The translations under genes were made by a program, and so were the position numbers. This document shows positions 1 through 54,116 of a stretch of 54,116 bases of DNA, one piece after another (position 1 is the first letter of the stretch; the number at the start of each line of letters is the position of its first letter). Source of the stretch: Candidatus Methanoperedens sp. (lineage in GTDB: Archaea; Halobacteriota; Methanosarcinia; Methanosarcinales; Methanoperedenaceae); contig JAUSDC010000165.1 of assembly GCA_030650845.1 (NCBI GenBank), forward strand, positions 1-54,116, written 5' to 3'. Under the pieces are notes generated by a model. The model was not told where the DNA came from, made no database searches, and was given only the letters and a program-made list of their open reading frames with translations.

Positions 1-135
1 GAGAAGTTTCCAGATTTTAAACAGGCTATTGATAATTGTATCAGAAATGCTCACACAGAACACAAGGATGAATTGGAATCTTTATTGTCTTGGAATTTCC
101 AGTCGTTCAAAAATGTTACAATCTCTGCCGTTTAG
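1..135 (+). CDS. IS630-like transposase, C-terminal end (partial)
   Basis: Frame 1 is open from the window edge to TAG at 133-135 and gives 44 residues, including FPDFKQAIDNCI and LLSWNFQSFKN. I recognise this as the tail typical of IS630-type DDE transposases, which ends shortly after the last helix of the catalytic domain. The catalytic residues lie outside the window. The stop is only a few bases from where the convergent surface-protein gene loses its normal sequence, so the insertion sequence probably ends near 135-145. The family call rests on a short tail and is from memory of the family, not a search. Confidence 0.55.
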   Translation, partial: EKFPDFKQAIDNCIRNAHTEHKDELESLLSWNFQSFKNVTISAV

Positions 136-148
136 AGTATATGTTAGT
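136..148. mobile_element. Probable right end of the IS630-like element (approximate)
   Basis: Between the transposase stop and the recognisable surface-protein sequence lies AGAGTATATG. IS630 elements insert at TA dinucleotides and duplicate them, and a TATA is present here. The exact terminal inverted repeat cannot be confirmed because the other end is outside the window. Confidence 0.35.
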
Positions 149-560
149 TGTTCCAAGTGGAAAACCAATGGGTGCGTTATTTGTATTTTTAAGAATGCAT
201 CCGGGATTGTTGTCAATTGCCTGAATTGTTTCTTCAGATAAGTTAAGATAAGTCAAAATACCTGTTGCATTGACGGTTCTATTTGCTGGAACGTTGATGA
301 AATATGGTGCAATGGTATCTACGATATTGACGGTTCTTGTGACTTCAGTTGCTGCATTGTTTGAACTATCATTGACATTATATGTGACAGAGTATGTGCC
401 TACAGTTGTATTGTCCACATGGTTTACAGTTACGATAGAACCAGTCAAATCACCGTCATAATTATCAAGGGCTGTTGCTCCAGCATCGATATAAACTGAA
501 CCAACTTCAATTGTTATAGGGGTTGAGTCTAGCAAAGTAATGACTGGTTTTGTCGTATCC

Positions 561-569
561 GGGGGGGGG
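561..569. repeat. G9/C9 homopolymer inside the surface protein gene
   Basis: Nine consecutive G on the + strand encode a Pro-Pro-Pro linker in the minus-strand surface protein. Slippage here would shift the reading frame. Confidence 0.9.
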
Positions 570-1222
570 TTTGCATTATAGGACTGTGTTTCATTATATA
601 CGACATTATCTGCTGCATCACTTGCAGATACATTGACTGAATGAGTACCCACGGACGCAATGATTGTTCCATTCCAGATATTTCCACTCGGATTTGTCAG
701 AGCAGTACCATTAGCAGTTACAGATGTCACCCCGAAATTGTCTGTGGCATTCACAGTCACCAGAATAGCATTTCCGGTGTTTGGGGAAGTGGTGTTCAGG
801 GCAACTAAATTGATCACTGGTTTTGTCCTGTCAATTTTTATTGTTGAATTTTTCTCCGGTTCAATATTACCAGAAGCATCTATTGCATAGTATTCCACCG
901 TTGTTATGCCTTCAACAGATATATTCGTTAGAGTGGTAAAAGTAGTAGACCCTCCCCCAGATGAATATGTAAAAGTTCCCGAAACTCCTCCAGTTATATT
1001 AATAAATTGAGTAATATTGGTACCAGTTTCATTTGTTGATGTAATATTTAGTGTAACATTCTGATTGAACCAACCGTTAATATTCGGAAATATCTGTTCT
1101 CCACTCAATGAGTAGTTTGTCAGAACACTGTTCGGCATTCCGTCTAATGCCATAACCGCATTAATATTTACAACAGCGATCAAAATAATAAGTATTGCCA
1201 TCAAGCCTTTAGTTTGCCTCAT

Positions 1223-1455
1223 TTGTATATCTCCAGATCTTTCATTTTGAAACTACTTTTTGATAACTGAATTTCCTATTCCTATCCATCTTTTAACTAA
1301 CCTACTTGAGTATACAATTAGAGAGTATATATATCTAACTATTTATATAATTGTTATACTTATCATTATCATACAGAAATATGATATATAAAATCAAAAT
1401 ACAGTCAGATCTGATATCAGAAAGATAATATTACCAAAGCGCATAAGTGGGCAAT
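1223..1455. other. Divergent AT-rich intergenic region
   Basis: This 233-bp spacer separates the divergent surface-protein and UMP kinase genes. Its centre (about 1310-1390) is very AT-rich, with several TATATATA/TTTATATAA stretches that could serve as TATA boxes in both directions. I see no RNA gene or repeat element. Confidence 0.5.
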
Positions 1456-2133
1456 ATGAAGATCGTCATCTCGGTAGGCGGCTCTGTGCTTGCGCGCGCG
1501 TTGAGCCCTGAAAAGTTCAAGAATTATGCTGCTGCTATAAAAGAGATCTCAAAAAAAAATACCGTGTTCATAGTGACCGGGGGTGGAAAGGCTGCGCGTG
1601 ATTATATCGGCGTTGCAAGGGAACTGGGCGCAGATGAAGCCACCTGCGATCTTATCGGCATCGAGCTCACACGCCTGAATGCCAGGCTCCTGATCATTGC
1701 GCTTGGGGATGACGCATATTATGAGCCCCCGCTTGATTATAAGGAGGCAAAGAACGCAAGCCTCAGCGGTAAAATAGTAGTAATGGGGGGCGTGACGCCT
1801 GGGCAGACTACGGATGCTGTATCAGCCGTGCTTTCAGAATACATCGGCGCAGATATCCTTATCAATGCCACTGCTATCGATGGCGTATACACCTCAGATC
1901 CAAAGAAGAACAAAGATGCGAAGAAATTTGACTCAATGACCCCAAAGCAGCTCATCGAAATAATCTTGAAAACAGAAATGGTAGCTGGAGCCAACGCGCC
2001 CGTGGATCTACTTGCTGCAAAGATCATCGAACGAAGTAATATTAAGACGATAGTGCTCAATGGGGAAGATCCGAAGAACATCGTGGATGCTGCAGGCGGG
2101 AAGCATAAAGGGACAGTTATAGAGAAAAAGTAA
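1456..2133 (+). CDS. pyrH: UMP kinase (archaeal type)
   Basis: This enzyme phosphorylates UMP to UDP in pyrimidine nucleotide synthesis in the cytoplasm. The 225-residue product has the amino acid kinase fold: N-terminal MKIVISVGGSV, the TGGGKAARDYI glycine loop, an MGGVTPGQTTDAVSA segment and the ATAIDGVYTSDPKKN segment typical of UMP kinases. The ATG at 1456 is preferred to the in-frame GTG at 1447 because family members start with M-(K/R)-I-V-I-S. It is a single gene, divergent from the truncated surface protein and convergent with the TraB gene. Confidence 0.93.
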   Translation: MKIVISVGGSVLARALSPEKFKNYAAAIKEISKKNTVFIVTGGGKAARDYIGVARELGADEATCDLIGIELTRLNARLLIIALGDDAYYEPPLDYKEAKNASLSGKIVVMGGVTPGQTTDAVSAVLSEYIGADILINATAIDGVYTSDPKKNKDAKKFDSMTPKQLIEIILKTEMVAGANAPVDLLAAKIIERSNIKTIVLNGEDPKNIVDAAGGKHKGTVIEKK

Positions 2134-2166
2134 ATATTAGACCGGATTAATTTACTCCAAGATAGT

Positions 2167-3708
2167 TTATAATATCTGACTTAATGCGTTCATCCCTGTA
2201 TCCAGTGCAGTCCTCAAGATATCAAGTGGATTAGCGATGCCAAGGTAGGGAACAAGTAATAATGGTATTATAATGAAAGTACCGATCATACTTCCGACAT
2301 TTGCAAAAGCTCCCACAAGAATAATGCGAAATAGTTTGTTGTTCATCATATCAGATATTGTTTGAGGTTTATACACATTCAATTTGCCGTTTTCCTTTTC
2401 AACCCCGAGTTCAATTGATTTTTTATTGTTAGAAAGGACAACTTCTCCCTTTTTCTCATCCATGTGCAAAAGAATCTGTTCCCTGTCTGTCCTGATACGA
2501 ACAGCCTTACCATCATCTATTTTCTCAATAGTCGCATGATCAAGCCAATCTGCATTCTGGTTCTTCTTCAAGAATTCTATCATTCTGCGGCTGTCTTTTC
2601 CAGGTATTTCATTCCAGTCGAACAGATATTCATCTTTTAATATCGTTTTGAAATCCTCGGTCTTAGGAGGGCGAAAATGCGCTTCAACCATCCCTGCGAA
2701 CATACCTACGCTCAAAACAGGGTGCAGGAACCCGAACCAGGCAAGACTCAAAGCAGTTAGAGCTGATACCGGATGACCTCTGACCACAAGAACCCCCAGT
2801 GCAGAAAGTATTCCCTGTGCAATGAAAAGGTATAGAAATAACAACAGTAACTTCGAAAGCGGTACGCCTCCAAAAATAACAAGGAGTGCCAGCACCCCGA
2901 TGACCATTGCAAATAAAACAAATAATATCGCCTTGATCCAGCTAAATCCCTTCTTTGGCAATTTCATCATTTCTTCCACAGGCGGTATAGAGCCAGGGTC
3001 ATCGATATATTTCTGGATGCCCCCACGGTGTCCTGCTCCTATAACTGCCACAACAGTCCCTTCTTTTGAGGCTTCAATCAGGTTCTTTGCCATTATGGCG
3101 TTCCTCTCATCCAGCAGGACAGAGGCGGCGATCGGAGCAACATTCCTTAACTCAGATACAAGCTGAGTCACCACATCTTCATCAGTCACAGTATCGATAT
3201 TAATGTCCTTTGTGCCAAATCCAAATGATGCGCCAATAAGGGAGCCAAATAGCTTAAGTTTCTCAACAAAAGACATCATATTCCAGAAACGTCCGAGTGT
3301 TATCTGTATATCCCTGTCAATAAGCGCCACGCGCGCACCTGAACTTTCAGCAAGTTCAATGGCTGCAAGCATCTCAGCTCCAGGCTTTACCCCCGTATCA
3401 GCGCCAATTTTTTTCTGGATGTATGCCAGGAACCAGTGCAGTAAGAACTGATTGAATTGCCCGCCGCTTAAAATCTCCTTAATGTTGATCTCTTTGACAT
3501 CATCTTCCCCTTTTAATGCCCTGTATCTTGCTTTATCAAGCTCAACAGCCACTATGTCTGGTTTTTCTCTCAAGATCACTTCATTAACTTCTGCCACGCT
3601 TTTTTCCGAAACATGGGCTGTCCCTACGAGAATGATCCTTGACTTGAGTGGAGCTACAGGGTTCCTGAAATTGATATTACAGCTTAATTCGTATTTTCCA
3701 TCATTCAT
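2167..3708 (-). CDS. TraB/PrgY family membrane protein
   Basis: The product is 513 residues. It has the family's GTAHVS motif at residues 29-34, an ELDKARYRAL segment, a GAGHRGGI motif near 225, and hydrophobic segments near 257-350 and 475-505. TraB/PrgY proteins are related to TIKI metalloproteases and to the Enterococcus pheromone-shutdown protein; the archaeal role is unknown. The start is ATG at 3708, one base after the stop of the M50 protease gene. An upstream in-frame ATG at 3756 would run back into that gene. Two putative membrane proteases in a tight operon suggest a shared job in membrane protein turnover or signalling (inference). Confidence 0.8.
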   Translation of the reverse strand: MNDGKYELSCNINFRNPVAPLKSRIILVGTAHVSEKSVAEVNEVILREKPDIVAVELDKARYRALKGEDDVKEINIKEILSGGQFNQFLLHWFLAYIQKKIGADTGVKPGAEMLAAIELAESSGARVALIDRDIQITLGRFWNMMSFVEKLKLFGSLIGASFGFGTKDINIDTVTDEDVVTQLVSELRNVAPIAASVLLDERNAIMAKNLIEASKEGTVVAVIGAGHRGGIQKYIDDPGSIPPVEEMMKLPKKGFSWIKAILFVLFAMVIGVLALLVIFGGVPLSKLLLLFLYLFIAQGILSALGVLVVRGHPVSALTALSLAWFGFLHPVLSVGMFAGMVEAHFRPPKTEDFKTILKDEYLFDWNEIPGKDSRRMIEFLKKNQNADWLDHATIEKIDDGKAVRIRTDREQILLHMDEKKGEVVLSNNKKSIELGVEKENGKLNVYKPQTISDMMNNKLFRIILVGAFANVGSMIGTFIIIPLLLVPYLGIANPLDILRTALDTGMNALSQIL

Positions 3709-3709
3709 G

Positions 3710-4801
3710 TTATTCGAGTAATTGCACAGCACGTAAAACATCTGTTCGCGATACAATGCCTATCATTTTTTCATCTTTTTTTTCTATTATTCGCCCGAGG
3801 TTATTCTTAGTAAGGAGTTTCATGACGGTTACTGCTTCATCATTTTCTTTAGCAGTTATTAACTCTTTTGTCATTATCTGCGAGACGTTAACGTTTTTTC
3901 TATCTTCCCTGGCGACTTTCTGCACATCAGAAAAGGTCACGATCCCTTTTACTTCAGAGCCATCTACAACAGGATAACCCATATGTTTGTATTTGAACAT
4001 CATATCCAGAAGTTCTTCAACCGTGGTTTCAGAGCTTACTGTCATAACTTCAGTTGACATTATGTCTTTTACTTTCACGCCTTCAAGTATGACGGTTACC
4101 TCAGTGGATTTCTCTTCTTCTGAGGCTCCGATATATATAAAGAATGCGATGAGTGTGAGCAGGATGTTGTAAAAAAACCCGAAAAATCCCATGAATATAG
4201 CGAACATCTTGCCAATGTTTGCAGCAGTCCTTGTGGCTTTGATGTATGACATCCTTCCTGCAAGCCATGCTCGAAGGACCCTGCCTCCATCCATCGGGAA
4301 CGCAGGTATCATGTTGAAGAAACAGAGAACTACATTGAGAAAGCCCACAAGCCAGATAAGACGCATGTAGGGGTTATCTTCATTGAACAACGCCTCCTGT
4401 CTGAAAATTCCGTGTATCATAATAAGGGCAGAACCGATCAATAGGCTGACTGCAGGACCTGATATGGCCATCTTCAACTCGGTTTTTGGATCTTTGGGTG
4501 TCTCTTCCATTGAAGAAACACCTCCAAAGAGAAAAAGAGTTATATTGTTTATATTGCTTCCGTGCTTTTTGGCAACATAAGAATGACCGAGTTCATGCAG
4601 GAGCACGCAGGCAAAAAGAAGGACAGATGCCGCCATTCCCAGTAAATATCTAAACATTACAGGTTCAACATCACTGAACCCGCCAAATTGTGCTTCATTG
4701 CGCGCGAACATCCATGCAAATACTGGCAAAATCAGCAGAAAAGTAATGTGCAACTTTATCGGGATGCCCATTATTTTTCCTATTTGTATCGAAGTTTTCA
4801 T
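3710..4801 (-). CDS. Site-2 protease-like M50 metalloprotease with CBS pair
   Basis: The product is a 363-residue intramembrane zinc protease. HELGH (69-73) supplies two zinc ligands and the catalytic Glu. The second motif NMIPAFPMDGGRVLRAW (about 162-178) supplies the zinc-binding Asp. Several transmembrane segments fill residues 18-225. Two CBS domains follow (about 240-360), which in this subfamily bind adenosine nucleotides and may gate activity. The start is ATG at 4801 with GGAG six bases upstream; an in-frame GTG at 4813 is less likely. It is the first gene of an operon with the TraB protein and is divergent from lonB. Confidence 0.9.
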   Translation of the reverse strand: MKTSIQIGKIMGIPIKLHITFLLILPVFAWMFARNEAQFGGFSDVEPVMFRYLLGMAASVLLFACVLLHELGHSYVAKKHGSNINNITLFLFGGVSSMEETPKDPKTELKMAISGPAVSLLIGSALIMIHGIFRQEALFNEDNPYMRLIWLVGFLNVVLCFFNMIPAFPMDGGRVLRAWLAGRMSYIKATRTAANIGKMFAIFMGFFGFFYNILLTLIAFFIYIGASEEEKSTEVTVILEGVKVKDIMSTEVMTVSSETTVEELLDMMFKYKHMGYPVVDGSEVKGIVTFSDVQKVAREDRKNVNVSQIMTKELITAKENDEAVTVMKLLTKNNLGRIIEKKDEKMIGIVSRTDVLRAVQLLE

Positions 4802-4887
4802 CAGTTTCTCCACAGGTTATATAAATATCCCTGTTAATAAAGGTCAAGTCGTATAGACTTTATGGCCTTTTAATAAGTTGAGAAAAT

Positions 4888-6801
4888 ATGGAAAACACTC
4901 AAAATGATGAAACTAACCAGGATATTCTTGGCGGGTTGGAGATAACTTCAACCAAAGATATTGAGGTGCCAAAGAAATTAATAGAACAGGTCATAGGCCA
5001 GGAACACGCAGTGGAGGTCGTCAAGAAGGCAGCGAACCAGCGAAGGCATGTGATGATGCTCGGAATACCTGGTACTGGCAAATCCATGCTAGCAAAGGCA
5101 ATGGCTGAACTGCTTCCAAAGGAAGAACTGCAGGATGTTCTTATATACCATAATCCAGAGGACCCGAATACTCCCAAGATACGCATCGTTCCTGCGGGAA
5201 AGGGCAAAGAGATAAATGACGCTCACAAGATGGAAGCTCAGAAGAGGACACAGGCAAGGAACATGTTCGTGATGCTTCTTGTATTCGGAATTGTAGCATA
5301 TTCATATATTATGGGGCAGCTTCTCTGGGGGATAATAGCAGCTGTTTTGATAGCTATAATGATGCGCCAGTTCATGCCCAAGGAGACAATATTTATACCC
5401 AAGCTCCTTGTTTCTAATGTGGGAAAAGAGATGGCGCCATATATAGATGCCACGGGATCGCATGCAGGCGCTCTTCTTGGCGATGTGCGCCATGATCCTT
5501 TCCAGTCAGGCGGTCTTGAAACTCCTGCTCATGACAGGGTAGAGAGCGGCGCTATCCATAAAGCTCATAAAGGCGTGCTTTTCATCGACGAAATTAATAC
5601 GCTGCGCATCGAATCGCAACAGAATTTGCTTACTGCACTGCAGGAAAAGGAGTTTGCTATTACAGGCCAGTCCGAGCGCTCAAGCGGCGCAATGGTCAAG
5701 ACAGAGCCGGTACCCTGCGATTTTATCATGATAGCTGCAGGGAACCTGGATGCTTTAAAAGGCATGCACCCAGCGCTTCGCTCAAGAATAAAAGGTTATG
5801 GTTATGAAGTGTACATGAGCGACACGATAGAAGACAATCCCGAGAACAGGCAGAAGCTTGTGCGCTTTGTTGCCCAGGAAGTCGTAAGGGACGGGAAGAT
5901 CCCTCACTTTGACAGGGGCGCGGTGGAAGAGATCATTAGAGAGGCAAGGCGCAGGGCTGGAAGGAAAGGTCACCTGACGCTGAAGCTGCGAGATCTTGGA
6001 GGGCTTGTGCGCGTGGCTGGAGACATTGCCCACGGTGAAAATGCAGAGCTTACGACTGCAAAGCACGTTTTGAAAGCAAAAAGCATTGCTCGCTCTGTAG
6101 AACAGCAACTTGCGCACCAGTACCTTGAGAGAAGGAAAGATTACAAGCTCTTTGTGAAAGATGGCGCCCAGATAGGCAGGGTCAACGGTCTTGCAGTAAT
6201 GGGCGATGATTCAGGCATCGTGCTTCCGATCATGGCTGAGGTCACGCCGACGCAGTCCAAGGAAGAGGGGCATATCATAGCAACTGGTATGCTTAAGAAC
6301 ATAGCAAAAGAAGCTGTGCAGAACGTTTCCGCCCTTATCAAGAAGTCAACTGGTAAGGATATATCAGGGATGGACGTCCATATACAATTCGTTGGTACGT
6401 ACGAAGGAGTTGAAGGCGATTCAGCAAGTATTTCAATTGCAACCGCTGTCCTTTCTGCCATACAGGGAATACCTGTTGACCAGAGCGTGGCGATGACGGG
6501 ATCATTATCAGTAAGGGGCGATGTGCTTCCTGTTGGCGGCGTCACTTATAAAATAGAAGCTGCGGCACTTGCTGGAATAAAGACGGTCATAATTCCAAGG
6601 TCGAATCTTGGCGACGTTCTTATTGAGGATGAATATAAAGATAAAATCAAAATAATCCCTGTGACAAATATTGAAGAGGTATTGGAACACAGCCTCGTTG
6701 GAAGAGAAAAAGAAGGTTTTATCGCCACAATTAAAAAGCTCACATTAAGAACCAAATTCAATATTGTCCTGCCTGAAACCAAACCTATTACGGTGCTGTG
6801 A
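4888..6801 (+). CDS. lonB: ATP-dependent membrane protease LonB
   Basis: The product is the 637-residue archaeal membrane Lon protease. Walker A GIPGTGKS is at 59-66. A two-segment transmembrane hairpin inserted in the AAA+ domain (about 125-165) anchors it to the cytoplasmic membrane. Walker B is VLFIDEI. The C-terminal S16 domain carries Ser512 in EGDSAS and Lys555 in VTYKIEAA, the expected Ser-Lys dyad 43 residues apart. LonB degrades damaged and regulatory proteins in archaea. The TldD gene begins eight bases after its stop. Confidence 0.97.
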   Translation: MENTQNDETNQDILGGLEITSTKDIEVPKKLIEQVIGQEHAVEVVKKAANQRRHVMMLGIPGTGKSMLAKAMAELLPKEELQDVLIYHNPEDPNTPKIRIVPAGKGKEINDAHKMEAQKRTQARNMFVMLLVFGIVAYSYIMGQLLWGIIAAVLIAIMMRQFMPKETIFIPKLLVSNVGKEMAPYIDATGSHAGALLGDVRHDPFQSGGLETPAHDRVESGAIHKAHKGVLFIDEINTLRIESQQNLLTALQEKEFAITGQSERSSGAMVKTEPVPCDFIMIAAGNLDALKGMHPALRSRIKGYGYEVYMSDTIEDNPENRQKLVRFVAQEVVRDGKIPHFDRGAVEEIIREARRRAGRKGHLTLKLRDLGGLVRVAGDIAHGENAELTTAKHVLKAKSIARSVEQQLAHQYLERRKDYKLFVKDGAQIGRVNGLAVMGDDSGIVLPIMAEVTPTQSKEEGHIIATGMLKNIAKEAVQNVSALIKKSTGKDISGMDVHIQFVGTYEGVEGDSASISIATAVLSAIQGIPVDQSVAMTGSLSVRGDVLPVGGVTYKIEAAALAGIKTVIIPRSNLGDVLIEDEYKDKIKIIPVTNIEEVLEHSLVGREKEGFIATIKKLTLRTKFNIVLPETKPITVL

Positions 6802-6808
6802 TCTAAAA

Positions 6809-8134
6809 ATGGATTTTTACGATACCCGTACCATACGGAGTTATAGCACATCGATATTGCTTGACAATGGAGAGATACGTGAGATATCGAACAATTTCTC
6901 AAGCGGTGCTGCTGTTCGTGCCCTTGACGGCGGCTCGTGGGGATTCGTTTCTCTGGACGATACAGATGCTCTCGATGATGCTCTTATTTCGGCCAGGAAG
7001 CTTGCAGGTGCGGCAAGAAGCAGGTTCCCTCGTGAGAAAATTACGCTTGCGCCAGTGGAAAAACCGAATCTAATGGATCTTCCAGAAGTCAGAGAATCTC
7101 CTGATGATATTTCAATTGAAGATAAAGTCAAATTACTTATTGAAATAGAAAAAAGCGCACGCGTCGATGGAATTTCAAGTACGAACGCAGTTTATTCTGA
7201 GTCGCACGTGACCGTGGGCTATTCAAGTTCTGAAGGACTTGACTGTGAATATACCCTGAACAGGATAGGTTTTGCCATAAGCGCCATCGCACAGTCTGGA
7301 GGTAACTACCAGATAGGAAGAGAAAGCAGGTTTGGGATAATGGGTTTTGAGATATTTAAGAAACATGATGCATTTGAGCTTGCCAGGAAAGCGGGGAATA
7401 CGGCGGTCGAACTTCTATCTGCAAAGACACCCAAAGCAGGCTCATATCCTGTGATACTTGACCAGGAACTGGCTGGCGTTTTTATTCATGAAGCAGTGGG
7501 TCATGCAGTTGAGGCAGACCATGTTATAGAGGGAAATTCAATACTTGCCGGAAAAATTGGAGAGCAAATAGCGGCACCATGTATTACAGTGTATGACGAC
7601 CCCTCAATACATGAATTTGGTTATTATCCATGCGATGATGAAGGTGCAGGATCAAAACGGACTACATTGATCCAGGAAGGCATTCTCAAATCTTTCCTTC
7701 ACTCACGCGAGAGTGCAGGCAAACTGGGCGGCACATCCAGGAACGCCCGAGCACAGGGGTATTCCCGACCTGTTATCAGGATGAGTAATACCTTCATATC
7801 ACCCGATGGGACAAAGTTCGAGGAGATGCTTGAGGAAATAAAGGACGGGATATACCTGATAGGATCGCGCGGAGGTCAGGTGAATCCTGGAGAGGGTGTG
7901 TTCCAGTTCAATGCAGAGCGAGGGTTTATCGTGAAGAACGGGGAACTTTCGACACCGCTGCGGGATGTTTCATTATCAGGCAACACTCTTGAGATACTTA
8001 ACAATGTTGTTATGGTTGGTAATGACCTGAGAATGAATTCAGGAAGGTGCGGGAAAGCAGGGCAGCTTGTGCCAGTGAGTGATGGGGCGCCGCATGTGGT
8101 GGTCAAAAGTGCTGTAGTCGGTGGAAGCGGGTAA
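6809..8134 (+). CDS. tldD: TldD family metalloprotease
   Basis: The product is 441 residues. HExxxH lies at 227-232 (HEAVGH), the metal-binding signature of TldD proteases. Downstream are the conserved DDEGAGSKRT, SRESAGKLGG and GGQVNPGEGVFQFNAERG segments. In bacteria TldD works as a heterodimer with TldE/PmbA to degrade unfolded peptides. No tldE lies beside it, so a partner must be elsewhere. The start is ATG at 6809, eight bases after the lonB stop; an earlier in-frame ATG at 6764 lies inside lonB and is not needed. Cotranscription with lonB fits a proteolysis operon. Confidence 0.92.
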   Translation: MDFYDTRTIRSYSTSILLDNGEIREISNNFSSGAAVRALDGGSWGFVSLDDTDALDDALISARKLAGAARSRFPREKITLAPVEKPNLMDLPEVRESPDDISIEDKVKLLIEIEKSARVDGISSTNAVYSESHVTVGYSSSEGLDCEYTLNRIGFAISAIAQSGGNYQIGRESRFGIMGFEIFKKHDAFELARKAGNTAVELLSAKTPKAGSYPVILDQELAGVFIHEAVGHAVEADHVIEGNSILAGKIGEQIAAPCITVYDDPSIHEFGYYPCDDEGAGSKRTTLIQEGILKSFLHSRESAGKLGGTSRNARAQGYSRPVIRMSNTFISPDGTKFEEMLEEIKDGIYLIGSRGGQVNPGEGVFQFNAERGFIVKNGELSTPLRDVSLSGNTLEILNNVVMVGNDLRMNSGRCGKAGQLVPVSDGAPHVVVKSAVVGGSG

Positions 8135-8159
8135 GAACCTGCCAATAAACTGCTTTTTT

Positions 8160-9518
8160 CTAATTTCTATACATCAATTCAAGATATTTACCTGCGATAC
8201 GTTCTCCTTTTAACCCGTTCTTCCTTGCGAGTTTTTCGATCGCAGAGTAAATACCACTGCTATACTGCGCAGCCTTTTTTTCTTTGAAGGCAAGTTCATC
8301 AGGAAGCAGTCTGCTGGCTGCAAGGCGCAAAATGTGTTTTCGGATGCCGTCTTTTATCTTAAGCTCAGGCGCTATCCTCAATGCAAGTTCAACTACTTCC
8401 CTGTCAAGATAAGGGACACGAAGCTCAACTGAATTTGCCATACTAGCAGCATCGTCCCGTTCGAGATTGTTATTGGCGATGTTATCAAGGTCGAAAAGTA
8501 GTGCATTCTCAAGCTCATCAGGTCCAAGTGATCCATATCTGTTGTATCCGGCGAACAGCTCATCTGCGCCCTGCCCTGAGAGCATGACACGAAAGCCATC
8601 TTCATGCGCGTTTTTTGACGCAAAAAAAAGTGGCATGGCAATGCTCACCTTCTGCGGCTGTATAGATTCGATCGCTCTTATCACATAAGGGAGCGCTGTC
8701 ACTACATCGTCAACAGTAAGTTCTTGAAGATGCAGTTTGTCCTCCATACCCAGGAGTTGAGCTGCCTTTTTTGTCTGTATAATATCATGAGAACCTGCCA
8801 TTCCCACTGAATACAGCTCTGCTTCAGGGCACATCGCCGCTATAAGTGAGCTATCAAGCCCTCCTGAGAATGCAATGGCACAGGGTGAGTACATGCGCTT
8901 TTTCACCGCCCGTTCTATTGAAGTGAATAGCGTCTCTGAAGCGAGATTTTCATCTGTGATCCTCTCCCCACGGACAAATCCAGTTACTTTTTTCTCGATG
9001 AGCCTGCCGTCGCAATACGTGAGCATGTGTCCAGGTTTAAGGGAACTTATTTCTGTAATCCCAATGGAAGAAAGGGCTTTTTTTTCAGATGCAAAGGCGA
9101 AAATTTCCTCAGATCTACTGTAATATAGCGGCTTCACGCCAGCTGTGTCACGGGCTAATTGAATTCTCCCTTCAGATGCAAAAGCGAACGCGTAGTCACC
9201 GTCCAGTTCACCAAGCGCTGCTTCGATGCCTATCGATTCGATCAATTTAAAAAGCATTTCACTATCCGAATCAGTTTTAATATCATGCTTTTTGGCGATC
9301 TCCCTGAAGTTGTAGATCTCGCCGTTGTAAGTGAGAGCGCCCCCGTTGTGGATAGGCTGGCCCATGTCACCGGTTATTTTGAGGAGGACATTGCCCAGGG
9401 TGATATCCCCCAGAGAGAACATGCCCATGCCATCAGGTCCCCTGTGGTTTATCGCTTCAAGCATCGTTTGAACTGATGCTTCCGAGTATTTTCCTGCTGC
9501 GCCTGCTATGCCGCACAT
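8160..9518 (-). CDS. asnB: Asparagine synthetase, glutamine-hydrolysing type
   Basis: The product is 452 residues. Cys2 in MCGIAG is the N-terminal glutaminase nucleophile. The class II amidotransferase domain occupies about 1-180. The synthetase domain has the PP-loop FSGGLDSS starting near residue 217, then SGQGADELFAGY and RVPYLDREVVELAL. It converts aspartate, ATP and glutamine to asparagine. It is shorter than the usual 500-600 residues but matches compact archaeal versions. It converges with tldD (about 25 bp apart). Confidence 0.9.
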   Translation of the reverse strand: MCGIAGAAGKYSEASVQTMLEAINHRGPDGMGMFSLGDITLGNVLLKITGDMGQPIHNGGALTYNGEIYNFREIAKKHDIKTDSDSEMLFKLIESIGIEAALGELDGDYAFAFASEGRIQLARDTAGVKPLYYSRSEEIFAFASEKKALSSIGITEISSLKPGHMLTYCDGRLIEKKVTGFVRGERITDENLASETLFTSIERAVKKRMYSPCAIAFSGGLDSSLIAAMCPEAELYSVGMAGSHDIIQTKKAAQLLGMEDKLHLQELTVDDVVTALPYVIRAIESIQPQKVSIAMPLFFASKNAHEDGFRVMLSGQGADELFAGYNRYGSLGPDELENALLFDLDNIANNNLERDDAASMANSVELRVPYLDREVVELALRIAPELKIKDGIRKHILRLAASRLLPDELAFKEKKAAQYSSGIYSAIEKLARKNGLKGERIAGKYLELMYRN

Positions 9519-9593
9519 GATGACTATTATAGCTTAGCTATTAATAAAAGATGATGTCGAATGAAACTGCAAAATCCAGCCGTATGCATAAAA

Positions 9594-10079
9594 TTATATT
9601 TTAGCAATTAGAACTGTATAATTCTTGCCATAATATTCTGCGCATTTGGGGCATGTAGTATAGAAGAAATAGATCTTTTCGGGGTATTTACCTTTTGATC
9701 TGACATACTTATCCATTTCTTTTGCCCATTTTCCTGAATCTTTGTAGGGTCCTTGAAAGACCTTGCTCATGAAAGTTCCTGACATCTTCTCTATCACAGC
9801 GTTGGGGACAACTTTGCCCACAGCGATGAAGACATCCGCTCCCCATAGTGAGTTCTCATCTGTGAACATGAGCGGTTCAGGGGCGAGAGCGCCTGCTGTT
9901 TTTATTTTCTCCATGTTCATTACCATGAGCTTATTGAAGTTCATGGGGATGTGGAATATGCTCCTGACACGGTCTTTGATGAATAACTTATCCTGCCAGG
10001 TTATTTCTTTTTCATCCCATGGCGCAGGGTCAAACCTGGGGCAACAGCCGGTTTCTGAATTTTCATATAGTTTATCCAT
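9594..10079 (-). CDS. Conserved uncharacterised protein (ETGCCPRFDP family)
   Basis: The product is a 161-residue soluble protein. The N-terminus has the motif ETGCCPRFDPAPWDEKEI. The C-terminus has YFYTTCPKCAEYYGKNYTV with a CxxC pair. I recognise the N-terminal motif as belonging to a small family found in archaea and anaerobic bacteria that databases often label a hydrolase without clear support. The cysteines suggest metal binding or thiol chemistry (inference). A strong Shine-Dalgarno, GGAGGTTA, lies just upstream of the ATG at 10079. It is an apparent single gene. Confidence 0.65.
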   Translation of the reverse strand: MDKLYENSETGCCPRFDPAPWDEKEITWQDKLFIKDRVRSIFHIPMNFNKLMVMNMEKIKTAGALAPEPLMFTDENSLWGADVFIAVGKVVPNAVIEKMSGTFMSKVFQGPYKDSGKWAKEMDKYVRSKGKYPEKIYFFYTTCPKCAEYYGKNYTVLIAKI

Positions 10080-10188
10080 AAATTAACCTCCGCTCGTTTA
10101 TGATATTTTGTATCTGATCATTTAAATGTTTTACCATTTGAATGAATTTATCACAATATTTCCTTCAACTTAGGACATACAAAGAATC

Positions 10189-10200
10189 CTTAAATACATA
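10189..10200 (+). promoter_or_regulatory. TATA box of the Nif3/DUF34 gene
   Basis: CTTAAATACATA is centred about 27 bases before the ATG at 10221. This places the transcription start near the start codon and predicts a leaderless mRNA. Confidence 0.5.
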
Positions 10201-10220
10201 TTGACACAAACAGTCCATCC

Positions 10221-10964
10221 ATGAATCTCAAAGACCTCATCCCTATCCTTGAATCGATCGCACCTCCAGAATTAGCTGAAGATTTTGACACTGGCAGGAT
10301 TGGTCTTGTCCTTGACAGATGCATGAAAATAAAAAAGATCGCTGTATCCCTCGATCCAACAGATCACGTTCTAAAAGAAGCGGCGAAGCTTGGCGCTAAC
10401 CTGCTGGTAACCCATCACACACTGATATTTGATCCTATTAATCTCATCTCAAGACAGCTTTCAGATACATTGAAGATCGCCATTGATAACGATATCTCGA
10501 TATATGCCATGCACACGAATTTCGATAAGGCGCAGGGCGGAGTAAATGATGTGCTTGCAGAATTACTGGGATTGAAAAATATCGAGGCGCAGGGAATGGG
10601 AAGACTTGGTGAGATCGATCCTTTGGACGCAAAGGAGCTTGCTATTCTTATTTCAGGGAAACTGAATACTCACGTCCAGTATGTTGGTGACTCAAAGATA
10701 AAAAAAGTAATGGTGATCGGAGGAAGTGGATTTCGCAGGGGGTATATTGATATTGCTGTTGAAAATGGGGCTGATGCGCTTATCTCAGGAGAATTGAGGC
10801 ATGATGCCATCCGGTATGCAGGAGATCTATGTTTGTTCGATGCCACACATTATGCCACTGAAGCGCCTGCGATGAAACGGTTGTGTGAGCGACTGCCAGT
10901 GAAATCTGTATTTATAGGGGATAAGCCGACGGTCAGGTTAGAGAATACGAATGAACCCTGGTAA
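10221..10964 (+). CDS. Nif3/DUF34 family metal-binding protein
   Basis: The product is 247 residues. Metal-ligand motifs of the DUF34 (Nif3) family are visible: THHTLIF with His65-His66, MHTNFDKAQGGVND near residue 98, and the C-terminal DATHYATE segment. The family is often annotated as GTP cyclohydrolase I type 2, but its general function is not settled; a metallochaperone or metal-dependent hydrolase role has been proposed. No neighbour indicates a pathway. The stop is followed directly by dispersed repeat copy 1. Confidence 0.85.
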   Translation: MNLKDLIPILESIAPPELAEDFDTGRIGLVLDRCMKIKKIAVSLDPTDHVLKEAAKLGANLLVTHHTLIFDPINLISRQLSDTLKIAIDNDISIYAMHTNFDKAQGGVNDVLAELLGLKNIEAQGMGRLGEIDPLDAKELAILISGKLNTHVQYVGDSKIKKVMVIGGSGFRRGYIDIAVENGADALISGELRHDAIRYAGDLCLFDATHYATEAPAMKRLCERLPVKSVFIGDKPTVRLENTNEPW

Positions 10965-11085
10965 TAGCAACGAACACAACGAACTTTTTACGAACTTACG
11001 CCACAGGTGTTCGTTTTAGTTCGTACTAGTTCGTTGTTTTTTTCATGTTCATCTACTTAACGAAGGTTCAAAGCTGACTTAGACT
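10965..11085 (+). repeat. GAACGAACT/AGTTCGTT dispersed palindromic repeat, copy 1
   Basis: The copy begins AGCAACGAACACAACGAACT, continues through a hairpin core to AGTTCGTTGTTTTTTTCATG, and ends with the conserved tail GTTCATCTAC..AAGGTTCA..GCTGACT. It lies between the 3' ends of two convergent genes. The left arm is rich in AACGAAC and the right arm in GTTCGTT, so the transcript of either strand can fold. Confidence 0.85.
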
Positions 11086-11096
11086 CCAATCAATAT

Positions 11097-11303
11097 TCAC
11101 CAGTTCCTTTCAAGCCTTATCGCTCCGGGTTTGCATGACGTAACGCATGTGGTGCACCCTATGCAAAAGCTCCTGTCAAGAACTTCTGCCACTATTTTAC
11201 CGTTTTTTTCCACGAGCCTGTAAATCCTCGGGCCTTTGGGACAGACTTTGATGCATTGCCCGCATCCAGTGCATTTTTCAGGATCAACATATATCTCGAT
11301 CAT
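11097..11303 (-). CDS. 2[4Fe-4S] ferredoxin
   Basis: The product is a 68-residue electron carrier with two complete cluster motifs: Cys11-x2-Cys14-x2-Cys17-x3-Cys21-Pro, and Cys47-x2-Cys50-x2-Cys53-x3-Cys57-(K)-Pro. The two motifs are about 25 residues apart, separated by a short beta hairpin, as in small archaeal ferredoxins. It stands alone and convergent to the Nif3 gene, so its redox partner cannot be inferred from context. Confidence 0.92.
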   Translation of the reverse strand: MIEIYVDPEKCTGCGQCIKVCPKGPRIYRLVEKNGKIVAEVLDRSFCIGCTTCVTSCKPGAIRLERNW

Positions 11304-11357
11304 AGAATCCCTGATCTAACTGCAATAATAATTTCAATATCTGTAATATTCCAATAA

Positions 11358-11369
11358 GTTATATAAATG
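11358..11369 (+). promoter_or_regulatory. TATA box of aroC
   Basis: GTTATATAAATG is centred about 27 bases upstream of the aroC ATG at 11390, again predicting a leaderless or nearly leaderless transcript. Confidence 0.5.
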
Positions 11370-11389
11370 CTAAGACTAAATAACAGCGC

Positions 11390-12484
11390 ATGTCAGGAAA
11401 TACTTTTGGCACACTCTTTCGGATAACAACATGGGGCGAGAGCCATGGTTCTGCGGTCGGTGTTGTGATAGACGGCTGCCCTGCAGGTCTATCTCTTGGG
11501 GAAGCTGATATCCAGAAAGAATTGGACCGCCGCCGTCCTGGACAGAGTAATATCACAACTCAGAGGAAGGAAGAGGACAGGGCAGAGATACTTTCAGGGA
11601 TATTTACAGGAAAGACCACCGGGGCGCCGATATCCATAATGGTCAGGAATAAGGATATTGATTCGAGTAAATATGAAGCCCTGAAGAATACACCGCGCCC
11701 AGGGCATGCTGACCTGACATACGAGATCAAATACGGCTTTCGGGACTGGCGCGGAGGGGGCAGATCGTCCGCGCGTGAGACTATAGGACGTGTTGCTGCA
11801 GGCGCAGTAGCAAAGAAAATATTGCATTTTCATAATATTGAAATCCTCGGTCATGTAGTGGAACTTGGCGGTGTCAGGGCAAAAGCTGTGAACTTCGATG
11901 ATATTCGTGAAAACACTGAGAAAAATCCAGTAAGATGCGCCGACCTGGATGCAGCTTCAGAAATGGAAGTCATTATAAACAAAGCAAGAAGTGAAGGCGA
12001 CAGCGTGGGAGGAATTGTTGAAATAATAGGCATTGGTATCCCCGCAGGAGTTGGTGAACCTGTGTTTGATAAACTGAGCGCGGAACTTGCAAAAGCATTG
12101 ATGAGCATTGGCGCTGTGAAAGGTGTTGAGATAGGAGCTGGATTCATAGCCGCATCATTGAAGGGCAGCCAGATGAACGATCCTTTTATGATCAAAGATG
12201 GAAAAGTAGCCTCAAATACCAATAATGCAGGCGGTATCCTTGGAGGCATCAGCAGCGGTGAACCTCTTGTATTGAGAATCGCAGTAAAGCCCACGCCATC
12301 GATATCGCAGGAACAGCGCACTGTTGATATGATCACAATGAAAGATACAAAAATAAAGATACAGGGAAGGCATGATCCATCCATCCCGCCGCGCATCGTT
12401 CCGGTGGCAGAGGCGATGGTGGCGCTTGTGCTCGTAGATCATATGATGAGAGGTGGGTTCATTAAACCCGCAATAATATCATGA
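11390..12484 (+). CDS. aroC: Chorismate synthase
   Basis: This enzyme converts 5-enolpyruvylshikimate 3-phosphate to chorismate with reduced FMN as cofactor, the last step of the shikimate pathway. The 364-residue product has the signatures [10 protein letters not shown] (near residue 12), [12 protein letters not shown], the [15 protein letters not shown] segment, and the C-terminal RHDPSIPPR motif. Length and motifs are standard. Together with aroK and aroQ downstream, three shikimate/aromatic genes lie within 4 kb, with sepS between them. Confidence 0.96.
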
Positions 12485-12531
12485 GCTTAAAAAATTTTCA
12501 ACCGCAGATGAAAGTATCTTTTGGTTTGAAA

Positions 12532-12596
12532 AACCACAGAGAGCACAGAGTACACAGAGAAAAGCGGTATTGCTCTGTGCCCTCTTTGTACTGGTA
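12532..12596. repeat. CCACAGAG hairpin repeat
   Basis: The left arm reads AACCACAGAGAGCACAGAG and continues with TACACAGAG. The right arm contains GCTCTGTGCCCTCTTTGTAC. The arms are imperfectly complementary and can form a hairpin. Repeats built on CCACAGAG are seen in many environmental bacterial and archaeal genomes. It directly precedes repeat copy 2. Confidence 0.7.
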
Positions 12597-12735
12597 TGAA
12601 AAAAATAGCAACGAACACAACGAACTCGACGAACTCACGCCACCTGAGTTCGTTTTAGTTCGTACCAGTTCGTTGTTTTTTTCAGGTTCATCTACGTACC
12701 AAAGGTTCATAGCTGACTCTGTGGTTGACCAACTA
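12597..12735 (+). repeat. GAACGAACT/AGTTCGTT dispersed palindromic repeat, copy 2
   Basis: The core runs from TAGCAACGAACACAACGAAC to CCAGTTCGTTGTTTTTTTCA, followed by the tail GTTCATCTACGTACCAAAGG and GCTGACTCTGTGGTT. It is almost identical, in reverse complement, to copies 5 and 7. It sits between aroC and sepS. Short open frames through this stretch are artefacts of the repeat. Confidence 0.9.
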
Positions 12736-12772
12736 TGCGATTCCTTATTCAATTTTTTGGAGACCACTATTC

Positions 12773-14386
12773 ATGAAATTTAATCCCGATGAAATAAAAG
12801 AATCAACAAAGGCTGACTTTGACGCAGCCTGGAACAATGGAAAAAAATACGTTGCTCAACCTGGTATCAATGAACAATACCCGCGAGTTTCGCTAAAATA
12901 CGGGAAACCACATCCTGTTTTTGATACAATACAGCGCCTGCGGGATGCATACATGCGCATGGGGTTTGAGGAGTACATGAATCCCATCATCGTTGAAGAT
13001 AGGGACATCCACAAGCAGTTCGGGTACGAGGCACTTGCAGTGCTAGATCGGTGCTTTTACATAGGAGGTCTTCCCAGACCCAATGTGGGCATTTCAGATG
13101 AGAGGATAGAGCAAATAAAATCCATACTTGGCGACCTGAATGAGGAAGGGGTCGAAAAGATAAGACAAATTTTCCACTCATATAAGAAAGGCGAAATAGA
13201 AGGGGACGACCTTGTGCCTGAGATGGCCAAGGAATTGAAAGTCGCGGACTCAAAAGTGGCAGTGATGATCGACCATGTATTCCCGGAGTTCAAGTCGCTT
13301 GTTCCCGTATGTTCTCAGAACACGCTTCGAAGTCACATGACTTCAGGCTGGTTCATCAGTCTTGGTGAAATGGTAGATTACTGCAAAGTTCCTTTAAAAT
13401 TATTTTCGGTTGACAGGTGTTTCAGGCGGGAGCAGGCAGAGGACGCCACGCGACTCATGGCTTATTATTCCGCATCATGCGTGATTATGGATGAGAACGT
13501 TAGTGTGGATGACGGAAAGGCCGTGGCAGCCGGACTTTTGAGCCAGTTCGGTTTTTCTAATTTCCAGTTCAGACCTGATGATAAAAGAAGCAAGTATTAT
13601 GTCCCTGATACCCAGACCGAGGTATTCGCATTTCATCCAAAACTTGTCGGGTCAAAGACAAAATATAAGGATGGATGGGTGGAAGTTGCGACCTTCGGGA
13701 TTTACTCGCCTTCAGCACTCTCTCAGTACAACATCCCATACCCTGTGATGAACCTGGGCATGGGTGTGGAGCGGCTTGCGATGATCCTGCACGATTCGAT
13801 GGACGTACGCGCACTCACATACCCGCAGTTCCAGTATAAGATCAACTGGGTGATGTCGGATAGCCAGATAGCGAGCATGATATCTGTTGAAGATGCCCCG
13901 GCAACAGAAACGGGAAAAGAGATACAGGGTTCTATCGTCAGTGTTTGCGAGCAGCATGGGGATACACAGAGCCCTTGCGAGTTCACGGCATGGGAGGGAC
14001 AATTGTTTGACAGGAATATCATTGTGAAAGTGGTGGAACCTGAAGAGAATACAAAGCTTTGCGGTCCTGCTGCGATGAATGAAGTAATCTCATACAAAAA
14101 CGATATTCTTGGACTGCCGCGAACTTCGAGATGGGATGATGCTTTCAAGAATGGTGTGACTTCGGGTATAAGATATATTGATGCTTTTGCAGCACGCTGC
14201 GCAAAGGAAATAGAGGATGCTGCTAAGAACGGAAGAGGCTCTGAAACAAGGGTCAGGATAATCAAAGTGCCGTCAGAGATAAACATCAGGATCGACCCGA
14301 TAGCGCAGAGATATATTACTGGATTGAAGAAGAAGATAGACACAAGAGGACCTGTTTTTACTACTGTGAGAATGGAGTTATTATGA
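12773..14386 (+). CDS. sepS: O-phosphoseryl-tRNA(Cys) synthetase
   Basis: This class II aminoacyl-tRNA synthetase charges tRNA(Cys) with O-phosphoserine. SepCysS then converts it to Cys-tRNA(Cys), the indirect route of methanogens and relatives. The product is 537 residues from ATG 12773, which has GGAG about 11 bases upstream; an earlier in-frame ATG at 12725 lies in the repeat tail. Recognisable segments are MKFNPDEIKESTKADFDAAW at the start, the catalytic-core strand with FSVDRCFRREQAEDATRL, and GMGVERLAMILHDS (motif 3). Its stop overlaps the start of aroK. Its substrate O-phosphoserine depends on SerA, encoded 2 kb downstream. Confidence 0.95.
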   Translation: MKFNPDEIKESTKADFDAAWNNGKKYVAQPGINEQYPRVSLKYGKPHPVFDTIQRLRDAYMRMGFEEYMNPIIVEDRDIHKQFGYEALAVLDRCFYIGGLPRPNVGISDERIEQIKSILGDLNEEGVEKIRQIFHSYKKGEIEGDDLVPEMAKELKVADSKVAVMIDHVFPEFKSLVPVCSQNTLRSHMTSGWFISLGEMVDYCKVPLKLFSVDRCFRREQAEDATRLMAYYSASCVIMDENVSVDDGKAVAAGLLSQFGFSNFQFRPDDKRSKYYVPDTQTEVFAFHPKLVGSKTKYKDGWVEVATFGIYSPSALSQYNIPYPVMNLGMGVERLAMILHDSMDVRALTYPQFQYKINWVMSDSQIASMISVEDAPATETGKEIQGSIVSVCEQHGDTQSPCEFTAWEGQLFDRNIIVKVVEPEENTKLCGPAAMNEVISYKNDILGLPRTSRWDDAFKNGVTSGIRYIDAFAARCAKEIEDAAKNGRGSETRVRIIKVPSEINIRIDPIAQRYITGLKKKIDTRGPVFTTVRMELL

Positions 14387-15234
14387 AACTATCAGGATAC
14401 GCTTACGCATACGGTGCCGGGACTATAATAAACGCCATCTCAACATGGAAAGGCGCAGCTTTTGCCATCGAACTTAAGACCGAGGCTGAAGTCGTTCTTA
14501 CCGATGCCAAAAAAATACATGGTTATATGGAGGAAGGCGGTGACACCAGGCTTATTGAGCACTGTGTTGAGCTTACACTTTCGCATTTTGGCTCAACAAG
14601 TGGTGCAAATGTCGCCACAAAAAGTGAGATCCCGATTGCAAGCGGCTTAAAATCCTCAAGTGCTGCAGCGAATGCAGTTGTTCTTGCCACACTTGATGCG
14701 CTGGGTGAAAAACTTGAACCTCTTGAGGCGGTAAAAATCGGCGTACAGGCAGCTCTTGATGCAAAGGTGACCATTACGGGTGCATTTGATGACGCCTGTG
14801 CCTCGATGCTTGGGGGATTCGTAATTACCGATAATAAGAGAAAATGCCTTATTAAAAGGGTGGAGCGTGATTCCGAGGTACTTATCCTTGCTCCTGAAAA
14901 GAAAGTGTTCAGTTCTTCCACGAACGTGGTGCGCTCAAGATTGATAGGGCGGTGGGTGGAGATGGCATATGAAGAGGCTGTTGCTGGGAATTTTGAGAAA
15001 GCCATGACCCTTAACGGCTTCCTGTATTGCGCTGCGCTGGGGTTCAGCACAGAGCCCATGATGGCGGCGCTTGAAGTGGGGATCGAGGGCGTGAGCCTTT
15101 CAGGCACAGGTCCCGCATATACTGCCCTTGGCAGCGCTGAACTGCTGGACGAACTGGAGCCTGTTTGGCAAAGGATGGGCGGAAAAGTGATAAGGACTAA
15201 AGTCAATAATACCGGTGGAAGAAAATGCCTCTAA
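14383..15234 (+). CDS. aroK: Shikimate kinase, archaeal GHMP type
   Basis: The product (283 residues) phosphorylates shikimate. It belongs to the GHMP kinase superfamily rather than the bacterial P-loop AroK. The ATP-binding motif IPIASGLKSSSAAANA lies near residues 82-97 and the C-terminal GVSLSGTGPAYTALG is present. The ATG overlaps the sepS stop (ATGA), and its end overlaps aroQ by ten bases, so sepS-aroK-aroQ is translationally coupled. Confidence 0.94.
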   Translation: MKLSGYAYAYGAGTIINAISTWKGAAFAIELKTEAEVVLTDAKKIHGYMEEGGDTRLIEHCVELTLSHFGSTSGANVATKSEIPIASGLKSSSAAANAVVLATLDALGEKLEPLEAVKIGVQAALDAKVTITGAFDDACASMLGGFVITDNKRKCLIKRVERDSEVLILAPEKKVFSSSTNVVRSRLIGRWVEMAYEEAVAGNFEKAMTLNGFLYCAALGFSTEPMMAALEVGIEGVSLSGTGPAYTALGSAELLDELEPVWQRMGGKVIRTKVNNTGGRKCL

Positions 15235-15509
15235 AAGAGTTAAGAGTAAAGATAGAGAAGATCGATGTTCAGATACTCAAACTTATCGAGCAGAGGACAG
15301 CGCTTGCAAAGGATGTACTTGATGCGAAAAGGGCTATCAGACTGCCGATAAATGATGTAGATCAGAATAAGATGGTACTTGACAGAGCTGCTAATTCTGC
15401 GACAGAGAGGGGGCTTGATGGTGAGAGTGTGAAGCGGATATTTGAGATACTTATTAAGATGAATATAGAGCGTCAGCATGAGATGAGCGGGGAAGGTAAT
15501 CTTCCATAA
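15225..15509 (+). CDS. aroQ: Chorismate mutase (AroQ class)
   Basis: The product is a 94-residue all-helical protein that isomerises chorismate to prephenate for Phe/Tyr synthesis. The N-terminus, LRVKIEKIDVQILKLIEQRT followed by ALAKDVLDAKR, is the typical AroQ helix 1 with the Arg/Asp and Lys positions of the active site. The QNKMVLDRAANSATERGLD segment follows. It is the last gene of the sepS-aroK-aroQ unit. Confidence 0.88.
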   Translation: MPLKELRVKIEKIDVQILKLIEQRTALAKDVLDAKRAIRLPINDVDQNKMVLDRAANSATERGLDGESVKRIFEILIKMNIERQHEMSGEGNLP

Positions 15510-15546
15510 TAAGATATAAATGGAAAAACAAATATTCTATCAATAA

Positions 15547-16305
15547 ATGGATCTTAAAAAAATAGATTTAAAAATATTAAAAGATGTAATATTTGAGATC
15601 TCAAAAAATGAAGGCACCATTTTCAATGAGATGGCAAAGATAAAAAAAATAAACCTTGAACTATTCAAAGAGCACATTCTTGTTTTAGAAAATCTGGGTT
15701 TGCTTGAATCCCAAAAAAATACATTAATACTCTCTTCAGGTGAGGAGTTTTTACCCCTCAAATTCAAACAGCGCCTTGAAACTGTACAGAAAATTGCCAG
15801 CATCCTTAATAATATTGAGTTCTCACAATTCCTGAAATCACAATTTTATAAAGACAATGTAAATGACTATTGTATGAATCTAATAAATTCGCTTAAAGAA
15901 CAGGATCTTTATCCATTGCCGGACGCTGAATATATAGATTATGCGCTGAAAAACTCTCCATCTGTCGTTAGATACTTTTTAGTAGATAACGATATTAATA
16001 CATTGAAGTCCTTTTATCATCGATGTATATCATCAACGAACGAAAAAATAACTGACAGGAAAAGACTGGAATTATTGGAAAAATGCCACATGTATCTCAT
16101 ATGGGAAAACGTGATTTTTGGCAAGATCCAGGATGATAAACACAATAATATCCTTGTAGAGACTGTACCTTATTTTACAGGATATCTGCCCATAGCGAAA
16201 AAATCATTTGAAAGGTTACTGGAACTGTATAACATGATGGAAAAAGAACCTGAGGGAAAGACCAGTCTCATGAAATATCTTAGATCAGTGGTTTCCAGTA
16301 AATAA
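15547..16305 (+). CDS. Uncharacterised protein with probable winged-helix N-terminus
   Basis: I do not recognise a named family. The 252-residue product is mostly helical and charged. Residues 1-70 look like a winged helix: three helices, then LVLENLGLLESQKNTLILS as a possible wing. The rest (70-252) has no membrane segment and no obvious catalytic motif. It is preceded by only 37 bp after aroQ but starts after an AT-rich gap, so coexpression is uncertain. A regulator role is possible but unproven. Confidence 0.6.
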   Translation: MDLKKIDLKILKDVIFEISKNEGTIFNEMAKIKKINLELFKEHILVLENLGLLESQKNTLILSSGEEFLPLKFKQRLETVQKIASILNNIEFSQFLKSQFYKDNVNDYCMNLINSLKEQDLYPLPDAEYIDYALKNSPSVVRYFLVDNDINTLKSFYHRCISSTNEKITDRKRLELLEKCHMYLIWENVIFGKIQDDKHNNILVETVPYFTGYLPIAKKSFERLLELYNMMEKEPEGKTSLMKYLRSVVSSK

Positions 16306-16386
16306 TGTATCTTAGGATTTTTCTAAATCAAACGAAAAGCTGAAATGCTTGTAGTCCTATTTAGCCGACTTGTCTGGTGATAATAC

Positions 16387-17955
16387 GTGAAAGTACTTGT
16401 AAGCGATCCAATAGCAGAACAGGGAATTGAGATATTAAAAAAAGATGTTGTTGTGGATATAGCTACGGGTCTTGAACCTTCGGAACTGATAAAGCGAATA
16501 GGAAATTACGAGGCGCTCATAGTACGCAGTGAGACACAGGTGACAAAAGAGGTCATAAATGCGGGTAAAAAGCTAAAAATAATAGGCAGAGCAGGTGTGG
16601 GTGTGGACAATATTGATGTAAATGCTGCGACTGAACGCGGCATTATCGTTGTGAACGCACCTGAAGGTAACACTATCTCAGCCGCAGAACATACGATCGC
16701 CATGATGATGTCTATGTCGAGGAACATACCACAGGCGAACGCCTCGTTAAAAGGAAAGAAATGGGACAGGAAGAAATTCATGGGGGTCGAGGTCAGGGGA
16801 AAAATGCTTGGCGTTGTAGGGCTTGGAAGAATAGGCTCAGAAGTTGCAAAGCGGGCGCTGGGAATGGAGATGGTAATACTTGCTTATGATCCATTTATTT
16901 CTGCGGAAAGGGCAAAAGACCTTGGTGTGGAACTCACGACGGTCGAAGACATAGTAAGGCGCGCTGATTATATTACTGTGCACACACCTCTCACCAAGGA
17001 GACTAAAGACCTGATCAGTACTAAAGAATTTGCGATCATGAAAAAAGGTGTGCGTCTCATAAACTGTGCAAGAGGCGGCATCATTAACGAGGAAGCACTG
17101 GCAAAAGCGATAAAGGACGGCATTGTTGGGGGTGCGGCTATCGATGTGTTCACTAAGGAACCGCCATTTGATAACCCCCTCATTGAATTAGACTGTGTGA
17201 TCATGACCCCGCATCTTGGCGCATCTACCGAGGAAGCGCAGATAAATGTGGCAGTCACGGTCGCAGAGCAGGTAGTCAACGCTCTTAAGGGACTGCCGGT
17301 CAAGAACGCCATTAACATGCCTTATGTTAAAGCCGAAGTCATGCAGATCATTGAACCGTATTTCCCGCTTGCAGAGAAAATGGGGAAGCTGGGAACGCAG
17401 CTTATCGGAAATTATGAGACGATTGAAATTTCATACTGCGGCGAGATAGCTGACCACAATGTAGCTCCTGTTACTCTAGCGGTGTTAAAAGGGCTGCTTG
17501 AACCCATGCTTGGCGCTGGTGTGAATTATGTAAATGCACCCACCATCGCAAAAGAAAGGAAATTAAAAGTTACAGAGAGCAAATCAAAGACCGTGGTGGG
17601 TTATCCGAGCCAGATATCCATAAAATTGAAAAGGAAAGGCGAGGAAAGAATAATCAGCGGCACTGTGATCGGAAAGGAACCAAGGATCGTACAATTGGAT
17701 GAATACCTCATTGATGTTATCCCGTCAGGTTTCATGATCGTGACAAGGATAGAAGACCGTCCAAATATCATAGGCCCTTGCTGTATGATACTCGGAAAGA
17801 ACAAGATCAATATAGCAGGAATGCAGGTTGGAAGAATAAAGGCAGGAGGGGAGGCGATAATGGTGCTAAATGTTGACTGCGAGGTGGACAGCGGGATACT
17901 GGATGAGATAAAAAAGGTAAATGGGATCATCGATGCAAAGCTTGTGATCTTATGA
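16387..17955 (+). CDS. serA: D-3-phosphoglycerate dehydrogenase
   Basis: This enzyme oxidises 3-phosphoglycerate to 3-phosphohydroxypyruvate, the first step of serine and phosphoserine synthesis. The 522-residue long form has the substrate/NAD domains, a Rossmann motif VVGLGRIGSEVAKRA (about 142-156), catalytic RGGIINEEAL and HLGASTEEAQ segments, an intervening ASB domain, and a C-terminal ACT domain (about 450-522, GFMIVTRIEDRPNIIG) that typically binds serine for feedback control. The start codon is GTG at 16387. It supplies the phosphoserine precursor used by SepS. Confidence 0.95.
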   Translation: MKVLVSDPIAEQGIEILKKDVVVDIATGLEPSELIKRIGNYEALIVRSETQVTKEVINAGKKLKIIGRAGVGVDNIDVNAATERGIIVVNAPEGNTISAAEHTIAMMMSMSRNIPQANASLKGKKWDRKKFMGVEVRGKMLGVVGLGRIGSEVAKRALGMEMVILAYDPFISAERAKDLGVELTTVEDIVRRADYITVHTPLTKETKDLISTKEFAIMKKGVRLINCARGGIINEEALAKAIKDGIVGGAAIDVFTKEPPFDNPLIELDCVIMTPHLGASTEEAQINVAVTVAEQVVNALKGLPVKNAINMPYVKAEVMQIIEPYFPLAEKMGKLGTQLIGNYETIEISYCGEIADHNVAPVTLAVLKGLLEPMLGAGVNYVNAPTIAKERKLKVTESKSKTVVGYPSQISIKLKRKGEERIISGTVIGKEPRIVQLDEYLIDVIPSGFMIVTRIEDRPNIIGPCCMILGKNKINIAGMQVGRIKAGGEAIMVLNVDCEVDSGILDEIKKVNGIIDAKLVIL

Positions 17956-18134
17956 AGAAAACGCATATTGAGATATTTACATCTATTGGTTCTCTTGCGT
18001 TATTGGTCATTTTATTGGCAGTTTCGAAGCTCACAATGCAATCACCTGGATATGGATATTTGATCGCTCTGGTGATTTATGTTCTCATAATGTCTGTTGC
18101 TGGATTGAAGCTGGCAGAAATTCCGGAGAAATAG
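17952..18134 (+). CDS. Small two-helix membrane protein
   Basis: The product is 60 residues. Two hydrophobic segments lie at about 9-26 and 35-52, with a basic start (MKKTHIE) and an acidic/basic end (LAEIPEK). Its ATG overlaps the serA stop (ATGA), which argues that it is really translated. No family was recognised. A membrane role linked to serA is only an inference from position. Confidence 0.55.
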
Positions 18135-18160
18135 AAAGGAATTTAAACGCCGGAATGACA

Positions 18161-18174
18161 TTTATTTTATATTA
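18161..18174 (+). promoter_or_regulatory. TATA box of guaA
   Basis: TTTATTTTATATTA is centred about 27 bases before the ATG at 18196, predicting a leaderless mRNA. Confidence 0.45.
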
Positions 18175-18195
18175 CCTTCAACAATCTCAAACAAA

Positions 18196-18759
18196 ATGCT
18201 GAAAATCATCGTCATCAACAACTACGGACAATTCTGCCACCTGATCCACCGCGCTGTGCGCGACTTAGAGCAGGATGTGGAACTGATGAAAAATACATCT
18301 ACGATAGAAGAGATCCTGGCAAAAGAACCAGAAGGAATCATTCTAAGCGGCGGCCCCACACTTGAGCGAGCCGGTAACTGCGCCGCTTATGTGAAAGAAC
18401 TCAACATACCCATACTTGGCATCTGCCTGGGTCATCAGGTGATGGGGCTGGCATATGGCGGGGAGGTGAGGACAGGTTCAACAGGCGGGTACGCGGCAGT
18501 GGAGATAGAGATCGTTGAAGAGGATGATATCTTAAAAGGTCTTGGACCAAAGATAAGGGTCTGGGCGTCCCACGCAGATGAGGTTTCAGCGCTGCCCTCT
18601 GATTTCATAAGGCTTGCACGCTCCCAAATATGTGAGATAGAGGCGATGAAACATAAGACAAAGCCATTGTATGGAGTACAGTGGCATCCTGAGGTCTCGC
18701 ATACCGAGAAGGGGAACGAGCTGCTTATGAATTTTTTTGAGATGTGCCGGAAGTATTGA
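18196..18759 (+). CDS. guaA: GMP synthase glutamine amidotransferase subunit A
   Basis: The product is a 187-residue class I amidotransferase that supplies ammonia to the GMP synthase ATP-pyrophosphatase subunit, a separate gene in archaea that is not in this window. Cys77 in GICLGHQ is the nucleophile. His and Glu of the triad are in [12 protein letters not shown] near residue 163. The last 35 bases overlap the convergent MFS gene. Confidence 0.93.
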
Positions 18760-19918
18760 AACTCACCACAATATATCCAAGAACTGCAAAAATAGCCCCT
18801 GAAGCCATAACTGCCCTGAAACCATATTGTTCCAGTATAATGCCACCCAGGATAGAACCTATGATAGAAGCAAGGGCGATCGAAGAATTGAGCAGTCCTG
18901 CAGCTGTACCTTTATCCTCATTGTTCTTTATAAGAAAAGCTGTTGAACCTACGTAAAGGCATGAATATGAAATTGCGATAAATATCATGCCTGCTATGGC
19001 CTGATAGTATATTGTGAGGGGTATGAGCGCAAGAAAGGCAATGGCAGAGAACAGATCGCCTGCATGGATAAGGGGTCTTGTATCGTATTTATCAAGCTTT
19101 CTCATTATGAAAAACTGCAGCACAGGATTTATCATGTAAACTAAAGCCACCTCATATTTATTCGCACCCAGGCTCACAAGATAGAGCGGGAAGATGACCC
19201 ATACGCTGTTGGCTCCTATCTGGCGCAGAAAGAACCCGAAATATATATCCCAGTTCTTTTTTAGCACTGCAATTGAAAAATAATCTCCTTTCTTTTTTGT
19301 CCTGAGTCCAATATCAGGAAGCGTTAGTGCGATAAGGAAAGAAAAGGCAAAAAACAAAGACGCAAGTGCAAAAACATCCCTGTAGACCTCGCCTGCCCCT
19401 GAGGTTTTATCTGCAGCGAAAACTTCCCAGTATGCTGCGACAATAAAAACGGTCATGTTCCCCACAGCCCAGCCAAGCGGCATGTAGGAACTGAATTTCC
19501 CTATGCTCTGCCTTGATTTGATGACATAAATGATCATTACCGCGGGATATATACCGATACTGAACCCGGTGAGTGCCCTTATTACTCCGAGGGTGAATGG
19601 GTCGGATGCGAACATCTGGAGAAAGAACGTTGCTGTGGCGCTTGAAAAACCTGCATATAAAAGCGTTTTAGGAGGCAGAGAATCAGCAGCTCTGCTGAAT
19701 ATATACGTAGATATGAATATCGAAGCTCCATACACTGCAACAATGAGACCTATCTGTGAGCCGGATGCTCCCATGTCATGTGCAAGGAGTGGAATAAAAA
19801 GAACAGACATCATTATTGCAGAGTTCGTCAAAAGCTGTATCGCGTTCAGTCTCATCAGGTTTCTTATGAGAGGATATGTATTTAAGGAATACAGTTTGTT
19901 TAAGAAATATGGTATCAT
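18725..19918 (-). CDS. MFS transporter
   Basis: The product is a 397-residue membrane protein with about 12 hydrophobic segments. A typical MFS pattern is visible: [16 protein letters not shown] between TM2 and TM3, and [16 protein letters not shown] in TM4. The substrate cannot be read from the sequence. The start at 19918 is uncertain; an in-frame ATG at 19855 would remove 21 residues ahead of TM1. It is divergent from rfcL and overlaps the 3' end of guaA by 35 bp. Confidence 0.82.
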
Positions 19919-19963
19919 GGAATAAATCTATTTGTATTGCTATAGGATAAAAAAAACATAATT

Positions 19964-21388
19964 ATGACATCCCTTGACTGGACAGAGAAATACCGCCCGC
20001 AGACGCTATCTCAGGTCATAGGACATAACAAGGCAATAGAAGAGCTCAGGCAGTGGGCACAGAGCTGGCAGAAAGGTGTACCAAAGGATAGGGCTGTGGT
20101 TGTTTATGGAAGAGCAGGAATAGGCAAGACCACAGTAGCTCATGCACTCGGGCACGATATGGGATGGGAGGTAATGGAGCTTAACGCAAGTGACCAGCGC
20201 ACTGCGGATATTATAGAAAAAGTTGTGGGTTCAGCTTCGCAAATGAGCACACTTGAAGGCGCAGGCCAGAAAAGGCTTGTGATAATGGATGAAGCAGATA
20301 ATATCCATGGAACAGCAGACAGGGGAGGGGAAAAAGCAATCGTTGAACTGATAAAGAAAACAAACCAGCCCATCATCCTTATCGCCAATGAACTCTACGA
20401 CATGTCAGCAGGTCTTCGGGGCGCATGCAGACCGATCCAGTTCAATTCAGTGATGTCTCGTTCCATGATACCTGCTTTGAAAAAGATCGCCGAGGCAGAA
20501 GGAATAATTTGCGGTCTGGGAGTTCTTGAGAAGCTTGCACAGAATGCTGGAGGAGACCTTCGTAGCGCGATAAACGACCTGCAGGCTGCTGGCCAGGGAA
20601 AAAAAAAGCTAGAAGCTGATGAAATAGCAACAGGTGAGCGGGATACAAAAGAGAACATATTTAAGATCATGTCAAAGATCTTTAAAGGGACAGATATCAT
20701 TGAAACCCATAAAGCCACTTATAATCTGGATGAGAACCCTGAAGACCTTATCCAGTGGGTCGATGAGAACCTCCCGCTTGAATATACAGCCCCAGGCGAC
20801 CTTGAAAGAGGATATCACTATCTATCGAGGGCTTCACTTTTCCTGGGAAGGGTAAAAAGGCGGCAGAACTATAATATGTGGAGGTATGCGGGTGTCTTGA
20901 TGACCTCAGGGATCATGGTCGCAAGGACGAACCGTTATACTGGGTTCGTGAAGTACCAGCCTCCTTCACTGTGGAGAAAGTTAGGGCAGACAAAAGGCAA
21001 AAGACAACTTCGTGATTCTGTTGCAAAAAAGATCGGGACGTACTGTCATGTTTCTATGAGCTATACACGCTCCCAGTTGTTCCCGTTTTTCAGATCGGCG
21101 ATCAAGAACGATGAATATGCACCTTCCATAACCGCTATACTTAGACTTGAGCCTGAGGAAATAATGTTCCTTGAAGGATCCAAATCAGTGACCAAGAATA
21201 TCCAGAAGATATTTGATGAAGCTCAGTTGATGATAGAAAAAGAGACTGAGCATGAAATAGAGGTTTTTGGAGGTTTTGGGGCAAATACCGGAATAGAAGA
21301 TGAAGGTGAAGACGATGACGTGGTAACAAAGCCTGAAATAAATGCCAAAAAAGAAACAAAATCCCAGAGTTCGCTGTTTGATTTTTAA
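19964..21388 (+). CDS. rfcL: Replication factor C large subunit
   Basis: The product is the 474-residue clamp-loader subunit that with RfcS loads PCNA. The N-terminus is the typical DWTEKYRPQTLSQVIGH. Walker A GRAGIGKT is at 49-56, Walker B is LVIMDEADNI, and a C-terminal collar domain follows. The extreme C-terminus is a PCNA-interacting peptide, QSSLFDF (468-474), preceded by an acidic linker (EDEGEDDD). Confidence 0.96.
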   Translation: MTSLDWTEKYRPQTLSQVIGHNKAIEELRQWAQSWQKGVPKDRAVVVYGRAGIGKTTVAHALGHDMGWEVMELNASDQRTADIIEKVVGSASQMSTLEGAGQKRLVIMDEADNIHGTADRGGEKAIVELIKKTNQPIILIANELYDMSAGLRGACRPIQFNSVMSRSMIPALKKIAEAEGIICGLGVLEKLAQNAGGDLRSAINDLQAAGQGKKKLEADEIATGERDTKENIFKIMSKIFKGTDIIETHKATYNLDENPEDLIQWVDENLPLEYTAPGDLERGYHYLSRASLFLGRVKRRQNYNMWRYAGVLMTSGIMVARTNRYTGFVKYQPPSLWRKLGQTKGKRQLRDSVAKKIGTYCHVSMSYTRSQLFPFFRSAIKNDEYAPSITAILRLEPEEIMFLEGSKSVTKNIQKIFDEAQLMIEKETEHEIEVFGGFGANTGIEDEGEDDDVVTKPEINAKKETKSQSSLFDF

Positions 21389-21411
21389 TTATCGGATATT
21401 AGCAACAATCC

Positions 21412-22506
21412 TCATTCTTTCTTTGTCAGCCTGATAACATTCTCCTTGCCTTTTCGGATCTTGATTATGCGCCCTTCGTCTTTCATCTTAGAAAGAACAA
21501 TGCTTATCTTTGACTTTGAAAGCCCATGTTCATTGACGATATCTGATTGATAGGCCTGCCCTCCGGATTTCTTAAGATAGCGTTCTATCATATCTTCATC
21601 TCCCAGGATATCTTCTGTGATCGGAGGAAGATCTGAGCCTGACCCTGACTGTACGTCTTCTTCCTCATCCGGTTTAATTTCTGCTTCACCTTTAGCATCC
21701 AGATAACCTGGTTTCGATGCTGCATCACTGATGCCCTTTTCTGAAACAACATATTTCATCAGATCATCTTTTATCTTTAACAAATACCCTCTCATAAATA
21801 AAAATAATATACTGCCCACCACAAGAATTAATATTATTGCAATTTCTATCGGGAATGTTTCCCGTGGTTCCTCTGGTATTTTCTTACGGGATAATACAAA
21901 TGATGGCTCTCCTTTCTTAAAACTGCGATATATGGTTCCATCCCAGACCAACATGTTCTCTTTATCATCGCTCCTATCTATGCCCGGGGATGCATTTACC
22001 GCCTCAAATCCCTGGGGTATCCTGATAATAAGTACTTTATCAAGTGATGGGACAACGGTGTCTGAGAACGCATCACCTATTATTATGTCTGAGCCATTAA
22101 TCCTTGAAAAATTCACCCATTCAAAACTCAAACGTATCACCCCATTGGCTTTAGGAGGTGTGTCCTCTAGATCATAAGATATGTTGTAGTTCAGGATGCT
22201 CATTGGGCGACCTGAGTAATTTATTGCTGAAAGCACAGACATATTAATGCTTTCATTTAGCCCTTTGCCTCTGCTATTGTTTTCGGGATCTTTCATGCTG
22301 AAATTCCATTCACTTATTGCTGACTGGGAGGGAAGTGGATAAAATCTTTCTTCTGACCACAGAGCACTTCCATTTTCAAGGACATCGATCGTGATAATAG
22401 TCTTCTCGTTTGTAATTGCAGACTGGGCTAGAGGTGTCTGTATCAATAAGATAACGATAATACAAAATAGGGACAGCCTTCTCATTAATACTGCACTTGT
22501 TGGCAT
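21412..22506 (-). CDS. Membrane-anchored protein with C-terminal winged helix
   Basis: The product is 364 residues. A signal peptide lies within the first 30 residues. An extracytoplasmic beta-rich domain follows (about 35-215), then one transmembrane segment (IEIAIILILVVGSILFLFM, about 222-241), an acidic linker, and a cytoplasmic winged helix at the C-terminus (about 305-364, QSDIVNEHGLSKSKISIVLS). This layout is known in archaeal membrane-bound transcription regulators (DUF7345/DUF7343-like), which may sense envelope state. An alternative ATG at 22485 gives a better signal peptide start (MRRLSLFC). It converges with rfcL. Confidence 0.75.
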   Translation of the reverse strand: MPTSAVLMRRLSLFCIIVILLIQTPLAQSAITNEKTIITIDVLENGSALWSEERFYPLPSQSAISEWNFSMKDPENNSRGKGLNESINMSVLSAINYSGRPMSILNYNISYDLEDTPPKANGVIRLSFEWVNFSRINGSDIIIGDAFSDTVVPSLDKVLIIRIPQGFEAVNASPGIDRSDDKENMLVWDGTIYRSFKKGEPSFVLSRKKIPEEPRETFPIEIAIILILVVGSILFLFMRGYLLKIKDDLMKYVVSEKGISDAASKPGYLDAKGEAEIKPDEEEDVQSGSGSDLPPITEDILGDEDMIERYLKKSGGQAYQSDIVNEHGLSKSKISIVLSKMKDEGRIIKIRKGKENVIRLTKKE

Positions 22507-22584
22507 TCGTATTAAGATTTACTATAACATGTTAGTTTATTGAGTTTTCAAGGTATTCTATAGTTTATAATTGTTTTTAATTGT

Positions 22585-23328
22585 TTAATATCTCGCAAAT
22601 GTAATAAACCCGGTATGACCAACCCGTGAAGTTGAAGGACGCGTTCCCCTGTCAGTAAAAGATATCTCACGTTCAATTGTCTCGATGGTGGTAACATCTG
22701 TAAACTTTGTTTTTCCAATAGCTTCCCTGACTTCCTTTGCCTGTTCGAAAAAGGGCGAATAAACTGCCAGAAATCCGCCAGGATATAAAACTCCGGGAAC
22801 ATAAGGTATAACCTTTGACGCATCGAATGTATCAAGTGTTATCACGTCGAACTTTTCATCAATCCCCTGTATCTCCACTGATATATCCCCACAGCGCAGT
22901 TCAATATTAGTAATGCCGGCAAGGGCAAAATTCTGTTTTGCCACCTCAATGAACTCTTCACGGATCTCATACGTTACAACTCTTTTTGCTATCCCGCCAA
23001 GATATATCGCAAGAATACCTGAGCCTGTGCCCGCGTCAAGCACATGATCTGAGGAGCACAGACCTGTGTTTGAGATTATTAATCCTATGTCCTTAGGCAT
23101 CATGGGCGCACCTGTTCGTTTGGCATACTTGAAAAGATCTGGAGCTTTTGGCTTCTGTATGACAAACTCTGCTCCAAGGTGCGAGCATATAATATCACCG
23201 AATGATCTGGTCTGCAGTTCATCCAGGTCAATGATCCCCAGGTCTGTGTGCAATTTTCCAGATTGAATGGCAAAATACTCTTTTATCTTCCCTTTACACG
23301 TTGTCTTTAGAATTACCGGTGTTTCCAT
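22585..23328 (-). CDS. trmI: tRNA (adenine-N1)-methyltransferase TrmI
   Basis: The product is a 247-residue class I SAM-dependent methyltransferase that makes m1A57/m1A58 in the tRNA T-loop. An N-terminal small beta domain precedes the Rossmann domain with VLDAGTGSGILAIYLGG (motif I) and YEIREEFIEVAKQNF. An FDVITLDTFDASKVIPY segment follows. The C-terminus ends HTGFITFARY, as in archaeal TrmI. It is divergent from the small gene at 23385. Confidence 0.9.
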   Translation of the reverse strand: METPVILKTTCKGKIKEYFAIQSGKLHTDLGIIDLDELQTRSFGDIICSHLGAEFVIQKPKAPDLFKYAKRTGAPMMPKDIGLIISNTGLCSSDHVLDAGTGSGILAIYLGGIAKRVVTYEIREEFIEVAKQNFALAGITNIELRCGDISVEIQGIDEKFDVITLDTFDASKVIPYVPGVLYPGGFLAVYSPFFEQAKEVREAIGKTKFTDVTTIETIEREISFTDRGTRPSTSRVGHTGFITFARY

Positions 23329-23384
23329 TATCTCTACGTCTGGCTAATATAGGACATGATAGATAAAGAATATGTGTGGTAAGC

Positions 23385-23741
23385 ATGGAACACGTAATTA
23401 TCAAGGACAAGAAATATTCTCTTGAAACTCTGAAACTCCTGACGGGTCAGGAGGAAATGGTAATAAAAAAAATACCGAATAATGTGCTTGTTATTGCAGA
23501 AGCGGTTGACGGGCCAGATAAACTCCCGTATCTTCTGGAGACCATCAAATCACTGGAAATAGATGACATGGACAAGTTCAGATATGTACTGCTCAGGGTC
23601 CAGATAGATTCGGAACTCCATATGAATGAGGACATTCAAAAGTACCATAAGCGCCTGTATGTGTCGCAGGTGATCGAAAAATTGCTGTACGGAGAGCTGT
23701 TCTTTGAGGCTGGCAAAGATGAAGATGAGAATGATGAGTAA
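23385..23741 (+). CDS. Uncharacterised small acidic protein
   Basis: The product is 118 residues from ATG 23385; an in-frame GTG at 23376 is possible. It is predicted soluble, alpha/beta, with a strongly acidic tail (AGKDEDENDE). I do not recognise the family. It is divergent from trmI and followed closely by a lipoprotein gene, with which it may be cotranscribed. Confidence 0.6.
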   Translation: MEHVIIKDKKYSLETLKLLTGQEEMVIKKIPNNVLVIAEAVDGPDKLPYLLETIKSLEIDDMDKFRYVLLRVQIDSELHMNEDIQKYHKRLYVSQVIEKLLYGELFFEAGKDEDENDE

Positions 23742-23769
23742 AGATATAACAATTTAAAAAGGTGTTAAA

Positions 23770-24333
23770 ATGGAAAAATATAAATTTTTTATTCTGATTG
23801 GAATAATCCTAGGTATAATTTTTTCTGGATGCGTAGATAAATCAACGAGTAAACCACCTGAACAAGAAATATCAAATCCAATATCAACCCAGGCATCACC
23901 ATCCACGGAGCAAAATAAGATATTAGAACTGGAAAACAAGATAAATTCCATGCAATCCCAGATAAATGAAATGCAAACAGAAATAAAGAGTGTAAATCTT
24001 TTAAAACCCTCAAATAAGACTTTGATACCAAATGTTCCATTCAGAATAGAAGTAATTTATGGGGAGTGGCAAGTCCCATCTACCATGACATTTAAAGAAG
24101 ACAATCAAATGGAGTTAAGGGATGCATCCGGCACAGAAATAGCACAATATAAATTATTTACAAATAATAATACTATCAGAATTATGTCTAAAAAATATGA
24201 TTATTATGGGTATGTTCTTTACGACGATTATATAACTGCTATTTATGAAAATGGTTGGATTTCATGGGTGCAAAAATATAGAATAACCCCACCAAAATAC
24301 AATTCAGTCACTGGACAATATGAACTCCCTTAA
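23770..24333 (+). CDS. Lipoprotein with coiled coil
   Basis: The product is 187 residues. A signal peptide ends in a lipobox, FSGC (Cys21), so the mature protein is probably lipid-anchored outside the membrane. A Ser/Pro/Thr-rich linker follows (22-50), then a short coiled coil (ILELENKINSMQSQINEMQT, about 54-75), then a beta-rich domain with GEWQVPSTMTFKEDNQMEL near 105. That last part resembles a lipocalin-like small domain, but I cannot assign it. It is an archaeal lipoprotein of unknown role. Confidence 0.7.
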   Translation: MEKYKFFILIGIILGIIFSGCVDKSTSKPPEQEISNPISTQASPSTEQNKILELENKINSMQSQINEMQTEIKSVNLLKPSNKTLIPNVPFRIEVIYGEWQVPSTMTFKEDNQMELRDASGTEIAQYKLFTNNNTIRIMSKKYDYYGYVLYDDYITAIYENGWISWVQKYRITPPKYNSVTGQYELP

Positions 24334-24410
24334 AATTGGATATGGCAAAACCAAAGGTTTATGTGAAGACTAAAAAACCAGATGTAATAAAATAAAATGT
24401 TTTTTTGAAA

Positions 24411-24420
24411 CTTTATATAC
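24411..24420 (+). promoter_or_regulatory. TATA box of dapL
   Basis: CTTTATATAC preceded by a purine-rich GAAA (BRE-like) is centred about 36 bases upstream of the ATG at 24452. Confidence 0.5.
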
Positions 24421-24451
24421 CTTAAACAACATCTCAACGCCCGACGGAATT

Positions 24452-25606
24452 ATGTACGCTGATAGAATTAATTCACTACCACCTTATTTATTTGCAGCCA
24501 TAGACAAAGCAAGGCAGGAGGCTGTCAAAAAGGGCATCGATGTCATAAACCTGAGCATTGGTGACCCTGATATGCCCACCCCGCCGCATATTGTTGAGGC
24601 TATGAGAAAGGCCGTTGGCAATCCTTCGACACACCATTACCCATCATATGAAGGGATGCTCTCGTTCAGGACTGCGGCTGCAACATGGTATAAGAAGATA
24701 ATGAACGTTGACCTTGATCCTGAGAACGAGGTGCTTACACTTATTGGTTCAAAAGAAGGGATCGCTCACATACCGCTTGCATTCCTGAATCCTGGAGATA
24801 TTTCACTAGTCCCTGACCCTGGATATCCAGTTTATAATATCGGAACTATCCTTGCAGACGGCAAACCTTACAAAATGGCGCTTGTATCTGAAAATGATTT
24901 TCTTCCAGACCTTAAAGCGATACCATCTGGCATAGCGAAAAAAGCAAAGATAATGTTCCTTAATTATCCTAACAATCCAACATCTGCGACAGCGACAATG
25001 AAATTTTTCGAAGAAGTTGTGGACTTTGCACATGAAAATGAGATACTGGTCATCCACGATAATGCGTATTCAGAGATGACATACGATGGATACAAAGCCC
25101 CCAGTTTCCTTGCTGTGAACGGTGCAAAAGATGTGGGTATTGAGATGCATTCCCTGTCCAAGACATATAACATGACTGGATGGAGGCTTGGTTTTGCAGT
25201 CGGGAACCGCGATATACTTTCAGGTCTTGGAAAGGTCAAGACCAATGTTGATTCGGGAGCTTTTGAAGCTGTGCAGGAAGCAGGGATCGCAGCGCTATCA
25301 GGTCCGCAGGATTGCGTCAGGTCAATGAACAATATCTATAAGGAAAGAAGGGATGTCCTAATCTCAGGATTGAATGAACTTGGGTTTGATGTTAAACCGC
25401 CAAGGGCTACGTTCTATGTTTGGGTACGTGTTAAAGGCAGATCACTTGACTTTACAAAGATGCTGCTTGAAAAAGTCGGGATAGTTGCCACGCCGGGCGC
25501 GGGATTGGGTGAATATGGGGAAGGGTATATCAGATATTCCCTAACGCAGTCCGTTGAAAGGATCAATGAAGCGGTCGAACGAATGCATAAACTGCGAATT
25601 GAATAA
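24452..25606 (+). CDS. dapL: LL-diaminopimelate aminotransferase
   Basis: The product is a 384-residue fold-type I PLP enzyme. The N-terminus, ADRINSLPPYLFAAIDKARQ, and LSIGDPDMPTPPHIVEAM are characteristic of the DapL group. The PLP lysine is Lys237 in SLSKTYNMTGWRLGF, and FLNYPNNPTSA precedes it. DapL converts tetrahydrodipicolinate directly to LL-diaminopimelate for lysine synthesis in methanogens. A related aminotransferase specificity cannot be excluded from sequence alone. Confidence 0.85.
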   Translation: MYADRINSLPPYLFAAIDKARQEAVKKGIDVINLSIGDPDMPTPPHIVEAMRKAVGNPSTHHYPSYEGMLSFRTAAATWYKKIMNVDLDPENEVLTLIGSKEGIAHIPLAFLNPGDISLVPDPGYPVYNIGTILADGKPYKMALVSENDFLPDLKAIPSGIAKKAKIMFLNYPNNPTSATATMKFFEEVVDFAHENEILVIHDNAYSEMTYDGYKAPSFLAVNGAKDVGIEMHSLSKTYNMTGWRLGFAVGNRDILSGLGKVKTNVDSGAFEAVQEAGIAALSGPQDCVRSMNNIYKERRDVLISGLNELGFDVKPPRATFYVWVRVKGRSLDFTKMLLEKVGIVATPGAGLGEYGEGYIRYSLTQSVERINEAVERMHKLRIE

Positions 25607-25673
25607 TTGATCATTATAATTTCGAAATTTAGAAAAGTCTATTTAGGATGAATTAATATCATGAAGGAATATG

Positions 25674-25684
25674 CATTTATATAG
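25674..25684 (+). promoter_or_regulatory. TATA box of the prenyl diphosphate synthase gene
   Basis: CATTTATATAG lies about 42 bases upstream of the ATG at 25721. A GGGAG Shine-Dalgarno sits six bases before that ATG. Confidence 0.5.
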
Positions 25685-25720
25685 AAACTCTTTTGAATAC
25701 TTCTGTCATGGGAGAACTAA

Positions 25721-26635
25721 ATGGAAATAGAACAGCTTTTAGCAGAGCGCGCAGACCTGGCGGATGCAGAACTCCAGGCATTGCTTGGTGGTATCAAACC
25801 TCCAGAGCTTGCAATGGCGGTTGCGTATGCTATCGCTTCAAAAGGCAAACGCATACGTTCAGCGCTTGTCACACTTTCAAGTGAGGCTGTGGGTGGAACC
25901 GCGTATGATGCAAGTTTTGCAGCAGCTTCAATTGAATTGATACATTCATCATCTCTTGTTCTTGACGATGTAATAGATAAATCCGAAAAAAGACGTGGCA
26001 GCGATACAGTACATAAGAAATGGGGCACTGATATGGCTCTTCTGACAGTTCAGGTGCTTGCTGCGCTTTCGCTCAAACTTGCTTCACGCGATCCCAGGCT
26101 CATTCGTGCTATAGCAGATTCGCTCCTGTACATGGGAGAAGGGGAAGCTATGGAGCTTGTGGACTATGCCAGGGATAAGAATACTTACATTGACCTTGCA
26201 TTCAGGAAAACCGGATCGCTCTTTGGTTCTGCAGCAGAGGTAGGCTCTCTTGTAGGAGGCGGGGACGAAAAACAAACTGAATCTCTCCTGAAATTCGGAA
26301 GCCATATAGGCATTGCCTTCCAGATACGGGATGATATTCTGGACTGCATTTCAAGTGAGAACGATCTTGGAAAACCAGTTAAGAAAGACCTTTTCATGGG
26401 AAGACCATCTATCGTTGTCATTGATGCGCTCAATTCAGGAATATCGCTTGACGATATGATGAAATGCAATAACGGACAACTGATGCACCTTGTCTCTGAC
26501 TCTATCGATTACGCCGAGGAAACAGCACGAGAAGAACTTAGAAATGCGATGGCACATATAGAAAAGATCGATGACAGTCCTGCAAGAGAGAAACTCATCA
26601 CGCTTGGTGAATATATCATCAGCCGAAGCAAGTAA
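25721..26635 (+). CDS. idsA: Isoprenyl diphosphate synthase (probably GGPP synthase)
   Basis: The product is a 304-residue trans-prenyltransferase that makes the C20 chain for archaeal lipids. The first Asp-rich motif LDDVID (Asp82, 83, 86) and the second RDDILD (Asp204, 205, 208) bind Mg-diphosphate. GKRIRSAL (about 42-49) is the homoallylic substrate site. The chain length (farnesyl versus geranylgeranyl) cannot be fixed by eye. The SD GGGAG sets the start. Confidence 0.87.
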   Translation: MEIEQLLAERADLADAELQALLGGIKPPELAMAVAYAIASKGKRIRSALVTLSSEAVGGTAYDASFAAASIELIHSSSLVLDDVIDKSEKRRGSDTVHKKWGTDMALLTVQVLAALSLKLASRDPRLIRAIADSLLYMGEGEAMELVDYARDKNTYIDLAFRKTGSLFGSAAEVGSLVGGGDEKQTESLLKFGSHIGIAFQIRDDILDCISSENDLGKPVKKDLFMGRPSIVVIDALNSGISLDDMMKCNNGQLMHLVSDSIDYAEETAREELRNAMAHIEKIDDSPAREKLITLGEYIISRSK

Positions 26636-26674
26636 TGGCTTTTAACAACTAATCAACATGTTCTGGTAATAATT

Positions 26675-27700
26675 ATGGAAACTGACAGGTCTGGCTCTTT
26701 CTATAATTACCTGCCTGAAGGATGCCGCCTCTGCTATAAAGGGGCAAAAATGGTACTTTTTATTACAGGCATCTGCGGCAGGAACTGCTTTTACTGTCCT
26801 GTATCATATGAGAGACGGGAAAAGGACGCAGTGTTCGCAAACGAGAGGCGAGTCAAGAAAGATGAAGACATAATAGAAGAAGCGCTTTCAATGGACGCGC
26901 TTGGTGCAAGCATTACAGGTGGGGAGCCTCTATTAAAATTGGAAAGAGTGTTGCACTACATACGCCTTCTTAAGAAGAAGTTCGGTAAGTCGTTCCACAT
27001 TCATTTATACACCTCACTTGCACCAGGAAAGGATGTACTTGTTTCATTGCGAGATGCAGGTCTTGATGAGATAAGGTTCCATCCTCCTCCTGATATGTGG
27101 GAAAATATCCAGGAGACGCCGTACCGCGATTCGATCATAAATGCCCATGAACTTGGCATTTCTACTGGTATTGAGATCCCATCCATCAAATCTGACCTTA
27201 ACAAAATTTTATCGCTGCTTGAAGAAGTGGATGGCTACCTGAACCTGAATGAACTTGAGTTCTCGGAAACAAATGCATATGAGCTTGAAAAAAGGGGTTA
27301 TGTTCCTGAGAATGACATTTCTATGGCCGTACTTGAGAGCAGGGATTTTGCAGGAACAGTTAAAGGTAAAAAGATCCATTTCTGTTCATCTGTGTTCAAG
27401 GATGCAGTGCAGCTCCGGGAGAGGTTCAAGCGCATCGCGAAAAAAGCCGCGAGGGATTTTGATGAGATCACAGACGATGGAACGCTTGTTTATGGCATCA
27501 TTGATGGAAATGGACTTTTAATTCTTAAAGAAGCGGGTGTGACTGAGGATATGTTCGCCATCAAAGAGGATTCTGTAGAGACTGCCTGGTGGATCGCCTC
27601 AGAACTTGCGGTTGAACTTAAGGAGAAAGGGCTCAATGCATCTGTTATTGAACGATATCCGATGAAAAATGGGATGGTCGTTGAGAGAACGCCCCTTTGA
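26675..27700 (+). CDS. Radical SAM protein, uncharacterised archaeal family
   Basis: The product is 341 residues. The radical SAM cluster motif is Cys34-x3-Cys38-x2-Cys41 (CGRNCFYC). The SAM-binding GGEPLL follows about 45 residues later. An extra CxxC (Cys17, Cys20, CRLC) precedes it and may bind another metal or cluster. It resembles proteins described as related to pyruvate formate-lyase activating enzyme, but the substrate is unknown. It starts 39 bp after the prenyl synthase gene and may share its transcript. Confidence 0.8.
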   Translation: METDRSGSFYNYLPEGCRLCYKGAKMVLFITGICGRNCFYCPVSYERREKDAVFANERRVKKDEDIIEEALSMDALGASITGGEPLLKLERVLHYIRLLKKKFGKSFHIHLYTSLAPGKDVLVSLRDAGLDEIRFHPPPDMWENIQETPYRDSIINAHELGISTGIEIPSIKSDLNKILSLLEEVDGYLNLNELEFSETNAYELEKRGYVPENDISMAVLESRDFAGTVKGKKIHFCSSVFKDAVQLRERFKRIAKKAARDFDEITDDGTLVYGIIDGNGLLILKEAGVTEDMFAIKEDSVETAWWIASELAVELKEKGLNASVIERYPMKNGMVVERTPL

Positions 27701-27779
27701 GTAAAAGCAAAAGTATAAACTCTTAAGATTTAATAGGGAAAAACTGGTGTTCTGACTGAGTACGCAAGGAAATGATAAA

Positions 27780-28061
27780 ATGAAAACGAGAGTGACAAAG
27801 TACTTGACGAGGGACGAAACCGGCATCAGAAGGTCGGTTTTAAAATTATTTCTCACTGGTAAACCATATACCACTCAGGATGTCTTTGACGCTCTTATAA
27901 AAGAGGGATTTGACCTGAACTACAGGGGGGTTTCAGCTATGGTCGGTCTTATGAACACAAGACTTGGGATCTTAAGGATCGATGTAAAAGGAGATCACAA
28001 TCTCTATTCCATGAAAATAGAGTATAAAAATGCTGTTAAACTGGTAATGGATAATTATTGA
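27780..28061 (+). CDS. DUF2551-like small protein
   Basis: The product is a 93-residue basic protein. RDETGIRRSVLKLFLTGKPY followed by TTQDVFDALIKEGF looks like a winged helix-turn-helix, and YRGVSAMVGLMNTRLGIL is the segment I associate with the DUF2551 family of methanogen-related archaea. A DNA-binding role is likely but unshown. It converges with the PTPS gene, only three bases apart. Confidence 0.7.
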   Translation: MKTRVTKYLTRDETGIRRSVLKLFLTGKPYTTQDVFDALIKEGFDLNYRGVSAMVGLMNTRLGILRIDVKGDHNLYSMKIEYKNAVKLVMDNY

Positions 28062-28064
28062 GAT

Positions 28065-28538
28065 CTACATCTCACACTCGCAGCCTGCGCCCTGACCTAT
28101 TCCTTCATCCACCCTGACCTGGATCTTCCTGATATTATCCTCACCACGAAGTGCTTTTACTATCCCTTCTGTGAAATATTTGCACAGGTCTTCTGCGCTC
28201 ACTGATGCTGTTGGCAGGAATACCACATCCTCTGAGGGAAGAACATATCGTTTTTTGCTTTCAATGATCTCCACTGTAACTTCTTTCTTTTTCCCTATCC
28301 GAAGTCGCGGGTCATTTTCAGCTATCAGTACCCTGTGGTCGAGCCTGTCGCATAGCTCATTGACTATACCTTTCACCTTCTCAAAATCGATCAAGAATTC
28401 TCCCTTCTGTTCCCCATCAAGCCTCACGCTGATTGCATAGGTATGCCCATGCAGGCATCCGCATTTGGGGTGGTTGGGGATGAAATGACAGGCTGAGAAG
28501 CGCAGTTTTGCCATCCAGCCGTCTATTTCTATGAACAT
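28065..28538 (-). CDS. queD: 6-pyruvoyl-tetrahydropterin synthase/QueD family protein
   Basis: The product is 157 residues. Zinc ligands His18, His30 and His32 are visible in SACHFIPNHPKCGCLHGHTY, with Cys26/Cys28 near the catalytic Cys position. The C-terminus ends in VDEGIGQGAGCECEM. In archaea such proteins make 6-carboxy-tetrahydropterin for archaeosine (QueD) or act in folate/pterin pathways; the motif alone does not decide, so the symbol is tentative. No queC/queE lies next to it. Confidence 0.82.
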   Translation of the reverse strand: MFIEIDGWMAKLRFSACHFIPNHPKCGCLHGHTYAISVRLDGEQKGEFLIDFEKVKGIVNELCDRLDHRVLIAENDPRLRIGKKKEVTVEIIESKKRYVLPSEDVVFLPTASVSAEDLCKYFTEGIVKALRGEDNIRKIQVRVDEGIGQGAGCECEM

Positions 28539-28664
28539 GAGATTGGCTTAATAACTGTTAAAGGTATAATCCTTTGGACGAATGGAAAAAGGTTCAATCC
28601 TATGGCATCATTAAACCGTTGGATTATTTACCCGAAAGTCAACATATTAGCAGATTACGTTAGC

Positions 28665-28775
28665 ATCGAACTTGTACGAACTCGAAACGAACTCGGATTG
28701 TCTTGAAATAAAGTCAGCGAACCCTTACAATAAGAGTTCGTCAGAGTTCGTTCAGTTCGTTGCTTGGTGAAATAA
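28665..28775. repeat. GAACGAACT/AGTTCGTT dispersed palindromic repeat, copy 3 (diverged)
   Basis: The left arm contains CGAACTTGTACGAACTCGAA and ACGAACTCGG. The right arm contains AGAGTTCGTCAGAGTTCGTT and CAGTTCGTTGC. The spacer is longer than in the other copies and the conserved tail is missing. Confidence 0.7.
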
Positions 28776-29092
28776 TGCGATTTGAATCTAACATAAAACA
28801 ATATCTGTAGGTGGTACTATCAAATTTTGATGGTGTTTTCCAACGCTATTCCGATGCTATAGAGTTTCAGCTATGGCGTCAACAACTTTCGAAAAACTTT
28901 TGAATAAATTCGGGGTCATAAGGATATACCGCGCAAACTCATTTTTGTTGTTTTGAATAATTGTCTTTTTATTTGAATAATCCCTTTGGATAGCCTTATT
29001 TTACCTAAAATAAACAAACCGCGCAAACTGGGAAACTCGAAAAAATATAAAAAAAATATTAAAATGGTTCAATTGTTTTTCTGGCTTTAGCT

Positions 29093-29104
29093 TTTATTTA
29101 TATC
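29093..29104 (+). promoter_or_regulatory. TATA box of nreA
   Basis: TTTATTTATATC is centred about 27 bases upstream of the ATG at 29127, predicting a leaderless transcript. Confidence 0.45.
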
Positions 29105-29126
29105 CTGTCATATCATTATTCATTAT

Positions 29127-30383
29127 ATGGAAAACTCTGATTCGCTCTTTACAGGCAAAAGCGATGCCCTGTGCATATTATGCAGGGGAGCAAAATTATT
29201 ATGCGGCAAACAGCGGTGTCCGGTTCTGGTCAAGTTCTATTCCCGTGCCAAGGTCAAACCGCTCACAGACAGCCTGAACATTGAGGGCTCATCACCACCA
29301 GGGGTTTTCGTAGGGAGGATAGGGTATCCGTATGTATCTGTGGGGCCTCTTATTCCACCTACGCACGGGGATACTACTCTTCTTGACACGCCTGAGATGT
29401 GGCTGGGGAAAAGCATTGATGATATCGTGGACTTTCGCTCGCAGCTCGTTCGAGGAAAGCATCTTGTTCATATTAGAGACCTTGAAGGAAACCGTATCGT
29501 AGAAGCCACCCGCGAGATGGCGCTTTGCACTTCACCCATTGACGTTGAAGCAGAGTTCCTGAAAAAACCAAGAGCAAGACTGGTGCTTGATGATGAAGTG
29601 CAGCCCTTTGGACCGACTGCACCCCTAAAGAAGATCGATGTTGGGAATACGAAATTTGACCAGAGGATGGAAAAAGCCAACAATGATACTGATCTTCTGG
29701 CAAAGGACGCGGTTCTGGGGCTTTATAAAGACGGCACTCTTATTTCAAGCATCCAGAAAGCCTTTTCAGTTGGCTCTTTCGGTGAAGGAAAAGCGCGTCG
29801 TTTCGTTCCAACCCGGTGGAGCATCACAGCGGTTGACAGCATGATAGGCGCGAACCTGATGGAAAAGATGAAGGATTTCCCGCGGATAAATGAATATCTG
29901 GTCTTTGAATCCTGGCAGCTTGATAACAGGTTCGTGGTTCTGATGATGCCAAAACCATGGAGCTATGAACTCATTGAGGCATGGTACCCGAATACTGTGT
30001 GGAACCCGTTCGGGAAGGACGTGGCTATAATGTCCTCCTCTGAGGGGTATGAAGGACGGACGACGTACGCAGAGATAGGCGGCTGCTATTATGCTGCAAG
30101 GCTTGCGGTGAATGAGTATCTTGTGAAAGAGAAGCGCCAGGCGCGTGTTGTGATACTGCGGGAAGCGCATCCGGGTTATATAATGCCTGTTGGTGTTTGG
30201 AATGTGAGGGAGAATGTGAGGGCGGCGCTCAAGATTGCTCCCAGGAAATGTGCTTCGTTGAATGAGGCGTTTGAGTATATTTCGACAAGGCTTGTCATTC
30301 CAAAAGAGAGATGGATAAAGGAAAGCACGGTGCTGAAGCAGACACTGTTCCAGCGGGGACTTGAGGACTTTTTCAGGATATAA
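29127..30383 (+). CDS. nreA: DNA repair protein NreA
   Basis: The product is 418 residues of the archaeal Nre family (DUF650/DUF651). A four-cysteine, probably zinc-binding N-terminus has Cys16, Cys19, Cys26 and Cys31. The conserved core includes GIYKD-like GLYKDGTLISSIQKAFSVG and AEIGGCYYAARLAVNEYL. The C-terminus carries a PCNA-interacting peptide, QRGLEDFF (Gln409, Leu412, Phe415, Phe416). Nre proteins take part in archaeal DNA damage response through PCNA. The gene stands alone and is followed by repeat copy 4. Confidence 0.93.
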   Translation: MENSDSLFTGKSDALCILCRGAKLLCGKQRCPVLVKFYSRAKVKPLTDSLNIEGSSPPGVFVGRIGYPYVSVGPLIPPTHGDTTLLDTPEMWLGKSIDDIVDFRSQLVRGKHLVHIRDLEGNRIVEATREMALCTSPIDVEAEFLKKPRARLVLDDEVQPFGPTAPLKKIDVGNTKFDQRMEKANNDTDLLAKDAVLGLYKDGTLISSIQKAFSVGSFGEGKARRFVPTRWSITAVDSMIGANLMEKMKDFPRINEYLVFESWQLDNRFVVLMMPKPWSYELIEAWYPNTVWNPFGKDVAIMSSSEGYEGRTTYAEIGGCYYAARLAVNEYLVKEKRQARVVILREAHPGYIMPVGVWNVRENVRAALKIAPRKCASLNEAFEYISTRLVIPKERWIKESTVLKQTLFQRGLEDFFRI

Positions 30384-30405
30384 ACAATATTCTGAAAATG
30401 GAAGG

Positions 30406-30532
30406 CCCAAACAACGAACTCGTACGAACTCCATACGAACTCACACTGCTGGAGTTCGTTTCAGTTCGTTTTAGTTCGGTGTTTTTTTCATGTTCATTTA
30501 TGAAGCAGGGTTCATAGCCGACTTTGCGGTGA
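30406..30532 (+). repeat. GAACGAACT/AGTTCGTT dispersed palindromic repeat, copy 4
   Basis: The left arm is AACAACGAACTCGTACGAAC and the right arm is GTTTCAGTTCGTTTTAGTTC. The tail TTTTTTTCATGTTCAT..GGTTCATAGC is conserved. It lies between nreA and the ATPase gene, upstream of that gene's TATA box. Confidence 0.85.
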
Positions 30533-30574
30533 GCAATCTACACCATAATATTACTTACAGTCAACTATAAGTAA

Positions 30575-30586
30575 CTTTAAATATTA
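30575..30586 (+). promoter_or_regulatory. TATA box of the AAA ATPase gene
   Basis: CTTTAAATATTA is centred about 38 bases upstream of the ATG at 30618. Confidence 0.45.
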
Positions 30587-30617
30587 CTCATACCACAGTA
30601 GAACTAATGTGATAAAT

Positions 30618-31955
30618 ATGTTAAATGACAGGACAAAAGCGCTCATAAGAGATTATAATTCATGGTGGGAAGGCAACCCCATAATCGTTCCAGAATATAA
30701 AAGGCACATTTACGCTGATGTGCAAAAATACATGAAAACAAAGCAGATAATCGCCATCGTTGGATTGAGGCGGGTGGGTAAGACAAGCCTCATGAAGCAG
30801 ATAATCAAGGAGAACATTGAATATAATAGGGACAACACATTTTATTTTCTGTTCGATGAGCTTTTAGCTCAGAACTCAGAAGTTCTGGAGGATGTATTAG
30901 ACCATTACCTGAAAACAATAGCAAAAGAAGGACGCAAATACATCTTCCTTGACGAGATACAAAAAGTTCCTTACTGGCAGGATGTATTAAAGAGATTCTA
31001 TGATACGAGAGAAGATATAAAATTCATAATTTCCGGTTCTGCATCGATGCAGATAAAAAAATCAAAAGAAAGCCTTGCAGGAAGGATATATGACTTTTTC
31101 ATGCCTGTGCTAACTTTCAGGGAGTTCCTCGAGTTGAACGGACTGACAATAGAAAAGCAGAAGATCGATTTCAGGAGCATGAAAGGCATCTATGAAAAAA
31201 ATCTTCATAAAAAGCCTCTTATTGAGGAATTATTCTTAAAATACGTCTTAAAAGGCGCATTCCCCGAACTTGTCCTGGAAGAGGATGAGGGCATTATTAA
31301 AAACTACATAAGGAATTCGGTTATCGATAAGATAATTTTTGAAGATATCCCCTCAGTTTTCGATGTTAAGAAAAAAGATGTCCTTTCATCAATGCTCGAA
31401 TATTGCAGCAGGGAAACATCAAACTTATTGGATGTAACAAATCTTTCAAAGCTCCTCAATGTAAATTACCAGACAGCAAGGTCGTATCTCTTTTACCTTC
31501 AGAATTCGTTCGTGATAGATATAGTGTATAACTATTCTAAAAGCACAGCAAAACAGTTAAGGAAAAACAAAAAGGTCCATATCGTTCATCCTTCGATTAC
31601 AATAACGATAATGAGATCTTCAAAAGACATACTGGGCATTGATGAAGTAATGGGTAAATATGTGGAAAGCATAGTTTTCCAGCACTCAAAGCTTCTTTCA
31701 GAGAGGATATCTTTCTGGAGGACTCCGCAAAAAGAGGAAATCGATATTATTCTGGAAATGGAGACTATTCTTCCGATAGAAGTGAAATACCGGAGAAATG
31801 TGGAGCTTTCTTCTGCAAATAACATTATAAAATTTGCAAACAAGCATAAACTAAACACAGGGATTGTCGTGACAAGAGACTTTTTTGATGAAAAGGAAAT
31901 CGACAAAATAAATATTCTTTTCGTTCCAGCATGGCTATTTTTGCTGGTCGTGTAA
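30618..31955 (+). CDS. AAA_14/DUF4143 family ATPase
   Basis: The product is 445 residues. Walker A is GLRRVGKTS (49-57), Walker B is YIFLDEIQKV, and FIISGSASMQI is the sensor strand. The C-terminal DUF4143 domain ends with IEVKYRRNVE, a restriction-like fold segment with a possible nuclease core (EIDIILEME..IEVKY). Such ATPases are abundant and often mobile in archaea; their function is unknown. GTG at 30609 is an alternative start. Its A/T-rich codon choice is typical of accessory genes. Confidence 0.87.
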   Translation: MLNDRTKALIRDYNSWWEGNPIIVPEYKRHIYADVQKYMKTKQIIAIVGLRRVGKTSLMKQIIKENIEYNRDNTFYFLFDELLAQNSEVLEDVLDHYLKTIAKEGRKYIFLDEIQKVPYWQDVLKRFYDTREDIKFIISGSASMQIKKSKESLAGRIYDFFMPVLTFREFLELNGLTIEKQKIDFRSMKGIYEKNLHKKPLIEELFLKYVLKGAFPELVLEEDEGIIKNYIRNSVIDKIIFEDIPSVFDVKKKDVLSSMLEYCSRETSNLLDVTNLSKLLNVNYQTARSYLFYLQNSFVIDIVYNYSKSTAKQLRKNKKVHIVHPSITITIMRSSKDILGIDEVMGKYVESIVFQHSKLLSERISFWRTPQKEEIDIILEMETILPIEVKYRRNVELSSANNIIKFANKHKLNTGIVVTRDFFDEKEIDKINILFVPAWLFLLVV

Positions 31956-31997
31956 TATCAATTGCAGCTTTTAAAATAGGCATTCAATGGTCTGAAC

Positions 31998-33428
31998 TCA
32001 TACATCTAAACCCATTTCCCCCAGAACATGATGGTAATGCTCGGGCGGCATAAGAGAATAGAACGCCTTTTCCACAACCTCACTTAATGATGGATGAATG
32101 TGCATTCCCTGAGTTATTGGATCTGCTTTTTCCTCAGGAACATACATGAGATTTATTATTTCCTGAATGAGAATCGAAGCATATGGCCCGATAATATGGG
32201 CTCCAAGGATCCTGCTTGTGCTTTTTTCCAGGATCACTTTCACAAAAAAATCCTTAACATCCATCACCACTCCTTTTGCAGTGTTTTCATACATTTTGAA
32301 ACCTATGAGAACATTTTCTTCTCCATACATTTCAATAGCTTCCTTTTCCTTCAATCCGACGCTGGCTATTTCAGGATATGAAAAGACAGCGTGCGGCACT
32401 GCGTGGTAATACACTTTGACATTTTTCTTCAATATCGCATTGTGAAAAACCACGGTAGATTCATAGTTTGCAACATGCTTGAAAAGATATTTGCCATTGG
32501 CATCCCCGAACGCCCAGACATCCTTCTGTGAAGTCTCCAGATAATCATTAACTTCGATCCATCCATTGCTGTCGGTCTTTATGCCTGCCCTCTCCGGATG
32601 CAGAATATCGGTATTCGGCGCTCTTCCGGTTGCGACAAGTATTTCCTCTGCGGTCACAACGACTTCTTTGCCGCTGTCTCTTTCCTTTGCTGTGATCACT
32701 TTCTTTCCGCTTGTATCCCTTGCCACTTCAAGTACTTCCAGGGATGTCAGGATATTCATGTTCCCTGACATAACTTTTTTTGCAAGCATAGAGATCTCAG
32801 GTTCCTCATCAGGAATGAACTTTGGATTTCTTCCAATGATGGTCACTCTGGAACCCATAGCTGAAAAGAAATGCCCATACTCAGCAGCAATGTAACCTCC
32901 TCCTATGATGGCTATGCTTTCTGGAAGTTCCGTCATTTTCAATACGGTATCGCTTGTCAGATAACCGGTCGCATTCAGCCCATTTATATCAGGTATGAGC
33001 GGCTTTGAACCAGAGCAGAGGAAAAACATTTTTCCTTTGATAGTCTCATTGCCGATCTTCATTGTATATGGTGAAACGAATTCTGCGATTTCTTTATAAT
33101 AGTCAAAATCAGGGTTGTGGGGGAGATCTTCTTGTATATTGCTGATATCCCGGGAAATCTTTGTATTCATCCTTTTCATTATACTTTTGAAATCAATGTT
33201 CCTTATTTGAACATCGATCCCGAACTTCCCCGCGGTCTCAATTGTTCGCAAAAGCTCGGCTGGATAGAGTAGGAGTTTGGAAGGGATGCATCCTCGAGTG
33301 AGGCATATGCCGCCAGGCTCATCTTTATCTATTACTGCTATCTTAAAATCAGGAAATCTCTCTTTAATTGATGAAACATAGTTCATTCCTGAGCCGGTGC
33401 CTATCACTATCAGGTCATATTCTTTCAT
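31998..33428 (-). CDS. Flavin-dependent pyridine nucleotide-disulfide oxidoreductase (Lpd-like)
   Basis: The product is 476 residues. FAD-binding VIGTGSG is near residues 8-14. The redox disulfide is Cys42-x4-Cys47 (GGICLTRGCIPSK). The NAD motif IIGGGYIAAEYG, the ATGRAPNTD segment and a C-terminal dimerisation domain with HIHPSLSEVVEKAF follow. It belongs with dihydrolipoamide dehydrogenases and mercuric/mycothione reductase-like enzymes; no 2-oxoacid dehydrogenase genes are nearby, so the substrate is open. The start is ATG 33428 with GGGAG upstream; an in-frame TTG lies at 33443. Confidence 0.9.
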   Translation of the reverse strand: MKEYDLIVIGTGSGMNYVSSIKERFPDFKIAVIDKDEPGGICLTRGCIPSKLLLYPAELLRTIETAGKFGIDVQIRNIDFKSIMKRMNTKISRDISNIQEDLPHNPDFDYYKEIAEFVSPYTMKIGNETIKGKMFFLCSGSKPLIPDINGLNATGYLTSDTVLKMTELPESIAIIGGGYIAAEYGHFFSAMGSRVTIIGRNPKFIPDEEPEISMLAKKVMSGNMNILTSLEVLEVARDTSGKKVITAKERDSGKEVVVTAEEILVATGRAPNTDILHPERAGIKTDSNGWIEVNDYLETSQKDVWAFGDANGKYLFKHVANYESTVVFHNAILKKNVKVYYHAVPHAVFSYPEIASVGLKEKEAIEMYGEENVLIGFKMYENTAKGVVMDVKDFFVKVILEKSTSRILGAHIIGPYASILIQEIINLMYVPEEKADPITQGMHIHPSLSEVVEKAFYSLMPPEHYHHVLGEMGLDV

Positions 33429-33504
33429 AATTACTCCCTTCAATTATGGATAGTAACTGTTCACATATATGCTTTTTCTACTGACAATTAAAACGTGCAA
33501 TATA

Positions 33505-33600
33505 ACGGACGTTTGCAACGAACTGGTACGAACTAAAACGAACTCCGGTGGCGTGAGTTCGTCGAGTTCGTTGTGTTCGTTGCTATTTTTTTCATACCAG
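33505..33600 (-). repeat. GAACGAACT/AGTTCGTT dispersed palindromic repeat, copy 5 (reverse)
   Basis: The copy runs from CAACGAACTGGTACGAACTA to GAGTTCGTTGTGTTCGTTGC then TATTTTTTTCATA. It is the reverse complement of copy 2 with very few differences in the core, but it lacks the GTTCATCTACG tail. It lies between two divergent genes. Confidence 0.88.
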
Positions 33601-33669
33601 AGCGCAAAGTGGACATAGAATAAATATCATATATTAGGTTCTTAACCATAATAGCACAAATTTCATAAT

Positions 33670-34470
33670 ATGATAAGAGAAATTAAAATTAAAACTGCCC
33701 TATCCACCTCGCAGCTTCCTGGTCTGGATTATGCTCTTAATCCATACCGTGGCTGCGCTCATGCCTGCGTTTACTGCTATGCCCCCGCTGTCACCCACTG
33801 GGATAAAGGAAAATGGGGCGAGATTGTAGAGGTAAAAATAAACCTTCCGCGCATCCTCTCAAAAGAACTGCGGGTGAAGAAAAAAGGTGTCGTGGGGCTT
33901 GGCACGGTGACAGATCCATACCAGCCTGCAGAGAAGAAATACGAGATCACAAGGCGATGTCTTGAACTTCTGCTAATGCATGATCTCCCTGTGTGCATAC
34001 AGACAAAATCTTCACTTGTGCTGAGGGATATTGACCTGTTAAAAGAGTTCAAGAATGTGGAAGTGGGTATCACGCTAACAGCGCTTGATGATGTAGCAAG
34101 GGAAAAAATGGAACCCGGGGCAGCAAGTGTCAGAGAGAGACTGCGCGCCCTTGCCGTGCTACGGGAGAGCGGCATCAGGACATGGGTATTCCTGGGTCCG
34201 GTAATGCCTCATATCACAGAAGTTGAGGCGCTGGTGGATGCTATTGCTGAGGTGAAACCTGATTATGTGCTGGTGGACAGGTTGAATTTGAAAGAGGGGG
34301 TGTGGGAAAGAGTGAGGGAATTTATTGAGGTGTGGAAGCCTGAATTACGATGTGAGTATGAGAGGATATTTTTGGGAGGTGGGGAGTATTATGGGGAGGT
34401 TTTTAGGAGAATAATCGATAGGTGTGGAAAGAGCGGGTTGAGGTGTGAGATAAACAGGTTGGGGGATTAG
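33670..34470 (+). CDS. SPL-like radical SAM protein
   Basis: The product is 266 residues. The cluster motif is Cys29-x3-Cys33-x2-Cys36 in NPYRGCAHACVYCYAP, the signature of the spore-photoproduct-lyase-related group (Rv2578c-like). Further conserved segments are LGTVTDPYQPAEKKYEITR and IQTKSSLVLRD. True SPL repairs thymine photodimers in spores; archaeal members of this group have no established function, though a DNA-repair role is plausible. Confidence 0.85.
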   Translation: MIREIKIKTALSTSQLPGLDYALNPYRGCAHACVYCYAPAVTHWDKGKWGEIVEVKINLPRILSKELRVKKKGVVGLGTVTDPYQPAEKKYEITRRCLELLLMHDLPVCIQTKSSLVLRDIDLLKEFKNVEVGITLTALDDVAREKMEPGAASVRERLRALAVLRESGIRTWVFLGPVMPHITEVEALVDAIAEVKPDYVLVDRLNLKEGVWERVREFIEVWKPELRCEYERIFLGGGEYYGEVFRRIIDRCGKSGLRCEINRLGD

Positions 34471-35008
34471 ACATCTGAAAAAATCAGGTAGTATCCTGAA
34501 TATCATGACCGGATATTCCTTTCGAGTGCACGTATAGAAATTCTGGCATCTGTGCCTCTGTTTCCCAGTAGCTAAACCATAAAATTTTTTAGACAGGATC
34601 GACAGGATTTACAGGATTTGCCAAACAAATCGTATCCTGTAGATCCTGTAAATCATGTCTAAAAGTTAAGTTAATATAGAAATGTCATAATTTGTGGGAC
34701 ACTACCAAAAATTAAGTTGATTAGTGGAGATGGGGTTATTTTGGGGATGTTTTTGAGCGAAAAAAAAGTTAACAACGGTTTCAAGGAGCTTTGGTAACCA
34801 CAAACCACCTCGTATTTAACCAAAAATTATATAGGTAATAAGTCATAATTATGATAATTATAATAAAAACGAAGATAGTATAAACAAGGATAGAAAAATT
34901 ATGACCTTCGTACCAGGGATTAGTAATAAAGGAATAGATGTATCGATTTTTTTTGTAATTAATAACTTAAAATCGATAACGAGTAATGTTATTAGGAGAT
35001 AATAAAAT
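34471..35008. other. 538-bp region upstream of cytochrome 1
   Basis: The stretch contains the ACAGGAT palindromic repeat (34588-34668), then an AT-rich leader. A TATA-like AAAATTATATAGG lies at about 34823-34835, which would give a 5' untranslated leader of roughly 150 bases. The cytochrome ATG at 35009 has TAGGAG upstream. No coding frame is convincing. Confidence 0.55.
34588..34668. repeat. ACAGGAT palindromic repeat, copy 1
   Basis: The left arm is GACAGGATCGACAGGATTTA then CAGGATT. The right arm is ATCCTGTAGATCCTGTAAAT then CATGTC. The arms form an imperfect hairpin. Copy 2 is at 48352-48425. Repeats of this ACAGGATTTACAGGAT type occur in many unrelated prokaryotic genomes. Confidence 0.8.
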
Positions 35009-37807
35009 ATGATAAAAAGAATTACGTTAGGGATAGGAATTTTGATAATATTGCTTGCACTGGCCGGAATTGGAAGCGCAATATATGAGTATGATGCAAG
35101 CTGCAGTAAATGCCATACTGGCTTCCCAACACCATTAAAAGCCAATGGTACTTTCTTTAATAATACCCATAAATTTGATGGTGTTTTAAGACCAGCCTCT
35201 GGTGATAGCTGTAATATATGTCATATCAATGTCCATGGTTCATCACCTAATTATAGCATGACCTCAACAGGTTCGTATTACAATGTCACGCACAGATATA
35301 ATAGCACAAACCTTTCTTCTGAATTCTTCTCATCGCCTGGATGTGGAAATTGCCATGCCGATGCAGTTGGAGGAAACTTCACTATAATATCAGGTACTCC
35401 AACTTATCTGACATCTTCGGTATGTGAAGCTTGCCACAAGGCGAAATACGACAACTGGACGAACACTATGCACCGAGTAATGCTGACCAAGAATACATCT
35501 GGTGCAATAATGAATCTCACTGTTCCTGGCGGATTGAACTGGTCTACCACGAATGTATCGTATATGGTGGTTGGCAAAACATCGTTCAGATACCTGAATG
35601 AGACTGGATATTTCTTCAATAGATATTACGTTGAAAGTCAGACATTTGCATCTTACGGTCCGAGTAAGTATTCATGCGGGAGCTGTCATACCACAGGCTA
35701 TAATGCATCAGGCGGTAACCAGAGTGGTTTACCTGGCATAATAGGAACATGGAGTGAAGAAGGAATAGCATGTGAAAACTGTCACGGAGCCGGCGGTAAC
35801 GGACATAATGTGACAGTCTATTCCAAAGGAGAAGATTGTATTAGATGTCACTATGGAAATAGTCGTCAGGGACAGGCAATGACAAACCGTCATGCAACAG
35901 GACCTGCTGAAGAATCCATGTCCTCAAGCTGTACTTTCTGTCATTCGCCCTACGATAATTACAAATTAGGGGCAGCGGCTTCGTTTGCTACTGCAAAAAA
36001 TGTAACATGCCTGGTATGTCATAATCCACATGATACAACAAATGAAAAGTACGAAGGTCTCCTTTCTCCAAATGGTTTCAATGCTGACAATTATTCTGTT
36101 GTTGAAGAAGTGAAATTAAGCTTCTTCAATGGAACTGCCAGCAATGCCAGCAAACAAGCGGGTTCAAATGCTTCACTAACAGCAGGAAACGATGTGTATG
36201 ACAACCTATCTGCAATTACATCGCTGTACCCTGGCACTATTACTAGCAGAAAAGATAGTAACTATGGAACCGCTCCAATTAATGTCACAGGCCGCCCTGT
36301 ATCAGAGGTACTGTGCTCTTTGTGCCATTACAGGCATGGTCTTGGTCATATCGCAAGTGTGAACCAAACGCATGGCAGAAATAACGCAGATAGTAACCAA
36401 TGGGCAACATGCGTGGACTGCCACATGTCGGCATCAGGAAGTCTGGCGGACCATTCTTTCGATGCAGAAAATGCAACGAACTATCCGACAAACACCTGCT
36501 CAAAGGGAACGAATTGTCATGTGACAAGCACGCAGAACAGGAGCTTAAGCAATATCACATTAGTTCCAGTGATAAGCGAATGGGAAGGAACCGCGCACAA
36601 CGATAAAGATGTTTCTGTACCAAATTCTACAGGGGTAAGAAATCCTAATAGTAGTTTCTATCGGAGTATCAATGGAACCACCGGGGTAGTCACTATTAAA
36701 TCAAGAGCAAACTCTTGCCTCAAATGCCATTCTCCGATGGACTGGAACCCAGCAACAGCTGAATCAGTCACTACCCAAGTACAACTGACTTCTGACTTCA
36801 AGGGCATTGTATGCGCTGTTTGTCATAACATCCATGATATGGGTGACTCGATAACAAATTCCGTTGGCAAGAAATATAGTTGGTACAATAGGGATGCAAT
36901 CCCTGTATATAATACTGCAGGAACAAGTATAACTCGCTACAAAGCAAACTATACTTTGATGGCAAATACCACTGAGCTGTGCGGCAATTGCCATTCGAAT
37001 ATAAGATATGGCAGGACAGGACCTGGATATTCAACTACCACATCTGTAACGCCATTAGCACCGCATGGTTTCCCGGCAAAAGATGTGTTTGCTGGCTCTT
37101 GGAAGCAGTCAAGCTCCTTGAACTTTGAGTGTATTGATTGCCACATGTATATCAACAAGACAAATGCCACTGGTGCCATTCTTAACGATAGTGAAAAGAC
37201 AATGGGACACAGTTTCGCTGTGAATGAGACTGGACTTCAGAATGAATCAAGCTGTAATGGTTGCCATGATGGAACTTGGTTTGACAACATCACTACTGTT
37301 ATCGAAGATATACAGAATAATACCCAGAACAAGTGGAATACCACCAACACAACGGTTATGAATGCATTGAGTTACATAAATGCATCTTCAGGTGAAAAGA
37401 ACCTGAGCCGTAATATGATCGCCCAGGCATATTGGAAGCTCTTAATGGTTAGTTCAGATGAGAGCTGGGGAGTTCATAATCCAACCGGAACGGATGATCT
37501 CCTGGATGAAGCAGTAGCACTGGCGAACTCTGCCAATGAATCACTTGGCAGGGGCAATACAACCGCGCAATTATATGCTGGTTGGAACCTTGTGTCGCTG
37601 AACGAAACACCAGCAAATACAACACCAATTGCTGTGATGTCTTCGGTATCGAGCAACTTGACTGTGGTCTGGGGTCTGAATGCTTCGACCCAAACATGGT
37701 TACTGTATGACCCTGCAGGACCTGTCGGATTGAATACTCTGACGAGGATGGTCAAGGGTGAAATCTTTGAGATAAAAGTAGCAGGTAATTGTACATGGGT
37801 GGTATGA
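35009..37807 (+). CDS. Multihaem c-type cytochrome 1 (17 haem sites), secreted
   Basis: The product is 932 residues. A signal peptide (about 1-25) directs it outside. There are 16 CxxCH motifs, the first at Cys32, plus one CX5CH (Cys497-Cys503-His504, CSKGTNCH). Two five-haem modules are tandem copies: CTFCHSPYDN..CLVCHNPHD..CSLCH..CVDCHM..CSKGTNCH (about 310-505) and CLKCHSPMDW..CAVCHNIHD..CGNCH..CIDCHM..CNGCH (about 570-755). The haem-free C-terminal part contains a helical segment and a beta domain starting YAGWNLVSLN. There is no C-terminal anchor. N-glycosylation sequons are dense. It probably carries electrons outside the cell to or from an acceptor. It is followed by a PGF-CTERM protein gene. 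Confidence 0.93.
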   Translation: MIKRITLGIGILIILLALAGIGSAIYEYDASCSKCHTGFPTPLKANGTFFNNTHKFDGVLRPASGDSCNICHINVHGSSPNYSMTSTGSYYNVTHRYNSTNLSSEFFSSPGCGNCHADAVGGNFTIISGTPTYLTSSVCEACHKAKYDNWTNTMHRVMLTKNTSGAIMNLTVPGGLNWSTTNVSYMVVGKTSFRYLNETGYFFNRYYVESQTFASYGPSKYSCGSCHTTGYNASGGNQSGLPGIIGTWSEEGIACENCHGAGGNGHNVTVYSKGEDCIRCHYGNSRQGQAMTNRHATGPAEESMSSSCTFCHSPYDNYKLGAAASFATAKNVTCLVCHNPHDTTNEKYEGLLSPNGFNADNYSVVEEVKLSFFNGTASNASKQAGSNASLTAGNDVYDNLSAITSLYPGTITSRKDSNYGTAPINVTGRPVSEVLCSLCHYRHGLGHIASVNQTHGRNNADSNQWATCVDCHMSASGSLADHSFDAENATNYPTNTCSKGTNCHVTSTQNRSLSNITLVPVISEWEGTAHNDKDVSVPNSTGVRNPNSSFYRSINGTTGVVTIKSRANSCLKCHSPMDWNPATAESVTTQVQLTSDFKGIVCAVCHNIHDMGDSITNSVGKKYSWYNRDAIPVYNTAGTSITRYKANYTLMANTTELCGNCHSNIRYGRTGPGYSTTTSVTPLAPHGFPAKDVFAGSWKQSSSLNFECIDCHMYINKTNATGAILNDSEKTMGHSFAVNETGLQNESSCNGCHDGTWFDNITTVIEDIQNNTQNKWNTTNTTVMNALSYINASSGEKNLSRNMIAQAYWKLLMVSSDESWGVHNPTGTDDLLDEAVALANSANESLGRGNTTAQLYAGWNLVSLNETPANTTPIAVMSSVSSNLTVVWGLNASTQTWLLYDPAGPVGLNTLTRMVKGEIFEIKVAGNCTWVV

Positions 37808-37826
37808 TGTCCACCCATGTTTTTTT
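37793..37826 (+). terminator. Stem-loop plus T-run at the end of cytochrome 1
   Basis: ACATGGGTGG (37793-37802) and CCACCCATGT (37811-37820) form a perfect 10-bp stem with an 8-base loop that contains the cytochrome stop codon. It is followed at once by a run of T to 37826. It could end transcription or process the message before the next gene, which starts at 37838. Confidence 0.6.
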
Positions 37827-37837
37827 GGAGTGATATA

Positions 37838-38893
37838 ATGAAGAAAAGCATATTATTTGTTTTACTTTTACTTTTAATCCCACTTGCTCAGGCAGAACCG
37901 CCTGTGACATCATACTGGGGTACTGTGACTTTTGATGGGATAACAATATCAAATGCTTCGATAACAGTCGTTGACTCTTCAGGTAATACTGTTGCAAGTG
38001 CAACAAGTAACCTGGATAAACAATACCGGGTTTTTGTGCCATGGGACGATTTATACACTGGTACAGATGAAGGTGTATTAAGTGGTGAAACCCTTACTTT
38101 CAAAATAAATGGAACGACAGCCACTACAAGGACAATAGACCCTAAGGGGTCAAGCATAAATCTTAACCTTGCAGCAAGTAGCAGTACTGGCAGTAGCACC
38201 GGCAGCACCGGTGGAAGCAGTGGCGGTGGAGGAGGCGGTGGCGGCGGTGGTGTATCAGGCGAGAATTTCAGTAATATCATATTGAAGGAGAAATATGACC
38301 TGGCGATCAAAAAGGATTTCATCACATCATACGGATTTATGGGCGCAGGAAATCCAGTGATGTTCGTCAACATTACAGGCAACGTCAGTACAGGATTGAT
38401 TAATACAGCTGTAGAAGTGCTCAAAGACACATCCACTTTTGTAAAAGAACCAGCGCCCGGTAAAGTATATAAAAATATCAATATCTGGGTAGGAACATCA
38501 GGATTTGCAACCTCAAAGAACATCAAAGAAGCCAGAATATCATTCAAAGTGGAAAATACATGGATCAACTCAGGTGGATTCAAAGATTCAGACATTGTTC
38601 TTGTAAAATGGGACGGTAAACAATGGATCCCTCTTGAAACCTCTTCAATAAAAAAAGATGGCACATTCACTTATTTTGAGGCAATAACAACTTCATTCTC
38701 GCCATTTGCAATAACAGCAAGGGTAAAAGAAGAAATCGTATCTCCAACGCCTCAAATATCTGCGGAAAAAACACCAGTGAGCCAACTATCACCAACACCT
38801 GTTCCGACAAAGAGGACACCTGGATTTGAGTTATTGTTTGTTATAGTTGCGATGTCAACAGTTTTTATGCTAAGAAAAAAGAATGGTCTATAA
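37838..38893 (+). CDS. PGF-pre-PGF domain surface protein with PGF-CTERM anchor
   Basis: The product is 351 residues. A signal peptide is at about 1-20. A carboxypeptidase-like beta domain follows (about 25-110), then a Ser/Thr/Gly-rich linker with a ten-glycine run, then a PGF-pre-PGF domain (about 150-295, with ENTWINSGGFKDSDIVLVKW and SFSPFAITA). A Thr/Pro-rich stalk leads to the C-terminal sorting signal RTPGFELLFVIVAMS followed by RKKNG. PGF-CTERM proteins are cut and lipid-attached by archaeosortase A in other archaea. The SD GGAGTGAT precedes ATG 37838. It is probably coexpressed with cytochrome 1 and displayed on the same surface. Confidence 0.88.
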   Translation: MKKSILFVLLLLLIPLAQAEPPVTSYWGTVTFDGITISNASITVVDSSGNTVASATSNLDKQYRVFVPWDDLYTGTDEGVLSGETLTFKINGTTATTRTIDPKGSSINLNLAASSSTGSSTGSTGGSSGGGGGGGGGGVSGENFSNIILKEKYDLAIKKDFITSYGFMGAGNPVMFVNITGNVSTGLINTAVEVLKDTSTFVKEPAPGKVYKNINIWVGTSGFATSKNIKEARISFKVENTWINSGGFKDSDIVLVKWDGKQWIPLETSSIKKDGTFTYFEAITTSFSPFAITARVKEEIVSPTPQISAEKTPVSQLSPTPVPTKRTPGFELLFVIVAMSTVFMLRKKNGL

Positions 38894-41800
38894 CCTTCTT
38901 TTTTCCTTTTTTATTTTTTCGCTAAATATTTTGCTCAACGAGAATAGTATTATTGCCAATCCGCCAATTAGGATAATAAAACCAGGTATCTTCTTTGACT
39001 CAATCTTTATTTCTCCCTTTTCAATATTGATAGGGATAGATGAAGTAAATCCCCACTTGTCATTTCGTTCCATAGCCTCAACATAAATTACGTGTTTACC
39101 ATCTGATATTTTTGAAATATCTATCTGGGCAACGATCTCCTCTTTCTGGGAATCAAAAATACCATCCTGAGGATACATCATAAACTTCTCTCCTGGGGTA
39201 TCAATATAATATCTTGCCCCTCTGATCTTCATTTTATATCCTGCAGAAGCAAACGCTTTAATTATTGTCTCATTATCGTGCTTTATCAAAGAGATATCTT
39301 TGACCGAGGGTGTAACTTCATATACTTTTATATTATGTAAATTTGTGATATGACATATTTCACATAAACCATTCTTATGCTCTTCGTCACCGATGTAAAC
39401 TGCACTATAATTATCCACAGCCGATGCATGACAGCTCGTGCAGCTTCCTGGTGTTTTATAGCCTGCGGGATGATTTCTGATCCCTTCACTGCCTCCATGG
39501 CATGCATAACAAGCCCGATTCCCTCCACCATTAAGTTCAGTGTGCTTTCCGAGCGTTATCACCTTTTTATCTGAAAAACCATCCATCCCATGACAAGAAA
39601 GACAATTTCCGCCGCCATCTATGCCATCAAAGAGCATAGGAGAATGAAAATCGTAAGGTATCTTCCCTAGGGTCAGAGTAGAATTATCCCAGAGCCAGCT
39701 GGCATTATATCCTTCAAGCGTCTGGTTTTCTTCGATTTTCTTAATATCCATAGAAAGAGCTTTGACATTTTCTAAAACGACCATATTTTTTGGTTTTGCA
39801 TGTACCATTTCTGACACCTTTGCCCTGAAAATGGTAATGTTTTTTGACTGGTATCCCAGATAATTTATAGCAGGCTTATATTCAAAGTATTCGCCTTTTT
39901 TAACAATGTCTTCATACAAAAGATTCCCAACATTCAGTTGAATGAAAGCCTCATCGCTTTCTTTTGTTATTTCTTTTACTTTAAGGGTATAATCTTTAGA
40001 GATGTTCCATGCCTCGCCTTCTAAAATAGATTTTCGTGTAACTGAAGAAATATCGATATACGAATCAGTATCTGTAAGGTTCATTATCGCCCTGAGAGCA
40101 TCAGTTTCATCGTATTGTTTCTTATCTGAAAAATTAACAAGCTCTTCTGTATAATAAATGTCATCAATATCCCTATCCACCCGTTCTATTACTCTGTATG
40201 TTATTTTTGGTCTTGAGTTATAATGGCATTGATAGCATGACGTTGTTTTGTTTTCGGAATGTATCCTCTTTGTTCTGAAGCCTTCGAATTGGACAAAGCT
40301 TATATTTCCTGAATTAAAAAATCCAGTGAAATTAAGAACTATCAATTGGACCTTTAGACTTGAGTTGTCGATGATCAATGATTCTTCATAGGTATAATTT
40401 CTTAAACCTACAGCGCTTCTATCGACCTGAACATCATCTTTCAAAAGTTCAATGAGTGCATTCCTTTCAGATGAGACCTCAAGCACTTTGAGTTTGAATT
40501 TGTATCCAAGACTTACAGATTCACCAGCTTTAACAGTAAATTTATTTTGAGTTCTATCGAGTTCCACAAGCGAAGTCCTGTTATTATTTATCAGGGTGGC
40601 ATTCCCCCAATTCTCAGAATTATCTTTATTCAGGTGACAGTAAATACAATTTCTACTATCGGGTAATGGAAGGACAGCATAATGTGATACTGTTGATATT
40701 CCATTATTACCTTCATTGGTGGCCCTTTTTAAATGACATTCTTCGCAATTATTCTGGACAGTAACATTGAAATTAAGGGCATTATTGTTATTACTATTAA
40801 GACTTGCATTCTTGAAATGTGAATAGACCATTGGAGCTCTGTAACTCTGACTTAAAGAGTGACAGTTGTCGTTGCTGCATTTTCTGGGTGATTTGTATTC
40901 AGGTGGATGACCAACAGGTTCAGTCCCATCTCCATGGCATGCCCAGCAAGCACGATTTCCGCCGCCATTGATACGGTTATGAACGCTATTATTGAAATCT
41001 GAAATATCCACTCTTTTATTGATAGGGGCGCCATTACCATAGACGTCATGACATGAAATACAATCAGATCCACCGCCCCCAGAAGTTACGTAATGTATAA
41101 ATTGAGTTGTATAATTCGCAGAATTTGAGGAATGACATGTTTTGCATACAATATCAGACCAACCGCCAAGAGAATGATTAAAGAAGTCTGAGCCATCTCC
41201 TGCAGTTTGTGGTACAAGACCAGTATTATTCTGTATTTCAGGCGGAATCGGGGAATATGAGGAGGCATTATAGTAATAATTCCCAGATGAAGTATTCATA
41301 TAATGGCAGTTAGCGCACCAGTAGCTCGTATTTGTTATACTCTGGTTAACAATATTCCCGGATTGAATATTCGTAATATTTCCCATTGCATTCGATGAAT
41401 GAAGTGTATTCCCATGACAATATTTGCAGGCACTTTCCTTGCTGGTATTATTCCAGTATGCTGATTGAGCTCCGTTCCACATGTTGCCAGAATTGGGATT
41501 TGTGCTATGTTTCAAAGGTGTTGGCAATAATGGAGCAAGATTAAATTTGGAAAGGCCGCCATTCTGATGGCAGGTTGCACAATCTGCTACCGAAAATGGA
41601 AGTTGAAAATAAGGTGGAGGAAGGCTAAAATTATGGCAATCAATACAAACATTGGCAATTATACTACGATAACTCCCATTCTGCATTACATATTTGATAT
41701 TATGAATATCAGACTGCACATCTGTATGGCAAGATAAGCACTCTACATTATCATTATGCCTGTTTTTCTGCAATGTATCATTAATATGGCAATTAATACA

Positions 41801-42469
41801 AAAATCAGTATTAAGAACTGGCTTGGAAATGTTCGATCCATGTAGTCTGTCATTTTCATGGCAGGTTGAACAATCAGGTTGTCCCAGAGGGTGAGATGAA
41901 TTAATGATAACAGATGTATGATTCTTTAACTGATAGTTGGTCAGGTTTTGCATCACATCTTTATAGATGGTTGTTGAATTACTGTGACAGAAAGCACAAT
42001 ATGAATAGCCTGGCGATAGACCGAAACTTGCATTTCTTCCATAATGTGCAGCACTGGCATTTTTGCTATATTTAAAGAAGTTGGATGTCTTGTTGTGGCA
42101 ATCGCTACAAAATGCATTCACTGAGATATTCGAATTTTTTATATGATTATTAACAATTGTAGCGCCCGGATTTGCTCCGTCAATATGACAATTCTCACAA
42201 GTATAAGTTGATACAGGAAATGTATGGTAAAAATTAATACTGGCGCTGTAATGGCATGCAATACAGTCACTGCTGGTAAGATTTCCAGAACCGTCAGAGG
42301 AATTAATATCTATGTGAGATCCGAAAAGAGAGGTGTTTATTGAGGGGTAGATACCTCCTGATCCCACAGGTAATGAATGGCAGAACATACATTCTATAGA
42401 AATTGCATCTCCCGTATTAGCTGAGTATAAGACAAATAATAATGCAAATAAAAACAGGATATTTTTCAT
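38888..42469 (-). CDS. Multihaem c-type cytochrome 2 (23 haem sites) with S-layer-like domains
   Basis: The product is 1193 residues from ATG 42469, which opens a clear signal peptide (MKNILFLFALLFVLYSANTG); an earlier in-frame ATG at 42547 adds 26 non-signal residues. There are 22 CxxCH motifs plus one CX4CH (Cys531-Cys536-His537, CSNDNCH). Eighteen motifs are in the first half. Two haem-poor beta domains follow (about 620-735 and 780-910) that resemble the Methanosarcina S-layer domain (GYKFKLKVLEVSSERNALIE is the telling stretch). Four more haem motifs follow, then a beta domain and a C-terminal membrane helix after IPGF with a basic tail. It is likely to carry electrons through the S-layer. 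It converges with the PGF gene, overlapping it by 6 bp. Confidence 0.92.
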   Translation of the reverse strand: MKNILFLFALLFVLYSANTGDAISIECMFCHSLPVGSGGIYPSINTSLFGSHIDINSSDGSGNLTSSDCIACHYSASINFYHTFPVSTYTCENCHIDGANPGATIVNNHIKNSNISVNAFCSDCHNKTSNFFKYSKNASAAHYGRNASFGLSPGYSYCAFCHSNSTTIYKDVMQNLTNYQLKNHTSVIINSSHPLGQPDCSTCHENDRLHGSNISKPVLNTDFCINCHINDTLQKNRHNDNVECLSCHTDVQSDIHNIKYVMQNGSYRSIIANVCIDCHNFSLPPPYFQLPFSVADCATCHQNGGLSKFNLAPLLPTPLKHSTNPNSGNMWNGAQSAYWNNTSKESACKYCHGNTLHSSNAMGNITNIQSGNIVNQSITNTSYWCANCHYMNTSSGNYYYNASSYSPIPPEIQNNTGLVPQTAGDGSDFFNHSLGGWSDIVCKTCHSSNSANYTTQFIHYVTSGGGGSDCISCHDVYGNGAPINKRVDISDFNNSVHNRINGGGNRACWACHGDGTEPVGHPPEYKSPRKCSNDNCHSLSQSYRAPMVYSHFKNASLNSNNNNALNFNVTVQNNCEECHLKRATNEGNNGISTVSHYAVLPLPDSRNCIYCHLNKDNSENWGNATLINNNRTSLVELDRTQNKFTVKAGESVSLGYKFKLKVLEVSSERNALIELLKDDVQVDRSAVGLRNYTYEESLIIDNSSLKVQLIVLNFTGFFNSGNISFVQFEGFRTKRIHSENKTTSCYQCHYNSRPKITYRVIERVDRDIDDIYYTEELVNFSDKKQYDETDALRAIMNLTDTDSYIDISSVTRKSILEGEAWNISKDYTLKVKEITKESDEAFIQLNVGNLLYEDIVKKGEYFEYKPAINYLGYQSKNITIFRAKVSEMVHAKPKNMVVLENVKALSMDIKKIEENQTLEGYNASWLWDNSTLTLGKIPYDFHSPMLFDGIDGGGNCLSCHGMDGFSDKKVITLGKHTELNGGGNRACYACHGGSEGIRNHPAGYKTPGSCTSCHASAVDNYSAVYIGDEEHKNGLCEICHITNLHNIKVYEVTPSVKDISLIKHDNETIIKAFASAGYKMKIRGARYYIDTPGEKFMMYPQDGIFDSQKEEIVAQIDISKISDGKHVIYVEAMERNDKWGFTSSIPINIEKGEIKIESKKIPGFIILIGGLAIILFSLSKIFSEKIKKEKRRL

Positions 42470-42493
42470 AATCGCAATATTAGTACCTGAGCA

Positions 42494-42532
42494 ATTTATA
42501 TAATAGTAATGATAACTTTTCTTATATATATA
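42494..42532 (-). promoter_or_regulatory. AT-rich promoter of cytochrome 2
   Basis: On the minus strand ATATATATAAG (about 42521-42532) and ATTATATAAATTG (about 42494-42507) are both TATA-box candidates, 25-60 bases before the ATG at 42469. Confidence 0.4.
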
Positions 42533-42637
42533 TTGGTACTTTTTCAAAAATTGTCAGATATTCTGTTAATAAACTGAGACCAGTTTTTACTGTGGCATGA
42601 AAATACCGATAATCTTATAATAAGCATTTACGAATAA

Positions 42638-42823
42638 GAAATAGTAAAATATGCTGATACTAACAAGGGGATAGAGATAATTCCTGTAGAACTAACAAGT
42701 CTTCCTCCACGAATAAAAGAGATATGGGACGAAGCAGACAGGAAAAAGATCAGCATTGAAGAAATAGTGGATAAAGTAAGAGAAGTCCGATCTAAAGTTT
42801 ATCATGAAGAATACGGGACTTAG
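42638..42823 (+). pseudogene. Remnant of a small helical protein gene (no start codon)
   Basis: A frame open from just after TAA at 42635-42637 to TAG at 42821-42823 encodes 61 residues with convincing protein-like sequence, including VELTSLPPRIKEIWDEADR and ISIEEIVDKVREVRSKVYHE. No ATG, GTG or TTG exists before the last third, so it looks like a gene that lost its 5' end. The helical, charged C-terminus recalls small antitoxin-like proteins, but I cannot assign a family. It ends 28 bp before dinB. Confidence 0.45.
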
Positions 42824-42851
42824 ATTATTTGTTTCTGAAAAAATTAAGTTG

Positions 42852-43934
42852 ATGCCAGATAATAGGATAATCCTGCACTTGGACATGGACTATTTCTTCG
42901 CCCAGTGCGAGGAAAGAGAACACCCTGAACTAAAAGGCAAGCCAGTGGTAATATGTGTATATTCAGGGCGCGCTGGGGACAGCGGCGCAGTGAGCACCAG
43001 CAATTACGAGGCGCGTAAATTCGGGATAAAAGCCGGCATGCCGATCAGCCGCGCAAAAAAGCTGAATCCTGATGCTATATTCTTGCCTGTCAATATGGAG
43101 CTTTATCGTAGTATTTCTGACGAGATCATGGAAATACTTCGTGGATTTTCTGATATTGTAGAGCAGGAGAGCATTGATGAGGCATTCTGCGATATCACCG
43201 GTAAGGTTGCTGATTTTGGTGAGGCAAAAAAGCTTGCAGCGCAGATAAAAGATGCGATAAAGCAGAAGGTGGGATTGACATGTTCTGCCGGGGTTGGGCC
43301 GAATAAGCTCGTTGCAAAGATAGCCTCAGATTTCAAGAAACCAGATGGATTGACAATTGTTAAACCTGAAGAGGTCAGTCAGTTCCTGGAACCGCTCAAA
43401 GTAACTGACATCATCGGGGTGGGCAAAAAGACTGGCGAGAGATTGAATGAACTGGGAATAAACACAATAGGTGATTTGTCAAAGCTATCGCCAGGAGAGC
43501 TGATCCGGGAGTTCGGACAGGCAAAAGGCACATGGATGAAGCAGGCCTCGCAGGGAATAGACACCTCCCCTGTCCAGGAGCGCCAGGGGACAGAACAAAT
43601 AGGCAGGATAACCACATTGAAAGAAGATACTTTAGACATGAAAGTGATCCTTGAAACCATTGATAGGCTTTCGGGAGAGGTTTCTGGTAAGCTTGAAGAA
43701 AGAAAACTTAGTTTCAGATCAGTTACTTTCGTAGGGATTTCCGCTGATTTTAAGACTCACACAAAAAGCCGTACACTCGGAGCTTCTGCAAAAGATGCGG
43801 GAACCATAAAGAGGGTGGCGAAAGAACTTGCAAAAGACTTTCTTGTCCAACATCCGACAGCTCTCAGGAGGGTAGGAGTAAGAGTAGAGAATTTTTCCAG
43901 TGAAAAAGCTCAGACGACCCTGGGAGAATTCTAA
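42852..43934 (+). CDS. dinB: DNA polymerase IV (Y family)
   Basis: The product is a 360-residue translesion polymerase. The catalytic acids are Asp11 (HLDMDYFF) and Asp109-Glu110 (ESIDEAFCDIT). YEARKFGIKAGMPISRAKKL is the finger segment, two HhH motifs (IIGVGKKTGERLNELG) follow, and the little finger domain ends the core. The C-terminus is a PCNA-interacting peptide, QTTLGEF (354-360). ATG 42852 is the family-like start (MPDNRIILHLDMD); an ATG at 42804 would overlap the upstream remnant. Confidence 0.95.
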   Translation: MPDNRIILHLDMDYFFAQCEEREHPELKGKPVVICVYSGRAGDSGAVSTSNYEARKFGIKAGMPISRAKKLNPDAIFLPVNMELYRSISDEIMEILRGFSDIVEQESIDEAFCDITGKVADFGEAKKLAAQIKDAIKQKVGLTCSAGVGPNKLVAKIASDFKKPDGLTIVKPEEVSQFLEPLKVTDIIGVGKKTGERLNELGINTIGDLSKLSPGELIREFGQAKGTWMKQASQGIDTSPVQERQGTEQIGRITTLKEDTLDMKVILETIDRLSGEVSGKLEERKLSFRSVTFVGISADFKTHTKSRTLGASAKDAGTIKRVAKELAKDFLVQHPTALRRVGVRVENFSSEKAQTTLGEF

Positions 43935-43978
43935 TTCTGCCAATAACCTTCAAATATCAGCTTACCCAATAAACCAGC

Positions 43979-44101
43979 ATGGACACTAAAAGAACAGAGG
44001 ACTGTATGATCTGCTGCAAAGAGCTTTCGTATCTGACCACAGCCACAGGAACAAGCAGTGCTCTTATGCTGAATGCAGATATTTTGGGAGTAAAAAAATC
44101 C
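43979..44101 (+). pseudogene. Possible DUF5714-like N-terminal remnant ahead of arfC
   Basis: The 41 codons in frame with arfC read MDTKRTEDCMICCKELSYLT and onward. CMICCKELSYL resembles the CxxCGxxLxYL start of DUF5714-type zinc proteins of methanogens, but the following cysteines are missing. It could be a scar of a deletion that joined two genes, or simply a chance extension. Confidence 0.25.
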
Positions 44102-44785
44102 ATGAATGAAAGCTCATCTCGCCCCTTCATCTTTATAAACGCAGCCATGAGCGCTGATGGAAAGATCGCCACGATTGAGCGCAAGCAGACAAGGATATCC
44201 GGAAGCCTTGATTTTGATCGAGTGGATGAGCTACGCGCCACATCTGATGCGATAATGGTAGGCATTGGAACTGTCCTTTCTGATAATCCCAGCCTTACTG
44301 TAAAATCAGCAGCGCGAAGAGAAAAACGGTGCGATCAGGGGTTGGATGAGAACCCGGTGCGAATCGTTGTGGATAGCATGGCGCGTACTCCTGTTGATGC
44401 TGATATTTTCAAGAAAGGCGCAGGTATGAAGATCATCGCAGTATCCGGGAGCGCGCCGAAGGAGAAAGTTAAAGGGCTTTCAAAGGCTGCTGAGATCATT
44501 GTGGCTGGTGAAAAAACCATTGACCTTGAAAAGCTCGCTGTCGAACTGAAATCCCGCGGGATCAACCGACTGATGGTGGAAGGAGGTGCGACATTGAACT
44601 GGGGTCTTATCTCGGCAGGGCTTGTGGATGAGATATATACTTTTATCGGGAATATTATTATCGGAGGAAAGACTGCGCCCACGCTGGTGGATGGGGGGGG
44701 ATGCTTGGGGGAGTTTTGCAGGTTGGAGCTGCTGTCGTGTGAGAAGATGGAGGAGGGTGTGCTTATTAGATGGAAGAAACGATAA
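44102..44785 (+). CDS. arfC: 2,5-diamino-6-ribosylamino-pyrimidinone 5'-phosphate reductase
   Basis: The product (227 residues) reduces the ribosyl side chain to ribityl in archaeal riboflavin and F420 precursor synthesis. The RibD C-terminal fold is visible: FIFINAAMSADGKIAT at the start, SDAIMVGIGTVLSDNPSLTV, and RLMVEGGATLNWGLISAGLVDE. From ATG 44102 the length equals the family norm; a frame extension to 43979 adds 41 residues of unlike sequence. A run of eight G lies near its 3' end (44693-44700). Confidence 0.9.
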   Translation: MNESSSRPFIFINAAMSADGKIATIERKQTRISGSLDFDRVDELRATSDAIMVGIGTVLSDNPSLTVKSAARREKRCDQGLDENPVRIVVDSMARTPVDADIFKKGAGMKIIAVSGSAPKEKVKGLSKAAEIIVAGEKTIDLEKLAVELKSRGINRLMVEGGATLNWGLISAGLVDEIYTFIGNIIIGGKTAPTLVDGGGCLGEFCRLELLSCEKMEEGVLIRWKKR

Positions 44786-44831
44786 ATTCAACAATCCCTA
44801 TATACTATTATCCAGATAAAGTATAGAATAA

Positions 44832-45794
44832 ATGCCGGATAAGAACCACAAATATTTTGCAGCCCACGCAGAAATTACAAAAGTAGCACGGCTCTCTATA
44901 TATTCCAATACTATCCTTCTTATAATGAAGCTGGCTGTGGGCTTCATGTTAGGCTCGATATCGGTGCTCTCTGAAGCACTTCATTCAGGGATCGACCTTC
45001 TAGCCGCTGTAATAGCCAACTACTCAGTCCGTAAAGCAGGAAAACCTGCTGATGATATCCATAAGTTCGGGCACGGCAAATTCGAGAACTTATCAGGAAC
45101 AATAGAAGCTTTATTGATAACTGTAGCTGCGATCATCATCCTATATGAAGCAGGAAGAAAGATATTTTTCGGGAATGAAATTGAATTGAACAGCGAATTG
45201 ATAGGTGCAGGCATTTTCATAATGGGGATCTCAGCATTTATGAATTTTTATGTTTCAAGAAAGATCATGAAAGTCGCAAAACATGCTGAGTCAATAGCGC
45301 TTGAAGCTGATGCGTATCATCTCACAACTGATGTATATACTTCGATCGGCGTTTTTATCGGTCTTGTCCTTATTCGTTTAACAGGAAATCCGATATTTGA
45401 CCCGTTGCTTGCAATAATCGTGGCACTTATGATCCTGAAAGCATCGTATGACCTGACAAAGAGGTCTATTTCCGGGATCATGGATGTAAAGCTCTCTGAT
45501 GATGAAGAAGAACTCATTAAGTCCATCCTTTCTGAACACTATTCTGAATATGCAGAATTCCATAATCTGCGCTCAAGGATGTCAGGGGCTGAGAGATTCG
45601 TTGACCTTCACCTTGTGGTGCCAAAAAACCAGCATGTTGTCGATGCTCATGAATTCTGCAACCATCTGGAAAAAGATATCAAGGAGAAGATCCCCAATCT
45701 TTCAATACTGATCCACATTGAACCATGTGAGGCAGATTGTGAAGTATGCAGGAAGCTTGATGTATGCAAACTTCCAAACAATTCGACTGGTTAG
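44832..45794 (+). CDS. Cation diffusion facilitator (CDF) metal exporter 1
   Basis: The product is a 320-residue membrane protein with six transmembrane segments. Metal site A ligands are in SEALHSGID (His51, Asp55) and a matching HTxxD-like pair in ADAYHLTTD (TM5). The conserved HKFGHGKFENL loop is present. The cytoplasmic C-terminal domain ends in an unusual Cys-rich tail, CEADCEVCRKLDVCK, that could bind metal. CDF proteins export Zn, Fe, Mn or Co in exchange for protons; the specific ion is unknown. It is 12 bp upstream of a second CDF gene. Confidence 0.9.
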   Translation: MPDKNHKYFAAHAEITKVARLSIYSNTILLIMKLAVGFMLGSISVLSEALHSGIDLLAAVIANYSVRKAGKPADDIHKFGHGKFENLSGTIEALLITVAAIIILYEAGRKIFFGNEIELNSELIGAGIFIMGISAFMNFYVSRKIMKVAKHAESIALEADAYHLTTDVYTSIGVFIGLVLIRLTGNPIFDPLLAIIVALMILKASYDLTKRSISGIMDVKLSDDEEELIKSILSEHYSEYAEFHNLRSRMSGAERFVDLHLVVPKNQHVVDAHEFCNHLEKDIKEKIPNLSILIHIEPCEADCEVCRKLDVCKLPNNSTG

Positions 45795-45806
45795 AACATT
45801 CTTGAT

Positions 45807-46697
45807 ATGGAAGAAAATATTAATAAGAACCTGAAGCTTGCAATAATCCTTACTTCGATCATATTTTTTATGGAAGTGATCGGAGGGGTGATGTCCAACA
45901 GCCTTGCTCTGCTCTCGGATTCTGCCCATGTTTTCATGGATGTGGTCGCGCTTTTGCTTTCATACGGTGCAATAAAGATATCTTCCCGTCCATCGAACAG
46001 CAGCATGACATTTGGATATCACAGGTTCGAGATATTTGCCTCGTTGATCAATGGAGTAACTATAATCGGGATTGCGTTTTTCATTTTTTATGAGGCTTAC
46101 GAAAGGATATTTGATCCGCCCGTAGTAAAAGGGGCTGAGGTTTTAGTCATAGCCACAATAGGCCTTATCGTCAATTCCTGGGCAGCTTTAAAACTGCACG
46201 GTCATTCTGACCTGAATATTAAAAGCGCGTACCTGCACGTGATCGGTGATGCCCTGGCATCTGTGGCTGTTATTGCAGGTGCAATAATTATTCTTTTAAC
46301 AGGGAACAACATTGTAGACCCGATACTGAGCATTTTCATTGCAGGTATGCTGCTTTACGGCGCCTTCAGGCTTGTTATCGGTTCTATGCGGATCTTGCTT
46401 GAATTTGCGCCAAAACATGTTGATGCAGATTCACTTTCCAGGGAGCTCATGGAACTTGATGGGGTAAAGGGGGTGCATGATATCCATATCTGGAGTATAT
46501 GCTCCAATATACATGCCATGAGCGCACATATTCTTGTTGACAGGATACATGTCCAGCAGACAGAAGTACTTATAAATGAGATCAACAAAAAAATAAGCGA
46601 CCGGTTCAATATTATGCATACCACGCTACAATTCGAGTGCGCAGATTGCACTCATGTTGAAATTGGACACAGAAATAATCATCAGGAGGAACTTTGA
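45807..46697 (+). CDS. Cation diffusion facilitator (CDF) metal exporter 2
   Basis: The product is 296 residues in the ZitB/CzcD branch. Site A ligands are His41 and Asp45 in SDSAHVFMD, paired with SAYLHVIGDAL. TFGYHRFEIFASLING is the family loop. The C-terminus ends FECADCTHVEIGHRNNH, with Cys and His that may bind metal. It differs clearly from the adjacent CDF, so the pair is not a recent duplication and may handle different ions. Its stop overlaps the TTG start of the next small gene. Confidence 0.9.
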   Translation: MEENINKNLKLAIILTSIIFFMEVIGGVMSNSLALLSDSAHVFMDVVALLLSYGAIKISSRPSNSSMTFGYHRFEIFASLINGVTIIGIAFFIFYEAYERIFDPPVVKGAEVLVIATIGLIVNSWAALKLHGHSDLNIKSAYLHVIGDALASVAVIAGAIIILLTGNNIVDPILSIFIAGMLLYGAFRLVIGSMRILLEFAPKHVDADSLSRELMELDGVKGVHDIHIWSICSNIHAMSAHILVDRIHVQQTEVLINEINKKISDRFNIMHTTLQFECADCTHVEIGHRNNHQEEL

Positions 46698-46891
46698 GTT
46701 CCATAATATTTGAAACTTCTAATGAAGAAAAACTGACTGTCCAGGAATATGTTCGCTTTGCCCAGATAAAAGAACAGATAGAAAAGTTTCTTGAGAACAT
46801 GAAAATAAAGCAGGCACTTAAGGAGAATGAAAACAATCTCAGGTGTCTCACTATAGACCTGACCATCAAATACATGATTGAAAAGGAATGA
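46694..46891 (+). CDS. Small helical protein coupled to the CDF genes
   Basis: The product is 65 residues, charged and predicted helical (VQEYVRFAQIKEQIEKFLEN). The start is TTG at 46694, overlapping the CDF stop, with a strong AGGAGGA Shine-Dalgarno just upstream. That signal is the main reason to accept it as a gene. No family was recognised; a link to metal export is inferred from coupling. Confidence 0.55.
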   Translation: MSSIIFETSNEEKLTVQEYVRFAQIKEQIEKFLENMKIKQALKENENNLRCLTIDLTIKYMIEKE

Positions 46892-46904
46892 TGGATAAAT
46901 TAAC

Positions 46905-46982
46905 AACTAACTCCGACGAACTCAAAACGAACTAACGCTGGTGGAGTTCGTTTCAGTTCGTACAAGTTCGTTGTTGACGTTA
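46905..46982 (+). repeat. GAACGAACT/AGTTCGTT dispersed palindromic repeat, copy 6 (core only)
   Basis: CGACGAACTCAAAACGAACT and GGAGTTCGTTTCAGTTCGTA then CAAGTTCGTTGTTG form the two arms. The tail is absent. It lies between convergent genes, the CDF operon and aRF1. Confidence 0.8.
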
Positions 46983-47011
46983 TTGTTGTTTTTTAAACTG
47001 CCAAAGCTCAA

Positions 47012-48256
47012 CTATATCCCTGTCTTGAACCTCAATATCGCCCCAATTCCACCAAAGGCTGACATGAGCTGATTCCCTTCTTCAAAATCATTCGAGATGA
47101 AAGCGATGTTAGTGCTCATCTGGTCTGCGATAGTTGAAAGTTCTTCCACTATATCCACAGACTCAACGATCTTCATTCCTGACCCGCATTTTGAACAGTT
47201 CAATGGCTGATACTCCTCTCCAGCCTTCTTCAAAATGGTCTTCTTTTCCTCGTTGGTGCAATTGCCGCATTTTATGGTGAGTCTGAGCTTTCTTAATTCA
47301 TCTGACAATAGCAGTGTATCCACAGAGCCCATTTCAAGGTTCTTCCTTACCTGGTCTTCACCATAAGAAGCAAGACCTGTGTCATTCACAAGCTCTTTCA
47401 TGAAGCGCTCCATGTACTTTTTCTCTTTAACAACGTCAAGATCCTGCAGTGCATCTCCAAGTTTGTCGAACAGTTCATGCAGTCCTGATTCGTCAGTGTA
47501 CGCAACATCAAAGAGACCGAGTATCTTTTTCTGTATTTCATGATGCAGGTATGCCCCGCTTTCGAACTCTTCTTTTGTGGGAGATGGTCCGCCAATGAAC
47601 ACACCCATGAAATCCTTCATGTCAACTGCGAGATATACTTCACTTGCTGCTACCCCTATCTTTGTATAAAAATCATTTATCGCTATGAGGCGAAGCTGCT
47701 GGAACCTGTGAGAGCTCTGTCCTCCTTTTCGTTGTTTTCCAGGGACGTTGGATGTTAGATGTGACATTTCTTCTATGTGTTTTCCGATAAGAAGCCCCAC
47801 TGTTGCTTCTCGCCTGTCAAGCACCAGGAGGCCATATGTCCTTTTCTCATGCAGCATGTCCTCAAGAGGCGTCAGAAGGAAGGATGAATCGCAATGGTAC
47901 TTATAAGATACAAGAGGTTCAGGCGGCTCCATAATGAATGTCTGCATATCAGTCTTGTTGGCGCCAATGTCCACAGCTCCGCAGAAGATCACTACGCCGT
48001 TCACTGGAGCCTTAGGAATAAGTTTAAGCCTGGAAAGCAGGGATTCAATTGCGCCTGTTACATTCTGTCTTGTCACCCTTGACTTGATGTTTGAAGCCTG
48101 ACCGAACTCTTCCCGCAGCTGGCTTGAGACTTCGTGGATTTGTTTATCATGCGGGATATACAGAGATATCAGTTCTGTGCCTCTTCCGTGCTTATCGCTC
48201 AGTGCCTCAAGAGTTCGTTTGAATTCGTATTTTTTATGTGCTTCTGATTCTACCAT
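47012..48256 (-). CDS. prf1: Peptide chain release factor aRF1
   Basis: The product is the 414-residue archaeal class I release factor that recognises all three stop codons. NIKS (56-59) of the decoding domain and GGQ (178-180, in QRKGGQSSHR) of the hydrolysis domain are both intact. A C-terminal zinc-binding motif with CGNC and CSKCG is present. Being intact, it implies normal termination at UGA, which matters for the broken mptG gene next door. Confidence 0.97.
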   Translation of the reverse strand: MVESEAHKKYEFKRTLEALSDKHGRGTELISLYIPHDKQIHEVSSQLREEFGQASNIKSRVTRQNVTGAIESLLSRLKLIPKAPVNGVVIFCGAVDIGANKTDMQTFIMEPPEPLVSYKYHCDSSFLLTPLEDMLHEKRTYGLLVLDRREATVGLLIGKHIEEMSHLTSNVPGKQRKGGQSSHRFQQLRLIAINDFYTKIGVAASEVYLAVDMKDFMGVFIGGPSPTKEEFESGAYLHHEIQKKILGLFDVAYTDESGLHELFDKLGDALQDLDVVKEKKYMERFMKELVNDTGLASYGEDQVRKNLEMGSVDTLLLSDELRKLRLTIKCGNCTNEEKKTILKKAGEEYQPLNCSKCGSGMKIVESVDIVEELSTIADQMSTNIAFISNDFEEGNQLMSAFGGIGAILRFKTGI

Positions 48257-48351
48257 TTTGGATTAAGCTCCGACTATGCAATATGAAGATTTGGTTCTTC
48301 AATATGTGCTATTATAGATAAATGTTGAGTATTTCAAGAAATTGTAAATTT

Positions 48352-48425
48352 CAGACAGGATAAACAGGATCGACAGGATACGATCCAATTCTGAAAATCC
48401 TGTTTATCCAGTAAATCCTGTCAAA
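48352..48425. repeat. ACAGGAT palindromic repeat, copy 2
   Basis: The left arm is GACAGGATAAACAGGATCGA then CAGGATACGATCC. The right arm is AATCCTGTTTATCCAGTAAA then TCCTGTC. It is related to the copy at 34588-34668. It lies upstream of prf1 in a 243-bp gap that otherwise looks empty. Confidence 0.8.
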
Positions 48426-48499
48426 AAAGTTGAGTAAAAAAAATATTATGCTCAGATTATTGGATCTTTCTGCGCATTACGAACAATATGCCAAAAGAA

Positions 48500-49441
48500 T
48501 CATGCTATCTCTATTCTTGCCCCTGTGTTCCTTGCCTTTGTAATAAAGACCTGCCCCTTAGTACCAAGGAATTCCTCAGCTATTTTTCTGAGATCTAAAA
48601 CATCTTCCCCGAATGCGTAAACAGTAGGTCCGAATGAACTCATTCCTGCCCCATATGCCCCTCCTTCCCTGAGTACCTTCATTAATACGTTTGAAACGGG
48701 CGTAAGTGCAACTTCCTTTTTCTTAAATCCAAGTTCCTGGATCGCATTGATACTCCTGCCAAATACTTTCATATCCTCTTCAAAAAGTGCAGGAAGAAGC
48801 TGCATCAATATTATAAGTCAGAGTTTTTCAACCTCGTGCAGAGGGACCGGGCATTCTGTCTTGAATATGTTAACTTCTTTATTCATGGAAGCGCCCTTCT
48901 GCGTGGGTATCGCGATCATGATAGGCCAATCAGGGAAATCTTTTCTTAATATGACTGGAGCCGCTGGAAGCTTGCTTGCTGCGGATGGAAGAAATGCTTT
49001 TTTTTCGCTGAACTTATGTCCTCCATCAAGTATGAAACCGCCGTTCTCAAATGCAGCAACACCGATCCCGCTTGTTCCACCCCTGCCAACTTTCAAGGCT
49101 ATCTCGTTAACGCTTAAACCCAGGCCGAACAGTCTGTTCACAGCCATACCAGCAGCAAGTGATGCCTGTGTTCCCGAACCCATGCCGATGTGGGATGGGT
49201 AATCATTTTCAATGTTTATGAGTATTCCTTCTCCTTTCGGCAGGAGCGCGGAAGCGCTTTTTTTCATGCGCTGCGCGTGTTCGCTGTTCCCTGTGACCTC
49301 AATCATGTCAGATATTTGCGCAGTGATGCTGATCACTGGATCATCAAGCGTGAGCCCGATACTGCCGTCCACACGACCACGTGAGGCATTCATGTCGATA
49401 AGGGTCATGTGCAGGCGTGAGGGGGTGGTTATTTTTAGCAT
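48500..49441 (-). pseudogene. mptG: Beta-RFAP synthase (MptG) interrupted by an in-frame TGA
   Basis: This GHMP-type enzyme makes beta-ribofuranosylaminobenzene 5'-phosphate from 4-hydroxybenzoate or pABA and PRPP, the committed step to tetrahydromethanopterin. The frame from ATG 49441 has SRLHMTLIDMN, the SHIGMGSGTQASLAAGMAVN ATP-type loop and GRGGTSGIGVAAFENGGFI. Codon 208 is TGA (48818-48820). The same frame continues without shift through LMQLLPALFEEDM and AGMSSFGPTVYA to TAA-type stop at 48500, giving 313 positions, the normal family length. Both halves look well conserved. Possible causes are a recent nonsense mutation, a sequencing error, or UGA recoding. It lies 4 bp after hisG. Confidence 0.88.
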
Positions 49442-49445
49442 TTTT

Positions 49446-50318
49446 TCAATGCACTATCTTCGTAATATCCATCTCAAGTATATCTTCAGCCCCAAGCGCC
49501 TTGAGCTTAGGTATCAGAGTATTGATCTCACTCTTGCTCACCACTGTTTCCACTGCATAATAATCCGATTTGTACAGCTTTGACACAGTGGGTCTCTTCA
49601 TGGCAGGAAGGTCATTAACAACAGCATCCAGCCTGTCCTCAGGCACGTTCATTACAATAAACACCTTGCCGCGAGCCTCAAGAACAGCCTGCAGGAGGAT
49701 CTTTATCTCCTCGATCTCTTTCCTCTTTACTGGGTCTTTCCAGGATTTCTTGTTCGCGATAAGTTTTGTTGTGGATTCAAGTATGATATCCACGATCTTC
49801 AATCCATTCTTCCGCAGAGTTGAGCCAGTCTCGGTCAGATCCACTATCACATCCACAAGTTCGGGCACCTTTGCTTCAGTAGCGCCGTATGAGTAGCGTA
49901 TATCAACAGGTATCCCAAGGGCATCAAAGAACTTCTTTGTGAGTTTCGGGTATTCGGTGGAGACCCTGCTTCCGGGTTTAATGTCCTTAGCGGTCTTCAC
50001 GGGCTGATCGTTCGGTACTGCCACTACGATCTTTACAGTCCCCTCTCCCTGTTTGCTGTATATCATATCCGCGACTTCAACAACATCGGAACTTGATTCC
50101 ATTACCCAGTCCTTGCCTGATATCCCCAGGTCAAAGTAGCCTTCTTCAACGTATTTTGGAATTTCCTGAGGACGCAGTATCTTTACTTTCCTGATCCTTG
50201 GATCTTTTACCGTGGGGTTGTATTCACGGTCTGTTTTTTTTATCTCAAGGTCAGCCTGCTTGAAAAGGAGAAGTGTCTGCTCTTCAAGGCTGCCTTTTGG
50301 GATTGCAATGTCTAACAT
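49446..50318 (-). CDS. hisG: ATP phosphoribosyltransferase (long form)
   Basis: The product (290 residues) joins ATP and PRPP in the first step of histidine synthesis. The periplasmic-binding-type catalytic lobes include LDIAIPKGSLEEQTL, DLGISGKDWVMES, YPKLTKKFFDALGI and DVIVDLTETGSTLRKNGL (PRPP loop). The C-terminal ACT-like domain (about 215-290) for histidine feedback marks the HisZ-independent long form. It is four bases upstream of mptG; both enzymes use PRPP. Confidence 0.96.
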   Translation of the reverse strand: MLDIAIPKGSLEEQTLLLFKQADLEIKKTDREYNPTVKDPRIRKVKILRPQEIPKYVEEGYFDLGISGKDWVMESSSDVVEVADMIYSKQGEGTVKIVVAVPNDQPVKTAKDIKPGSRVSTEYPKLTKKFFDALGIPVDIRYSYGATEAKVPELVDVIVDLTETGSTLRKNGLKIVDIILESTTKLIANKKSWKDPVKRKEIEEIKILLQAVLEARGKVFIVMNVPEDRLDAVVNDLPAMKRPTVSKLYKSDYYAVETVVSKSEINTLIPKLKALGAEDILEMDITKIVH

Positions 50319-50367
50319 ATATATTCGACTTTCTAAATGGATACACTTAATAAAAAACTATCTATTA

Positions 50368-50508
50368 AACCACAGAGTCAGCTATGAACCTTCGGTACGT
50401 AGATGAACCTGAAAAAAACAACGAACTGGTACGAACTAAAACGAACTCCGGTGGCGTGAGTTCGTCGAGTTCGTTGTGTTCGTTGCTATTTTTTTTCATA
50501 TATAGACC
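50368..50508 (-). repeat. GAACGAACT/AGTTCGTT dispersed palindromic repeat, copy 7 (reverse, full length)
   Basis: In reverse orientation the copy has the tail AACCACAGAGTCAGCTATGA, ACCTTCGGTACGTAGATGAA, then the core ACAACGAACTGGTACGAACT to GTTCGTTGTGTTCGTTGCTA and a T-run. It matches copy 2 nearly base for base over more than 120 bp. It lies between divergent hisG and trmY. Confidence 0.9.
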
Positions 50509-50549
50509 AACGTTATCTACTTAAACAGGTTACCCCATCAATAATGCTC

Positions 50550-51104
50550 ATGCGAGAATTCATCCTATATTCAAGGACAGGAAGAACAGACACTCGTTTT
50601 GAAAGCCTCAAGGACGCAGGAAGGCTGGATGTGGTTTACCAGTGTATATTGATGGCGATCTTTATGTCGCATGCCATAAGGCGGGATGTTACCTTTCATG
50701 CCATCCTTGGAGGACCGCCGGCGCCGCCAAAAGAACTGGTTGTTGAAGGTGCAACGCTTCGTGACGTGCGTGTGGATGAGCGCACCTGGGAAGACCTGAT
50801 CAGGAACGCCCTTTCTGGAAAGAGCCACCCTGGCATTCATGTCAAAAAGAACAGCCTGCAGCAGCTTGTGAAAGAGAAAAGTAACATATTTGTTCTTGAA
50901 GAATCAGGGGAAAGCATAAGGACGATAGAGCTTGGCGAGAACCCGGTCTTTGTTCTGGGTGACCAGGTGGGGCTTCCTAAGAAGGACGAGGAGTTCATAC
51001 TCAGGTACGGAAAAAAAGTTTCAATTGGAAGCAGGGCGTACCTTGCATCTTCATGTGTCGGAATTATCAACTATATCCTTGATCAGAGAGAATCTTTCGA
51101 TTAA
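50550..51104 (+). CDS. trmY: tRNA (pseudouridine54-N1)-methyltransferase
   Basis: The product is a 184-residue SPOUT-class methyltransferase that makes m1-pseudouridine at position 54 of archaeal tRNA. The family pattern is visible in MREFILYSRTGRTD, LKDAGRLDVVYQCILMAIFM, HAIRRDVTFHAILGGPPAPP and the knot-side PVFVLGDQVGLP. ATG 50544 is an equally possible start. It overlaps the convergent Cys-cluster gene by 4 bp. Confidence 0.9.
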   Translation: MREFILYSRTGRTDTRFESLKDAGRLDVVYQCILMAIFMSHAIRRDVTFHAILGGPPAPPKELVVEGATLRDVRVDERTWEDLIRNALSGKSHPGIHVKKNSLQQLVKEKSNIFVLEESGESIRTIELGENPVFVLGDQVGLPKKDEEFILRYGKKVSIGSRAYLASSCVGIINYILDQRESFD

Positions 51105-51568
51105 AGCTCTTCTATAACCCTTTTTTCACCCTTCTTTTTAATATCCCTGATAAGCTTCTGGTTCTCATGAAGGAATAAGGACGCATCATCTTCGATCTTC
51201 TTTTTATCTAATTTTTTCCCTTGACCTGCACCAGGGCAGTCCACCACTGGCTTAAGGCTCATTATTGGTTCATCTGAATACGAGACCTCAGTTATCTTAA
51301 AAGGCAGCAGGCGGCAAACAATAGGTTCATTATTACGTATCGTGCATTCAAGTTTCTTGCCCCGGAAATAACATCTCCCTTCAATCCCTTTTATCCTGAA
51401 GACCTTATCTGTTTCATCAAACTCCATGAATTCATCGATGGAATGACCAAGCGAGCTTATCCTTTTAATATCAGCAATAGTCAGCTGGATACCCGGTGTG
51501 CAGCATCGTGCCCCGCATTTCTTATATTCACACGTCCACTTATCGATATTTTCAAGGATATGGATCAT
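51101..51568 (-). CDS. YkgJ-type cysteine cluster protein
   Basis: The product is 155 residues. The motif Cys13-x4-Cys18-x3-Cys22-Cys23 (CEYKKCGARCC) begins the YkgJ/UPF0153 family, which probably binds zinc or an Fe-S cluster. Later cysteines appear in RCYFRGKKLECTIRNNEPIV, CRLLPF and VDCPGAGQG. The C-terminus is lysine-rich. The function is unknown. Confidence 0.82.
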   Translation of the reverse strand: MIHILENIDKWTCEYKKCGARCCTPGIQLTIADIKRISSLGHSIDEFMEFDETDKVFRIKGIEGRCYFRGKKLECTIRNNEPIVCRLLPFKITEVSYSDEPIMSLKPVVDCPGAGQGKKLDKKKIEDDASLFLHENQKLIRDIKKKGEKRVIEEL

Positions 51569-51692
51569 ATTCCTGTAATTGTCATTTATATCATTTAAGG
51601 ATACCCATATCTGGCGGACATAATTTTGGAATATTATTATTACAGTTTAACGATCAGGAATATTTATCAAGTCATCCTACAATTGTACTTTC

Positions 51693-52199
51693 ATGCTGTC
51701 CCATGAAGAACTCATTTCTCTTGTGAATAAAAAGCCGCCTCTTGTCGAACAAATGATCGATCCGGATATTCAGATACAGCCCAACGGTATCGAACTGACG
51801 CTTGCCCGCGTCGAGGTTCATGATGGTTCAGGGGCTATTGCTTTTGATAATTCTGAGCGAAAACTTCCAGATACAAATAAAATTGATTTTGATAATGATG
51901 GGTGGGTTCACTTACCAAAAGGCAGCTACAAGATAGTGTTCAATGAGATAGTCAATATCCCGAAAAACATAGCAGCCATCGCAAAACCTCGTTCAAGCCT
52001 GCTGCGGTGCGGCGTAACAGTTGAGACAGCAGTGTGGGATGCAGGTTACAGCGGAAGAAGTGAGAGCCTGCTTGTCATATTTAATGAAAAGGGTTTTAAT
52101 CTCAAGAAAAATGCACGAGTTCTACAGCTTCTGTTTTTCAGGTTAGGGGAAGAAGTACGAAAGGGATATTCGGGCGTTTATCAGAATGAGAATATTTAA
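51693..52199 (+). CDS. dCTP deaminase/dUTPase family protein
   Basis: The product is a 168-residue trimeric beta-barrel protein. PNGIELTLARV, AIAKPRSSLLRCGVTVETAV and WDAGYSGRSESLLVIFN match the archaeal dUTPase-like branch of the dCTP deaminase family. It removes or avoids dUTP. Whether it deaminates dCTP, hydrolyses dUTP, or both cannot be decided by eye. Confidence 0.88.
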   Translation: MLSHEELISLVNKKPPLVEQMIDPDIQIQPNGIELTLARVEVHDGSGAIAFDNSERKLPDTNKIDFDNDGWVHLPKGSYKIVFNEIVNIPKNIAAIAKPRSSLLRCGVTVETAVWDAGYSGRSESLLVIFNEKGFNLKKNARVLQLLFFRLGEEVRKGYSGVYQNENI

Positions 52200-52260
52200 T
52201 TCAATGGAAAAGTATATCTGATAATTATAATCATAAGTATCAAATAAAGTTATAAACCTT

Positions 52261-52275
52261 AAAATATATATAATA
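52261..52275 (+). promoter_or_regulatory. TATA region of the minD operon
   Basis: AAAATATATATAATA lies about 55 bases upstream of the ATG at 52322, in a 122-bp AT-rich gap. A purine-rich GAAGGA serves as Shine-Dalgarno. Confidence 0.45.
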
Positions 52276-52321
52276 ATAAAAGCCTGTTTTGGCATTTCAT
52301 TAAAGGTTGAAGGAATAAAAT

Positions 52322-53110
52322 ATGACAGCACGTGTATACACAATCGCTTCGGGTAAGGGTGGAACAGGTAAGACCACAACAACGCTTAACCTGGGCACTG
52401 CTCTGGCTCTTCTTGGTAAAAAGACCGTTGTTCTTGACGCGGATATAGGTATGGCAAACCTTGGTCTCTTGCTTGGTCTTGAGAGAAGTAAAATAACGCT
52501 TCACGAGGTATTAGCCGGCACCGCACAGATAAAGGAAGCCATTTATGAAGGTCCTGGCGGGCTCAAAGTAGTTCCTAGCGGCTTATCACTGAAAGGCTTC
52601 CAGAATTCAAATCCGGAAAAATTAAAAGAGGTCATGACAGCCATCGTTGAAGGAATGGATTTTGTTTTGATCGATGCCCCGGCTGGCATAAGCAAGGATG
52701 GAGTTATACCGCTTGCTGTTGCAGACAAAGTGATCCTTGTTGTTAATCCTGAACTTGCTTCAATGGCAGATGCATTGAAGACAAAAGCCCTGACCGAGAT
52801 GCTTGGAAGGTCAGTAGAGGGTGTTATTTTGAACCGGGCTGAACTTGAGAAAACCGAGATCAACCGAAATAAAGTGTCTGAACTTTTAGGTGTAAAGGTA
52901 CTTGAAATGATACCTGAAGATGCAAATGTGAGGCGTTCAGCTGCATTTAAAGTGCCGATCGTAATACGGGCACCCAAGTCTCCAGCAGCCATTGCTTTTA
53001 GCAGACTTGCTGCAACACTTGCAGGAGAAATATATAAAGAGAGCAGTATAAAAGAAGAAAAAGAAGGTTTTGTGGACCGTCTTGCCAGGTCAGTTTTCGG
53101 AGGGAAATAA
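52322..53110 (+). CDS. minD: MinD/ParA-like ATPase
   Basis: The product is 262 residues. The deviant Walker A is SGKGGTGKTT (10-19). VLDADIGMANLGLLLGLE is the switch I region and FVLIDAPAGI is switch II. The C-terminal EGFVDRLARSVFGG is an amphipathic helix like the MinD membrane-targeting sequence. Archaeal MinD proteins position cell-surface or motility structures, not necessarily division. Three bases separate it from a small membrane protein gene, and a third gene follows. Confidence 0.9.
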   Translation: MTARVYTIASGKGGTGKTTTTLNLGTALALLGKKTVVLDADIGMANLGLLLGLERSKITLHEVLAGTAQIKEAIYEGPGGLKVVPSGLSLKGFQNSNPEKLKEVMTAIVEGMDFVLIDAPAGISKDGVIPLAVADKVILVVNPELASMADALKTKALTEMLGRSVEGVILNRAELEKTEINRNKVSELLGVKVLEMIPEDANVRRSAAFKVPIVIRAPKSPAAIAFSRLAATLAGEIYKESSIKEEKEGFVDRLARSVFGGK

Positions 53111-53112
53111 AA

Positions 53113-53316
53113 ATGGCCGGAGAATTACTTCAGATATTTAATGCATTTTTAATTATACTGTTGATAATATCATTTTTTACCATGTTCCTGATGAATGTCA
53201 GAATAAAGCAATTGCGAAAAGAACTCAATGATCTTAGAGACAGAGTAATAATAACTGGTGAAGAATTGTTCCGACTGTCACAGGATATTGAAGATTTCAA
53301 GAAAATACAAATATAA
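53113..53316 (+). CDS. Small membrane coiled-coil protein
   Basis: The product is 67 residues. One transmembrane segment (about 10-32, FLIILLIISFFTMFLMN) is followed by a charged coiled coil (RIKQLRKELNDLRDRVII). It is two bases after minD and probably cotranslated. The shape suggests a membrane anchor or partner for MinD or for the next gene product (inference). Confidence 0.65.
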   Translation: MAGELLQIFNAFLIILLIISFFTMFLMNVRIKQLRKELNDLRDRVIITGEELFRLSQDIEDFKKIQI

Positions 53317-53326
53317 TTGAAATGTT

Positions 53327-54116
53327 ATGGTGAATATACGCGAAACGGTGGGTAAATTCCTTGTTGAATTTACATCTCCGAAGGAGAATGATATAGAGGA
53401 TGTTATTAGCTTTGTAGCTATCAGTAATCCTTCTCTGGATAAGGATTCATTCAGAGAGAGCATCCTTATAGCGATCAAACAGAGGGATATCTTAAAAATA
53501 TATGAAAAAGATATTTTTTTGTTGCCCATGGATTTACCAGGTTATGCCCAGCTTCAGAATGCTCTGAAGGAAGCAAAGGAAGGGCACGATAACCTGGAAG
53601 ATGTTGAAGGGGATTTAAATAATATTGAAAGAATATTAACTTCTTTTAAAACAAAACTTATGAAAGAGAATCCACTTTCTGAGAAGTTAGCAGAAAGCCA
53701 GAAGATTGATTTAGAAACTGAATTAGCACATGATCCGGAAGAAGCTGAAAAACCAGTTGTTGAGTCACATGTAGAAAGCAAGAAGACAGATTTAGAAACA
53801 GAATTAGAACCTGAGCCTGAAGAAGCTGAAAAACCAGTTGTTGAGACATCTGTTGAAAACCAGAAGATAGAATCAGAACCAGAAGCAGAACCTGAGCAGG
53901 ATGAATCTGAAAAACCAGTTGTTGAGAAGCCTGTTGAAAGGCAGAAGATAGATTCAGAAGTAGAACCAGAGCCTGAAGAAGCTGAAAAACCAGTTATTGA
54001 GACACCTGAAGAAAGTCAGAAGACAGATTTAGAAACAGAATTAGAACCTGAGCCTGAAGAAGCTGAAAAACCAGTTGTTGAGACATCTGTTGAAAACCAG
54101 AAGATAGAATCAGAAC
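53327..54116 (+). CDS. Glu/Pro-rich repeat protein (partial, runs off window)
   Basis: The frame is open from ATG 53327 to the window edge (263 codons). Residues 1-85 form a globular-looking domain (ETVGKFLVEFTSPKENDIED, a possible winged-helix or beta fold). Residues 85-115 look coiled. From about 120 on, units of roughly 26 residues repeat, built on EPEPEEAEKPVVE, QKIESE and QKTDLETELE. The sequence from 54021 onward repeats that from 53784 exactly, 237 bases (79 codons) apart. It is highly acidic, with no signal peptide, and lies 10 bp after the small membrane protein gene. Confidence 0.75.
   Translation, partial: MVNIRETVGKFLVEFTSPKENDIEDVISFVAISNPSLDKDSFRESILIAIKQRDILKIYEKDIFLLPMDLPGYAQLQNALKEAKEGHDNLEDVEGDLNNIERILTSFKTKLMKENPLSEKLAESQKIDLETELAHDPEEAEKPVVESHVESKKTDLETELEPEPEEAEKPVVETSVENQKIESEPEAEPEQDESEKPVVEKPVERQKIDSEVEPEPEEAEKPVIETPEESQKTDLETELEPEPEEAEKPVVETSVENQKIESE

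Follow-up and report, generated by a model that had tools for sequence, protein, structure and literature searches.

A premature UGA codon in mptG of a Candidatus Methanoperedens genome: probably an ordinary defective copy or a local error in the sequence

The window, by which we mean the whole stretch of 54,116 nucleotides that was analysed, comes from a Candidatus Methanoperedens MAG, and the named relatives are also Candidatus Methanoperedens. On its minus strand the window carries hisG, mptG and prf1 (Table 1). The mptG frame reads without a frameshift from MLKITTPSR to HEVEKL, meets a TGA at codon 208 (TCA on the plus strand), and continues as LIILMQLLPALF to ARIEIA and the terminal stop. 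Beyond the TGA the frame stays open for 105 further codons. With the profile TIGR00144 (beta-RFAP synthase), a match of 341 bits covered model positions 1-324 of 325 and contained a single internal stop. In addition, Pfam GHMP_kinases_N and GHMP_kinases_C were found above cut-off in the N-terminal and C-terminal halves, respectively. The preliminary description, made from the sequence alone, had reported an in-frame TGA with no shift, full combined length and family features in both halves, and all of this was confirmed. The frame thus retains the two domains of a functional beta-RFAP synthase, lacks its full-length open frame, and carries an inactivating lesion in an otherwise homologous gene, as a pseudogene does.

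Table 1. Positions of mptG, its altered codons and its neighbours in the window
Feature	Position	Strand	Basis or context
mptG (beta-RFAP synthase) frame, 313 codons, one internal TGA	48500..49441	-	TIGR00144; both Pfam GHMP domains; ForT-like predicted fold of the sister protein
Codon 208, in-frame TGA; Ser (TCN) in every intact Methanoperedens homologue read	48818..48820	-	
Codon 209, CTT (Leu); His in every Methanoperedens homologue read	48815..48817	-	
Codon 247, ACG (Thr); Gln in all 23 other genus sequences, aligned Gln in ForT	48701..48703	-	
Codon 160, GCG (Ala); Pro in all 23 other genus sequences	48962..48964	-	
Post-stop open frame, 102 aa, GHMP C-terminal domain; TTG-ATG just 3' of the TGA	48500..48808	-	
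hisG, upstream neighbour of mptG	49446..50318	-	Common genus order hisG-mptG-prf1
prf1 (aRF1), downstream neighbour of mptG, frame intact	47012..48256	-	

An alignment of homologues at codon 208 had been proposed as a check. All intact Methanoperedens homologues that we read have Ser-His at positions 208 and 209, as does ForT, the closest solved structure, and the window has TGA-CTT. No homologue was found to end naturally at this codon, the intact genus members continuing through it with Ser, and no internal mptG stop was found in the other genomes of the genus set. The codon is TCA in the sister species and TCT in the next relative, and an ancestral Ser codon has been replaced by TGA in the window. 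Outside the genus, column 208 holds Ser, Cys or Ala in Methanosarcina-like relatives and is more varied further out, indicating that it is not a strict catalytic residue. Column 209 is mostly His there, with Arg or Tyr in some lineages.

The gene had been called otherwise intact, but the window departs from the 23 other genus sequences at four of their invariant sites (P160A, S208stop, H209L and Q247T). The losses at 160, 209 and 247 had escaped notice, as had the different mptG locus in the sister species. Since other genus members break 0-6 such sites, the count of 4 out of 120 alone is not extreme. The neighbouring hisG of the window has no private change at invariant sites. Four private changes were seen in the window prf1 (R20S, I109M, R157I and Gly to Leu at about residue 352), at sites invariant in 13 other sequences; two of the four need two-base substitutions, and the sister's prf1 has no private change of this kind.

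Compared with the sister gene, the window mptG has a dN/dS of 0.14 and no further stop or frameshift. Because the ratio is still low and no other lesion has accumulated, the inactivation appears recent, and we conclude that the codon-208 lesion is recent or artefactual. Polarised amino-acid changes in mptG numbered 27 on the window branch and 13 on the sister branch. Part of this excess may reflect a longer branch, as prf1 also shows 44 third-position changes on the window branch vs 27 on the sister's. At 0.62, the dS between the mptG genes of the window and the sister falls within the range of other genes (about 0.29-0.72) and is therefore no proof of an older duplication. Counts of changes by codon position, and of transitions vs transversions, in prf1 and mptG did not clearly indicate a general excess of sequence errors in the window.

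One explanation for the interrupted frame is local recoding, in which the UGA is read as selenocysteine, or as Ser or Trp (by read-through or a suppressor tRNA), yielding full-length MptG. The open frame past the stop and the two recognisable domains are consistent with this, and a Cys/Sec-type residue is chemically conceivable at a column that is often Cys outside the genus. However, the genus residue is Ser, and the adjacent His has been lost as well. SepSecS is required for archaeal selenocysteine (PMC9499178). A search for SepSecS, one of the checks proposed, found none in the genome, and the M. jannaschii positive control was detected. Nor was a tRNA-Sec found in the genome, the sub-threshold matches being tRNA-Ser and tRNA-Leu genes. 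We accordingly rejected selenocysteine at codon 208. An opal suppressor was also rejected: ARAGORN called no UCA anticodon in the loci of 44 tRNA matches, although tRNAs with large introns (e.g. Trp) may escape such calls, and the two matches without an ARAGORN call were inspected by eye only. Around mptG, Rfam gave no credible match, archaeal SECIS elements being possibly poorly covered there. Among the tRNA loci, one called Thr(AGT) on contig C187 of the window genome (positions 1501-1573 of the stretch read) has the anticodon loop TCAGTAA without the usual U33 and is odd or degenerate.

Genome-wide use of TGA was also considered. Of the 456 long coding-like ORFs sampled across about 1 Mb of the genome, 176 end in TGA, and the aRF1 frame is open, in agreement with the earlier view that global UGA reassignment is unlikely. 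The scan of about 1 Mb for genome-wide recoding yielded mostly tandem gene junctions, and this candidate was dropped. In an ORF comparison of the window genome with its sister, from which antisense shadow ORFs were filtered out, about 240 gene comparisons yielded mptG as the sole convincing case of an in-frame interruption; the other stops left after filtering resemble shadow ORFs by composition. A TGA within an HdrB paralogue of another genome (G029) proved to be a natural gene end only. Elsewhere in the window genome (contig C60, position 31360), an in-frame TAA separates the protease and PDZ parts of a putative trypsin-PDZ (HtrA-like) protease in local translation, possibly a pseudogene or split gene. 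No paper on premature stops in Methanoperedens was found in the literature.

Given the absence of SepSecS and of a UCA tRNA, the ordinary use of TGA as a stop and the single convincing interruption, recoding is very unlikely, and this applies to selenocysteine and to programmed read-through at codon 208 alike. It is likewise very unlikely that a near-cognate tRNA, or termination weakened by an aRF1 slightly altered through its private changes, yields full-length MptG in an archaeon without a selenocysteine system. The preliminary description had left three options, namely a faulty assembly, a nonsense mutation backed by another gene copy elsewhere, and local recoding. The first two remain, and the third is strongly disfavoured by the missing SepSecS and UCA tRNA, the ancestral Ser and the lost His.

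The predicted effect on the protein was judged from an AlphaFold2 model of the sister MptG (mean pLDDT 86.6; TM-score 0.87-0.89 vs ForT). In this model, residue 208 lies inside helix 201-221, at the start of the C-terminal domain. The 207-residue product would break off within the helix that opens the C-terminal GHMP domain. Because the rest of that domain is missing, the truncated protein should be non-functional. A split enzyme, in which translation stops after codon 207, restarts at the downstream TTG-ATG and gives two chains that reassemble into MptG, could draw on the position of this start pair, four codons past the TGA, and on the approximate correspondence of the halves to the N and C GHMP domains. 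But the break falls within the predicted helix and not in a linker, conserved residues at the break are lost, and no other genus member has a stop in mptG. We consider such an arrangement highly improbable.

We compared the number and the neighbourhood of mptG copies within the genus. Nearly all genus genomes that are at least 90% complete have mptG above cut-off, and no genome of the genus set has two copies. DNA and profile searches found no second mptG in the window genome's assembly; a match on contig C83 was rejected as a weak, partial-model match far under cut-off. The usual genus neighbourhood places mptG beside hisG, prf1 or both. In the sister species (G016), whose prf1 is 97% identical to that of the window, the one intact mptG is not between hisG and prf1 but on contig C1 (within 38000-56000) in the order AMMECR1-mptG-hdrC-hdrB-dus, and among the genus neighbourhoods mptG beside hdrC was seen in this genome only. 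There, metK adjoins prf1 at the position held by mptG in most relatives, and the order shared with the window breaks just upstream of prf1. A palindrome-like repeat, ACAGGATAAACAGGAT ... ATCCTGTTTATCC, lies in the prf1/mptG intergenic region (window 48347-48430), close to where synteny with the sister breaks off. On contig C109 of the window genome, two transposase-like genes (positions 4252-6820 of the stretch read; putatively IS110-like by sequence) are situated near AMMECR1 and not far from a rearrangement that distinguishes the two genomes.

Contig C27 of the window genome begins inside hdrB, at residue 158 (positions 1-436 of the stretch read). Absent from the assembly are hdrC, the 5' half of hdrB and the preceding sequence; hdrB is present in every genome of the genus set. 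A relocated working mptG could sit in this gap upstream of hdrB. The search for a second gene, which had also been proposed, thus came back empty for the assembly and at the same time pointed to a specific gap that could contain one. Mch is intact in the window genome, and H4MPT use is retained.

We favour, with a probability of about 0.47, a real and recent nonsense allele of mptG at the old locus, combined with a working copy at another site. The mptG of the hisG-mptG-prf1 locus would then be a non-functional copy whose UGA is read as an ordinary stop, and the cell would tolerate it by virtue of the second, working gene. That gene would most plausibly lie upstream of hdrC-hdrB, as in the sister, where the assembly has its gap; on this hypothesis mptG would have been duplicated before the split from the sister, and the gap would contain the copy. 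Several observations support a recent allele. The Ser codon became TGA and the next codon's otherwise invariant His was lost with it; P160A and Q247T arose on the window branch, which has the larger number of amino-acid changes; no second lesion is present and dN/dS is low. The sister has an intact gene at a new locus, the matching stretch is missing here, and the intact Mch fits a working copy elsewhere. Against these, the second mptG is not in the assembly and no genus-set genome has two, and the mptG-hdrC neighbourhood is confined to the sister, so that the move may postdate its split from the window species. Moreover, the number of broken sites is within the genus range, the 27:13 excess is perhaps partly branch length, and dS leaves an older duplication unproven. 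The main competitor, which we regard as possible but do not prefer, is that the TGA and the altered next codon stem from a faulty consensus or assembly, or from a minority strain whose variant entered the consensus, and that mptG is intact in the real population. The assembly comprises 258 contigs and has 4.85% contamination. As mptG is single-copy in the genus and H4MPT-based C1 metabolism is central, the cell would pay heavily for a real loss. Apart from the TGA the frame is open and shows purifying selection, and a single local error could account for one interruption in about 240 comparisons. However, such an error would have to comprise two changes (or three, with CAC as the ancestral His codon) in a stretch of five bases whose flanks are clean, and P160A and Q247T break invariant residues far from codon 208. 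The rarity of interruptions elsewhere also indicates that the assembly is not error-prone in general. True loss of the pathway step, with methanopterin or a precursor imported from neighbours, agrees with an assembly that has no other mptG. It is hardly to be expected in view of the near-universal retention of mptG in the more complete genus genomes, the intact Mch and the incompleteness of the assembly at the sister's mptG site.

Whether a recent allele or an error, the event would be an ordinary one, and the findings speak for a commonplace defective gene or a local fault in the sequence and not for a special use of UGA. If real, the locus is a snapshot of an essential gene vanishing from its old site after a move to a new one, and gene-presence calls in fragmented genomes can mistake a broken copy for the sole copy. 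If an error, one local fault can mimic recoding in an essential archaeal gene.

Like archaeal selenoproteins, in which UGA encodes selenocysteine, the window mptG has an in-frame UGA, at a column that is Cys in some homologues outside the genus. Unlike them, it belongs to a genome in which no SepSecS or tRNA-Sec was found, the genus residue is Ser, and an adjacent invariant residue is lost too. The gene resembles the MptG family of the GHMP kinase superfamily in its whole-length match, its two GHMP domains and its hisG-mptG-prf1 neighbourhood; it departs from the family in its stop and in the loss of P160, H209 and Q247. Although the working second copy that accompanies nonsense pseudogenes is here unseen, with just a gap able to hold one, the locus is like recent pseudogenes of this kind that follow relocation or duplication: its lesion is single and early-stage, its dN/dS is low, and the sister species has the gene intact at a new locus.
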